This document shows positions 1-64,000 of a stretch of 64,000 bases of DNA, piece after piece; positions within the stretch are counted from its first letter, which is position 1; the number at the start of each line of letters is the position of its first letter. The position numbers and the translations under genes were made by a program. Source of the stretch: Polytrichum commune (lineage: Eukaryota > Streptophyta > Polytrichopsida > Polytrichales > Polytrichaceae); the NCBI GenBank assembly GCA_950295325.1, contig OX485804.1, positions 10,168,001-10,232,000 of the forward strand. The letters are read 5' to 3'. The notes under the pieces are model-generated. The model saw nothing but the letters and a program-made list of their open reading frames with translations, had not been told where the DNA came from and made no database searches.

Positions 1-1954
1 CCAACAAACATTCAAAATGGCCAGAACCTGTGACCTCCACCACACACAACCCTCGACAAAGTGTTTGTAGAGTCTCTGCCTTGAAGCAATTTAGTAAGGT
101 TACCCGGAGCAGGTAACAGATAAGTATCAGAGCCCAAAAGGAAAGACAACCTTCAACTTGGAAATGCAAACAAGCGAAGCTCAACTTCACCGAAACGACA
201 ATCTCAGCTCTGCCTGCATGACCCATGGCTAAGCGGAAGCATGTATTGCATATTGCAGTGACTCCCCTTAATACAACTTCAATGAAAATATGATCCAACA
301 AACATTCAATTGCTCAGAACCTGTGACCTCCGCCACCGTAAACTTCAATCCACACAAATTGACTAAAATTGTCCGGTTGTGACCACAATCACCATACCCA
401 CAACTACCCAGAATTGCAAACCCAAAGGGAAGATGAAGAGAAAACCAACATTTGGCACCGCCTTCAACGTACCCTTGAACGAGATTGGCAAGTGGTGCAA
501 GGTGGCACATACTTTGGTTGTGTGGAAGTTGTGAATGAATGGAAGATTCGCGTGAGTCACCAATGCTGTTGGGTTTGGCGCGTCCGTCCGAGCATTCGTG
601 CATGGCATGGAGGGATGCTGCACAAATTAGGAGTCGGATTTTTCCAATTCGTATCTGTTAGTATAAATCTGTCTCTACACTCGGTTGTATGTTGTCACTC
701 AGGGTGTTGATGAAGCTGATTCTTTGGGATGTGGATTACTTACTTCGTGTCAAGAAATTCTTGTTGTGTCATTGCCAAATGTCACACCACAACCTCTTGG
801 ATCATTCACATTGTGTAATCCTTCACGATGTTCGCACACCACGTCATATCGGGTGCAAGCATGGTACAGTGGACCAAAAAAATGCTCCAATATCTTAAAA
901 CCATAGTTTCTTGGTCAAACGCCTAAAAGCAGTATCAATAAATTGTTTAAATTGAATATTTCTTCATGGTGACCTCTATTGTTGTGTTAAGTACCCAGAT
1001 GTAGAATACCGATTTTTGACATCTTCAAAAGTTATCATTAAACGTAATGTTCAAATGCAAATGTCCAGATCTAGTTTCATGACCTTAACAATTTTGAACT
1101 TGATATTTTTTTATATTCTTTGAATATATCATACACTTGAGTTCATCACCAAACATTTTTGTCAAAAATCATCAATTTAATGTAACTCTATCATATTTGA
1201 AATGAAATTTTAAAAAAACCTTGCGCAATATCACCACTCACATACCCACTTCCACTGTATTCTAAAATATGTAGATTTTTTTTTGAGATTTTTTTTGTCA
1301 AGATAAATTTCTTGGCTTTGTAAAATGACATGGTCAAGAAAATATTTATGACCTGTGTTTCTAACAAAATTGAGAGATGGTATTTTGTTTTGAATCACTT
1401 CAACTCAAACATCGGCAAGGATCAAGAGTTTTCCACTTTACCATCCTTGAACCCATTGATAACAACCACAATGATGTTCCCTCAACATCTAATAGAGCAA
1501 GGGTTGTCACATGTCTTTTCATTGGACTTGAACACCTTAAATGTCTAAGAGTGCACACTAGAAGGATTTATTCTGATAGTCATGCCCAACTTTTGGACAA
1601 GTCATTTGTCTATATTTTCAACTTCAATATGCCTAAAAGGCTCCATATAGATTGTTGCCTTGGAACATTTGTAACCAACAAACCATGATCTAATATTTTT
1701 ACTTACGTGTGAACATTTGATCATGCCACAAGGCAACAAATTGAGTGATGAACTCAAGCTTACAATTAACAAATTTGAAGCAAATTTGGAAGAGTGGAAG
1801 TTTGAAATAAAGTGAACATATGTTGGCTTGTTAAGTGCTTTTTATAGGCATAAAATTCTACATCCATGGGCTAAACCTTGGTTGGATCACATGTGCATAT
1901 GTGATTCACTTGCATGGTTTGGAAATCACTAATTTTGTGTCTTCAAATTGTGTA
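1..1954. other. Intergenic stretch with one Roco scrap
   Basis: I see no complete gene here. A roughly 50-bp sequence at 1-50 recurs, slightly altered, at about 296-345 (both contain CCAACAAACATTCAA followed by CAGAACCTGTGACCTCC), so a local direct duplication is present. Around 770-860 there is a fragment related to the Roco C-terminus (listed separately). The remainder, 950-1950, is AT-rich with no recognisable coding signal on either strand. Confidence 0.5.
770..860 (-). pseudogene. Fragment of a second Roco-type C-terminus
   Basis: The minus strand reads VCEHREGLHNVND then RGCGVTFGNDTTR, which matches MCEHPGGFHIVDDKKGCDVTFGTDATR in the Roco pseudogene 1.5 kb downstream (about 2350-2450). 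Outside this short block the two copies cannot be aligned by eye and stop codons follow, so this is a relic. It implies that Roco genes were once duplicated in tandem here. No function is expected. Confidence 0.5.
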
Positions 1955-2621
1955 CTAGCAAGGAAGCAAAACTAACGAAGAGTCATCTTCACCTTCTTTC
2001 ATGTGGTCATTGCAAAGCCATGCAATGGTTATATGACACCCTCCGATATTATTTTTGTACATAGCCTTTCGCAAAGAGAAAGAACCATACACATTCTTCC
2101 CCTTCAAAAAATCGATCAACCATTGTTCAGCTGTATGTTTGTTGTCATCCGTGATTGTCAATCTTTGAAGTTTACAATCAATGGTTTCATCTACATAAGG
2201 TATTTTCCAACCATCGAGCAAGCCCGGCGTGTCAATGACCAACATGAAATCCTTTGCTAGATCTGGAATCATTGTTCCCATACCGGCCGTCAAATGTGCA
2301 CCAACTTTTGCCAATATAGTGAATATCCTCAATCCCCACACCAAAATCGTTTGAAACACTCTTGTTGCATCTGTGCCGAATGTCACATCACAACCTTTTT
2401 TTATCATCCACAATGTGAAACCCTCCGGGATGTTCACACATGAAATGCATTTTCCAATTGGTAAGGCTGGGCACTATGTGTATCACAATACATTTCAAAC
2501 TCTTCTTGGAAGTTATGGTGAAGTATATGAGCCGTGGCACTTGAGGTTGTTGCAATTCCACTGAGAATGTCATCAACTTGTCGATATTCTCACATATCTT
2601 TGGTAGCATGTATTTCTCCAT
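1955..2621 (-). pseudogene. C-terminal region of the Roco pseudogene
   Basis: Two overlapping open stretches (2621-2388 and 2437-1955) join into one homologous protein if a frameshift at the seven-T run 2396-2402 is allowed: one ends in HIVDDKK and the other continues KKGCDVTFGTDATRVF. The segment ends with a plausible natural terminus just before 1955. I know no function for this region beyond its position after COR in plant Roco proteins. The frameshift is either a real mutation or a homopolymer miscall. Confidence 0.55.
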
Positions 2622-2788
2622 GGAAGTGATGTGGTTATTCGCCTCTCCATGTCATCCGACTTTGTCATGACCTTGGTATTACTCTCTTGTATCTTGTATT
2701 ACACCCTTCGTCCAATTCGTTGAACCAATTTATATACATTTTCATTATTCACTTCACCCATGACATCATCTGATTCAGCATCATCCAT

Positions 2789-4630
2789 CTAGTGTGGTTG
2801 TGTAGCCATCAATTCTTCATGTTTCGTGTCACAAGGCAGCATCTTTTGTAGACTTTGCAAGTCTCGGAGATGTCTATTTAGTATATTCTCCCATGTCTTC
2901 TTGTCCAACAATGTTTGTGCATCATCATGACTTGCCTCCAATGGACCATCTTCTTTCCAATTGTGTTCATAAGAATAATCGCAAGTTGCCAAAAGAATAG
3001 ATTGTAGATCCTCAACCATAACAACTTGGTGTTCCATGTGGATTTGTGGAATCAAGCGTTCCACACATGTGAAACGCAAAATTCCTTCACCAAGAATCAC
3101 TCCTTGACAACCCAATATAGGATGAGCGCAAAGATCATAGATATGTTTCATAACATGTGTATGTAGGAACTCCAATATAACATCTTCGTCGGTCTTTGAA
3201 GAACACACCATGATATCAATGTCAAAACCGATTTGATCACTACTTTCCACGATGACTTCCATCCCGCTTCTATAGAATAATATTACATTCTTGGCGAGCT
3301 TGTAGCTATTTTTGCCATTGTCTCTTCCAAAAAGCTTTTGAAATACCACCTGCAATGAAGGAAAATTTCATTAAACGTCACTCTCTTTGATTTGTAAATG
3401 CATAATTTAGTTTTTAACACAATGATAAACAATGAAGGTATCAATTTTTTTTCCAAAAGATTGCTTTGTAGTGTAATTTTTGCTTGAGCGCAAGACAGTA
3501 AATATCATGAGAATCTCGTATAGTCTATATACATGAGAAAAAACCCCAAAACAAAAGATATTACAATGAAGAATTGCACCCCCGTTGCTTTCTTGACTAC
3601 TACATTGTGTACAACAAGGGAAAATCCAATGACATGAATTATAGCAAGAAGGTAATTTGCTAGTTATAGTTTATTTTTTACATAATTGTGATGCTTACAA
3701 GTTCATAACCAATAAATGCATTGTAAGGTTCTTCTGGTCATCACAGGCCGTTGGTATGGTCTAACTTTTGTACATGTAATCGTGGGAAAAACCCAAGAGT
3801 GAGGACGGTTCGAGCTTTATCGTCACATAACATCCTCCGACCCACATACTACCAATTTGAATGTTTCTCTTGCGAAGGCCAATGCAATTGTCGCTTCCCC
3901 AAATAAGATTGATCGTTGTCATCTTAGGTAGGGATTTCACACTGTATCATCATCATGTTCAAAACAAAACTCCATCTTTATCATCATTTGCAACAAGTCA
4001 TCAAAAGAAAATCCGTGTAGGTTGGGTTGGAGCGATGCGTTCACAACATGCTTGAAATCAATCTTGGACATGGTATCATTTGTGATTCCATCCAAGCTAT
4101 CAAGTCTTTTGCATTTCAACACACGTTTGATGATATCATGACAAAACCAATGAGGACCCAAGACCACAAAATCAAGCTCTTCATTGTCCATCAAGTGTCC
4201 GCTATCGTGTAAAGAAATTGCCACAACTTCTTTTTTTCTTTTCACAAATTCTGGTCCAAGCCCATCGTAAGATTTCAACTCTTCCACATTGTCACACAAC
4301 TTAGAAAACTTGTTCCACTGCACAAGGGGTTGGTTGGGGTGATCACGGTTCCAATTGGCAATAAGAACTTGCATCCTTGAACAAGCCTCAAAAACATGTG
4401 GCAATGTTCTCAACAGGAATTTTAAGTGTGCCTTCATTGTTTGGAGCAAAACATTGATGGAGTCAATTGACAAGGCATTGACTGCAAACACTTGTAAATC
4501 AATCTCAAAAATATCTTTGAATAGGTTTCTGAGCTATTCAACCTTATCCTTGATTCTTGGTAGATTGAAACTTTCATAGTCGGGACCTACCATGTTAAGG
4601 CTTGTCAATACAATGATCACATGTGGTTTA
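2789..4630 (-). pseudogene. COR domain of the Roco pseudogene
   Basis: The COR domain follows Roc and mediates dimerisation in this family. The stretch 4491-3937 contains the winged-helix-like part (ISLHDSGHL, VVLGPHWFCHDII). After a gap come CDDKARTVLTLGFFPRL near 3800 and the stretch 3355-2789 (VVFQKLFGRDNGKNSY, LFYRSGMEVIVESSD), typical of the C-terminal half of COR. A TAG codon at 4534-4536 interrupts KVE*LRNLFKDIF where a Gln codon would fit, a C-to-T change. The 3937-3700 region needs more than one frame change, part of which could be an undetected intron. Several lesions make expression of a full protein unlikely. Confidence 0.6.
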
Positions 4631-4639
4631 TAGGTTGTT

Positions 4640-5048
4640 GATATTCTTGAATTTGAACCGCAACCAATATAACAATTCATCTCCAATTACTTGGACATTC
4701 TTGAGGTGGCGTGTGCCAAGTTGGAATGGATAATTGCAAACAAGTAAAAACAAACATGAACTCCCGGAGTTGCCTGTAAGATTTGGAATCACAAGGTCAT
4801 GAAAAAATGATAATCATCCTGACCTGCCATATCCCAAATGGTGACCATGATGTCATCAAATGACATACCATGTACTTCAATGCCCCTCGTTTGTGGTGTC
4901 ACTTCTCTTGGATCATCATTTGATTTGCCTTTGCAGAGCATGCCTGATAGCAAATTTGTAAATGTCCATTGTTTTTTCCATTTAGGCATTTCATTCCAGT
5001 TCGAGGGTTTGACTACTTTCATTATAGTTTGACAAAGAGTCGTCTTGC
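4640..5048 (-). pseudogene. Roc GTPase exon of the Roco pseudogene
   Basis: The exon begins after a CAG acceptor at 5049. Joined to the exon ending at 7515 (donor G^GTGAGC) it gives CGYPLVGKTTLCQ, a perfect Walker A (GxxxxGKT). Downstream the G3/Walker B segment IWDMAGQDDYHFF is intact, followed in another frame by HDLVIPNLTGNSG and LFLLVCNYPF. The shift lies in a six-A run at about 4800 and a second shift lies near 4640. The restored Walker A across a canonical intron shows that the intron is original to the gene and predates the damage. Confidence 0.7.
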
Positions 5049-5285
5049 CTGCTCAAGAATCACACAAATACACATGACTATTATGGCATAAACCTAACAT
5101 GCTCAAGTTTGATATAGGTTTGCAAAAATTAAGAAAAATCTAACATTTAAGCAAACTTTTGATACTAAAAGACGTGGCAACACTTTGACATTGAAGAACC
5201 CCTAATTTAAATATACCATTGAAATGTGTTTGGTTTATTTCTACCAAAAAATAAAATGATCAATTTGTCTACGTTGAGAATTGTC

Positions 5286-6824
5286 CAGGGTTGTCTATCG
5301 CGACGTCCTGCCACCGTCATGATGTGTCGTGTCGGGGCGGACCCCTCCGTCACGACATAATAGGGTCCACGTAGGGTCATACTAGGGGGAAGCTAGTAGG
5401 GTGGGTAAAATACTTACCTTCTTGCCAAGGTGGCATCCAATGTGGCAGAAAAATCCGACGTGGATGTGCATATTTCCCTTGCCAGGTAAATCATTTTGCC
5501 TTTGTGTTTATCATTTTGTTAAAATCAAAGTAGTAAAATATGACAAATGAGGGTGTGGGGGGGAGGGGAACGGAGCGGACGGGGACGGGAACGGGGGCGG
5601 GAACAGATGCGGACGGGGGGAACGCCGGATGGAGGGCCGGATGGGGGCCGGATTGGAGTTCGGATTGGGGGGGGGCGGGTGTCGGATTTGGGGGGGGGGG
5701 CGGATGGAGGCCGGATGAGGGCCGGATTGGGGAGGGGAACGTAGGGAGCGGGGGGAACGTAGGGAGCGGGGGGAACGTAGGGAGCGGGGGGAACAGGGGG
5801 GGGGGGGGGACGGGCGCTAGTAAATTTTTTCCCACTTTACCTCTACTTTGCTGACATGGCACCATACGTGGACATCGTAAATCCTACGTGTCCTGATTGG
5901 GGTAATGTAATTACACAAAAAAATACGGTAAAATTCAAGTTCGTCAGGATAAAGACGGCATCCGGCATAATGTCGTGACAGATACGTGTCGTGACGCCAC
6001 GACATTATGTCGGGATTAGCCTCCATCACGACACAATAGACAACCCTCAGGGTTGTCTATCGCGACGTCATGTCGGGGTCGTGCCGTCATGACGCGTCGT
6101 GTCGGGTCGGACCCCTCCGTCACGACACAATAGGCTCCTCGTAGGGTCAAACTAGGGTCAACCTAGTAGGGTGGGTAAAATACTTACCTTCTTGCCAAGG
6201 TGGCGTCCTATGTGGCAAAAAATGCCGACGTGGATGTGCATATTTCCCTTGGCATGTAAACCATTTTGCCATTGTGTTTACCATTTTGTTAAAATCAAAG
6301 TAATAAAATATTACTAAGGAGGGTGTAGGTCGGACGGGGGGAACGGGTGGGGAGCGTGGGCGGACGTGTGGGAACGCGGGGGAACGTGGGGTCGGAGGGG
6401 GGGGGGGGGGGGGTCGGGTGGGGTGGGAAGGTAGGGAGGGAGGACGGGAAAAGGTCGGACGGGGGGGTCGGATGGGAGGGAACGTAGGGAACGGGTTAGG
6501 GAACATGTTAATGGGCTAAGGGAGTGGGGTTAGGGTACGGGGAACCGGGGGGGAACTGGGGCGGATGGGAGGGCGGATGGGCGCTAGTAATTTTATTCCC
6601 CACTTTACCTCTACTTTGCTGACATGTCATCACACGTGGACATCGTAACTCCTACTTGTCCGCAATGGGGTAATGTAAATACACAAAAAAATCGGTAAAA
6701 TTCAAGTCCGGCAGGATAAAGACATCATCCGGCATAATGTTGTGACGGATACGTGTCGTGACGGCACAACATTATGTCGGGATTACCCTCCGTCACGACA
6801 CAATAGACAACCCTGACAACCCTG
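5286..6824. mobile_element. Tandem dimer of a non-autonomous hAT-like element
   Basis: The element starts CAGGGTTGTC and ends GACAACCCTG, terminal inverted repeats of the CAGGG type known from hAT transposons. An 8-bp direct repeat GAATTGTC flanks it (5278-5285 and 6825-6832), the duplication size of hAT insertions. Inside, a second head-to-tail copy begins at about 6048 (unit 1 5286-6047, unit 2 6048-6824) with the ends abutting and no target duplication between them. Each unit has subterminal CGTCACGACA-type inverted motifs and a strongly G-skewed centre (5555-5815 and 6325-6575) with an 18-bp GGGAGCGGGGGGAACGTA repeat in unit 1. There is no transposase gene. It sits in the intron that splits the Roco P-loop. 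Confidence 0.75.
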
Positions 6825-7514
6825 GAATTGTCCATGAAACAATTTGCATGTGGACAATTCCCCACCATTTTATTGCGTGTTATGGTCATCATCACACCAT
6901 TTTTCACAAGAAATTCAAGTCAAATTGGAGAGTATTCATTGATTATATTTGTATGGAGGAATCCATATATAATGTTGATAAGCATATATTACTCTACATG
7001 AGGCTCCGATTTATGATTTGAAGTGTACCAATGTAAGTACTAAAGATCATTCTAGTTCAACTACACCAAAGTACTTAAGCATCCCCTAAGTGGCAAGAAT
7101 GATACATCATAGGTTGATTGTACCTAGCAAGTTACTTAAATACCTAAAAGACAAACAATATACCAAACATGAAAACGAATGTTAGAGTTATTTGTAAACG
7201 TGGGGGTTGAAGTGGGGTTAAAATCTTCTAATTTGTCCCTTTTTAAAATATAACTAGACAATCTTAAGAGGATTTCTTTGAGCTTTAGGCGTCCATATAT
7301 TTCATCTTTATATAGCTAATATTATTTTCATTTCCTTGCCAGATGAAATATGCACATGTCTTATCGAGGCCCTTCTTGCTCCACTCACGCTTGTGTACTA
7401 CTCAAATAGAATTGAACTCACAAATGAAAGGTACAAAAGTTTCTCAAAGATTTGTAAGCGTAGAAATAGATGTAGGAGGAGTTTTGGTTTCTGAAATTGG
7501 GTTCATGGGCTCAC

Positions 7515-7668
7515 CTACCAAGGGGTAGCCACAGAGGAAGAAACTGGCGGAATTGGGTCTGGCAGTGACCATAGCCTGCAACACCTCCCACATGTTGTGC
7601 TTGGCCTTCTGCTCTAATACCGCCTCCACCATCTCCGCCCCTCCATCTCTTTGTAGAGGTGTACCCAA
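7515..7668 (-). pseudogene. Exon with first half of the Roc P-loop
   Basis: This exon encodes KHNMWEVLQAMVTARP and then SFFLCGYPLVG before a consensus donor. It ends in phase 1 and completes a glycine codon with the exon starting at 5048. A TAG codon at 7678-7680 just upstream in the same frame separates it from the leucine-rich repeats (HHLK*LPLLGTPLQ). The following intron (7514 to 5049, 2466 nt) holds the hAT dimer. Confidence 0.65.
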
Positions 7669-7677
7669 TAGAGGAAG

Positions 7678-9106
7678 CTATTTCAGATGATGATTCACTT
7701 CCAGTAGATCGAATATTGTCCCCAGCACCCTCCGCCCAACCACTCCGTCACAACCCCATAATATGACCTCCTCCAAGCACTTGTTGCTTTTGAGGGCCTC
7801 TAGCCAGTAGGATCACGTTATCTGCAACTTGCAATAAGCTCGAGTCGTGCAAATCCAACTTCAACAAGGAAGTATTTTGTCGTATGAGGGTCCCCAAGAG
7901 CTCCATGTCCTCTATCCCTAAGTCGCCCGCGATACCAAGATGTGTAAGAGACGAATTGGGTTGAAGGTCACCGTCGGGCATGTTGTGGGTCAGAGATGCA
8001 ACTAGTGCCTTCAGTCCCGCTGCACTGATGTGGTTGTGACTTATGTTCAGTTGTCGGAGCGTAGTATTGGAGCGTAGTGCCTCTGCAATGCGCGCCGCAC
8101 CTTGTGGCCCCATTTTGTTAAACCAGAGATGTATGACTGTAAGGGAAGTGTTGTGCCACAACATGGATGCAACTACCTCTGCCCTTTCATCGTTGATTCC
8201 TGTGCCGTCCAGCATCAGAGTTTTTAAACCTTGGTAGGACCCTTCCCCACCTATCATGAGGGGTTTAAGGAACAATTTAAGCCCCTCCGTGTCAAAAACA
8301 TCCTCTTCTACATTGAAAATGCTAAAACAGGTAAAGGTTGAATTCCTGCGGAGACCGGATACCAAGCTTTCGATTGCAGCTCGGTCGAGTAGAAGTGTGC
8401 ATTGTAAACAATTTTCTAGGGAAATAGGTTGCAAGCTCGGGCTCTCCATGATCACTAGAAACATGTCCATTACAAGTGGTTTGAGACGTGTTACAAGTGT
8501 CCTATCTGGTTCTCGCCAGAAACCAGTTTTAATACATACCACTTCAATCCTTTAGTTGGAGCGTACTATGGCATTCGCAAACTCTGCCATGAACATAACT
8601 GAAATTTCTTCCTCCATGAAATTTCCGCTGAAGCTGAGGGAGACTCCAGATTGAGTTACTCCGGAATGTCGGGAAATTTAGATGCACAAATTCCGATCAT
8701 TGGAAACACTTTTCACAATGGCCTTCCATACACTCCTCAAGTTAAGGCTAGGCTTATCAACATCGCCGGAAGATTTGTAAGAAAACTGGAACTCCAGTTT
8801 CTTATCCCGGGAGATCGCTGAGAGAATCAGCTCCAAACCAAAATCTGGTGCATCATGTGACCTCAATGATGTCAAATCCAAAGCATCCACAACCACTGTT
8901 CCCTGAACAAGCTGGTCCTCACCATGATGCGGTGTTGATCCGCCCACCTGTCCAAGCACACAGCTGGTCTCCTCAGGTTGGGGCTTCCATAAAATTGAAC
9001 GGAAATACGACTTCAACCAAACCGCAACTCTCACCAGCAGAGTAATGAAAGGAATCCACAACTGCATCATGACTCTTGTGTCGGTGGTTTGCAACAACGA
9101 TAACAA
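7678..9106 (-). pseudogene. Leucine-rich repeat region of the Roco pseudogene
   Basis: The stretch 8542-7748 carries at least five ribonuclease-inhibitor-type LRR units, e.g. LKTLMLDGTGINDERAE, LTVIHLWFNKMGPQGAARI, LRQLNISHNHISAAGLKAL and LLKLDLHDSSLL. Such repeats usually form a ligand or partner surface. The upstream stretch 9106-8678 is in the same frame and is separated only by two stops (8678-8680 and 8552-8554); the sequence between them still reads like the family. A frameshift near 7765 precedes the P-loop exon. Confidence 0.65.
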
Positions 9107-9668
9107 TATTAGTGTGTGCTACAAAATTAGTGCACTTCTGAGGAAGTACCAAAAGTTTCCCTTCACAAACTTTTTGCTATGACTCACAGGCATGTTCTCT
9201 CCACTCCGAAGTTTGGAGGAGGAAATTAGTGGGTGCACGCTCCTCATCCACCAGCACAACCATTCTCTTTAGAACTGTGATGTACGCAGGTCTTCATACA
9301 TGGATCATGGCAAGAGTGAGCTGAAACGATTTCTCGCTCAAGTTCCCCTATTCTTACAATCCACTCCTGAGTGCAATTTCCTCTCTCTTTGTTTTATGTA
9401 CCATGGAAAAGCTCTCTCCAGGAAGAAGGAGTGCGAGCATAGAATAGGTTGAAGGGCACACGCTCCCAATGAGGCACTGCACGAGGCCGCCTAGAAATCC
9501 CCAGTCCCATCTAAACTCCACGGATTCAGAAGGTTGTCCGTCGTCAACAGAACCATGGTTGCACCGGAGATCCTGAAGCTCCACAACACGACTTGGACTT
9601 TGAATGAAAAGAAATGGTGTGCTATAAATCATATTCAGAATATTGAGGTAGCCATTGGGTAGGGAGAT

Positions 9669-10215
9669 GTTAAGTTCCCCCCACGAACTTTTTGGGGGAG
9701 GAATATTCGGGCAGGGTAGCTGCCGGTCCTAAAAATCAAGATTTTCTGGACCCGACTGAAAACTGCTGCCTGCCCGCCCGACTTCGGAAAAACCATTGCC
9801 TTTTGCATTTTGAACTTATCCACAAATCCCATATTGAGTGCATTTCATCGTCAAGGTCCTAAATCCAATATATATGTTCACTTCCATTGCATAACTAAAC
9901 AATTGACTGGGCTTTCATTTTCAAAGTGAAATTGTCAATAAAACATGTAATTAACACAAAAGTCAAAAATATTACAAAATCTTTATTAGCACTGAGGTTA
10001 TAATTTTTGTGACTTACCATTGAAAGGGTCTTTGTCATTTTAAAATGGAACTAAAATTAGTGATTTATTTTTTATATGTTAAATTTTGTAGTCTAGTTAA
10101 TACCTTGTACTTTCATAAAGTATTCATACGCATTTAAACTAATTAAGTGTGATTGAATTTAACTAAGTCTAATTAATTTTGATTAATCATGATTGATTCT
10201 AAATTTTTATTAATA
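9669..10215. mobile_element. Half copy of the fold-back element found at 19094-20562
   Basis: From GTTAAGTTCCCCCCACGAACTTTTTGGGGGAGG onward this stretch parallels the left arm of the complete element at 19094. Shared landmarks in order are a CAAAAATT/CCGACTGAAAA segment, TCCAATATATATGTTCACTT, CAATTGACTNGG and CAATAAANCATGTAATTAAC. The inverted right arm is absent, so this is a truncated relic. No coding capacity is visible. Confidence 0.5.
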
Positions 10216-10979
10216 ATCTCTTGAGTTGTGAGGAGCATAGTAACTTCAAAAGCAAAGGTTCTAATTGTTCGAGTAAGTAACTTATCTCTCATACCCTGGG
10301 CACACCAAGGTGGTCAAGCCCAACAATCTGGTGGCTGGGGCTTGGGGAGCCAACCCACCTGCCTCGGTGTGGCACCCAGCCATCCTTGGCTTGGAGAGTC
10401 GCCGATAGGGTTTGATGTCCTTGCCCAACACCAAAATAAAGCACAGAAATAATAATTAAAAATAAAACCCACCCGACCAACGTTGGAGCTAATTGCTAGG
10501 GTCTTCTCATCCCTACCCGGATGGCAAGGGCATGTTGCTCCCCTTGCTAGACAGTTGCAGGGGAGAGGGCATGCAACCAGCTAGTTGAGGCCTAGCCCCA
10601 GCTTGGAGCCTAGCGGCCTGGCTGGCCACTAAACTTTCCAGGGCCCACCAGACGGGGTTGGTTGGTTGGTTGGGCCATCCAGCAACCCGGTGGCCACCGT
10701 ATGAGCTCCATACACAAGTGTGGGATCCATATGTGTTGCCGGTATGTAATTAACAAGTTATTGTGGAATTTGTGTGACCAAATGGAAGTGATTGCATTCC
10801 AAATAAGTAACATGATCATATGTAATATAACATTCTATTGTCGGCTTCCTGGACTTTAAAATCAATTTTATTTCATTTCATGAGGATTTGGATTATTTAC
10901 AAGCGATGATACAAATCTGAAGGTGTAAGTTCAATCAATAGACTCGATGGAGATCAAGAAAATCAAACCGAATAACACC

Positions 10980-11117
10980 GTTTACGTGGCGGTGTCCCGT
11001 GCCTGAGGGGTTCCGCCTCCCCTCAGTGATGGGCACGGTTTTTTCTTTTGGTTTCAATTTTTGGGGTTGGCTGGGTTGGCCTTCTGTCTAAATTTTTTTT
11101 TTAAAAAAAACAAAAAA
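10980..11117 (+). mobile_element. Short SINE-like retroposon with 11-bp target duplication
   Basis: A 138-bp insertion is flanked by perfect 11-bp direct repeats CGAATAACACC (10969-10979 and 11118-11128) and ends in an A-rich tail (eight A, C, six A). Near its 5' end is a two-part hairpin: CCGTGCC (10997-11003) pairs with GGCACGG (11032-11038), and TGAGGGG (11004-11010) pairs with CCCCTCA (11019-11025). T-rich DNA follows. Variable-length duplication plus an A tail is the signature of LINE-mediated retroposition. I do not recognise the source RNA; there are no obvious tRNA A and B boxes. Confidence 0.55.
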
Positions 11118-11592
11118 CGAATAACACCCGAATACCCTTCAGTATGTGCACTTGAAACCTAAAGTTGGCCAACATGGTCCATCATGAGCATGCTTCAGAT
11201 TCACAGGAAAGTGAATTAGGAAGAGGTTAGGCAGCATGTGGGGAGATCAGCAAAAGTCAATGCCGTGTGGGGCAATGCAATTAGGCCTAACTTCGAAGGG
11301 CGTCGCCGCAGAGGACAAACTTGTTCGGGATTCGATCCGCGACCCAGAGGAAGAAATTAAAAAAAGAAAGCGCGTCATCGAGCGACTCCGGGGAGTCTGG
11401 CACAGATCTTGAGGTCGAATGTTCGCTGGTGGTGCATTAAGCCGCGGCACTATAATTGGGTAAAGTTACAGCTAATGTCGTGATGATGCGACACGGTGTA
11501 GCCTAACCCATGTGCACCCGCCCGTACTACTAGTACTAAACACTGTAACATATTGTGCAGGCCGGGTCGGTGCACTCATCCCTGCTGATCCC

Positions 11593-11620
11593 TCACTCAC
11601 TCACTCACTCACTCACTCAC
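11593..11620. repeat. (TCAC)7 microsatellite
   Basis: Seven uninterrupted TCAC units lie about 170 bp upstream of the pectin methylesterase 1 start codon, in its presumed promoter or leader. Confidence 0.9.
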
Positions 11621-11792
11621 TGATCATACCGGTGATTAAGCTGAGATCACTTCGACCAACATCTTTTCAATAACTTAGACCACCAAAGGCGGCACCTTTA
11701 GAGAGGGTTACATCCGGTGGTGGAGCAAGTGTCGAGCCGGTGCTGGATTTTGCTAAGAATTGCACAAGGGTGCAGATTGTTGGGGGGCAGCC

Positions 11793-14519
11793 ATGGGGAA
11801 GTGTTGTTGCTTGGTGACAGTGGTGGTGGTGGCAGTGTTGGTGGTTTCACTTGCAGTTGGAATTCCTCTGGGGATGAAGAAGGCCAAGGAGACGGTGGGA
11901 TTATCGGGTAACAACAATGTGGCAAGCGCAGCTTGCGGGGTAACATCTTACCCAGACACTTGTAACCAGACGCTTTCGGGAAGCAACGGCGCGACTACCT
12001 CGACAGGGGTGACCAAGCTTTCGGTGCAAAGTGCTTCCACGGGAGTGAACAACACAAAGGACTCCGTTATGGCAATGAATTATAACGGCAACTTGACAGC
12101 CGCGGTGGAGGTCTGCTTGGAGTCTTTAGGGTTATCCACCGACCAGCTCGATCAAGCTTTGCAAGCGCTGACCTCAATGAACGCATCTGCTCGCCAAAAG
12201 TCGATGTGTGACATCCAAGCATGGTTAACCGCAGCGATGGAGTTTCATACCACTTGTATTGATGCGTTCATGGAAATTAGTCCCGCAGATGGGAGAGCTC
12301 TCCAAAACCAAACCTCGCACACCGTGGAGCTTTTCAGCAACGCTCTTGCGTTTGCGAACGCCTTGGCAGCTTACGGAGAGGATGTGATGAAATGGAAACC
12401 CACCGGGTTCAGCCTCCCTGCGAATTTCAGCCTTTCTGATCTGGCCAAGAACCCCTTGCCCAAACTCCCTTCATTTGGGAACCGGAGGCTTCTGAGCTCT
12501 CCCGAACTAGACTTGGAAGATTCAGATGAGGGATTCAAGCTACCAAGCTGGGTCGATGAACATGTGCAGCGCCATCTGCTTGCCACTCCCACTTCTTACA
12601 ATGCCATTGTTGCTAAGGACGGATCCGGAAACTTCGAGTCCATCCAGGACGCAGTGGACGCATCACCCAAGGATGGCATGAACGACAGCTCTCGCTATGT
12701 CATCTACATCAAGGTGGGTGAGTACAAGGAGCAAGTGAAGATCCCCAAGTCGGCAGTCAACCTCATGTTCATCGGTGACGGCATTGATCAGACCATCATC
12801 ACTGGGAACAAGAGCGTGGCTCTCACTCCGAACATGACCACCTTCAAATCTGCCACTCTGAGTAAGTTTTATCCCCATTTGAATCGGAAGATCTTACTTA
12901 AACATTCTTGATGAGTTTACAGGACTAACCACATGAATTGCTTTAAAGTACTAGACGTGCCTTCCCGTACGATATGAAACACACCGCAAGTAGTGCAAGA
13001 TGACTAGCAAATCCAAATCGTGCCCATGATAGTCATTTGCCTCCTCAACAATTTTGGAGCTCATATGAACACCTTATTCGTTATCATAGTGAAGGTACTC
13101 ATTAAGTGGTCATATAGGTCCTCCAATCATGTTGACTATTGAACCTTGAATAGTTAACACATTTTGAGCACATAGTTTAATATCTTCTAAACACATGATG
13201 CCTTTTCGATGTCTGGACATACCACTTAATTGTAGATATCCAAATTGTTGTTGTGTTTGATTTAGGCACGTCTATGGTCTATCTTGCCTAGTTTAAGACA
13301 TTCTTATTGGAGGAGGACAGGAGTGAGGGACAACATTGTATGCGGGCGATCACTTTGGTCCAACATTGAGTTTTGTTACCATGGACCATCATGTTGAGTA
13401 CTAAGGCAGATGGGTCTTAAAAGATTACGTTTCTCCGACTATCCCACTTCTCCTAAAATATGAAACATGCGATTAGTACGAGATTGTTATCAAATCCAAG
13501 TCGAGGCCATTGTCAATTTCCTCAGAATTTTTGGAGCTCATTTGAATATCTTATTCATTTTCAAAGTGAAGATTCTCATGCTTAGTAAATGGTCTGGATT
13601 TCAGTCCTCCCAATTATGTTGACTATTGAATCTAGAATGGTTATCAAGTTTTCAGCATGCCGTTAATCTCTTTTAAACATATGTCAGTTTGGTATCCGTT
13701 CTCAGATCAGACCAAATCACATACCACTCCAATATAGGTGTCCTCGTAAGAGAAGTAACCAGGTTAGGGTTGGGTACCTTACTCCGACCACTGACAATAG
13801 TGTTTTGTTTTCCTGTGTGTAACTTAGTTGTGGGAGGCCGTGGATTCATCGGGAAGTATTTCACCGTTCGGAACACAGCTGGATCGAGTGGCCACCAAGC
13901 TGTGGCAGTGAGAGTGAGTGCGGATCAGGTGGCATTCGACAGCTGCTCCTTCGACAGCTTCCAAGACACACTTTACACTCACACTCTTCGCCAATTCTAC
14001 ACCAACTGCACCGTCTACGGAACAGTGGATTTCATATTCGGGAACGCCGCTGCCATTTTTCAGTCTTGCAACATCATCGCCAAGCAGACCACATTAATCG
14101 GCCAACAAGTGACGTACACGGCGCAAGGAAGAATTGACCCACACCAGAAGAGTGGCCTTTCCTTCCAGAACTGCACCTTTGATGCCGTTCCTGAGGTGAA
14201 GAGCAACACCACCTACTACAAAACTTACTTGGGCCGCCCATGGAAGGCGTACTCGGTATGCGTGACTCTAAAGTGTGATTTGATGGAGCACATTGACCCC
14301 TCTGGATGGTTGCCCTGGAACACCTCCGACTTCGGATTAGCCACATCTTTCTTTGCTGAATATCAAAACGTCGGATCTGGATCGAATACCTCCACAAGAG
14401 TCCCTTGGTCTCACCAAATCACTGATGCTGATGTTGCCAGTTCCTACCAGGCCACCGAATTCATTGAAGCCCAGGACTGGCTTTCCAACAACGGCATTGC
14501 CTTGACATTGACCCTCTAA
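11793..14519 (+). CDS. Pectin methylesterase 1 with inhibitor pro-region (two exons)
   Basis: This enzyme de-esterifies cell-wall homogalacturonan. Exons are 11793-12861 and 13828-14519. The donor A^GTAAGT and acceptor TTAG rejoin in phase 1 to read SATLIVGGRGFIG, giving 586 residues, normal for a type with an N-terminal inhibitor (PMEI) domain. The start at 11793 opens with MGKCCCLV and a hydrophobic signal anchor; an in-frame ATG at 11760 is an alternative. The pro-region carries the PMEI cysteines and RRLL near residue 231, a typical processing site. All catalytic motifs are present: GEYKE, QAVAVR, FQDTLY (acid/base Asp about 403), DFIFGNA (nucleophile Asp about 424) and LGRPWK (Arg about 493). 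The 966-nt intron holds at least two copies of a dispersed repeat. A paralogue lies 8 kb downstream in the same orientation. Confidence 0.92.
13447..13745 (+). repeat. Copy of a dispersed ~300-bp repeat in the PME1 intron
   Basis: Landmarks are GATTAGTACGAGAT, TTTGGAGCTCAT, AGTGAAGATTCTC, GTTGACTATTGAA, TAGAATGGTTA and, at the far end, TGGTATCCGTTCT and AATATAGGTGTCC. The same string of landmarks recurs at least six times in the window. A more diverged copy lies just upstream at about 12940-13260. It is short, non-coding and probably a MITE, but I could not fix its termini. Confidence 0.5.
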
Positions 14520-15020
14520 GTAGATAAGGACTCTTCAATTTTTCCATCACTCCCGCTGTTCAAAGGCTCACTCTCATTCTTGATGAATTGTGAATGAAAC
14601 CACTTGATGCAATCTCTAGATGCAGATCGACCAACTGTAAAGTGATAAATGTTGAGACATTTTCTGCTGTACCATAGTTCACGAGTGAAATAAATTTTCT
14701 GGGATCACTTTATACATGGGAGAATGTCGGAAAGAAATTCTTTCCGGTGAGACTGATGAAACGTCACTGCAACCTGCCCTCTTGATCAGCACTATTTGTG
14801 CTGATGTATAAGGTAGACAACTCAGGTTCTTCAAAGTGTAGTAAATAATGATGTCTTGGGGATGTTGACGTTCATTTCTTCAAACAGATTTGCGATCTCG
14901 AACTTCAATAAGATGGGTGTCCATGGAGATTGATTTTGTTTTTCTCAAGGTGAAAAACTTGTCCATGAGCATCACTTGGCAAAAGCAGCTGTCGGATTTG
15001 TATCTCGCCTTCAATCCAGT

Positions 15021-15960
15021 CTAGCATTCGTATAGATCGTTATAGCGATGAAGGAGTTTGAGGGCGTTGCTCTTTACATTGTTGTTGATGATGCTCATGA
15101 CTTGTTGTCGTGCCATTTTCTCCTTTTCACTCATGATCTTGCTCGGAGGTGTGAAGCAGTAGTGAAAGCGCCTGTTCTCCTGAAGCATATTCTTCATTTG
15201 GTACGCCCATACTCCGAAGTTCGCATCCTCCGTCACTCTCCATAAGTCCATTGCCTCCGACCATGATGTTGTGTTGTCGAGTGATGTGAGCTTGTTGGCT
15301 ACTTGTTGTATCTCCTTCTAGGTGTTCTATGGTTGACATGAAGATTTTGAGAAAGAATGAGGAGTGGGTAGAGGCTGCAAATCTATTCCTATTATTGCTC
15401 TAATACCATGTAGAAACCTAAGCATAACTCACTGCTTGGAACAAACTAGTTCATCTTGGAGATAAAAACATAGGTATTAATACCATCAGTCTTTGACCTA
15501 ATAACGAAGGTAACCCTAAAGCAAAAGATCAATTTAATCCAAGCTAAACATACAACAAACTTCACGTGTGTGCAGAAGGTTTCAACATCTAGTACTTTGG
15601 CGATTATGATAATCATAGAAACTTGAGTCATTTCTTAAGAGTCAAGAGATTTTAGCATAACTAGTCACAAGAATCTTGAGACCTTACAACAAATAAGTTG
15701 TTGAGAAAAGGTTGGGCTTCACACCCTTAGATTATAGCATAATATGATACACAAAATCACTCTCTTCCTGAGAGGAGCTTTTGTATCCCGACCAACTACT
15801 CCGTCTATCCTCGACTGCCTCCTCAGACAATAGCCGGCTTAGATATATTGATGAGAGGCAAGAGGCTCGGCTCTCAAGAGATGTATTTGACCATAGCAAT
15901 CTCCTATGTAAGTGGACCATTAGAGCGATGGAACCCAGTGTCGTTAGGCAAACTCTTACA
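15021..15960 (-). mobile_element. Truncated Copia LTR retrotransposon (LTR, PBS, gag fragment)
   Basis: On the minus strand a TG...CA-bounded block of 552 bp (15960 to 15409) is followed immediately by TGGTATTAGAGC (15408-15397), one mismatch from the initiator-tRNA-Met primer-binding site of Copia elements. Next comes a gag-like reading frame starting MSTIEHLEGD, continuing after a frameshift as WRVTEDANFGVWAYQMKNML and MSEKEKMARQQVM, typical of the Copia gag N-terminus. It ends near 15021. No pol and no second LTR are visible, so the element is a 5' fragment. Confidence 0.6.
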
Positions 15961-17080
15961 TGATGTAAAAAACATATAGTATTGTTATTTTGATATGTTT
16001 CCATTGACTTTTGTAAAAAAAAGTAATAAAGAAAATTAGGAGAAGATCGTGATGACAATCACGACTTCTAAGAGGTTTTATTTTCTACTTTGTTGAATTT
16101 GAAGATCTAATTTCATTAAAGTAAGTTTTGATTTGATTTTGATTTAGTGGTTGTTGAAAAGAAGTGTGAAGATTGTTTCACATTTTTTGACCCTTGTGAT
16201 TCTATGATTGAAAAATGTGATAGAATAGAAATTCAAGGGGGGGGGGGGTGATGTGGTTCACCAATTGTTTAAGGGTGTCCATTAGGCAAATCATGGGCTC
16301 ATGTGCCACCTCTTGTGGATGGATAAGGAGGGGGGTCTTCCTCCTGAGGCCATTCTCATTCCCATGTTTTTGAGACTTTTGGAAATTTTCCCGTATCTTT
16401 GAGGAGGAAACATTTATCTTTATAGTTGAAAATTTAAGAGAATTTTTTGAGCACTTTTTTACTTCTATGATTCCAATGATATATATTTCATTTTGCTTGG
16501 AGTTTTGTGAGAAAGTTATGCTTCTTAGAGTGAAGGCAATTTTATTGTCGTCGGAATCTAAGGGCAAGTGCTTTGAATGCTTCTAGAAATGTGGCAAATT
16601 TCTGTTTTGTTCTCATATTTTAGGGGTACTTGTATCATGTTTATAGTTATCTAAAAAGCCATTAATTTCTTAGTTTGGACATATATTAAAGATGGATTTC
16701 CTAAACTTTATGGCACATGACATTTAAATTTTTAATTAAAAAGTTATGGCTTCTAAAGTAAAGAGGTGTATATCTGCCATCAAATTTTGAAGCCTCAACT
16801 TCAACATGCTATATATATTGAATGGTACATTATTTTTGTTTGAATCTTTTATGAGTTTTTTTATCTTTGTGTTGGATTTGTAAAAAATCATAGTACACAT
16901 TGTTTGGAGTAGTTATGCACCTGTGGCTCTCAGTTGAGTCCTAACAATATTTTAAAGGATTTAAGCCTCTACACGGTTTACTATTTCTTGGTAGTGTACA
17001 CATAAATTTAGTGTTTTAATGGCATAACCAACTATTTGCACTATGATTTTCCCCATACCTAAGGCTTATGCTAATTGTAA
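15961..17080. other. Non-coding AT-rich stretch
   Basis: I see no gene or known repeat here. A run of 12 G lies at about 16239-16250, and the rest is AT-rich without a sustained plausible reading frame. Confidence 0.5.
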
Positions 17081-18640
17081 CTAGAAACACTGTATTTTTC
17101 TATAGCAAAACCGTCTCCACCCGACACCGACGAATCTAACTTCCAACTTATGCTTAGGTATAGGCTGGCAAGGCTCAACCCCCAAAGAGGAAGAAGATGG
17201 GGCATTCACTTGGATTGGTTCACAAGTGAACAACACCAAGGATTTGCGGGTTTCAAGATGTGGGATCATATTAGTAAAGCATGGAAGGCTATGGTAAAAG
17301 GTATATCAACTTCCTCCTCGCACACGGGTGAAACTATTGCATTCAAACATTTGGTGGTTCAATGAGGTGGAACTTCTCAATAAAGGTTTCACCTACTCCA
17401 AAGGCCTCAACCTTTACCGCAAAGGTGTCCAATGTGTGGACAACATCTAGGATAGTGAACAACGGAATTTTCTTACATGGGATAGAACGCAAGAGAAGTT
17501 TAACCTCACGCCAACAAGGGTCGGAGATTGGGTTGATTTCACGAATAAAATTTATGGACAATGGCAACACTTACTGGATGCTGACTCGGACGCCATCCAC
17601 CCCGGACATGGATTGGATTTTACGTGGATGGGGGGGAGGACCCTACCTTTGTCTTGCAATGCGTGACTGACTTTTCACTCCCTTGCATGCAATTACATCA
17701 CCTCTCTATGCCCATCCTGGTGCAATGCTTCACGGTTGGCATCCATTAATGCCAATGCCTTAGGGATCAAGAAAACCCCACCGGGGATATGGTTGTTTTT
17801 TTCACGAAGTTAAAATTATCCACACTACCAAAGGTCCAAAAAAGGAAGGAAAAAAGGATGAAATCATCTTCTTCTATGGTAAAGTGACCACCCTTAGTTG
17901 GACCTCGGATCGTTGGCAATGGGTAGAGAGATATCGTTTTCGCAACTATACCACTAAGTTTGGAAGAGACTCAGTCATCAACATGAACCTAGGAACCACA
18001 CGGTGGATAAATGGCAAGGCTACCCCCCAAATAACTACGAGTTTTGTTGGTCTCAAGTGTGGGATCCGCTTTGGTCTGGAAATGAAGCCACGTTCAGGTG
18101 GTCCATTTGGCATAAAGCAATGGAATCAATAAATGGAGGGCTCGCATTATGCCGTCATCTATCTCCAAACAATATACAATATGCCTCCCAAACACAAGCG
18201 AATTAGTCAAACACAAATTTTGGGGCTGCATTCAAGCTAGGAGGGCGTGGAGATGGGCCACGTCTATCATGCATGAACTTTGTGGGGTTCAAACCGGCAA
18301 CTATAATAGTTTTAACTGGAAGCAAGTCTTGTTTGAGAAAATGATTCCTAAGAATTTTGGCAAAAATATCAAAACGTGGCTCCTTCTATAGGGTATTACG
18401 CTTTGGACCATCTCGATTGAATGCAATGACAAAGTGTTCAACCATGAACATTGGCATGAGTCTAAGGTCAAGCACCATATTTGGGACAACCTCACCATCT
18501 AAGCCAAAGCGGCATGGGAATGGGTGATCAAGCAAATGAAGATCAGCAATTTCTCTGTTGCGGCCATGCTCCAAGGTTTTGACCAAACGTGGGGAGCTAG
18601 GAATGACCTCTACAGGAAGAACACTTTACATATTGCTTGA
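17081..18640 (+). mobile_element. LINE remnant: C-terminal part of ORF2 with zinc-binding domain
   Basis: Frame-broken stretches read like the region after the reverse transcriptase of plant L1-type LINEs: WDHISKAWKAMVKGIS, FNEVELLNKGFTYSKG, RVGDWVDFTNKIYGQW, then FCWSQVWDPLWSGNEATF and the zinc-binding segment VKHKFWGCIQARRAWRW. A downstream stretch contains FNHEHWHESKVKHHIW. Many stops and frameshifts separate these pieces. The 5' part of the element (endonuclease, reverse transcriptase core) is missing. This is a dead, 5'-truncated copy. Confidence 0.6.
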
Positions 18641-19093
18641 CATTGGAAGCGGCAATGTAGGTAGGTAGCTCAGCTCCTTCCTGACCGTTTTTGGTGGCCT
18701 GGAGGTTGTCCTTGGCAAGTGGGGTGAGACTATTTCTTTGCTAATTGGGTTATATTTTACCATAAATTCCTCTAAAATGGTCGGTAATTTTCCTGCAGTC
18801 TTGAACTTCAACCGGTTATTTCTCAAACTCAGCCAGTTCATCTGTAACCAGCAGCCAGTTAGTTCTCCCACATTCATTGGTTAGACACAATATAGGCATG
18901 TTGCCTGAATGCACGGTATCACTAGAGATGCCCTGACTAAGTTACATCCTTGTGCAAGTCAAAATAAGTTCATGTGGTTCTATTGTCACTTTGCGTACTA
19001 GTGCTGATTTATTTTTTGTAAGGTAGATGTGCCCTGGATGATATATTTCTCTCTGCACCCACTTCTTGTAGGATATATATGAAAGGGCAGACG

Positions 19094-20562
19094 TTAACCT
19101 TCCCTATGAACTTTTAGGGGGAGGGGTTGGGGATAAGGTTCCAGGCCTGCAACGTGCAACCCCTCGGGCAACCCTTGACAAAAATTTCAATTTTTTTTGG
19201 AAGCCGACTGAAAAATGTTGCTTGTCCTGCAAGAATTTATTTATGAAAAATTTAAAAAAAAAACTTACCCTTGCATTCTTGAAGGCCACTTGTCCATAAA
19301 ACTCATATTTAGTGCACCTCGCTTTTAAACCCTAAAATCCAATATATATGTTCACTTACACTTAGTAAATAAGCAATTGACTAGGATTTCATTTCCGAAG
19401 GGAAACAATCAATAAAGCATGTAATTAACTTGGAAGTTGCAAATACTGAAAAATCCTCATTAGTATTAAGGTTATGATTTTTGTGATTTAGAATTTTTTT
19501 CTTTCAAAAATGAACTAAGAATAATGTGCCAATTTAGCTCATTATGTTTACAGTACTTGAATCATTGTCTTCTCCTTTCACAAGTATTTATACACATTTG
19601 AACTAATTAAACCTGATAAAAAATGAATAAGTATAATCAAGCACAAGGCCTAAATTCCTACAAGTATCCAACTCTTTCAAACTAATTAAGCCTAGTTAAG
19701 TGCAGTTCATTGGGTTTTACACTTAATCAGGTTTAATAGTAAACATATTAACCCTGATTAGGCGTAATGAAACCTAAACAAGTGTAATTAAGCGCATCAA
19801 TGCAATTTACTCAATTACATCATCATTTAGTTAAGTTTTTATGTTTTAATTAGCTTAATTTGTTCATACCTCAATTATGTTTATTAGTTTGATTATCAAG
19901 CAGGATTTTGAATTTGCTTAGGCTTAATTAGGCTAAGTTAGTTTGATTAGTTTGATATAATTCTCAGACTTGCCACGTTTATTTAGATGCTGTAGTAGGC
20001 ACCGAATTAGGCTTAGGCCTTGTGCTTGATAACACTCGGTTACTTTTGATTGGGTTCAATTAGTTTGAATGTGTATGAATACTTGTGAAAGGAGAAGAGA
20101 TTCATTAGAATACTATTAAACGAATTAGCTAAAATCAGCATATTATTTTAAGCTCACTTATGAAATGACAAAGGCTAATTCACAAAATTTATAACATCAA
20201 TTCTAATGTGTATTTTTTAAATATTTGTAACTTCCAACCTAATTACATACTTTGATGACAACTTCCATTCATAATTGAAATCCTAGTCAATTGTTTATTT
20301 ACTAAGGAGAAGTGAATACACATATTGGATTTGGACCTTAAAGGTGAGGTGCACTCAATGTGGGTTTTGTGGACAAGCAACCTTCAAGAATGCAAGGGCA
20401 AGTTTTTTTTTGAAATTAGGCGGGACGGACGGCATTTTACGATTGAGTTCACAAGAAAATTGAAATTTTTGTCGGGGGCTACCCAAGGGAGTGCGGGTCA
20501 TAGGCCCTAGGCCTTCATCCCAACCTAGACCCCTCCCCTAAAAATTCATAGGGGGAGGTTAA
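19094..20562. mobile_element. Fold-back element with arms over 500 bp
   Basis: The left arm beginning TTAACCTTCCCTATGAACTTTTAGGGGG reappears in reverse complement at the right end (CCCCTAAAAATTCATAGGGGGAGGTTAA). The arms stay alignable for at least 500 bp around a loop of roughly 350 bp. A 3-bp direct repeat ACG flanks the ends (19091-19093 and 20563-20565). There is no reading frame with a known domain, so the element is non-autonomous. The AT-rich loop repeats TTAGGCTTAATTAG-like motifs. A one-armed relative lies at 9669-10215. Confidence 0.65.
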
Positions 20563-20721
20563 ACGCCTACCATACAAAACACATCGCACTTAGTGATTCC
20601 AAATTGATGCCCGTAACCATTTGCCCCATAGTTTTTGGAGCGCATATGGATTGTGTACTTCTCTATCTAGTGTGGAGTGGTTAATATAATTTGAAGAATT
20701 AGTCCAATATCTTCTAAACAA

Positions 20722-20753
20722 CATCATCATCATCATCACATCATCATCATCAT
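20722..20753. repeat. (CAT)n microsatellite
   Basis: Two short runs of CAT units are separated by a single CA interruption. Confidence 0.85.
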
Positions 20754-20908
20754 GTGTGTTTATGGTGTGTGTTGTTTGATCCTCACCTAACCACACACCA
20801 ATCAAATTATAAGAGCACGAATTAAGAAAAGTAATGGACTCACACCTGTATACCTCATATTCCATGTAACCCCCATCGCCCCTTGCTCTCATTGGTTTCT
20901 GCTACTTA

Positions 20909-21203
20909 GGGGTGCTTTAGTTGGGGGTCCAAGGGGGAGGAGGGTCCAACAAAATGGAGCAATCCTATTGGCTGAGAAGTGGAAATTGGGCTGAAGGCCT
21001 TCATATGAGAGTCCAAGACCAAGAAGACTCGAAGCAAAACATCATTTTGGTCTAAACCAAAAAATGAAGCTCAAAGGAGAGCTGGACATGTTTCAGACAA
21101 CCACATCGGAAGAGAGAGTCGGGTTCAAGGGTTCGATTCACCTCAAATGGCTTCAAATTGGTCTCTATGTTCTTGGAATGTGGACTCCCACCTAAAGCAC
21201 CCC
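20909..21203. mobile_element. Tourist-like MITE (PIF/Harbinger type)
   Basis: This 295-bp segment begins GGGGTGCTTTAGTTGGGGGTCC and ends GGACTCCCACCTAAAGCACCCC, near-perfect terminal inverted repeats. The GGGGTG start resembles Tourist/Harbinger termini. The flanks are TTA on the left and TTC on the right, so the expected 3-bp TTA duplication is imperfect. There is no coding capacity. Confidence 0.55.
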
Positions 21204-22411
21204 TTCGTTTCTAAATACATAACCGGTTGTTGACTTTTCAACGCCAATGTGGCTCCATCCCATTGGCAACCCGTCACCATCGCCATCACAAGTTGCAACT
21301 CATAACCTTCTCACCTTTCAACTTGCATCCTATGCCCTTGGATCATGAAGATCAAGGGTTGCGATTGAAAAGTGGACAACCGGTTATGTTTGATAACCTA
21401 CTCGCCGCTTCCGCGGCTCGTCGGTTATCTAATACATAGACTAAAGATCCCAAATGCGCCAAGAGCCCACTACATAAATATATTCACATTCTGGAAGTGT
21501 AGCTGCTGCACAAGCGTTACACAAGATTGTGAGCTGCTAGTATTCCAATGCTGTTGACAGCTAAGTATTCATATCCACCTTCATATTATTCCTACCTTAG
21601 ATGGACAGCCTAGTAGCCTGCCTCTTGGTATACCCATCTGTATATTTATATCTGAAGGGCCTGTGTTGCATTCGACAACTTCATGATTATCTTCCACCTC
21701 TAGCTTAAGTTCATCATCCGGTTGCAAATAAGTTGCACATGTAATCTTCAGAACATAATTATGAGTTGCACATATTATGTGAGCAAGTAGATGAGGAATC
21801 TGTAGAAGTAGAGATGCATTCGGCAGCTATTGTCCAGTTCTTGTGATCGAGATCTCACCCTAGTACGCTTGTAATAGCATTTGTCAAGTTGTCAACAACT
21901 GCTTGCTAGATGCCGCAAGGAGGATATGTACAAAGTCGTGTAAAGTTGCAGCAAGCAGCCGATAGCACCCCTATCTCCTGCTCTGTGGAGTGTTATGTGA
22001 AAGGATGTCATATCTGGTTTCTTGTGGGGGGATTCCAAAATCTACAAACCTCGCATTTGAAAGTTAGGCGTTGCTTTTGTTCGATTGCAGCTTTTCCTGG
22101 TTCTGAGGGAAAGTGGAAGAATTTCTTCCTCGGACTGTGGCACAGATTCCTCTTATGCATCAAATTTGTTGTTTTCAGGAGGCAATTTGACCCGCAGCTT
22201 TTCTGGAAATCTAACATCCGAAAGTATGCGTTGATTTGTTCTATTGCAGTAACTTACTCAATCTCTATATCCTCTGTCGCACAGATTCCTCGCATGCAGT
22301 TGTTGTTCTGAAGACTCGTCAATGTGACTAAACCCTTTTCCTCGACGGAGTAGCTCGAAATCCTCCTAATTGTTTGCCCGCGAGAATTTGTGCGGACATC
22401 CGGGAAGCATC
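21204..22411 (+). other. Upstream region of pectin methylesterase 2
   Basis: There is no gene here. Two diverged copies of a short pattern occur at about 22075-22160 and 22235-22300 (TTCGATTGCAG or TTCTATTGCAG followed by GCACAGATTCCTC), suggesting a small local duplication in the promoter or leader. I cannot place a TATA box with confidence. Confidence 0.4.
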
Positions 22412-25400
22412 ATGAAATGCTGTTGCTTACTGACGGTGCTGGCGATGTCTCTGCTGGTGGTGGGAATCTCGGTGGGAGTGCCTTTAGCCATGCGGAAGGT
22501 TAGGGAAGCAGTGAAGGAGATAGGTGACACGGCGGTCCGGGAAGCCTGCGAAGTAGTGACATCCTACCCCGAAACCTGCAAGGAGACTTTCTCATCATCA
22601 TCAGCATCAGCATCAGCATCAAGCAACAACAACGATGACGACGAGGACGACAACGACGGGACGACTAAGAATTACGACCGCACCGCAGTCGGAGTCACAA
22701 TCTTCTCTCTGCAAACTGCTTCGGCAGGAGTGAATGACACCTTGGCTGCCATCCTCGCCCTGAACGAATCTAAATCATCAGAAAAGGGCCACGTCGGTGG
22801 AGTAATTGCACTTGCGGCTGTCACAGAAGTTTGTGTGGAAAGCCTAACTTCGTCCATGGAGCTATTGGAAGCTGCAGTGAAAGAGCTTAACGTGACGGAG
22901 ATGATGAAGTCGCCGTTAACCACACATGACATCGATTGGAAGGATCCCGAAGGTGTGAAAGGAAGGGAGCAGGTGCAGTTGGGGGATGTCAAAGTGTGGG
23001 CGACTGCGGCTATGGAGATGCACGCCACTTGCATCGATGCTGTCGTGGAGATCGGCACTCCTTCGGTCGATCCCTCTCCGAATATATATTTACTTCTAAT
23101 GCTGCTTCTAATGAATTTCAGATCATTTCTCCTTATTTCACAAACAAGAGCAACATGCTTGGAAAGAGGAATTTCATTGCAACTATTTGTGTCTGCGTTA
23201 CGAACCTTAACACTTTCAAATGTGGATGTTCTTATAACCGATTACAAGCTATTTTTCTAAAACACGGGTCACTCCTTGGGTATTTATTTTCACTTGTAAG
23301 AAACTTTATAGAATTTCTTACATTTTATAGTCTTACAAATGCTCATAATATGAAAGCATCTTCGAAATGGAGGGAATTATTGCATATGCGCGCGTTTCTC
23401 ATTCATCAAACATAAAAGCCCTGAAATAGTATGCAATGCTATTTTTAGTTGAGCCGACATCAAAGACCCTGAATTACTGTAGTCCGAGTCATGTGATATG
23501 AAACCTATAAGGGGTGAAGGTTCTATGTTTTATGTCGTATGTAATAATCCCACTCCTCCTTTGAAATGGTGCTTCTTACAAATGTTTTAGCAACTTCCAA
23601 CTGGTTTCTTAAGACGCCGACTTAATCTGCTCTAGATAGTCCCATCCCCTTTAGAACACTTCTTTCTATACCATGCTTGGAAAGAGGTTGACATGGTTCT
23701 AATGCTTCTTCTAAAGCATTCATGATTCATTAGAGCAACATGCTTGGAGGAGGTCGACATTGAAAGGAATCCATTGGTCTACAAGTTGTGTCATATGCAT
23801 TAGAAAAGCTTAACACTTTCAGAGTTTCAAATATGTTGATATTCTTACAACCAATTAGAAGGTCTAGCAATATTTCTAAAACAGGGGTCGCCATCCATAC
23901 CCACCCACCCCTGGTTATTTATTTTCACTTTCAAGAAGCATCTTAAAACATCTTAGAATAAATGTTCAATAATACTACAAATGCTCCTCCTCCTAAGTAG
24001 TACGAAAGCGGCTCCGAACTTAAAACGATGATGCATCCCACAAATGTTTTACCACTTTAAACCAGTTTTCTATTCTAGAGAGGCTGACCCCCTTGTGAGT
24101 CCTCCCCACAGATAGTTGCGACCCCGGGAAACAATCACAGACTCCAGGACAAGTCGTCCCACACGCACCAGCTTCTCAGCAACGCCCTCGCATTCCTCAA
24201 CGCCTTCGCCGCCTACGGCCCCAATTTCTTTAAATGGAAGTCCACGGAATTCAGTGTCCCCAACGACCTCACGAATCTCTCGGCGGAACCACCACCATCA
24301 TGGATGTCCCACCACCAGGGCCTAATTCCATCGTCTAAATTAATCCCAGGCCTCAGTAACCGACGGCGTAGACTTCTACTAATTTCCACTGATAATTCAT
24401 CCGGTGCTGGCGCCAACCCAGTACCTCAGTGGATGTACGTTGACACCGTTGTGGCGGCAGATGGGTCAGGGCAGCACACCACCATTCAAGAGGCAATAAA
24501 TTCGTATATAACCCGGAACATTAATGGAGCAATTGTTAGTACCGGAGCTTATGCTATTTACATCAAAGCCGGGGTTTACGAGGAGCAAGTCACAGTTCCA
24601 AAGCATGCTAAGAATGTGGTGTTTGTTGGAGATGGCGTTCAGACTGTCATCACAGGGAGCAGGAGCATCGGTTTGATGCAGCCTGGGATGACGACGTTCA
24701 AGTCGGCAACTCTCAGTGAGTTTACTGCATAATTAACCATTTTGGGGGGGGGAGTACCACGTGTCATCATGTGATTGGTTGAAACTAAGTTGCCATTGCT
24801 TTAGTGCTTTCAATTTATATCAAGATCTGCTGTTGACAGCCCCGAGTGGAAACTATGGTATGTAGGTAGCACTCTCCGAAGTGCTCGGAGTTAGTTGCTA
24901 ATACATTTTTAAGAAGCATGATTTTGACTGGACCGGCTCTTAAATTTATTTTCATTGATAAGTATTTTCGAGACTATAATTATAGAGAAATTTTATAAAC
25001 TGCCTTAGAAGGGGAAAAAATATAGAGGGTCTGGAAGGTGACCCCAAAATGCTTTTACTTATTAGATGTACTGATAACATTTGCAAGCGTAAAGGTTTTC
25101 TAACACAGATACAAATGAAAGCGGTGGATTTCTGTCAGTACCCTCTTTCCTAGCATGTTGCTCCTTTTTGTGAAATAAGGAATGACCAATACATGAGAAG
25201 AACTGAGCACTTAGAACCAGCTGGAATTCTAAAGGGGATTTCACGTAACAACGATGAGTTCTATATGCATGCAGCCAATGTGAGGCATCATGTCCTTGAA
25301 ACTGCAGAAATATGAGAGAAATATTCGATACATATGTCAAATCTTCTTCATGTTTGACGTAGAAACATAATTGCAGTTATTGAAGGAAGTGGGTTCGTGG

Positions 25401-26475
25401 GAAGATCATTCAAAGTGCAAAACACAGCTGGACCCAGTGGCCATCAGGCAGTGGCAGTCCGGGTGAGTGCCGACCAGGTCATCTTCTACCGGTGCATCTT
25501 TGAAGGCTGGCAAAGCACTCTACATGCTCACACATTCCGTCACTTCTATAGAGAATGCACCATCTCCGGCACTGTTGATTTCATTTTCGGGAACGCAGCT
25601 GCGGCTTTCCAGTTGTGCAATATCACTGCCAAGAATGTAATGCAGCCCACTAAGGTAAGCAGGCCTAATTCAGTTACTTTTCTTGATTGGACATCTTTAT
25701 TTGAGTGGGGTGTGGTTAAGTGTGAATCCACGGATGAACATAATAAAATTAAAATAAAAATAAAGAAAGAAAATGTTTAAAAAGAGATTAGAAAACATGC
25801 TCAAATTTGTAAACTATTCTAAGTACAATAGTGAACATAATTGAGGAAGATCATTTACAAAGAAAGTTTATCTTCACTTAGATAATGAAAAAGGTTTTCA
25901 TATAAGCTCCAAAAGTTATGAGAAAAATGGCTATGACCTCAATTTGGATTTGCTAATCATCTCATACTAATTGCATGTTTAATATCATAGGAGACGTAGG
26001 TGCAGAGCTAGTAGTGTCTGTTTTTAGGCCCACTTACCTTATTACTTTATTTCAGCCCAACACTTACTCCGCCCAAGGCCGGTCCGATTCACATCAAAAC
26101 ACTGGTTTCTCTTTCCAAAATTGCACTTTTGAGGGATGCCAACCAAATAATATTAGTAGCCATAAGACCTACTTGGGTCGACCTATGAAGCCATATTCCG
26201 TATGTGTGCTCCTGATGTCGAATTTGGGGAGCCACATTGACCCCACTGGATGGCTGCCATGGAATAATAATGACACTGTACCCAACTTTAATGGGTCGTC
26301 CTCTAATTCTTTCTTTCTGGAGTATGGAAATCTTGGACCGGGCGCCAACACAACATATAGAGTTCCATGGTCGCACCAAACCCGTGAAGCAGGAGTTGCT
26401 GAAAAGTACCAGGCGAGCAATTTCGTACAAGCAGATTCATGGCAGCATCCTTTCGACATTCCCTTCAAGATTTAA
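22412..26475 (+). CDS. Pectin methylesterase 2, active-site Asp replaced (four exons)
   Basis: A paralogue of the gene at 11793. I infer exons 22412-23065, 24112-24715, 25377-25654 and 26056-26475, joining in frame to 651 residues. The last two introns fit consensus well; the first (donor G^GTCGAT, acceptor CACAG) is the least certain. The start MKCCCLLTV opens a signal anchor. The PMEI region contains an extra Ser/Ala/Asp-rich insert from a CATCAG-type microsatellite, and RRRRLLL marks the processing site. Catalytic motifs are GVYEE, QAVAVR, DFIFGNA (Asp about 487) and LGRPMK (Trp replaced by Met). The usual QDTLY is QSTLH: the acid/base Asp is Ser at about residue 466. It is probably poorly active or inactive, yet the frame is kept open. 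Intron 1 contains an internal tandem duplication and intron 3 a copy of the dispersed repeat. Confidence 0.82.
23150..24010. repeat. Diverged tandem duplication inside PME2 intron 1
   Basis: The block 23150-23350 (ATGCTTGGAAAGAGG, CTTAACACTTTCA, TTTCTAAAACACGGGTC, GGTATTTATTTTCACTT) recurs in the same order at about 23735-24000 (ATGCTTGGAGGAGG, CTTAACACTTTCA, TTTCTAAAACAGGGGTC, GGTTATTTATTTTCACTT). The spacing is about 580 bp. Neither copy reads as protein. Confidence 0.55.
25783..25995 (-). repeat. Copy of the dispersed ~300-bp repeat in PME2 intron 3
   Basis: In inverse orientation to the copy at 13447, it carries AAAGAGATTAG, AATAGTGAACATAATT, GAAGATCATTTA, AAGCTCCAAAAGTTATGAG, TCAATTTGGATTTGCTAA and CTCATACTAATTGCATG. 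It ends a few bases before the sequence leading to the exon 4 acceptor. Confidence 0.5.
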
Positions 26476-28201
26476 TCTAGAGTGCCTTATAACTTCTGTC
26501 ACCTGTTGTGCAGATAGGGCTCATAGATTTTACTTACCTGTTCAAGACATTAAATAAACGATACTCTAATGTCATTCTGTCCATCATGCTATTTATAATC
26601 AAACTCATAGATAAATTGAAATGAACCCTAGTAAATATTTGAGGCAATCAGTATTTGTGCTTGTAATCTGTGACACATTGGGAAGAATTATGGCTCGATA
26701 GTGAACACTTTCTTGGTAACATGTCTGTACATGAGAGACAACCAAAGGCACATGGGCATCATAGAAAGTCTTTCTACTCACTGGTCAAGTGATGTTTTTT
26801 GGGCAATGGGCCTTGCACCTTACTGGTAAAGGTAACTGGAAACAAGTTTCTACTACGAGATCATCTAAAGCCCTTTTAGCTCCAACAATTTGTAGTACCC
26901 TATGAAACCAAGTGGAGACGATGAGTACACATCATTGTAGATGTTTGATAAAGATTACCTTTAGAAAAATTATTGCAAGAACTAGCAGGTAAAAAATACT
27001 GAAGAATGATACACTAGCATGAGCACATGACTTAACTACCTTGTTCAACAGACATGAAAGTGCTTAATGCTATCTATGCTTGGAGAGATGAAAGTACTGA
27101 TTCTTTTGTAACTATAAGTGAACTCCGTTACTTCAACAATACATGCAAAGATTCCCACATGTGATATAGAAATGCAACAGGTGTACAACATCCTCAACAT
27201 ATGTTCCACAACATGTGCTCAGCGGGAGGAGATTATGATATTGTCAATTACAACTTCCCAATTAGGACCTCACAAAATGACCAGCGATTCCATGGTCCTT
27301 GTCACAAGATTCCCAATTTGAGCAGGCAGTCCTTGCCTCTACCTGATCAGGTCAGAAATAAGATTGTTCCTCAAAGCAGTAGTATGCTATGTGAAAAACA
27401 ACTACAGAATTGCAGCTGCTGTCTAGTTCCAAATGCGTAGTCCTCTTTGCAATCAGACAGCAACTTGCAGCATGAACTCGCAGTGTTTACATTCACACAG
27501 CCCCCTGCACAAGTCACATCACAGATTCATGGAGGTCTTGCATTTGTTGGAATAATTACTTGTCATCCTCAAGCTGTGTCACTTCAACAAACCTCATTAA
27601 TAGAACTGCAAGTTCTGTCAGAATATTGCATGTCCAGAACAATTCTAAGAGAAAAATCTGGAGAACAATGACATATACCATAGAAATTTTAGTGCACAAC
27701 CAGTGTCGTATTGCACTAAAACTTGACAAAATAGAACCAGAATGAAGCTCTTGTAATCAAGACAATGCACATCCCACATGCACCTACCTGTACAGATGCG
27801 TAAAGCTGAAAACAAATGCCAACAGCTGCTGCTAGACTTTGAGGTACACATTCCTGGAACACCTGGAAAGATGACCATATTGGGGAGCTGCAAAACCAGC
27901 CAGAACCAAAGTTAATTCTCTCGTTTTACACTCACATGGTGCATGTGTTAATAAAGCGACAACACAAGACACAAGCTCATACTGGTTTCTACTGCAAAGT
28001 CAACAAATGGCAAAATAAGCATGCAGTCAAACCAATATTGAATGAAAGAGGCATCTCAGTTGACTTAGTCACCTGAACATAGCTGTTACATAGATAAGAG
28101 TTCAAGTGATCCCAGATGGTCTTTGTAACATTTCATGGCCTTCGGAGCCATCACACAATTTCCCTTAAGAGAGCCAAGTGAACACAAAAGAAACAAACAA
28201 A
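26476..28201. other. Intergenic region between convergent genes
   Basis: It lies between the 3' ends of pectin methylesterase 2 and the maturase-like gene and presumably contains both 3' untranslated regions. I see no further gene, tRNA or recognisable repeat. Confidence 0.5.
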
Positions 28202-31200
28202 TTAGTCTTCGAATTCTTCACCCTCTCGCACAGGGGCTTCTGCTAGGCTTTTCTCAAGGCTGGAGAGAACTTGGTGATACACATCTACTTCCTCCTTCGG
28301 CAACAGTCCTTGTTGCAAGGCTGATGAAATGAAAAGGTGCAGTAAATCCTGAGTTTTATGTCGCCACTGTACGCTTTTTTCTTCAGGTATAGATAAGAGC
28401 TGTTGAGAGGCTGTCTCAACAACACATCTTTTTGCTCCATCCTTGCCTAACTCACGACGCCATTTCTCATATGCAATAGCCCAACACTTCAAGACCACAT
28501 TCCGGCATTCCCTCATCCAGCGCTCCTCGAGTTGCTGTTTGACCCTCATAGTCTGAACTTTCTTTTTAGCCATTGCTCGGGTGTGTGCAGAGCTGATCTC
28601 CGGCAAATCTTTTGGGTCAAGGACTCGCATGTATGCACCCAAGAAGAGCGTCTTGTCCGAAATAGCATGAGTAAGACGAGTCTTCTCCATATCCACCTCA
28701 AGGTGTAGGTTGGATTTAAGGAACGTGGTAAGCCTTTTCATAATTTTCAAGCCCGTGCTCTTGTTGCCTGTCAGGCCAACCAGAAAGTCATCACCAACCC
28801 TCACATATGTTACCCTAGTGTAAGTAGGGTCTTTGTAATCTATGCGACTAATTCGCAATTTTTTTGCCATCGCCAGGCGATGCTGTTTTTCACGCCTCAA
28901 TTGTTCAGAATTTCCACCTAACCTAGCCATAGTACTCTTGTCAATAAACATAAGCCTGCGATATGCAGGACTTATGGTCCTTTTGGCTGCAGTATTCCAT
29001 TCCTGTTTTATCGCTTCAACCTCTTCATCAAGTTTCTGGAAATAGATATCGCATAGAATTGAAGACAATAGGCTTCCGTCTTCAACATTCGATCTTTCCA
29101 TACCCACTATTCCTGCATTGAACATCTTTCTCAATGTGTCAAGAAACCGCTGGTCCTGCACCTTCTCCCGAATAATGCTCTGCAGTCTCTTCTGAGTTGC
29201 TTCATTATAGCTCTTTTCCACGTCAAAATTCATGAACCACGATGTCCCTTTCCATCCATATTTGACAAACTCAAAGGCTCTATGTTTGCAATTGAAAGCA
29301 TGGGAAGACAAGGACGCCCCATATATTTCAGCTAATATGACTCTAAAAGCTTCTAATACTATTTGATCTTTGGGATAAATAACCCGAATCGACCTCATCC
29401 CCTCCCTCTGCCCCAGCACAGGTATGTTGACGCGCCTCACAGGTCTAAACTCGTATGTCCCAGCCCGCAACTCATCCGCACATTGCTCAAACCAATTCCA
29501 ACCAACAGTCTCCTGGGAGGAAAATATCCTGCTCATTCCTTTATTATTCTTGAGGTTTTCATAGGCTGATGCTAATGCATGAGGATCCGCAATGCGCTCA
29601 ATCACCTTTCGATGTTTCCCATCCCCATGCGGTCGCAGTCTTGAAACCTCACTCAGATCATCCAACTGGCCATAATCTGAATCTCCAATTTCACTCGGCC
29701 TGAAATCATGCTCTTCAGTGCCTACTATTGTCGACTCACTTTCACCTCTTGGCAGGTCAAAATTCTCGCCTACCTCAGGTGGTTCAGTGTCTCCTGTGTT
29801 TGAAGAGATTTCACATTCCTCATTTAAGCACTCGGTTATTTGGTCTTCAGCTCCCTGCAAGTACTTTACAATGTCCAGGGCCTCACTTGATAATCCTCTC
29901 GAGTGAGTCATTCTGAACAGGGCTGCATTAGAAGACAATCTAAGAGCTGGCAGGACACCTCCCAGGTCAGTCCTAAATTGAGTAGCCTCCTGCAATGGAG
30001 GAAGCACCACAATATATCAAAATTGATTTCACATTGCTTATGCTCCAACCTAAAACCCTGAACTACATTCTGATTTCCAAATCCTGACTCCCAATCGCAA
30101 ATCCAATGCAGCAGCAACATGAAAACGAACCACGATGTCATTTAGGCACATCACAAAGCATAATTTTCTCACCTGCACCTTATGATACTTGCCAAAGTCA
30201 CCCTCCCGGTAGTAGGCCAAAGTTCTCCTTGCTATTTTGTCTCTCTTCAATGCTGCTGTAGAAGACAATTCACGAGCTGGCAGAACAGTCCCCAGACCAG
30301 TCCTCCATTGAAAAGTGTCCTGCAACGGTGGAACCATCACAATATATCAACACTATTTTCACATCAATTCAATCACATCAAACCACAACATCAAGTCAAT
30401 ACCTTGAACTCCTAAAACCCTCTGCACTCACTATTTCCCACTTTCCATGTAAACGAGTAGCGCCAACCTCGCGAATCAACTTCATTGTGCTCCAACCTTA
30501 AACCCTCAACTCCAAAACCTGGCTCCCAGTCCAATGCGGCAGCAAAATGAAAAGGAACCACGGTGTGATTTAGGCACCACAAGAGCATCACACAGAGTAA
30601 TTTTCCCACCTGAAACATCTGATAATTGCCAAAGTCAACGTTATGGTAGTAGGCCCAAAATCTCCTTCCAATTTTGTGTCCCTCCAATCCCTCAAATGCA
30701 GCCGTAAAAGACAATTTACGAGCTGGCAGGTCAGTCCCCAGACCAGTCCCCATTTGAAGAGCCTCCTGCAATGGTGGAAGCATCACAATATATATTCAAT
30801 GATTTCACATCCATTCAATCACATCAAACTACAACATCGAGTCAATACCTTGAAGTCCTAGAACCCTCTGCACTCACTATTCCCCACTTTCCATGTAAAC
30901 GAGTAGCGCCAACCTCGAGGTTCAACTTGATTGTGCACGAACCTTAAACCCTCAACCCTAAATTCCAAATCCTGAATTCCCATCGCAAACCCAATTTGGC
31001 AGCGAGATGAAAGCGAACCACGGTGCAATGTAGGCACATCACAAGAGCATCACACAGCGTAATTTTTCCACCCGCACCTTCTGATACTTGCCAAAGACGC
31101 CGTTATGGTAGTAGGCCAAAACTCTCCTTCCGATTTTGTCTCCCTTCAATGCCGCCGTAGAAGACAATTTACGAACTGGTTGAGGAGCCTCCTGCAATGG

Positions 31201-31671
31201 TGGAAGCATCACAATATATCAACATTGATTTCACATCGATTCAATCACATCAAACCAGAACATCGAATCAATACCTTAAACTCCTAAAACCCTCTGCACT
31301 CACTATTCCTCAATGTCCATGTAAACAAGTAGCGCCAACCTCGGGATTCAACTTAATTGTGCTCCAACCTTAAACCCTTCACCCTCAACCCTCAACACTC
31401 AACCCTAATTCCAAATCCTGACTCCGAATCGAAAACCGAAGGCGACAGCAAGATGCAAAGGTAGCACGGTGTGATTTCGGCACACTACAAAGAACATCAC
31501 ACAAAGTGATTTGCTCACCTGGAGATTTTGACACTTGGGCAAGTCGTCCAGCGAGTGGTAGGCCCCGAAGTTGGAGGCCAAAATTCTTGGTACTATTGCT
31601 TCTGCCTTCAATCCCGCCTTTGCTGCTGAAGCCGCAGCAACAGCAGCTGCTCCTCCCCCTACGGGAGGCAT
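28202..31671 (-). CDS. Nuclear group II intron maturase-like reverse transcriptase (five exons)
   Basis: Exons on the minus strand are 31671-31519, 31191-31072, 30765-30610, 30319-30173 and 29989-28202. All introns are GT-AG and phase 0, giving 787 residues. The last exon encodes a reverse transcriptase related to group II intron maturases: VIYPKDQIVLEAFRVIL (RT1/2), FMNFDVEKSYN (catalytic Asp about 448), GSLLSSILCDIYFQKLD, YVRVGDDFLVG (Gly-Asp-Asp about 591-593, in place of YADD) and KTRLTHAISDKTLFLGAYM. A basic helical C-terminus follows; I do not clearly see domain X or an endonuclease. The Ala-rich start (MPPVGGGAAAVAAASAAKAG) suits an organelle presequence. By analogy with plant nMAT proteins it may help splice mitochondrial introns, which is inference. 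Exons 2-4 and the 5' end of exon 5 are tandem duplicates of one another. Confidence 0.82.
29880..31191 (-). repeat. Tandemly duplicated exon-intron units in the maturase-like gene
   Basis: Four units of about 350-450 bp each contain a CACCATTGCAG-type acceptor, an exon beginning EAPQP, EALQM, DTFQW or EATQF, the shared core LPARKLSSTAAL...GDKIGRR.LAYYHN..FGKYQ, and an intron starting GTGNGA with conserved stretches (TGATTTAGGCACA, GTGCTCCAACCTTAAACCCT, CACATCGATTCAATCACATCAAACC). Exon lengths are 120, 156 and 147 nt, and the fourth copy is fused to the long last exon. Both exons and introns are recognisably duplicated, so whole genomic units were copied. Confidence 0.8.
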
Positions 31672-33149
31672 CGTTACGCACACACTCTACAACACTTTCT
31701 TCAGACTTCTTGTCGATCATTCAGTGTCGCAATTGGCAGGGCCTTTCACCCATCTCTGATTCCTCAACATCACGCTTCGAAGACCGGATTTCTTCATCTC
31801 TTCCTCCTCTAAGTTACATCACATCCGCAACGTATGTGATGTTATTACTGTCTCTGCATACAAATTTCCAAAGGCAAGTTTCTTTAGGTGAACCACACAT
31901 TCAAACACATCCGAAAATGTCATGGTCCAACAAATTGTTTACAACGATGAGTGTGCACAACTTTTTCTCTACGGTAATTACGTTACATAATACAGTCTAA
32001 CCTCGTTACTACAACACTCATTTATACGACACCCTCGATATTAAGACACATTTTTGCGAGACCAAATTTTTTAGTTCAAAACTCCCTCTTTTATACAACT
32101 ACGACATTTAGAATCTCCATTTTGTCATATCAAAGAGGTAGTTAATGCTAAAATTCCTTTTATCTATGTAATGTGTATCTAAAATACATCCATTTTCACT
32201 TGGGAACTACTTGGAAACTTCACTTATCATTGGGAATTTGATGATAATTAGGGTAACTAATGTAGAATGGACATGGTTAGGGTTAAAGTGGCCTCTTGCC
32301 TAGTATGTTGCCTTGTACACGGGTGATATAATATCACCAATACTTGATGCTAAACATCATGTATCATTGTTGTCTAGTTTCTTATTAAAGAACTCTTTAT
32401 ATTCTGATGTTAATGAAATTATTAGTTTTCAAAAGTTAGTTGGAAATTTGGATAAGATGACAGTTGCTAACTTGGATAGGCAACACTATAGATCTTTGGA
32501 CTCCTGTTTCAAAAGTTCTTGAGAATATTTGTATTTGTTGGCTCTGTCTATAGGATAGAGACTATGCATCAACTTCTTCTTTTCAAGAGCAAATTTCCTA
32601 ACCACTTTGTGTTCACACTTGGACGTTACTTGTTCTTGTTATTTTGGTCCACTTTATGTAATGTGGATGTTAACTATAGTTTTTATATATATATATACAA
32701 GTGCTCCCTAAAATGCATTGAAAGAAATCTAGTTAACTATAGTTAATTTGGCAGTTCTTGATTATTTATTTTAAAATTTTCGGGTGATAAATGAGTAGCT
32801 TCAATCCTTGACTTGTATTTGAGAAGAAGGTGCACAAAATCCAAGAAAGATTTGGTATAGTGAATAGCCATGGATTGACGTGAGCAAAGTAATCAACTAC
32901 AATTGTAGTCTTTCATAGCAAAAGATAGAGCCTCACAGTTCTACCGTTTTCTTGTTTAGAATTACAAGTTATTATTTCATATCATCTATATTGCTTAAAC
33001 TCGTTGTATATATTTTTAAGCTCATATTACTTATGTTTTCATATTCCCTCGATAATACGACAACTTTATGCCATTTGTCATATTAATGAGAAGACGACAC
33101 CTCAATAAGACAATTTTTTTTTTGTTTCCCAAACGTGTCATACTAAAGA

Positions 33150-33600
33150 GGGAGAAGAGTAGTCGTCAGATGCCCTTGTCTTGCAGCCACCCTCTCTTCA
33201 GTCAGGTCATTATTAGGGGCATGCCCCACGACCGGCAGCCTGCCGAATTCGTGGGCCCCCATTGGTCCATAGCTACCCTGTCCTACCAGACGACCGTCAA
33301 GAAGTCCACCGGCAGGCCTACGTGGCTGGCAGCAGGGTTGACGTCCAGGCAGTGTGCGGCCTCTGTCCTGGCCGAGGTCGATAGTAGGGCCCCGCACATG
33401 GGTAAAGGGGGGGCCTCAGCTCCCGCCTGGCGTAAGCTAGGTGGCCCCCCGCAGTTGGTCGGCGAGGGGGGCCGTCAGTCCACACCCTATGGCTGACGGG
33501 CCAGGTTGTACAGCCCCGCCCCCACGCCTCAGCTCCACCCTCCGCCACCCAGCCCCCCCCCCTTCTTGGAAATTTCGGGGGCGGCTAGAAATTTGAATAT
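33150..33600. other. GC-rich block without recognisable gene
   Basis: This stretch is far richer in G and C than the AT-rich DNA on both sides and ends in a run of C at about 33550. Open frames exist on both strands but none shows a known domain. It probably belongs to the surrounding mobile elements. Confidence 0.35.
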
Positions 33601-33664
33601 CTACAAAAAGTTCCAAAAAATCTACTCTAAAAGGGCGGTTATCTTTTGGGAGCCCAAAGCTTAA

Positions 33665-35121
33665 ATGGGGTCATTTAGGCCCAGCTCCTCACTCACATTT
33701 GGAGTGTCTTCTTGCTTGAACTTCTTATTAGAATGCCTTCTTTTAGCACATAAGGGTGTGCGCTCTAAGACACATTTTTTGCTTCCTTGTGCCGTGTCTA
33801 CCAAAAATGCCTTTAGTAGAGGAGGAGTTAATTTTAGTTTGTTTGCCTTCATGGTGGTATTTTTGACATTTCTAATTCGTAAAGCGCGTGTGCGACCAAC
33901 ATTAGATTTGTTGGATGGAAGTGTAGGGCCTAGGTATTTTTCTATAGTTGTTGTTTATTCGTGGATGCGACGTTTCCCACAAAAATTGTGGTGGATAGAA
34001 CCGAAACAAAATATTCATTATGATGTTGTTGAGGGAAATGTGTGGCATACTACCCCGGATATGTTAGATCGGAAATACCGGCAGACTTATAGGATGAGTT
34101 TCCTAGCATTTGAGTAGTTGGTTGCCGAACTCACACCGTTTTTGCGTCGTACTGCACAAATGTTTGTTAGATCTCATTTATCCATTAGGAAACAAGTGTG
34201 TTTGGTTTTGTACCGATTAGCCCATGGTTATTCTTGCAAAGCCATGAATATGTTGTATGGTTGTAGGGAATCTATCATTAGAAAATATACACTAATTGTT
34301 TGTAGGGTATTATCTTCTAGAAATGGACTATTTCATGCGTACATTCACGCACCTAGAGGGCATAGGTTAATGGATGTTATCCGTAAGTTCAGAGATTTTA
34401 CCGATTTGCCCAATGTGGTAGATGCTATAGATGGCACCCACATACCTTTGTCTACTAGGCCTCAAAGGGGTTTAAACCCTATGCCTTGTGATTTTTTCAA
34501 TAGAAAAAAATTTCATAGTGTGTTATTGCAAGCAGTGTGCGATGCAGAGGGATTTTTTTGGAATGTGTGTACAGGACAGCCCGGTAGAGTGCATGATGCC
34601 GCTCAGTTTGCTTGGTCAAAAATCTATACGCAATTGAAGACACGAGAGATTTTACCAGAGCCAATTTTAGAAATTGGTGGATTGGAAATTCGACGTACTT
34701 GCTTGGAGATTCCGCCTATTCTAGTCGCCCTTATTTGCTAAAGAATTTCAAGCCCAGTGTCAATGATCCCAGGTTTCAAGATAAAAGAAGATTTGATGAG
34801 TCCTTGAGTTCTGGCAGAGTTGTGATTGAACAAGCTTTTGTAGCATTGAAGAATCGATGGAGAATTTTGAAGAATTTGAATATGAGAGTAGACAAGGTTG
34901 CTACAATTACTTTTGCGTGTTGTGTTTTGCATAATTACTGCGAGATATTCACAGAGCGAGTTCCATTGCTAGACAATTTCGATCAACGTGCCGATCATTT
35001 TGTTGGAGTGTGTAGGGAACCTTTAAGAATATCTGGAGATGGTCGGGTTGGTAAAGTAGCAGGAGAACAGATGAGGGCAGCCCTGTTTGAAGCTTGGGTT
35101 GCAAGAAACCCATCTTTATGA
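33665..35121 (+). pseudogene. PIF/Harbinger DDE transposase, interrupted
   Basis: The protein matches the DDE_Tnp_4 nuclease of Harbinger transposases: VVDAIDGTHIPL (first Asp), GRVHDAAQF (second Asp), LGDSAYSSRPYLL and SGRVVIEQAFVALKNRWRIL (Glu). All three catalytic acids survive in the DNA, but not in one frame. A TAG at 34115-34117 interrupts SFLAFE*LVAELTPFLRR, and a one-base shift near 34690 is needed between EIGGLEIR and YLLGDSAY. After the shift the frame is open to a natural end at 35121. The true start is unclear; the ATG at 33851 (MVVFLTFLIRKARV) is more plausible than the one at 33665. The damage is light, implying recent inactivity. Confidence 0.8.
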
Positions 35122-37096
35122 TGTATAGGATTAGTCTATGTTGTATTGTTTTATTTTATAATATATAAATGTTTGGTATAAACATTATGAAATATGCCTT
35201 TAGTAATTCTCTTCGTTGAATGATGAAAAAATAATATATAAATATTAATGTTTGAAAAATATCATGATTATAATGATATTGTTCTTCCTCTTTGCTAAAA
35301 CACCTTTGGGAAATGCAACAAATGTCGTATTGTGGAGGTGTCATCTTCTACTTAATATGACAAATCACCTAAAATTTTTGTATTATCAAGGGAACTAAAA
35401 AACACAAGAAATATGACCCTCAAAACATATGCAACGAGTTTAAACAATATAGATTATATGAAATAATAATTAGATAGTAATGATGCATGTCGTTTAGCAT
35501 TACTAAGCAAATTGCCGTTGCAAAACAAAAAAAAATTGTAATTATCTTAAAATTGTTAATTAGGGTGGTCAAAAGAACCACAATGGGGGCCACATTTGCG
35601 GTCATTTTTGGCATATTTTTCTACTACACTAAGTAGGATTTCATACACTTCGTACGAACACATACACTAAATAACAATATCCCTGTCAAAGTAGGTTACA
35701 TGAAATGTAAATTGAAACACTAAATATGAACTATGGTAATATGTGGAAGTTACATGTTTTAATGTAGTTCTATTAGGGACATGAAAATAACGAACTACGA
35801 TATAAGAAGAATCCCAACATTTCTTATAGCAAATATTCCAACATTAATTACCAACAAATTAAGAATTAGTGTTAAGCAAGATACGGTGGTAGCAACATGA
35901 AATGTAAACAAACATTAAATAACCTATTTAATGTAGTGCCAACACATGGTACATGTCACATGTACCTTACATTGAACATGCACAAATTAAATTGCTCTTA
36001 ATTTTTGTAAGAATTGTTGTGAAAAGATTTGCGAGGCACATCTTCGACACATTAACAAGAAGTGAGGACAAGTGAAGCCCAAGAGAAGACAAAAGATAGG
36101 TCAAACCTGAATTTTTCTCAAAATGGCCATCTTTTGGGCATGTATTAAAAAAATCAATATGTTCAATTTTTGGTGCATGGTCATTCTTCTTGGTCCAGAT
36201 TTGGTGTACACGTAGTGAGGGGCCCAAGGTTTTCATTTTATTTTTTAGGAAGTCGGACTATGAAAGTTCAACCATGAACTTACCTTGTCCATTGTACATT
36301 AGTTACCCTAATTATCATGAAGTTTCCAATAACAAATGAAGCTCTGAAGTAGTTTCCAAGTGAAAATGGATGTAATGTAGATGTACATACCATGGATGAA
36401 AGGAATTGTAGCATTTATTCTCTTTTTAATATGACATAATGTAAGCTCTACATGTCGTATTATCGAGTGCCGCAGACGTATGAAAGTGGGAGTTTTGAAC
36501 CAAGAAGTCGGTGCCGCAAAAATGTATCGTAATATCAAGGGTGTCGTAGAAACGATTGTCGTACTAACGATGTTAGACTGTATGAGAGCTAACACTTTTT
36601 AATAATTACAATGTGTATATTGTAACAAATACATAAAATGTTGTTGAACGTATGCTTGAGAATGTGACATTATACTGTGAAGACAATTATATGAAATTAT
36701 ACAATTGTAAGAAAAAACCTTTATGTAGTAGGTGCATTGAATCAAGTGTAAAGGTAATTACAAACACACATTTTTTTAGTGACACAAAATGTCATTATAT
36801 TAGCATATAATATTCATGACGTGGGTGTAATTTGCTAAGAAAGCGAATACACTTGACTATGTTTATTGTAGATGTATGTCGTGCATTAACATTCACTGTA
36901 TAATAGAAGCATACACATTTTTAGTGAAGATGGTAATTTTTATTAAACATATACATATTACATGAACTCATGGAAACAAAATAAGAAATATATATTAACT
37001 ATGATATGTAAATGTATGGCAAAGAGATATTGTTATATTGCATCAAAATATCAAGTACAATGAAATTGGAAACTTCCAATGACAACATTGCCATAT
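35122..37096. other. AT-rich DNA between transposase and trihelix gene
   Basis: It contains the inverted right end of the pogo-like region (about 36285-36582) and otherwise AT-rich non-coding sequence. I see no gene. Confidence 0.45.
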
Positions 37097-37882
37097 CTAC
37101 TTCTTTAGATTTTGCAGCACACTTGCAAAAAGACCTGCCATCCTCTCCTGTGATGCTTGAGTCAGTTTAAACATCTCCAACTCCAACTGCCTATTCTCTT
37201 TCTGCATTTCAACAGCTGCCTCTAACTTCAACTCTTCAATTCTACGGGTAGACTCACAAAACCGATCCAGAGAAGCTGCCATGTCATTTGACAATCTTCT
37301 CTTCTTCACAGGTTGTCCCCGGACTCCATGCAAGTTTGCAGCTCTAGTTCGAGGAGAATCCGGTTCCTCCTCTCGACCCTCTTGTGTTGCCTCTTCATCT
37401 TGAGATGGAACTTGTTCTTCTACACCCACATGTTCCCCATTGTTCATCCCACCGGGCACACCATCCACCTTAGCGGTACCAGAGAGTACCTCATCGATGG
37501 TGTTAAACCAAATCCACTGAGATCCAGCATTGTCTCCCGTGACATTGTGGAGTTTTTTTTCCTTGTGATAGTGCCGCTTGAGCTTGTCCCATTTGTCCCT
37601 AATTTGACTCCAAGTCCTCCTCGCCTCATTAGGATGCTCCCTCAAAATTTGTTCCCTAATCCTCTCCCAATTTTGTTGCTTAAACACAGTTGTGCCAAAG
37701 CTCTCAATCCTGTCCTTCACCAATTCTATGAGAAATTTGGTGGCACCATGGGTCCACTCCCTAGCCGGAAGAGATGAGGAACCTAAACCCGAAATTTCGT
37801 CATTGGTAGGGAGAGATGGAGTCCCCAAAATTGGAGGGGATGCAAGTACTACTTTCCCCAAATAACCCAAGCCTTCCTCCAT
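37097..37882 (-). CDS. Trihelix / Myb-SANT-like DNA-binding protein
   Basis: A 261-residue protein starting MEEGLGYLGK at 37882; an upstream in-frame ATG at 38023 gives only low-complexity leader. Residues about 45-130 form a trihelix domain: REWTHGATKFLIELVKDR, QNWERIREQILREHP, RTWSQIRDKWDKLKRHYHK and SQWIWFNTIDEVL, with the tryptophans that pack the three helices. An acidic linker, a basic KKRRLS (possible nuclear signal) and a C-terminal coiled coil rich in Glu, Lys and Leu follow, as in plant trihelix factors. Proteins of this type are also encoded by PIF/Harbinger elements as the transposase partner. The broken transposase 2-3.5 kb away, in convergent orientation, makes that origin possible. 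I cannot decide between host factor and transposon partner. Confidence 0.72.
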   Translation of the reverse strand: MEEGLGYLGKVVLASPPILGTPSLPTNDEISGLGSSSLPAREWTHGATKFLIELVKDRIESFGTTVFKQQNWERIREQILREHPNEARRTWSQIRDKWDKLKRHYHKEKKLHNVTGDNAGSQWIWFNTIDEVLSGTAKVDGVPGGMNNGEHVGVEEQVPSQDEEATQEGREEEPDSPRTRAANLHGVRGQPVKKRRLSNDMAASLDRFCESTRRIEELKLEAAVEMQKENRQLELEMFKLTQASQERMAGLFASVLQNLKK

Positions 37883-38221
37883 GATTAAAAAGAAAAGAAA
37901 AGGCCCAACTTGAGGGTGACGTGGAAGAAAGAAAGCCCAAATGTGGGTGTGAATATGAGAGAAGAGAAATGGGTGTGAGTATGAGTGAAGAGGAAGTGAA
38001 TAATGTGGGTGTTTAGTGTTCAAACTTGTGCTTAAGTATGTTTTGGGGAGGGGTGGAGAGGGGTGCTAAAGTTACTTGTCTTGCTGGGCTCATTAGTTAC
38101 TGACAGCTGGGGTGAGATTTTTAAAGGACCTAGTGGTGGAGGGCGGCGAAGCCTGCAACCCCGGGGCTGGGGCGGAGGTCCGTTTCACCGCCCTCGCCGG
38201 CGGAGGGCGGAGGGGTATGTT

Positions 38222-38248
38222 CCGGCCGGATGAGATTCATCCGGCCCG
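38222..38248. repeat. GC-rich palindrome between divergent genes
   Basis: CCGGCCGGATGA pairs with TCATCCGGCCCG around a 3-bp loop with one mismatch. It lies in a GC-rich 38130-38390 block upstream of the small ORF at 38499 and could be a transposon-derived or regulatory palindrome. Confidence 0.5.
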
Positions 38249-38498
38249 CCAGGCGGAGCGGCGTAGGAAGGCTCATGTGCGTGGCACCAGTGCGCTCTCA
38301 CCTTCGAGCAGCCCGCCTTCCCTGCCCGCCTTCACAGCCAGCTTCCCCCCTCCTGCAAGACTACCACAAGCACTCCCACCATTTCACAGCCTGTGCACCG
38401 CATCTACCAATTGGTTTTCATTTTTTGTTGGTTTTTTTGTTGTTTTTGCAGGTGCTTGCTGGTGCCTCAAATTGTTTGGTGCCCCCATCGTCTCTGCC

Positions 38499-38885
38499 AT
38501 GGATTTCCAGGGGTCAGCACGAGATGCGGTTAGCGGCAACCCGAATGTTGCGACAGGTGCACCTCCCAGCGCTCCCGCCAACGAGTTCTATTCGGTACGG
38601 CCCAGCATTCCCCATTCACCATTTTTCCAGGGCTTCAGCGGAATGGGGAATCCGGTGCCGTACATGTTTCCTCATCCTTTCATGCCTCCATCCGCAGTGG
38701 CAGGTTTCGCACCTCCCCCCCAGGTCTCGCTGGCGACGATCGACCTCACGGAAGGTTCGCAAAAACGTGTGTCAAGTGAATGCGGCGCGGAGCAGTCCAA
38801 CCCTAACAAGAAACGAAGAGCTCCTCGCAAGAAAGTTGAAATTGTTGAATTGGACGACACCAAAGAGGACTTCCCCAACATTTAA
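38499..38885 (+). CDS. Small hypothetical protein, Pro-rich with basic tail
   Basis: The ATG at 38499 lies in a good context (GCCATGG), about 50 bp after a TTGTTGTTTTTGCAG that looks like the acceptor of a 5'-leader intron. The 128-residue product starts MDFQGSARDAVSGN. Its middle is rich in Pro and Phe (FFQGFSGMGNP, MFPHPFMPPSAVAGF). It ends with the basic patch NKKRRAPRKK and an acidic tail (ELDDTKEDFPNI). I do not recognise the family; the basic patch would suit a nuclear protein. It is divergent from the trihelix gene with about 0.6 kb between start codons. The upstream frame is also open from 38112, so a longer N-terminus is possible if the intron is not real. Confidence 0.45.
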   Translation: MDFQGSARDAVSGNPNVATGAPPSAPANEFYSVRPSIPHSPFFQGFSGMGNPVPYMFPHPFMPPSAVAGFAPPPQVSLATIDLTEGSQKRVSSECGAEQSNPNKKRRAPRKKVEIVELDDTKEDFPNI

Positions 38886-40790
38886 AGCCTTCCCCAACAT
38901 TTTCAAACATCCAATAAACACACATATCTTATTAACACTGACCGAGATGTGCGTAGAATTACTTACTACAAGTTGTAAGAGTTTTGATAGGGATACAATA
39001 GCCCCTAACATTTGCTCAAGAATTGCAACATTGGACAAAGGGTATGAGTGAGGCAAGTTGATGAGGTTAGGAAAGTAAAAATATGTAGAAGCATGTAAGA
39101 GTTTTCAAGTTGCAATGCAATGGGCCACAATGCAGCACTAAATATTGTATTTAGTGTCACTTACAATTTAAAATTATGCAATGCTATAACTATTTATCGT
39201 ATGTCTCATATTTGACCAACAAATGTTAAATTGGTTGTTTGGACATTATAGAGCATTAACAACTTCACTTGGTAAAAAATTACATCAATAGTAGTAAAGA
39301 CATAGCATTGCGTAAGTCCAAATAGTAAAGTAACACTAAATACAATATTTAGTGTAGTCACCAATTAGGGGAAGTCAAATACGGTGGTGAGGGACCACGT
39401 GTCCTCACATTTCCAAAGTAGTGCCACCGTCACCTTCAATTCATAGTATGTTGCAACACACGCTCCCAAAGATTGAAGAAAACGCGAAAAAAATTGGTGT
39501 TGAAAATTCTGCACAACATCGCCTGTCAGTTCTTCGTTTGAAGAGGCATGGCTGAGCGGCTCTTTTGCTGATGTTGTTTGCAATTGGGTGGTGATTTTGT
39601 GTGTGTATTTTGTGGTCCGATACATAGAGAATCCCTCAACTTCTTGGAAGCTATGGGGATGCTTCACTGCAAGGTTTTCTCTCCCCTTTGAAACAATTGT
39701 GCATGTGAGAACCATAAAGGAATCCTTTTCGGTTCTAATTCACCCCACCTAGAGTCTCCTCAAGGCACAATTTCGTAAAGCCCGCATGAATGATGGAGAA
39801 AGAAAGAAAAGTAAGTGACTCTTGTAATTGACAGTTCATCTCAGGTGTTGAGGTGAATTTTCACATACTAGGGGGAAAGTTAGGATTTAGAGATTACGCC
39901 TGCTAGAAAAACTAGAGATGCACCTAGTTAGAGAAATGCCAGGAATGTGGCACTTGGAAACTGTTTCAGGACCCAAAAGTCTAATTGATGTATAGAGAGA
40001 GAAAAATTTCAAAGGTGTTGTGGAGATGCAGCTTAAATGTGAACTCACATACCCATCCTTAAGAATTTGGTGTATCCGATGTCCACATAGGATTGTTTGT
40101 TTTTCACCTCATTTGATCAAATTTTGCTGCCTGCGTTGACAGAGAGATCAAGAAATGCACACCTGCTAGAAATGTTAAAGTTAAACATGGTTGAAGAACT
40201 GCCAGGAATTCAATTACTTGAGGAATTTAAAGATGAAATCTAGGACTAAGAGCTCATCCTGACTAGCTTCCCTCTGCTTTCATTTGATTTTTATGAAAGT
40301 ATGTAATGCTTTGATCTCTGGATGATTTTCTCTTCTGCTATTAGAAGTCTTTCAGGCAGGTGTCTTTGATATACCCAGGTCAAGCTCTCAACACCGTCAA
40401 CCTAGTTGGAAAATTTTGATTTCTCACTACACTGATTATGGTAACTATTGTGGGCCACAATATTGAGATTATTTTCACACTAAATACATTGTGCATAATA
40501 CTGTGGGTGCAGTGTGTTTACCAACCCACAATTTTTGACATCAGAGGTCCACGTTGTAGGTTACAATATTCTCTTAGATTAAAAATATTGTGCATTTGAG
40601 GCACGGCTGATTGTAAGCAATACTAGACCACTCAACTGTATCTCTACTGCGTGAATTGTACAATTGAGATATCACACTGCTTCTGGTAAATAATGTGGGC
40701 AGTTGTATAGGGTGACTTACCCTAGGTAGTCCTACATTACCCACATTATAAGACAAACAACCCTTATTTGGTTATTTTTTTGCATTAGGA
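38886..40790. other. Intergenic stretch
   Basis: I find no supported gene. A 116-residue minus-strand open frame at 39715-39365 has no recognisable domain and I do not call it. Several short lengths of the form ...CACTAAATA(C)ATTGT recur, possibly relics of small transposons. Confidence 0.35.
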
Positions 40791-40794
40791 CACC

Positions 40795-41085
40795 TATATT
40801 TGAGTGGTATGCGGTTTGGTGTGGCTTCAAGAACGGATACCAAAAAGACATCATGTATTGAAAAGAGATTAGATTGCGTGTTCAAAACATGATAACCACT
40901 CTAGGGTCAATAGTCAACATAATTAGGAAGGACTTATACGACCATTCAATGAGCATGAGAATCTTCGTTTTGTTGAGAGATAAGATATCTATAGGAGCTC
41001 CAAAATCATGAGGAAAGTGGCTTTGGCCTCGATTTGGATTTGCTAACTGTCTTGTACTAATTGCATGCTTCCTATCCTAGGAGAA
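40795..41085 (-). repeat. Copy of the dispersed ~300-bp repeat
   Basis: It carries CACCTATATTTGAGTGGTATG, GGATACCAAAAAGACAT, AATAGTCAACATAATTAGGA, GAGCATGAGAATCTTC, GGAGCTCCAAAATCATGAGGAAAGTGG, CTCGATTTGGATTTGCTAA and CTTGTACTAATTGCATGC, matching in reverse the copy in the PME1 intron. It appears close to full length. Confidence 0.6.
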
Positions 41086-41239
41086 GTGGGCTACTTGGAA
41101 AACTGAATCATTCAAGACTCATCTACCTTAGTGTCCGTCATTGGAAATCATTTCTCACTTCAGAAAAATAAAATTAAAAATGGTGATATTGTGTACTATG
41201 CAGGGTATAGAACAGATCAACGGATCCAAAGGAGTGCCA

Positions 41240-42760
41240 GATGCTGCTCAAGGCCAACGCGAGAAGAACATGAAGCTGAGAATAAACAGCAACAAGCAAC
41301 ATCACAAAGAAAAACACCATGTTTCTGTGCAGAATGTAAAGGCTTGAAACTGCAAAAGGCTGGCATGCGTGAGCTACATTTCCAACAATGGGGTCCCATG
41401 ATTTTGTCTGATGCAAGCTCTAGACCTCCATTCGCAAAAATTAGTGATTGTAAATGATAATCTTGCCCAGGTCATAGATTATAAGGTAGATGTGCCTATT
41501 CAATTTCTGATCTTCAGCGGACACCTATGTATGTATGGTGTATGTGTGAATCTAAGAACGGCACCCAAAAGACATGTGTGCGAAGAGATTGGACGGCATG
41601 CTCACAATCAGTTAACCATTCTAGCTGCAATAGTCAACATGAGCGAGGGGAACTTGTATGATCATTTAATGAAGAAGAGGATCTTCACTATAATGAATTG
41701 GATATTCATACGATCTCCAATCATGAGGAAAGTGACTAGGGGCACAATGTGGCTCCGCTAGTCATCTCACATTAATTGCGTGTTCCATTTCCTATGAGAA
41801 GGGGGTGAAGAGAGAAAAGCGTCTATTTAAAGACCCTCTTATCTCAATACAATGTAAAAATTGGTAGAGAATGATGTCATGATTTTATCAAGTAAATTGT
41901 TTAGAATAGGTAAGGTAGAGGGTGCTTATACTAACACCCTGAATTTTTGCACGATAATTACACATGGATTCTGAGACTGTCCACCACCTTAACATCAGGT
42001 TCCTGTGTTGTTTTCTAGGTCATCTAGTAATAATGCTTTGAGCCCATTTAACTTTTGTCTGCGGAATTTAAGTAAACAAGACATACTTCTGTGCATTGGA
42101 ATTCCTCGTCAATCGCTAACAAGAATAATTTGAAACTATTCTAATCTAATAATGGTATGTGGTCACCGCTTGTAGTGACGGTTTTATCACCATCTGCCTA
42201 TCCACAAGGATCGCATAAGATCTCTGAAAAAAACCATGGCATTGCGATTTATACAATGACGTATGGGGTGTTGAAGTCTGCACAAAGATTGGGGGGTTCC
42301 ATGCTGAATGTGCCGAGAAGCCTTGACATTTCCACACCACCAGCAACTCAACCAGCATCGAACAGAAACCAGAGAAAACACAACACAAAAATAAGCCCCC
42401 TTACTGGAACAAGTCATACGCCTGTGACAGAACGAGATTATACGATTCCAATGCCAAAACATGGAGCTACAAGCCAAACATGGAGTGAGCGATGCAGCAA
42501 TCGATGACATTCTCAGGTGAGTGACACGAAACACAAGTATTTGGAAACCATTAAACACGTTCATATTCTCTCTTTCACAAATTTGGGCTAATTCAAGCTG
42601 TTCAAATATTAGTTGTTGTGACAAGTATTTGTGATTCTATCTTTGTCCAGTGCCTTGCACAACAAGCTTTTGCATCCAGGAAACACCTGCCCGGGGTCCT
42701 TAAGCGAGGCAAGAAAATTGATCTCGAAAAGTGCGGGTTCAAGCAAGGACAAATTGTAGA
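41240..42760 (+). mobile_element. CACTA (En/Spm)-like transposase-associated remnant
   Basis: At 41320-41395 the plus strand reads CFCAECKGLKLQKAGMRE, resembling the Cys-rich start of proteins encoded by plant CACTA elements. At 42461 it reads MELQAKHGVSDAAIDDILS, which continues across a consensus intron (donor AG^GTGAGT at 42517, acceptor GTCCAG ending 42650) as ALHNKLLHPGNTCPGSLSEARKLI. This matches the pattern of Transposase_21-type proteins (helix, then LP-GN-LP-S--EA+KL). A TAG follows soon after. The parts are separated by a copy of the dispersed repeat (41545-41790), so this is a remnant. Confidence 0.45.
41545..41790 (-). repeat. Copy of the dispersed ~300-bp repeat
   Basis: It contains AAGAACGGCACCCAAAAGACAT, AATAGTCAACATGA, GTATGATCATTTAATGA, AGAGGATCTTCACT, CGATCTCCAATCATGAGGAAAGTG and CTCACATTAATTGCGTG, in the same orientation as the copy 750 bp upstream. 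Confidence 0.5.
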
Positions 42761-42799
42761 TGCAGAGCCACACGATCATTGGAAACCTTTCAAGTAGCA

Positions 42800-43897
42800 A
42801 AGTTGCTCCGGAGGTCCAAGTGTTGGGTTACGTGTTACCTCAAGTAATGTTGCTTGGGTAGGCACACATTTTGTAAATCGTTTTTGGAATGCATTGAGAG
42901 TAATTATAGAGATGCTATTGTCCAGTACCCATTTGGTTTGACAATCTAAGTTCCTCTCTGAAGTTGATCCTTGGGCGAGAAAATTTGCTAGAGTTCTCCT
43001 GGATGTCACCGCTGAATTTAAATTCCAAATCGCAAGCTAGGTTGCATCCAGTTTTAGGCTTCAGAATTTATGATTGTCAACAAAAAATTATAAGTGCAAA
43101 ATCCAGTTAGCATTGGTTCAATATTGTAGTTTGAAATTGCTGAATCTATGTGAAATCAATGTTGACATGTGAATCTAGAGATTTGTGATGTAAGAAATCA
43201 TCATATCCGAGCCACATGACATAGCTAAATGTCGATTGTCTCACAGTAGCTGTTCTTTTTGACAGATTTAGCATATCATACTTGGCGTAACCTTGCGTGG
43301 TCATCCCCACACAACATTAATAAGGCAATAATTGACACAGCACTCACTCCGTATTGGACAAGTTACCAATAACAATTTGTAAGTGAAATTTGTCCCATTT
43401 CATCCAAAACTCAGTGATTATCCTAGTTAAAGAAAAAAAATTAAAAGAAAAAAAAAAAAAACACATATGTGGAGTTTCAACCCAGGTGAGCACACTCTCA
43501 ATACAACCAAAATCATTGTACCTAGTCATCCCTTTTAATACAGACCATAGTGTAATTCATTGCTTCAAAATTCTTCCTATCCTGGAAGGTGGTACACAAT
43601 GAGGTAATTGTTCCTCTTCCACATCTTCTAACTTTTTCTTTGTTGTGAAACTCACCCTCTACGACCTTTATCTCTGACCTTGACAGTTGGTCCTTCAGAC
43701 TATGGAAAGTGACAACTATGAGTACCTCGTCCTTGCATTTCACCTACTATTTACAAACAATGTTTGTTTCAATGACTACGTTGGCTCACCTTATGGTATA
43801 CAAAGTCAGCTGTATGGATAGATGTCCGTTGCTAACTGCACCTTCAAGAGCAATGTTGGGGATGTAAACGTGACATGCGATTAACTTGAATCAAGGT
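42800..43897. other. Intergenic stretch downstream of CFAP44
   Basis: No gene is seen. A-rich low-complexity DNA lies at 43425-43460. The 3' untranslated region of CFAP44 presumably occupies the right end. Confidence 0.4.
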
Positions 43898-46800
43898 TCA
43901 ATCACAAGGAAAGATGTTGGGAAGGACAGTCTTCACTTTTATTGTATCGTTTTGCAGTTTGTTTATGAGTTCATCGTTTTGCGTAATCAATTGGCAAAGA
44001 ATCTTCTGATCAGCTTCTGCTTTCCTCTTCTCTAGCAGTGGGTCCACATAGGCAGTTCCTGCTCTATGCTTCAAGTCAAAGTTGATGTTGTTCATCTTCT
44101 CCTTGATGTCTGCAATGATGTGATAAATAGCTGCGTTTTCCTTTGTCAGCAGTCGTAGTTGGTTGGTGGCAGCTTCACTTCTCCACATCCAAAGGGTGAG
44201 GTCATGTGTGAATTCAACCTCCTGGTTTCGCAGACGGTCCCTTAAGAAGTTCAAATCCTTTTTGATGCTGATGATATCCAAAGTCTCATCTGATATTGGC
44301 TGACCAAATTTGAGCAACTGGACTTCCATATATTTGTTTTCTGTATCCCACGTCTTCTTCTCTTGCAACCATCTCTCTCTATTTAAGTTAGTGTGCTCCC
44401 TGTGGAGCTCTTTGTGGAGTTGCCTCCACGAGACAATCTGTTGTCCGTGTGCCTCAATTTGGTCCTTCAAGCCTTGCAACTGTCCAGAAGTGAAGATAAG
44501 ACCTCCGAAAAGATCACGAGGCACTGAATTTCCATCATCCATGTACTCGATTTGGCTCAAGATGATAGTAAGGGCAATTTCTACATTGTTCAATGAGGTT
44601 TGTTTCAGCGTTTGAAACTTCCGGATTTCCGTCTCCACCGCTTTGACTTGTGTTTTTAAAGCATTTGTTTTTTTGATAAAAGTTCCTTTCTCTTTCAACA
44701 AGAGATCGATTACCTTGTTTTGATCAAGGATCTGATAATCAAGCTCACAACGTTGATCTCGTAGGGCAACCATCTTTTGGTACAATACAGGGTCAGCCTT
44801 GGGGGGGCACTCCTCCACAAAATCCTCATCCTCGTATTCATCTTCATCCTCATCGGCCTCAACTTCCATATCTGATTCATCTGAATCATCTGAATCACCT
44901 GCACCTTCTTTTTTCTTTTTTGGTCGTCTCATTTTCTTGGTGTACATTCGGTGAAGCACGTCATGTGCAGGGTTAACCTCCAAAGGCAAATTCATCGCTT
45001 CCCATTGGGTATAGAGGTTCTGCCTGGCATCTATAAAGGTTTGAACTAGCTCCTTATTTGCATCCACCACCTTCTCATGCTCACCTAACTCAAACAACAT
45101 TGCTGCCTCTGCAGCAAGCTTCTCCCGGTGACGAGCATCTAAGGCCTCTTCTGTCGGCTGAAGAACCCGAAGCACTTTCAATTCTTGGTAAAGGGTAAGT
45201 GTTTTGATGTCAGCACATTTCATGCAAATCTCGAGACGATACTTGGTCACTCGCAAATCCTCAAGCTCAACATCAAAAGCGGTGATTTTATTCATCATCT
45301 CCACCTCCAACTGCGACTTCTCAAACCGAAGCCTAATATTGGTGGCTTCCTTCTCGGCTTCTTCCAATGGTGAAAGAACAATTTTAGCAACCACCTCGAT
45401 TTTCCGTTTGGGACCCCTCACTGGGGCAACCTTCTCTTGCACTGCTACTTGTTCAATTTCAGGTTCTACTTGCTTCACTTCTTTTGGTTTAGGGCCAGCC
45501 CCCATACCGCCTAAGCCACCTCCTTCTTTGGCCTTGCTTTCAGCGGCAGCGGTTGCCGCAGCTTCGGCTGCTAGCTTGTCAAGATAAATTTTTTGTTCCT
45601 CCTCAGTGACTTCCACTCTTATTTCTGGTTGCTCAGCCTTTTGCATGTCAGGCAAAGGGATAAGTGGATCATTTGACGATATTTTTTTGTTGATATTTGC
45701 GATCCGCCCTTGTAACATCCGTAAATTCTTGAGAAGCAATGTTTTCTTCTCGCGCAGAGCAAGAAATGTGTTGTTGTAGACCATTTTGGTCTTATAAACA
45801 GCTTCCCCAAACAATATAATTTCATTTCGTTTTAAATAGGCGTTGGTGTATTTGTCATCGGGGACAATATAATCTTTATCAGACTTTAATTTAAAATCAC
45901 CTCTATTCGTTTGAGCCCATTCGATACTTTCCGCATCCTCGTGAGTCACCCATGTCAAATCAGGTTTTGTTGCAAGCAGAGCAATCCACTCTCTTGCTCG
46001 TTGCTTCAAAAGCCGTCGTCTGTACTCCAACTTTGTGATTCCGGGCTCATCCGCTCTCTCTATCTTCTCTTTCCTCTTCAGCTTGTCATCCTGAGAGTAA
46101 TCTTTCTCTCCTTGTTTTGATTTATCTCTTGTTACTGACGCTCGTCGCCCAAGCCAACCTTCACGTTGTGCATTTGCAAAAAACATTTGAAATTGAGGTG
46201 ATAATTTGGGAGTGCGAAATGTTGTGGTATAGGTACCTGATACAAAAGCGTGTAGGACTATGTATTCCACCTCCAAAGGGTCAAGGAAAAACCCAAACAA
46301 TTTTCGCAATGCAACATTCCTCTTCTCAGAGTCCCACTGGAGTTCATTGCGTGCTTGTTGTACCTCCGCTAGTGTTTCTGCTTTGAGCATACCTTCAATA
46401 CGATGATCAATTACAAAATCTTTGGGTTGAAGTTGTTTATTCCGTTCGGCCTCTTTGTTTAGCTTGAGGAGTTTGGAAAGTGACATCCTTATCTCTTCGA
46501 TCTTCGATATAACACCTACTTTTGCTTCCATTGCTAGCCGGTTAATTTCATCTTGCTCGACCTTTGCTCTTTGTTCTTCAATACTCAACATGTTTGCGGC
46601 AACATCATTGACATCACCCTCCACATCTCTTGGGCTAGTGGCTTTTGGTGGTTCTAGCTTCTCGGTAACAAAGCCAATGTTATGAATAAAGAAACTTCCA
46701 CCTTTTGACACACTTGCCAGAAACTGGTCATCAAAGCTAAAAGTGGCCCCGGTTACAACGCCATAGAAGCCATCATGTAGACCAGCCTCCCAGTACTTGG

Positions 46801-48988
46801 ACCCAAGTTGGATCTGACCTGGCATGATATGTTCTTGAATGCGAACTACACCATTATCAGATCCTGAGACGATGTATTTTGCTGACTCCGTGTATCTGAT
46901 ACATGAGATGGGCTTCTTGGACCACTCAGTGTAGCCCATGGATTCAATGGAATCTACATGACATTCGAATATGTAACCTGATGCAAGACCTTCAGTTGCG
47001 ATATAGAAACTATTCATGTTTCCATTGGTGTACAATATGACACGAATTGGGTACACAGTGCCAGGAGGGTCCTCCAATTCAATAGGCTCCGGTGGCGGTG
47101 GTGGAGGGGTTGGAGGCTTCGGTGGTATGTCTTCCAACGATTCAATAGGTGCCTCTCCTACAGGCTTCGCTTCTTCACCCTCCTTTGGAGCCTCTCCTTC
47201 CTTTGGAGTTTCACCCTCCTTTGGAGCCTCCCCTTCCTTTGGAGCTTCACCCTCGGGCTTTGGAACCTCCCCTTCCTTTGGAGCTTCACCACCATTTTGA
47301 GCCTCGCCTTCTTTGGGTGCCTCGCTTTGCACTTTCACTTCCTCTGGTGGAGGTGGCGGGAGAGGCGCTATTTTTTTGGCAATTGGAGGTCGTTTGAAAC
47401 TGAAAGGTGTCTTTACCAAATCGTTGAGTATAAAGGACTTTGATGTGTCGATATCAGTTCTAGGACAACCAACTTCCATGATGACTCCATTAGAACATCC
47501 AACAAGTAATTTGAGCCCATCATGTGACCAGTCCATGCATGTTATTGGTCCCGGCACCATTGTGTATCCAAGAGGTCTGAATGAGTTGGCGCAATGAAAG
47601 TAGAAAATGCTTCCATCTCCAGAGACCGAAGCCAACATTTGTCCATCTTGTGTCCAACCTAGGGCGGTCACAGCCAACTTGTGAGGCTTAGCTGCAACAG
47701 ATAACCTCCAGTGGTCTTTGGTGTGCGTGAGAACCCGCACTACGCCGTCCTTGAAACCAACGACAACCGATTGGCCAGTGCGGTCTATTGTTAATGGAAG
47801 CCAACGTATGACAGTGCATGCTCCATTGAATTTTCTTTTGTATAAAGCGCCCTCCTCCTTGAAATTGTACAACCGAACTGTACCATCGGACCCAGCTGAT
47901 GCAATATCATAGTTGCATGGTGAACTTGTGACCCCTGCTATAGGCCCAGCATGGAATTCAAGCAGTTTCTTCATCTTAAAGGATGGAAATTCAGATCTCC
48001 ATAATGCCCCACCCTCATCCTGAATGATCCAATGGTCCTTCTCGCAAATAATTCTCTTGATCTGGCATTCTGGATCCACCTGCACCTCTTTGGTTGGAAG
48101 AATCTCACACACAAGTTTGTCGTCTCCATCATTCGCTGCTTCCAACCAATCTAGATTCCAGGTTCGAATATATCCATCTTGTCCAGCACTAGTCAATTTT
48201 CCAGCATCTTCCTCAAGGAGAATCCACTCGATCATCCCGTCGTGGCACATGACTTCATCTCCTGGCCTTTTGAGTTGACACTTGATAAGAGAGTCGTCCC
48301 AAACCAAAATCGTGCCCAATTCTGTACCTGTCAAGACCTTGCTATTCTTCAACTCATAGTAAGCTGCAATGTCACTGATGGGTACCGTTCCAAATTTGGC
48401 TATAGCACCTTCTAACTTCAAGCCGGTGAAAGTGGAAGCCATTTTCCAAAAACGAACATGTCCTACTCCTGATGTCAACAGTTGGCCTTTAAAGTACCTT
48501 GAGAAATCCACATTGAAAACCTCTTGTGAGAAAGCCTTTGTTCGGAGGATCATAAGCTCGTTCTCCCAATCCCACACCGTAAGTAGATAATCCGGGTGTG
48601 CTCCAACTGTCGCCAATTGATCGCCATCAGAATTGTAGCTGGCAGCTGTGAAGAACCTCTCTGTTCCCTCCACCAAGGTCTTGTAAATCTCTAGTGCAGG
48701 ATATGAGTATATATAAATGTTTGGATTTACACCCTTTTCGCATACAGCGTAGTAAGTCCTTTTTGGGTGAACTGCAACACATCCAATTCCATTTCCTTCC
48801 ACACTAGGTTGAAATGTTGAGATATTGGTTCTGAGGTCCAAAAAGTGGACAATGTCACCACAAGAATGGATGAGTATATTAGGAGCAATATATGCGATAT
48901 TATTTCTCTTGCTTCCCTCAAATCCAAAAGATTTGATCAATTTGACGGTTTCCCGAGGAATCTTCTGCTCCTCGCCGTTGATATCCAT
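43898..48988 (-). CDS. CFAP44: Cilia- and flagella-associated protein 44 (WD-repeat axonemal protein), single exon
   Basis: A 1696-residue uninterrupted frame, close to the length of animal and algal CFAP44/FAP44. In other organisms this protein is part of the tether linking inner dynein arm f to the axonemal doublet. The first about 850 residues hold two blocks of WD repeats, including family-diagnostic LRTKAFSQEVFNVDF and GHVRFWKMASTFTGLKLEG. Between the blocks, residues about 555-635 form a Pro/Glu/Lys linker of repeated APKEGE units and polyproline. The C-terminal half is coiled coil with an acidic stretch at about 1360-1390 (DDSDESDMEVEADEDEDE). The ATG at 48988 is the first after an in-frame TGA. 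No intron interrupts 5.1 kb, although neighbouring genes have introns. Its presence implies motile sperm. Confidence 0.93.
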   Translation of the reverse strand: MDINGEEQKIPRETVKLIKSFGFEGSKRNNIAYIAPNILIHSCGDIVHFLDLRTNISTFQPSVEGNGIGCVAVHPKRTYYAVCEKGVNPNIYIYSYPALEIYKTLVEGTERFFTAASYNSDGDQLATVGAHPDYLLTVWDWENELMILRTKAFSQEVFNVDFSRYFKGQLLTSGVGHVRFWKMASTFTGLKLEGAIAKFGTVPISDIAAYYELKNSKVLTGTELGTILVWDDSLIKCQLKRPGDEVMCHDGMIEWILLEEDAGKLTSAGQDGYIRTWNLDWLEAANDGDDKLVCEILPTKEVQVDPECQIKRIICEKDHWIIQDEGGALWRSEFPSFKMKKLLEFHAGPIAGVTSSPCNYDIASAGSDGTVRLYNFKEEGALYKRKFNGACTVIRWLPLTIDRTGQSVVVGFKDGVVRVLTHTKDHWRLSVAAKPHKLAVTALGWTQDGQMLASVSGDGSIFYFHCANSFRPLGYTMVPGPITCMDWSHDGLKLLVGCSNGVIMEVGCPRTDIDTSKSFILNDLVKTPFSFKRPPIAKKIAPLPPPPPEEVKVQSEAPKEGEAQNGGEAPKEGEVPKPEGEAPKEGEAPKEGETPKEGEAPKEGEEAKPVGEAPIESLEDIPPKPPTPPPPPPEPIELEDPPGTVYPIRVILYTNGNMNSFYIATEGLASGYIFECHVDSIESMGYTEWSKKPISCIRYTESAKYIVSGSDNGVVRIQEHIMPGQIQLGSKYWEAGLHDGFYGVVTGATFSFDDQFLASVSKGGSFFIHNIGFVTEKLEPPKATSPRDVEGDVNDVAANMLSIEEQRAKVEQDEINRLAMEAKVGVISKIEEIRMSLSKLLKLNKEAERNKQLQPKDFVIDHRIEGMLKAETLAEVQQARNELQWDSEKRNVALRKLFGFFLDPLEVEYIVLHAFVSGTYTTTFRTPKLSPQFQMFFANAQREGWLGRRASVTRDKSKQGEKDYSQDDKLKRKEKIERADEPGITKLEYRRRLLKQRAREWIALLATKPDLTWVTHEDAESIEWAQTNRGDFKLKSDKDYIVPDDKYTNAYLKRNEIILFGEAVYKTKMVYNNTFLALREKKTLLLKNLRMLQGRIANINKKISSNDPLIPLPDMQKAEQPEIRVEVTEEEQKIYLDKLAAEAAATAAAESKAKEGGGLGGMGAGPKPKEVKQVEPEIEQVAVQEKVAPVRGPKRKIEVVAKIVLSPLEEAEKEATNIRLRFEKSQLEVEMMNKITAFDVELEDLRVTKYRLEICMKCADIKTLTLYQELKVLRVLQPTEEALDARHREKLAAEAAMLFELGEHEKVVDANKELVQTFIDARQNLYTQWEAMNLPLEVNPAHDVLHRMYTKKMRRPKKKKEGAGDSDDSDESDMEVEADEDEDEYEDEDFVEECPPKADPVLYQKMVALRDQRCELDYQILDQNKVIDLLLKEKGTFIKKTNALKTQVKAVETEIRKFQTLKQTSLNNVEIALTIILSQIEYMDDGNSVPRDLFGGLIFTSGQLQGLKDQIEAHGQQIVSWRQLHKELHREHTNLNRERWLQEKKTWDTENKYMEVQLLKFGQPISDETLDIISIKKDLNFLRDRLRNQEVEFTHDLTLWMWRSEAATNQLRLLTKENAAIYHIIADIKEKMNNINFDLKHRAGTAYVDPLLEKRKAEADQKILCQLITQNDELINKLQNDTIKVKTVLPNIFPCD

Positions 48989-50600
48989 GTCAACTATTTT
49001 GCTCCTCCACCAAACTCAATCATTTCTGCATATTGTACATGCCAAGAGGTTTTGTTATGGGCCAATGTCATGGTAAAGTTGGCTAAGCATCATGCTATTA
49101 CAACAGATCAGCATAAAGTACTGCATTATGGTATTCAGTTCAATTCAAGCATTAAGATAATCTTGATTTTCCAAAAAAAACTATGCTTCATGGCACAATA
49201 CAATGTATCAAACACACAAACACACTATGATTGGCATGAACTATATGTTTAAACAAAAAACATACATGTCATATGGTAATGTATCAGTTCAATATCTTAT
49301 TACTGATGAACTTATGTAATGTCAAAAAGATTGATAGCATCAAAAATCACTAAATATTATGTATAATTGTGCCAGTTTCTATTAAACTACTATTCTTATT
49401 CATATGTCTACTACTATCTTATGATCCTAGGGAATATATATGTAGTCATTTATACAGGTGTTTGGTACTATATATTATGATGGTATTAATATGATCCAAG
49501 TATAAAGTGCCATGACTTGTTCGCCCAATTTACACATTTACCACATTGTTTGATGTCAGAGTTGTATGAAATCAAGCTATATGATATCAGATTTAATCCT
49601 TAAGAAACATAATTATAGTCAATCTTTGTCAAATGCCTTTATATAACTCTACAGTTGGGTGTATCATTGGATATTGCAATTCATGTTAGTCTTACATGTT
49701 GAAGAGTAAGAGAAGGGCACATGGGCAAACCACTTGCAATGCGAAGAGTTAATAGATCAGGGGTAGAAGCAACAATTAATCAACTTCATACAAAAAAAGC
49801 TCCACATTTGATCATCATTTGGGTCCAATATTTCATATTCCTGCAACTTTTTAACCCACACACTAATGGACATTTATTAATGAACTTCAACAAAGACAAA
49901 ATATCATTCAATATAGGTACAGCTCAGGAAATTGGCCCTATTATCTTGAACAAGACATGCTATGACATCCAACAGATAAATACTCTTTTAAATGTTTTTT
50001 CTCTGCTGGAGTAACTAACACCTTTCACTCTTCTCAATTGAGCCAAATACAGCACACAAGGGTAGACTTATTAAAACTGGAAGTTTCTTCACAAGCAAAA
50101 TGACATTGCAGATTGTCAAAGACGGAGAGAATTACCATTCAAACAGTCAATCTCCACTGTAGTTATGTCGCAGATCTGTCTGGGTAAAATGATGGTCGAT
50201 CGCTCCATGCTGACAGGTGTAGACTTCAGCACTGTAGAAACATATTAAAGTTTATAGGCCTTTGGTGTTACTATGAGTGCTTGAAAATTTTGAGAATCTG
50301 CATAGCTTGACCAAATTATTAACATGATTTACAAATTAAGAGGGGGAATGGCGAATGGATATATGCCACCCAAACAGGTGCTACAAATTTGTCGTGCTAC
50401 CAAAGTATCCTTGACCAGCGAATAACCTAACTTGGCAAGATTGCTGAGCTCTAATGCATTCTTACCATGACCGTTATGTGCTCTGCAAAATTCACATTGA
50501 AATCTTTCACATGACACATGCTTTATGCATTCAACCTCGACTCTGTACTACGTAAGGTATGTGGGCCTTGATTGAACACTAGTCTTATGGACATATTTAA
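48989..50600. other. Upstream region of CFAP44
   Basis: It presumably includes the CFAP44 promoter. No other gene is recognisable. A 62-residue minus-strand frame at 50517-50329 has two CxxC pairs (FQCEFCRAH and ICSTCLGG) but no family I know, so I do not call it as a gene. Confidence 0.35.
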
Positions 50601-50770
50601 GTTATATGTAGCAAGGCTTGTAGTTAAGAACAGACACCAAAAAAAAACATGTTTCACGATGAAAGTGGACTATATGCTCAAAACAAGAACACCATTCTAG
50701 ATCAGTAGTTAATACAATTGGGAAGACCTATGTGATCACTTGAAAAGAAAGAGGAGTCTTCACTTTGACC
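50600..50770 (-). repeat. Partial copy of the dispersed ~300-bp repeat
   Basis: It carries AAGAACAGACACCAAAAAAAAACATG, CACCATTCTAGATCAGTAGTTAATACAATTGGGAAGACC and GAGTCTTCACTTTGA, matching part of the copies at 40795 and 41545. It is truncated at the right end. Confidence 0.4.
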
Positions 50771-51279
50771 TCTGGTAACTTTTGCATCTCAACTCCGATT
50801 TTGGCACTCAAAACAACAATCTTCATGATTCGTAATAGCAAGCCAGATGAGACAATTCATGATCCCATCCAACAGCCAAAAGTATATGTGGAGTTGAAAG
50901 TCTTCTTAACAGGTCCACATTCCTTAGTGCATATGAAGGAGATATTGCAAGAATACAAATCAATTGCCAGGAGCTACATGACAAGACATACTGATACAGA
51001 GAAAAGTGAAGAGAAGAACTTATGGTATCAAGGTGTAGGGTCGCACATTCACGAAAACACGTTCACCATGGGCAATTTTCTGAATATACATTGCCAACTT
51101 TGATTGCAAGTAAATCAAGAGGTGATAAAAACCTTTCAAAACTTCACGGTCACGGATTGATTCACTTGATCTCCCTCATATCCTTCATTCCAGCTCCTCA
51201 ACACATCAAATTCAACACTAGCGATGGGGCACAAATTACTACATAATTTGGCAGCCTACGCAAAAAACATCATAAACTG

Positions 51280-51690
51280 AATTCCACTTCCTTGAGCCAT
51301 TCTTAACATTTCTTGCTTGCGAGGCAGGAGCCCTTGTGCCTAAGGCATGTTTCGTGAACCCGCCTTGGGTTCACATTCGAGTCTGTGGCTTTGGTCAACA
51401 GTGAAATGTCCCTCATTCACGCGCATTGGCGTCATCTCTCTCTCGCACTTGTTAAGTGCCACCACTGCATACAAAGAAATGTTGGAATATGAACATTATA
51501 ATCAGATTTCCACTTCTCGAGCCATTCTTATCATCTCCCTCGCTTGTGAGGCAGAGAGCCCTTGTCCCTCATCCATGCTCCTTAAACCTGGCTCAGGTTT
51601 ACATTTGAATTTGTGGCTTTGATCAACTTTGAAGCGCCTCTTATTCACGCCAACCTACGGTTGGCATCATCTCTCTCGCTGCTGACATAG
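51280..51690 (-). repeat. Tandem duplication with possible coding signal on the minus strand
   Basis: Two copies of a roughly 190-bp unit (about 51295-51455 and 51520-51680) share GAGCCATTCTTANCAT, GCGAGGCAG, GAGCCCTTGT, GGTTCACATT and TTGTGGCTTTG(G/A)TCAAC. On the minus strand both read similarly: VNEGHFTVDQSHRLECEPK in one and VNKRRFKVDQSHKFKCKPE in the other, followed by GLRSMD-like and REMIRMA-like segments. Conservation of the protein more than the DNA would suggest duplicated exons, but one copy has a stop. I do not know the family. Confidence 0.35.
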
Positions 51691-51699
51691 AAATGCTGA

Positions 51700-53570
51700 C
51701 AAACCAGCAACATGATTTGCTGCACATTGAATCCACTGTGAGATGAAGAAAACTACATTGAATTCAATCGAAGTCTTATGGCAAAATTTATAGAGAAGCT
51801 CTTGTGTCATATTTATGCACCTTATGCACTTAACTCTCGATTGAAGAGCAGATCTTCCGGTAGGATTAGGAATTGCGGTGTCCACAACCAACAGAATGAA
51901 GGCCATGGCAGGCAATCTCCTGCATCCTGGCTATGGCGAACAGAAGAAGAGAAATTTGCAAACAGGGCACGAGACAACCCTAAAATGGCGACTCAGAATC
52001 AAGCTCTATACGTTGTTTGTGGATTTCGTGCACTATACGTGAGTTCAATCCAAGTTATGGAATGATTCACGTTATTATGATTCATATATATTATTCAAGT
52101 TATTATGATTATATAAGCCCCCCCCCCCCAACCCCCATAGACACACACAATTGCATTTAGAATAAATATAGTTCTTTTGAGCACATAGCCCAATCTTGCA
52201 AACACGTCTTTTGGGTGTCCATTCGTATATCCACACCTCACCATTCACCACTCAAATATAGGTGTTCATTTAAGATGAGGCATTGAATTAGGCAAATCTA
52301 TCTTATGTGGGTATTACTATATTTGAACCTAAAACAAACACATTTCTTCAACAGTACCAATGTACAACACTCTTAGATTTGCATCCTAAGATGAAGAGAA
52401 GTGTTGCATTTAAAAAAGATTTTGACCACTTTAGGCTTGCATACCTTATTTGGTTAAACATGCCTAAACCTTCGAAGGGTTATATAATATTTGCATCTTG
52501 GTTGCACATGTGAATTTAGTATGGGTAATATGTGTGATTTGCGATTCTAAAACATATGAAATGATAATTGATGTAAGACAAATGTCAAATTTGGATGTGG
52601 AGTTGGAGGTACTCACAATACGGTAGACCCACCCTTTGATAAAAGGAGAAGGTGAAAGAGGTATGTATTAATATAATATTTTTTGAGAATGTCCCCACAC
52701 GTGGTGCCAAAACCAAACTTTGTGGTATCATACCCATTCCGCTCCATGGAAGGTGAATCCAACATGTTTGGTTGCACAATTTTCCAATGAGGTGAATTCC
52801 TTATACATAGTTATGTTGTGTAGGATTGTTTAGCCTCATGTGGGTGTGGTGAAATGAAATGTGTAATGTTGTGTGAGAGGCATGCTCAACTTGTATCAAG
52901 AATTACAATATTTATCATGCATACATTTTATACCCAATTGCCATCATAAGATGGAAGAATGTTCTTATACCAAGCTCAATACAATCCGGTCAATATTATA
53001 CTACTATAGATAGATAGATAGATAATGTTTTTATTAAAATGTCCATAGTATCGCTCATACATGTGCAATTTAGCATGAGTACATACCGAGGTTGACGCAA
53101 GAAAGAAAGGAAACAAATTAATGTTCATGTTATACACGTTGAGGTTATTGCATGGTATTTTCATGTGTTGGTTGCTTCATAATAGCAAAATTCAACAAAG
53201 GTTTGGCCAATATCTTTAAGCATCTTGTTGGTCAACACACCTTCTATATAGAGGAGGAGGAGGAGCAATATGAGATAACATAGTTGCCTTCTTGTCATAC
53301 ATGCAAGTTGAAATGTGGCCGTCATCACATTTAAAAGGGTAAAGTTACCCATCTAAATTATTGCATGGTTCTATGAACAATGCAATAGCGTATATTTATG
53401 GGCTTATGCTATTATAACTAGTCTACCAATCTTACAAAGTTATTTCCTAAGTGGTTGAGTAGAGTCATGTGAAATTATTAAACGATCAATTTTTTTGGGT
53501 AATATAAATGTCATGCGTTTATTACAACAACCGCATATTAGTTAAAGGTAGATATGGCTCTTGAATGGTT
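51700..53570. other. Intergenic stretch
   Basis: I see no supported gene. A run of C lies at about 52120-52130 and a short GATA microsatellite at about 53005-53025. The rest is AT-rich. Confidence 0.4.
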
Positions 53571-53577
53571 ATATTTT

Positions 53578-53800
53578 CCAATTATCCCACTTCTCCTTAT
53601 GAAGCACATGTGATTAGTACGAGATGGTTAGCACATCCAAATCAAGCTCATAGCTTTTGGAGCTCATATGCATATCATGCTCATTATGAAAGTGAAGATT
53701 CTCGTGATCATTAAACGGTCATATAAGTCCCCCCCCCCCCAATTATGTTGATTATTGAACCTAGAATGGTTATCCAATCTCTTTTAAACACTTATCTTTT
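53578..53800 (+). repeat. Copy of the dispersed ~300-bp repeat
   Basis: It carries ATTATCCCACTTCTCCTTATGA, GATTAGTACGAGATGGTTAGCA, TTTTGGAGCTCATATG, AAAGTGAAGATTCTCGTGATCATTAAACGGTCATATAAGTCC, GTTGATTATTGAACCTAGAATGGTTA and AATCTCTTTTAAACA, the same order as in the PME1 intron copy. A poly-C run interrupts it at about 53730. Confidence 0.55.
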
Positions 53801-54397
53801 CAAGATATGTCCTTGGAAGCCACACTAAGGGCCACTCACACATAGGCCCATGACCATTGCACTTTCAAGCACTTTCATTGATGGAAAAGGTAGAGCCAAT
53901 CCAAGTTCACTTCACACTATGTTTGAGGGACCAACATAGTAAGTGAATGCACAATGGATGCAAAGTCTACATGGATTCCTACATGGCATCAAAGGGATGT
54001 TGTTTCATGATCACTTGGATTATTTTCAGAAAACCATCTCAAAAGTAGGTCTAACACAAAATTGGGAGACCAAGGCACTTTAAAGCCTCACAACTGTTGA
54101 TTTATTATATTTTATCATGTGTGAAGACCCCTCATGAATAGATATTCATTGAAATAGCATTTGGTTGAGGGCATGGTCACATATGGCTTCACACTACACT
54201 TGAGGGCATGTGACCACACTAAATGATTTTGGAAGTGTCTTGGGATGGCCTTTGAACATTTCTTTTGGGCTCTCAAGTTTCGTAATCACGGCTCTTGGCT
54301 CGCATGTGAGTGGCCCTAAACCACATACCATTCAAATATAAGTGCTCAATAAGAAAAGTAACCGAATAAGGGTTGTCTACCTTACTGAGGGCCGCTT

Positions 54398-54540
54398 TAC
54401 ACTACAATGGAGAAGTGCACCAGTCGGTCAAGAATTTTCGCCCAAGACATGGTTGTTTGAGGCGAGGGATGGTATGCCGGAGATGATGAAAAGACAATAA
54501 AATAATGCCTTAAGAAGTCTTGACCGGCCGTAGTGTAACC
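54398..54540. repeat. Small inverted-repeat element next to the palindromic LTR
   Basis: CTTTACACTAC with GGTCAAGAATT at the left and the inverted TCTTGACC with GTAGTGTAA at the right form short terminal inverted repeats of a roughly 145-bp segment. The same TIR-like sequence occurs inverted at about 57780-57820 (CTTGACCGGAGGACTTCTCC, GTAGTGTAAAG). The palindromic LTR element inserted at its right edge. Confidence 0.3.
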
Positions 54541-54610
54541 ACCTGTAATGTAACTAGAATTATTAAGGAATATTCTAACTACATGTGCCAGTGTGTAAGC
54601 AGAAAAAGAT

Positions 54611-55005
54611 GAGAGCTAGACAACTCTCGGTTGAGGATGAATGGAAAGGAGTAAGACAACTCCAGATTGACAACATGTGCACTGGAGTTAGACAGCTCCG
54701 CATTTAGTGCATTGGAACTAGACCATTCCAAGTGAGAACAAGTGCACATGAGTTAGACAACTCTCGATGAGGTGCACAGGAGTTAGACCACTCCATGGAT
54801 AAAGCTAGTTGGAATTAGACAGTTCCAACTAGAAGATTGACTAGTTGGAATTAGACAATTCCAACTAAGAGAAAGGTTGGATGAACCAAGTTGGAATTAG
54901 ACAGTTCCAACTGGAATGAAGGATGAATGTATTTAGTTGGAATTAGATAGTTCCAACTAGAAAGAAGAATGGATGAATCCAATTGGAATTAGACAGTTCC
55001 AATTG
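54611..55005 (+). repeat. Array of about eleven micro-palindromes with a conserved TAGAC core
   Basis: Units include GAGAGCTAGACAACTCTC (54611), GGAGTAAGACAACTCC (54648), GGAGTTAGACAGCTCC (54684), TTGGAACTAGACCATTCCAA (about 54712), GAGTTAGACAACTC, GGAGTTAGACCACTCC, then five of the type GTTGGAATTAGACAGTTCCAAC and finally AATTGGAATTAGACAGTTCCAATT. The core stays TTAGACA or close to it, while the flanks differ between units and still pair with each other. The mirror image of the whole array lies in the other arm. Confidence 0.8.
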
Positions 55006-55299
55006 GAAGAATGGAATTGAGATAAGAGATGAAAGAAGGTTCTAGAAGAACCATAGATAGAAGATTCATAGTAGAACTATGAGATAGAGCTATGAATAGA
55101 ATACTTTTACTATATGTAAATATAGAAAGTAAAAGTAGTGCTTCGGCATAAAAGGAAGCTCGGGGGAGGAGAGAGGATCTTTTTTGTCTCTCTCCTATGG
55201 TCGGGTGGTAGAGCTTCGTTGACCAAACTTTATTTGGTTGCGGTTTGTACTTAGAGGAAGAAATAAAATGATTTGGAACCCAAATGCTAGTAATAAATT

Positions 55300-55311
55300 G
55301 CTCTGATACCA
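55300..55311 (-). promoter_or_regulatory. tRNA-iMet primer-binding site at the palindrome centre
   Basis: The plus strand reads GCTCTGATACCA, so the minus strand is TGGTATCAGAGC, complementary to the 3' end of plant initiator tRNA-Met. It starts reverse transcription in Copia-type elements. Its place exactly between the inner ends of the two inverted arms identifies the arms as LTR-derived. Confidence 0.75.
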
Positions 55312-56406
55312 ATTTATTACGAACCTCTCACCGGTTGGCAATTTGTGTCTTGACCACAAAATCTCAAAGTAAAGAATTGAAACCAACACCAATTTTATTT
55401 CTTCCTCTAAGTACAAACCGCAACCAAATAAAGTTTGGTCAACGAAGCTCTACCACCCGACCATAGGAGAGAGACAAAAAAGATCCTCTCTCCTCCCCCG
55501 AGCTTCCTTTTATGCCGAAGCACTACTTTTACTTTCTATATTTACATATAGTAAAAGTATTCTATTCATAGCTCTATCTCATAGTTCTACTATGAATCTT
55601 CTATCTATGGTTCTTCTAGAACCTTCTTTCATCTCTTATCTCAATTCCATTCTTCCAATTGGAACTGTCTAATTCCAATTGGATTCATCCATTCTTCTTT
55701 CTAGTTGGAACTATCTAATTCCAACTAAATACATTCATCCTTCATTCCAGTTGGAACTGTCTAATTCCAACTTGGTTCATCCAACCTTTCTCTTAGTTGG
55801 AATTGTCTAATTCCAACTAGTCAATCTTCTAGTTGGAACTGTCTAATTCCAACTAGCTTTATCCATGGAGTGGTCTAACTCCTGTGCACCTCATCGAGAG
55901 TTGTCTAACTCATGTGCACTTGTTCTCACTTGGAATGGTCTAGTTCCAATGCACTAAATGCGGAGCTGTCTAACTCCAGTGCACATGTTGTCAATCTGGA
56001 GTTGTCTTACTCCTTTCCATTCATCCTCAACCGAGAGTTGTCTAGCTCTCATCTTTTTCTGCTTACACACTGGCACATGTAGTTAGAATATTCCTTAATA
56101 ATTCTAGTTACATTACACCACCTAGAGGAGAAGTGTATTGGACAACTTCACCAAGAGAAGTCCACCGGACTACTTCACAAAACGGTCAAAGCCGGCCATA
56201 GTAGAAATCTTACCCCCTAAATGACCATTGTATTGATATTTAAACAATTTTATTGATAAAGAAAATGTATATGGCAATGTTTTAGAACTTCTTTCATGAC
56301 AATAATTTATTTGAAAATGTTCCACCTCTATAATACATCCAAATTAAGGTAAATAAGTAGGTAACATTATCTTATTATTAATTTCTAAAGAAATTACATG
56401 TTGGTA

Positions 56407-57190
56407 TAGTCCAACCTCATTAATATGACACTCGTTTACACAACACCCTCAATATTACGACACATTTTTACGAGACAAAACTTTATAGTTCAAAACTCCC
56501 TCTTTTATACGACTACAACACTCGATGATGCAACATATAGAATCTATGTTTTGTCATATTAAATAGGTAGTTAATGCTAGAATTCCTTTCATCTACAATG
56601 TACATCTAAAATACATCCATTTTCACTTGGGAACCACTTGGGAACTTCACTTATTATTGGGAACTTAATGATAATTAGGGTTACTAATGTAGGATGGACA
56701 TGGTTAGGGTGAGAGTGGCCTCATGCCTAGTATGTTGCTTTGTACACGGGTGATGTAATATCACTAGTATCTTGATGCTAAACGTCATGCATCATTGTAG
56801 TCTAGTTTCTTATTAAAGAACTCTTCATATTTTGGTGTTAATGAAATTATTAGTTTCCAAAAGTTAGATGGGAATTTAGATAAGATGACAATTGCTAACT
56901 TGAGTAGGCAACACCAAAGATCTTTGGACTCTTATTTTAAGAGTTCTTGAGAATATTTGTAATTGTTTGGAGTTGTAAGTTATTATTTCATACCATCTAT
57001 ATTGCTTAAACTCGTTGTATATATTTTAAAGCTCATATTACTTATGTTTTCATATTCCCTCAATAATATGACAACTTTATTTTTCATATTGATGAGAAGA
57101 CGACAACTCGATAATACGACTTTTATTGGATTACCCAAAAATGTCATACTAAAGAGGGAGAAAAATAGTGCAAAGATTTCTCCCAGGCCA
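56407..57190 (+). mobile_element. Pogo/Lemi1-like element, related to 31993-33150
   Basis: It starts TAGTCCAACCTCATTAATATGACACTCG after a TA and follows the copy at 31993 through GTTCAAAACTCCCTCTTTTATACGAC, TCCATTTTCACTTGGGAAC, GTACACGGGTGATGTAATATCAC, GGCAACACC.A.AGATCTTTGGACTC and GTCATACTAAAGAGGGAGAA. It lacks about 330 bp present in the other copy (roughly 32560-32930). No transposase is visible. It lies 290 bp from the palindromic LTR element. Confidence 0.5.
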
Positions 57191-57904
57191 TCACACCCCC
57201 TTACCTTCAAAACCACGTGTGATAAAAGTTTGCTACCCTATATTATATGCCATATATAATATTTTTTTTTCCTACATATGCATAACCATTGATAATATCT
57301 TTTGTACATATTTTTTGAAAATTTTAGGCATCTTAAATTTTTTGCGTCAATTTTGCGTCAATATTTTATTTTTATTTAAAAAAAATCATCAAATTTGGTT
57401 ATTATTTTTTACTATGTAATAGATACCATGTATATCTACTCATGAAAAACAATTGATAAAATTTTGACCCATTTTGGTGATGCTTTATGTAGAAAGTAGA
57501 TTTTATTTATCGCATGTGGTGTTCAACTTGACAATGGAGTGCACCCCCCGAGAGATTTCCTTAAGGAAGAAATATTTTATTGAAGTTGGAGTTCTATGGA
57601 GGCCAAGTATGTTGTCCGAGGCTTTGAGGTTGCCCAAGAAACTTGACCTCCCGAGAACTCCCCTTGAAAAAAGTGTGGCCACGTCGCCAACCATGTCATT
57701 ATTTCATCCCTGTACAAAGTTCTCCACCAAAATGTAAACCACCACTGGACAAGAGTGACACTCAAATTTCAGAATTCCCCTAGAATTCTTGACCGGAGGA
57801 CTTCTCCAGCGTAGTGTAAAGTGACAATGTCAGAATGGACACTGCGCTGCACTGAAAGACATGGTAACCGTTGGGAACTCGCACGGGAACTGGGTTCCCG
57901 TGGA

Positions 57905-57913
57905 TTAGGGTTT
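57905..57913. promoter_or_regulatory. Telo-box (TTAGGGTTT) upstream of RPP3
   Basis: This is the reverse complement of the plant telo-box AAACCCTAA, common in promoters of ribosomal protein and other translation genes. It lies 138 bp before the P3 start codon. Confidence 0.6.
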
Positions 57914-58007
57914 GGAGCTCGTCTCCTTCTTGTAGATGCAGAGAGCTCTTTGTCCTTCCTTTAGCATTGCCACAGCTGCAGCCTCGCTCTCGTCTCGCTT
58001 CGAGGCT

Positions 58008-58016
58008 TTAGGGTTT
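58008..58016. promoter_or_regulatory. Second telo-box (TTAGGGTTT) close to the RPP3 start
   Basis: A second perfect TTAGGGTTT 35 bp before the ATG, probably in the 5' leader. Paired telo-boxes near the start are typical of plant ribosomal protein genes. Confidence 0.6.
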
Positions 58017-58050
58017 CACTCCCTCCGCAGAAACTAAGCAAGCAGCGGCA

Positions 58051-59226
58051 ATGGCGGTCTTCACTTTCATCGTGCACCACACTTCTGGCACATGGACTGC
58101 CAAGCAGCACTCCGGTGACCTGGAGTCCAGCGCCGCCACCACCTGGGAGCTTTCTCGCAAGCTCACCCAGCTCGCCTTGGAGTCTGCTGGCTCCGGCGCT
58201 GTCTCCTCCAGCTTCTCCCTCATCACCCCTACCTCGGCTGTTGCTCAGGTCAGAATACTCTTCACCGTTGTACTCTTTGTCTCTGGTGTTTGAACCCGTA
58301 ATTGTTTCTGCACGACATCTTCGAGAATGTATAATCCATGGGATTGATATCGTTTTGGATGTTGCCGCTCTACTGAGAGCTTCCAGGTACATAATCATGG
58401 GATGGCTTAGCTCCGTGATTATGAGTGCAGTATGATTAGGTCATCGTAGACCAACACGAATGTTTTTTCGGTGTCATCCTCCCCAGTTGTGACCCCCCCC
58501 CAATCCATCTCACCGTCCTACTCTCGACTTAGAAACTTGGAGGATGTAGTCCGTGGTCTCCCCATCGTTTGGGATGGTGTCCTGTTGAGAGCGAAAACAT
58601 TATTTTGCGAATTGCGTATCTCGGAAATATGTTTTAGGTAATCAGACATACAATGTTTTTGCAGTTATCATCCTCCCTGGATTTGGCTTTTGAACTGTAT
58701 CTCTCTCCACATGGCCTCTTGGAGGATGGATTTACCCTTATTATAGATGGTGTCCTTCTACTGAGTCTCCAGGAACATAATCTCCGGATGGCATAGCTTG
58801 GTGATTTTATGTGAATTACATTTTAGGTCATCATAGATCAACTAGACTGTTTTTACAGTCATCGTCCTCCCTGGTTGTGCCTTTTGTTTCTTTCAACATA
58901 TGTATTCTTCTCAATGACCATGTAACTGTACACTTCCGTGTAGGATGTGTGTGTCATTGTGGAGGTATTTATTGAACAGCAAATTTCCTGACAGTTTTGA
59001 TAGTAAGGGATCGTGAAACTTTTTTAGCACAATCTAAGATGGTGTTGAATTGATAAAGCAGGTTATCGTTGGTGGCGGCGGTGGAGGCGCCTCATTCTCA
59101 TCGGGAGCAGCTGCTCCCTCAGGAGGTGCTGCACCTGCAGCGGCTGCTGCTGAAGAGAAGAAGGAAGAGAAGGAAGCCGAGAAGGAGGAGAGTGACGATG
59201 ACATGGGTTTTTCCCTTTTCGACTAG
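58051..59226 (+). CDS. RPP3: 60S acidic ribosomal protein P3 (two exons)
   Basis: P3 is the plant-specific member of the acidic P-protein family of the 60S ribosomal stalk, which recruits translation factors. Exons 58051-58248 and 59062-59226 (donor CAG^GTCAGA, acceptor GCAG) join in phase 0 to 120 residues, the usual size. The N-terminus [20 protein letters not shown] is typical of P3. A Gly-rich and Ala-rich hinge ([10 protein letters not shown]..., [12 protein letters not shown]) leads to the acidic tail [13 protein letters not shown], the conserved P-protein C-terminus. The 813-nt intron holds three roughly 130-220-bp imperfect repeats around TTAGGTCATCATAGA and GTCATCCTCCCTGG. Telo-boxes upstream suggest control shared with other translation genes. 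Confidence 0.95.
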
Positions 59227-61190
59227 ACGGTCTTTAGGGTTTGTGAGTTTCACAATTTTTCAGAATCAAAGAATGTCATTATGAGGCGATGTCTATTATA
59301 ATCTCGTGCTCTGTAGAGGTTTGCATCAATCAAAGGCGTGATGCTCCTTGAGTTGAATCTGCCACGAAGCCTACATGGGATGATGTTGGTGAATGTATCA
59401 TTTATCTCACATATTGACAACGGCCTTGTTTTGCACTAAGAATGATGTACCTGAGTACCTTGAAGGTTGTGCTGTGTTGCATGTGAACATTTAAGGATTT
59501 TACATGATGTCCTGAAAACATGCATATCTTTACAGCCTGTGCTTTCTGAGTTGCACAAAGTTGTGCATTGCAATATCTAATGAATTGTGACTTCTACTGA
59601 AGCACTGTTACTTAGGCTCTATAACTTGTAAATTCAGGATTCGTTACACATTAATTAATGCTATCGACGGGAAGATATTGCAAATTTTCTATGTAATATA
59701 GTTCCCCGAGCATATTTTTGTGGATTTGGAGAGGAATGGGTTAATCCGAATATCATTGTTGGTTTTTTATCATGTGCCTCTGGGACATGTTGAAATTATT
59801 GGCACATGGTCCGGGGTTGTTTATTGTAGTATCTTCATAGTTTAATTGGTCTACACTTTTAATAGTGGCTCTTTACTCTTAGAACATAGAATCTATGGAA
59901 GAGTAGCCATGAATGATGTGTGCCCTTCTCCCAGAGCGTCTTCTATTGAAATACGGGGATAATCATCGAAAAACTTCATTTTGTTCAGTCCGAACATTAT
60001 CTAGCGATACCTTGGGCCGATACCAAGCTATGTTGGGACTGCCCATGGTAGACAATTTTTTGTGGAAGAACTTGTTTTTCCTCATGCACCTCCCCGGGTC
60101 TCCAAAGAAAACTGCCTATGTCTGAGGATAATCGCATATTATCATAAACATCCAAAGAATTATCACGGATAATCACAACATTGTAATAAGCTTAGATGTC
60201 TGTGATGAACCAAATGGCCTTGACCTCGTGAGTACAATCAATCCACTGAATCTATGGAACACTTGATTAATCACATGTTATGATTCTTATTATGGGTCAC
60301 ACTTGTTGTCAATTATTCACATTGAATTATGCAACCAACTTCAGCTCAACAGAGACTTGCTGTAACAGTTGAAGAAAATATTTGCAGATTTCAAAGTAGT
60401 GCACAAGGACTTTCAGTGCTGATTGGTAAATCTGAGCTTAGTTAAGTGGGTGTTGCTGCAAAATGTAGACTGGAGTGGTACAATAGATGCACCACAGTCA
60501 CCATGGCCCATCTTACCTTCCAAGAGGTGCATACACATTGCATCAATTTCTTAAGAGCCTACTCATAACATTTTAAAGTGGGGAGAGCTTTTTCTCTTTC
60601 CCTGGGCATAACTTAGCCAGCTGCACTTTGATTGTGAAATAAGAAGTGCAAGATGCAGAACCTTGGTTCAATTTCAGCCTGAACCTTAAGTGGATGGAAC
60701 AGAGGGAGGAGGCTTTACTACGTTCAGCAAGAAAACATACCTCATAGCTCCTTCAGAGGTTGAGGAATGTTATATATGAAGGACACACTATGGGAATTGC
60801 AGTTCCTAATCACTAGTTCACTTCTTTGGATGGCTTTATGATCTACTACGATAGTAGGTTTCCACTCCATATTTATGTATTTGGAACTAGTGGACTAGAA
60901 CCAGTGGTAAGGAACCCCAATCCCCGTAGTGATTTCTAATTGATTTGTGAATTAATTGCCAGGTTAGAGAATGCCCATGTGCAGCCATGCTCAGATTTTC
61001 TACATCCTGACTTATATTTCTGGACCTAAATTGCTAGGTTAGAGGATTCCCAAAGCCTTATGAAATCAAAATTCATCTACGCGAGTAGTTCATTTGAGAA
61101 CTTGTAACCATTTACCTAATCAAACAACATGCATGAGCCTTGCAAAAAACCAAAATTATGTAAGACTTTGATGATCCTGAGCCAAAGTAA
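59227..61190. other. Intergenic stretch downstream of RPP3
   Basis: It presumably includes the RPP3 3' untranslated region. I see no other gene. A near-palindrome around 60790-60945 pairs GGGAATTGCAGTTCCTAATCACTAGTTC with GAACCAGTGGTAAGGAACCCCAATCCC, consistent with a small MITE of roughly 150 bp. Confidence 0.4.
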
Positions 61191-61199
61191 GCATTTCTG

Positions 61200-61625
61200 A
61201 ACATCATCGCCGATCCACACATATTACTAGGACTCATTCCACTTAGTTCTAGACTTGAACAACCAATTGCGGATCCACACTAATTTTCATCTCATTGGTT
61301 ATTTTTACTAAATCTTAGATCTAAACAACCAATGGCCGATCCATAGAGATTATCCGAGTCATCTCATTAACTCTTTCTACTGAATTCTGGACCTGCACAA
61401 CCAACTGCAGATCCACACAGATTATCATCTCATTAACTCTTTCTACTAAATCCTGGACCTAAATAACCAACTGCAGATCCACACAGATTATCATCTCATT
61501 AATTCTTTCTACTAAATCCTGGACCTGAACAACCAACTGCAGATCCACACAGATTATCATCTCATTAATTCTTTCCACTAAATTCTAGACCTGAACAATC
61601 AACTGCAGTTGATCACATGCGCACC
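61200..61625. repeat. 66-bp tandem repeat, about six copies
   Basis: The unit contains CCAACTGCAGATCCACACAGATTATCATCTCATTAACTCTTTCTACTAAATCCTGGACCTGAACAA. CCAACTGCAG recurs at 61401, 61467, 61533 and (as TCAACTGCAG) 61599, an exact 66-bp spacing, with older diverged units at about 61261 and 61329. It is non-coding and lies next to the tRNA cluster. Confidence 0.8.
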
Positions 61626-61832
61626 TCTCTAGTAACCTGGTTATTCATTCGCAGAACAAGAGCTCAAGCTTATCATTATTATTGGGATTCATCTCTGGGA
61701 TTGCATTGGAGAACTTCAAGTAACCACTCACCTGAACAAACAAAATCCATCACGAGCCTCGTAGAAAAACAAAAAAACTTGCCATGCCGATGACTCCGGC
61801 TGACAACACGCTGGTTCACGCAAGCTCCTGAC

Positions 61833-61904
61833 GACCATGCTGGGGATCGAACCCAGAGTCTCTTGCTCCGTAGGCAAGCGCCTTATCCATTGGGCCACAC
61901 GGTC
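61833..61904 (-). tRNA. trnR-ACG: tRNA-Arg (anticodon ACG), copy 1
   Basis: The 72-nt minus-strand sequence starts GACCGTG and ends CATGGTC, a 7-bp acceptor stem with one G-T pair. The anticodon arm is CTTGC-CTACGGA-GCAAG, anticodon ACG. The T arm contains GGGTTCGATCCC (B box), and GGCCCAATGG matches the A box. There is no intron. The 3' CCA is not encoded. A run of seven T lies about 60 nt beyond the 3' end. Confidence 0.93.
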
Positions 61905-62061
61905 ATGTGCTCTCTTGGTTGCCACGGTTAAAGGGGCAAGATATCTTGGCCCCACCGCAAAATCTCTTGGAAATTTGTGCACGTGACAGTAGGCAACGTA
62001 AGCAAAATTACTGGCTACATCTTAATAACGTGCACTTTGTAGGTCTCTGACCGAGAAATAC

Positions 62062-62133
62062 GACCATGCTGGGGATCGAACCCAGAATCTCTTGCTCCGT
62101 AGGCAAGCGCCTTATCCATTGGGCCACACGGTC
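62062..62133 (-). tRNA. trnR-ACG: tRNA-Arg (anticodon ACG), copy 2
   Basis: Identical to copy 1 except for one base in the variable/T-arm junction region (AGATTCTGGG in place of AGACTCTGGG). The acceptor, anticodon and T stems are intact. The starts of copies 1 and 2 are 229 bp apart, and the flanking DNA is duplicated too. Confidence 0.93.
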
Positions 62134-62308
62134 ATGCCCTCCTTTGGTTGCCACGGTTAAATGGCCAACATAACCTGGCCCCCACCGCACAATCTCTTGG
62201 AAATTTGGGCATCGTGGCAGTAGGCAACCTAAGCAAAACCGCTGGGTACATCTTCATGATGTGCGCTCTGTGAGAAGAGCCGTTCTCAGATCTCTGATAG
62301 AGTGATGC

Positions 62309-62380
62309 GACCATGCTGGGGATCGAACCCAGAATCTCTTGCTCCGTAGGCAAGCGCCTTATCCATTGGGCCACACGGTC
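62309..62380 (-). tRNA. trnR-ACG: tRNA-Arg (anticodon ACG), copy 3
   Basis: Same sequence as copy 2, 247 bp further on. The DNA on its 5' side (above 62380) differs from that of the other copies, so the duplicated unit ends at this tRNA. Internal promoter boxes and stems are intact. Confidence 0.93.
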
Positions 62381-62404
62381 TTATATGCTCGTATTATGCT
62401 TGAT

Positions 62405-63030
62405 AAATTATTTATTTATTATTCTTACGCACAAACAGGAATAACATGTTTGAAACAGAAATGATGCTAAAGGAAACGACTTCAAGCACTTGCAGTGGAG
62501 TACAAAACATGAAGGTAAGTTTCTGATAGCAACGAATGGGAGATGAAGTAACATCGGAATTTCTGTTCTGGATAGAGAAAAGAGAGCAAGAATAATGTCT
62601 GGGGTTAGTGGATGGAGGTGAGGAATTGAGCTTAAAATCGTGTTGAGGGGATTGTAGGAATGCGATTTGTGCTGATTTAAGGGGAGCAAGTGGAGTGATA
62701 CACAATTTAAATTGAAATTGCTGTGATTGACATGCTCATAAGTGGATTATATTAGGGTTGAGGAATTGAATCTGGTTGAGGGAGGATTGGTAGACTACTT
62801 TTGCATGCGATGAAGTTATTAGGTTTGAAGATAATGGGGGAATTGGTGGATGCAGGTGAGGAATTGAATCTATTGTTGGGGGGATTGGAGACGAGTGTGC
62901 TTAATTCAAGAAAGCAGAGAGATGGATAAGTGCTTGGTGTGAGAATTATTTGGAATTGGTGCATGTTTGATATAAGAGCGGAGGGGAATTAAGTTCTCGG
63001 GGTTGAGGGGATAGAGGTGAGGAATTAATG
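62405..63030. other. G- and A-rich intergenic stretch
   Basis: It has no gene. A phrase like GGTGGATG(C/G)AGGTGAGGAATTGA recurs loosely at about 62605, 62755, 62850 and 63000, so the stretch may be an old, diverged tandem repeat continuing into 63036-63335. Confidence 0.35.
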
Positions 63031-63035
63031 TGGCA

Positions 63036-63335
63036 GAGGTTTCGGAAGGAATTGGATAGGGAATGATGTGTATTTCATTGAAGTGAGCAGAAAGACATGG
63101 AGCAACTTAGTGCATGATGGCAGAGTGGAAGGGGATTGGCGTACCAGCAGACTCGTGTAGAAGCGGATGAGATTAAGATCTAGCTGAGGTTTTGGAAGAA
63201 ATTTGATAGGGAATGATATGTATCCCATTCAATTGAGCAGAGACATTGAGCAACTTAGTGCTTGATGGGAGATTGGATTGGAATTCGCGTACCAGCAGGG
63301 TCATGTAGAAGCAATTGAGGTTAGGGTGGAGTGGA
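63036..63335. repeat. Two tandem 150-bp units upstream of the last gene
   Basis: GAGGTTTCGGAAGGAATTGGATAGGGAATGATGTGTAT at 63036 recurs at 63186, and both are followed by GAGCAACTTAGTGC, GATGG.AGA and GCGTACCAGCAG. The second unit ends within 70 bp of the start codon of the next gene, so the duplication lies in its promoter or leader. Confidence 0.7.
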
Positions 63336-63394
63336 TAGAGGTGAAGTATCGTAAATCTGCTTGAGAGGGGTTGGGGAAAGAAAAATCCTGAGCG

Positions 63395-63609
63395 ATGGAG
63401 GAAGTGCGGCAGTTGCATGGGAGGAGCTCTGCACATGTGGAGCCGCACCCGGCCCCTCCTCAACCGACATCGCAGCAAAGTTTCGATAGCATGCGGAGCG
63501 ACTTGCAACGCAAATTGCAAGAGCTTTACAGGTTTGAGCTCATGCCCAAGACATTCCTCGTCAAGTTCCGGCAGCGAGTCGAGGGGTTTCAAATTGGCGC
63601 CAACTTTGA
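63395..63609 (+). CDS. First exon of an unidentified gene (continues beyond the window)
   Basis: The ATG at 63395 opens MEEVRQLHGRSSAHVEPHPA, then a Pro/Gln-rich stretch and a predicted helical segment LQRKLQELYRFELMPKTFL followed by VKFRQRVEGFQIGANFE. A consensus donor GAG^GTAATC ends the exon at 63609, after 71 complete codons and two bases. The next exon would lie beyond 64000 or be too short to see. The helical part faintly resembles protein-interaction helices of transcription cofactors such as RST domains, but I do not recognise the family. Confidence 0.5.
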
Positions 63610-64000
63610 GGTAATCGGTTGTTTGACTGTGAAGTACCTAGTGCCCATTTCTTTGCGTATTCCAGTTCGGATGCTTTGGCCTAAGTAAGAGATGCATTTT
63701 AGAAGCAACAATGTAGACTAAGGTTTAGAATCCAGTAAGCTTCACAAAATGACATGAAGGATTACCCATTTTGTAGCATCATTATTTCTTGATTTCCGAT
63801 GTTAAAAGTTTAGCAGATGTTTATCGTGATTGATACCAGGGAATAATCTTTTGCCAGGTAAGAATTATGTGGTTTTCGGGTCGAAACACATACATTGCAT
63901 GTGCTGGAACATTGCCCTTATTTACGTCCTTCCTGTACACGGCAACTGTGGTTGAATGGGTTATCTGGCCAATTTGAGCAACGAGACGATTATGTTCATA
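63610..64000 (+). other. Probable intron 1 of the last gene
   Basis: Following the donor at 63610 the sequence is AT-rich with stops in all plus frames and no clear coding exon before the window ends. Confidence 0.4.

Follow-up and report, generated by a model that had tools for sequence, protein, structure and literature searches.

Solo LTRs arise by direct recombination between the two LTRs of an element. The LTR-LTR junctions of 2-LTR circles are reported to be formed by end-joining with small indels (PMC9324142), and autointegration is described as leading to deletion or inversion circles (PMC2644782). Inverted LTRs are a feature of DIRS-type retrotransposons, according to the description of this group (PMC5633606), and short foldback inversions captured by end-joining have been reported at breaks in yeast (PMC11724301). 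Here we describe a locus of Polytrichum commune (assembly GCA_950295325.1, 408 Mb) in which two LTRs face each other around a primer-binding site (PBS). It lies in a stretch of 64,000 nucleotides, hereafter the window (contig OX485804.1, or C2, forward strand, 10168001-10232000), in which all positions are given. Our results point to a palindromic element, at 54544-56117, that is very probably a U5-U5 dimer of LTR cDNA formed before integration and inserted through its two U3 ends, whatever the route by which its arms were joined.

The arms of the palindrome (54544-55269 and 55392-56117) are 726 nt each, 100% complementary and separated by 122 nt, which bears out the original prediction of identical, LTR-like arms of 726 bp. 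Complementarity stops precisely at the U3 ends of the LTR; the sequences outside are dissimilar, and a target site duplication (TSD) is present. On both sides it is the U3 terminus of the family that adjoins CCACC, so that U3 ends pointing outward and equivalent LTR ends on the two sides are found as anticipated. The equation of arm with LTR holds only in part: the arms do consist of LTR sequence, but the LTR is about 803 bp long in the retrieved copies of the family, and not 726. The right arm contains it whole, followed by AAT and a 12-nt tRNA-Met PBS, whereas the left arm is cut at LTR position 726; the PBS is thus the continuation of the right arm and not of the left one (Table 1). The locus differs from a complete LTR retrotransposon, as its LTRs are facing and their identical stretches are no more than 122 nt apart, and from a solo LTR, as it is made of two facing LTRs plus a PBS.

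Table 1. Features of the palindromic element and of its borders, in window positions.
Feature	Position	Strand	Basis
Target site duplication CCACC, left	54539..54543	.	Single CCACC in 10/10 retrieved empty sites
Left arm, LTR positions 1-726, U3 end outward	54544..55269	+	Arm comparison
20-nt filler in place of left-arm LTR 727-797	55270..55289	+	6-bp fold-back ATTTGG-AAC-CCAAAT at 55271-55285
GTAATAAATT, inverted copy of U5 end + AATT	55290..55299	+	10-bp stem with 55311-55320, 11-nt loop
Primer-binding site TGGTATCAGAGC, 12 nt	55300..55311	-	Complements tRNA-Met gene 3' end including CCA
AAT separating LTR and PBS	55312..55314	-	Same as in LTR-paired copies
Right arm, complete 803-bp LTR, U3 end outward	55315..56117	-	LTR comparison
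Target site duplication CCACC, right	56118..56122	.	Single CCACC in retrieved empty sites

On the minus strand, the right arm passes through the 803-bp LTR and AAT into TGGTATCAGAGC, which complements the 3' end plus CCA of a gene of this genome called tRNA-Met by ARAGORN. The PBS predicted at the centre is therefore there, inside the 122-nt spacer. Its assignment to an initiator tRNA stands as far as tRNA-Met is concerned, "initiator" being our assumption from a sequence motif that matches 12 places in the genome, of which one was checked. The right arm runs U5-AAT-PBS as far as the tRNA match extends, and the turn-around sits at the end of the 12-nt PBS. At the next base the tRNA complement is G, whereas the element and the palindrome both have A. 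After the PBS and this A comes AATTTATTAC, which is the LTR end plus AATT in reverse complement, followed by TAGCATTTGGGTTCCAAATC and then by the reverse complement of LTR positions 726 to 1; from this order it follows that the left arm lacks positions 727-797.

Within the window, an exact 10-bp stem around a loop of 11 nt is seen at one place, the centre of the palindrome. The 6-bp stem of the filler is equalled by 145 of 20,000 shuffles (0.7%) and by 205 of 20,000 20-mers of the window (1.0%); since chance alone gives this about once in 100 cases, the filler fold-back is weak evidence. At 0 or 1 mismatch the filler matches nothing in the genome but itself, and at 2 mismatches it has 5 further matches, against 2 for a control. 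A 10-mer of the filler at window position 54155 was considered as its source and judged a chance match. With its 10-bp fold-back of the LTR end and its 6-bp fold-back of the filler, the centre looks like the outcome of two successive fold-back syntheses.

The flanks of the palindrome are part of a high-copy repeat. When the joined flanks, with one CCACC retained, were searched in the genome (40 of 2135 candidates scored), all 40 listed matches crossed the join, and the ten empty sites retrieved from these 40 scored matches all hold one CCACC, with no insert and no gap at the join. CCACC is therefore a true target duplication and the palindrome entered as one unit, in agreement with the predicted single integration with a 5-bp duplication. 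This TSD has the usual size for the LTR family, identical 5-bp flanks being found in 12/12 LTR-paired copies and in 14/22 single LTR pieces retrieved. The termini used in the insertion are both U3 ends; integrase would have used two of them because no U5 end was available. Such a pairing is chemically plausible, since in vitro a linear donor whose single U3 end is a gain-of-function variant is reported to be integrated in a concerted manner by the integrase of Rous sarcoma virus (PMC3579926). The window also contains a dispersed repeat in two stretches, 31991-33069 and 56405-57080, of which the second is situated just past the insertion site.

When the left arm was searched in the genome, 52 matches came from the 40 candidates scored out of 693; they include direct pairs, most of them about 5.3 kb apart. 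The palindrome itself carries no pol, and the pol and chromodomain described here were read from pieces of one LTR-paired family copy, on C3: Pfam finds RVT_1, RT_RNaseH and Integrase_H2C2, in this order, in a 1.6-kb piece, and a Chromo domain (PF00385, 4.5e-08) lies immediately 5' of the 3' LTR. Because of this RT-RNaseH-integrase order and of the chromodomain before the 3' LTR, the source is placed in a Ty3/Gypsy chromodomain family, to which the LTR, the PBS and the 5-bp TSD of the palindrome are common. A Copia element with the same LTR, as originally suggested, was searched for and the matching family turned out to be this one; the Copia assignment was rejected on the domain order and the chromodomain. 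Twenty-nine retrieved LTRs (L001-L012, L015-L031) show 2-6 substitutions in 803 positions relative to the right arm. The source of the arms is, as judged from sequence, a young Ty3/Gypsy chromodomain (chromovirus) element.

In this family, the 5' LTR is followed by AATTGGTATCAGAGCAGG in 11/12 LTR-paired copies, the twelfth (L028) having ...GCATG, and GAAGGGGGAGAT stands directly before the 3' LTR in 11/12, with one base different in the twelfth (L031). The outer borders of the palindrome, that is its two U3 ends, read TG...CA, unlike close relatives. The 3' LTRs of the paired copies end in TA in 11 cases out of 12 and in CA in one; among L001-L048, divergent single LTRs are mostly TG...CA and close copies mostly TG...TA, and a 5' LTR ending in CA is present in L028, a close copy.

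A shared variant links the two arms. LTR position 405 is T in both of them and C in 45 of the 46 other LTR sequences compared, 24 of which come in pairs from 12 elements. The remaining T405 belongs to a divergent copy, L045, 71 substitutions away, and the exact 41-mer around T405 is found, in the assembly, in the two arms only. In a count of pair-private variants, which includes two bases past the LTR and thus inflates within-pair differences (these were set aside), the arms scored 0 because L045 also has T at this column. The shared T405 indicates that the arms derive from one template, or from two cDNAs of one source element lying outside the assembly.

The outer part of the LTR (54613-55005, and its mirror 55656-56048) carries 11 short hairpins spaced 30-46 nt apart, as counted on the right-arm LTR alone. 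Their loop core is TAGAC in nine, AAGAC in one and TAGAT in one, and the T of this last loop is the private T405. The stems vary (GGAG/CTCC, GAGAG/CTCTC, TTGGAA/TTCCAA and longer). A stem of at least 4 is found at 12 of the 21 AGAC or AGAT sites, one of these 12 being a spacer between two hairpins. The array could aid the fold-back of a strand.

The join centred on U5/PBS, the two U3 ends and the TSD all support the suggestion that an aberrant product of reverse transcription was made and then integrated. In the reading that we prefer, the 5' end of a reverse transcript (U3-R-U5-AAT-12-nt PBS), present twice, would have been joined U5 to U5, and the resulting dimer, bounded on either side by a U3 terminus, would have been inserted by integrase with the 5-bp duplication typical of the family. 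As to how the arms were joined, we infer from the centre that plus-strand fold-back synthesis followed by host end-joining is the most likely route, which we hold with about even confidence. The plus strand would have halted at the end of the 12-nt PBS and folded back, copying 10 nt of its own U5 end; a second short fold-back would have made the filler; and host end-joining would have linked it to a second U5 end, trimmed to 726 and belonging to the same or to a sister cDNA. GAGG, expected if the plus-strand strong stop had copied the tRNA past 12 nt, is absent. As the A that follows the PBS is also the next base of the element itself, the break may also lie one base further on, which leaves a strong-stop end unproven. 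Against this reading stand also that the palindrome is a single instance and that its filler has no other genome match at 0 or 1 mismatch.

For the joining step alone, self-priming of reverse transcription is a tentative alternative with a real, if lesser, chance of being correct, and it is compatible with the U5-U5 dimer itself. Snap-back of the plus-strand strong stop, or closure of a hairpin with the minus-strand 5' end, would give a near-perfect palindrome; in a second stage, repair of this unstable structure would have removed LTR 727-797 from one arm and left the 20-bp filler. As known from retroviruses, a minus strand would start A-ATT-TATTAC if one tRNA nucleotide stayed. Hairpin closure at the U5/PBS end predicts exactly ...GAGC-A-ATTTATTAC, as observed, although closure with one leftover tRNA base and fold-back synthesis are inseparable at this point because both yield A-ATTTATTAC. 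T405 in both arms is also expected if one arm templated the other. Self-priming nevertheless requires a second event. Moreover, repair of palindrome centres is expected to eliminate the loop, yet the loop is intact, and a lone hairpin has one U3 end and would need conversion to a two-ended duplex before concerted integration. The dimer could alternatively have been produced after a normal integration, by inversion or deletion within a full-length element, all the more as LTR-paired copies with 5-bp TSDs exist in the family. This is very improbable: the right border is a U3 end touching the TSD, where normal insertion leaves a U5 end, any inversion would need a breakpoint exactly between LTR and TSD, and the empty sites are consistent with one event. 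That the locus is a foldback artefact of sequencing or assembly, as the perfection of the 726-bp arms might suggest, is hardly conceivable, since the palindrome ends at the exact LTR ends between unlike flanks, its centre is asymmetric and holds a filler, and a TSD is present; chance or artefact was rejected on the exact LTR ends, the TSD and the empty sites.

The original prediction had also considered a self-sustaining non-coding family built of facing LTRs; since the palindrome carries a PBS and a U3 end on either side, its mobilisation in trans is imaginable. We regard such a family as extremely improbable, as the palindrome has neither a polypurine tract nor direct LTRs, and a query with its left junction (40 scored of 65 candidates) gave a full-length match at the palindrome only. 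An intact symmetric U5-U5 centre has 0 matches in the genome, with a pattern blind to asymmetric centres like that of the palindrome. Unusual PBS junctions of the family number four: one is the palindrome and three share ATGTTAG, of which one is L028, the 5' LTR of an LTR-paired copy, and the other two were not retrieved. The search for same-layout copies with distinct TSDs, proposed at the outset, revealed no second facing LTR pair among the matches listed (40 of 693 and 40 of 707 candidates scored). With regard to an inverted-repeat (TIR or MITE-like) layout, the junction was likewise found once; each LTR search scored 40 out of roughly 700 candidates, so that there may be more examples, or older ones. 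A pattern of two outward U3 ends separated by 5 bp had 0 matches; it probes adjacent insertions and has little bearing on further palindromes. In other families with the same PBS, searched with patterns that cover some LTR ends and spacings, CA..TTGGTATCAGAGCAA..TG has one match, asymmetric as judged by its letters alone, and CATGGTATCAGAGCATG has three, all retrieved, with an inverted repeat around the PBS in 0/3.

If folded as RNA, the palindrome is 96% paired over 1574 nt in a computed fold. Both LTR promoters should face inward, and a long hairpin RNA, as originally foreseen, would therefore require read-through from outside. With three TATA-like patterns, the left arm has a single match, at 55147, close to its inner end, so that transcripts from its own promoter would carry only about the last hundred bases of the arm before the centre. 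If the preferred reading, a dimer inserted through two U3 ends, is correct, then the locus preserves in a chromosome, as a fossil, an intermediate of reverse transcription and a copying error that is seldom seen, with the strand ends at the U5/PBS turn-around frozen, and the integrase of a plant Ty3/Gypsy element can carry out concerted integration in vivo when both ends are U3 ends. In this way the promoter of a young element could become an inverted repeat in a single step and feed small-RNA silencing. It is possible, if rather unlikely, that U5-U5 dimers regularly accompany the reverse transcription of plant LTR elements as a by-product, the plus strand stalling at the end of the PBS and integrase accepting two U3 ends. 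They would then provide ready-made inverted-repeat loci of the promoter of a young family, which could start its silencing by small RNAs.

Elsewhere in the window, an uninterrupted frame of 1696 aa at 43898-48988 (minus strand) resembles cilia- and flagella-associated protein 44 (best match among PDB sequences, E 1.1e-203), and a pectinesterase is found at 13689-14519; together they would fit a land plant whose sperm swim. A 602-aa frame at 28202-30010 (minus strand), with a weak RVT_1 match (2.7e-05) below the curated cut-off, is a putative nuclear group II intron maturase.

The complete elements closest to the palindrome are the LTR-paired Ty3/Gypsy chromodomain copies of this genome, such as G000:C3:9883416-9889520, whose LTRs are 99.75% identical to the right arm. 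The AAT-PBS junction and the 5-bp TSD habit are the same, but these copies have direct LTRs and a coding internal region, which is absent from the palindrome with its facing LTRs. A solo LTR likewise consists of LTR only, with a TSD and no coding region, but of one LTR instead of two facing ones with a PBS. In DIRS-1, as described, the inverted LTRs enclose three ORFs and a tyrosine recombinase (PMC5633606), whereas the palindrome has none of these and an integrase-type TSD; no ORF of at least 250 aa overlaps it, and its arms are separated by 122 nt. The foldback inversions of yeast resemble the centre of the palindrome, being described as short templated inverted duplications at a 3' end captured by end-joining, but they occur at chromosomal double-strand breaks (PMC11724301), whereas ours would have formed at a cDNA end. 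Titles and opening lines of abstracts among the top results for the open-access literature mention no integrated LTR-LTR palindrome. As they are described, 2-LTR circles (PMC9324142) and autointegration products (PMC2644782) share with the palindrome that all are aberrant fates of linear cDNA; those products are circles, and the palindrome is an integrated, head-to-head U5-U5 dimer. Aberrant LTR cDNA is of a known kind, and the integrated U5-U5 LTR palindrome, for which a precedent may exist, would be a variant of it.
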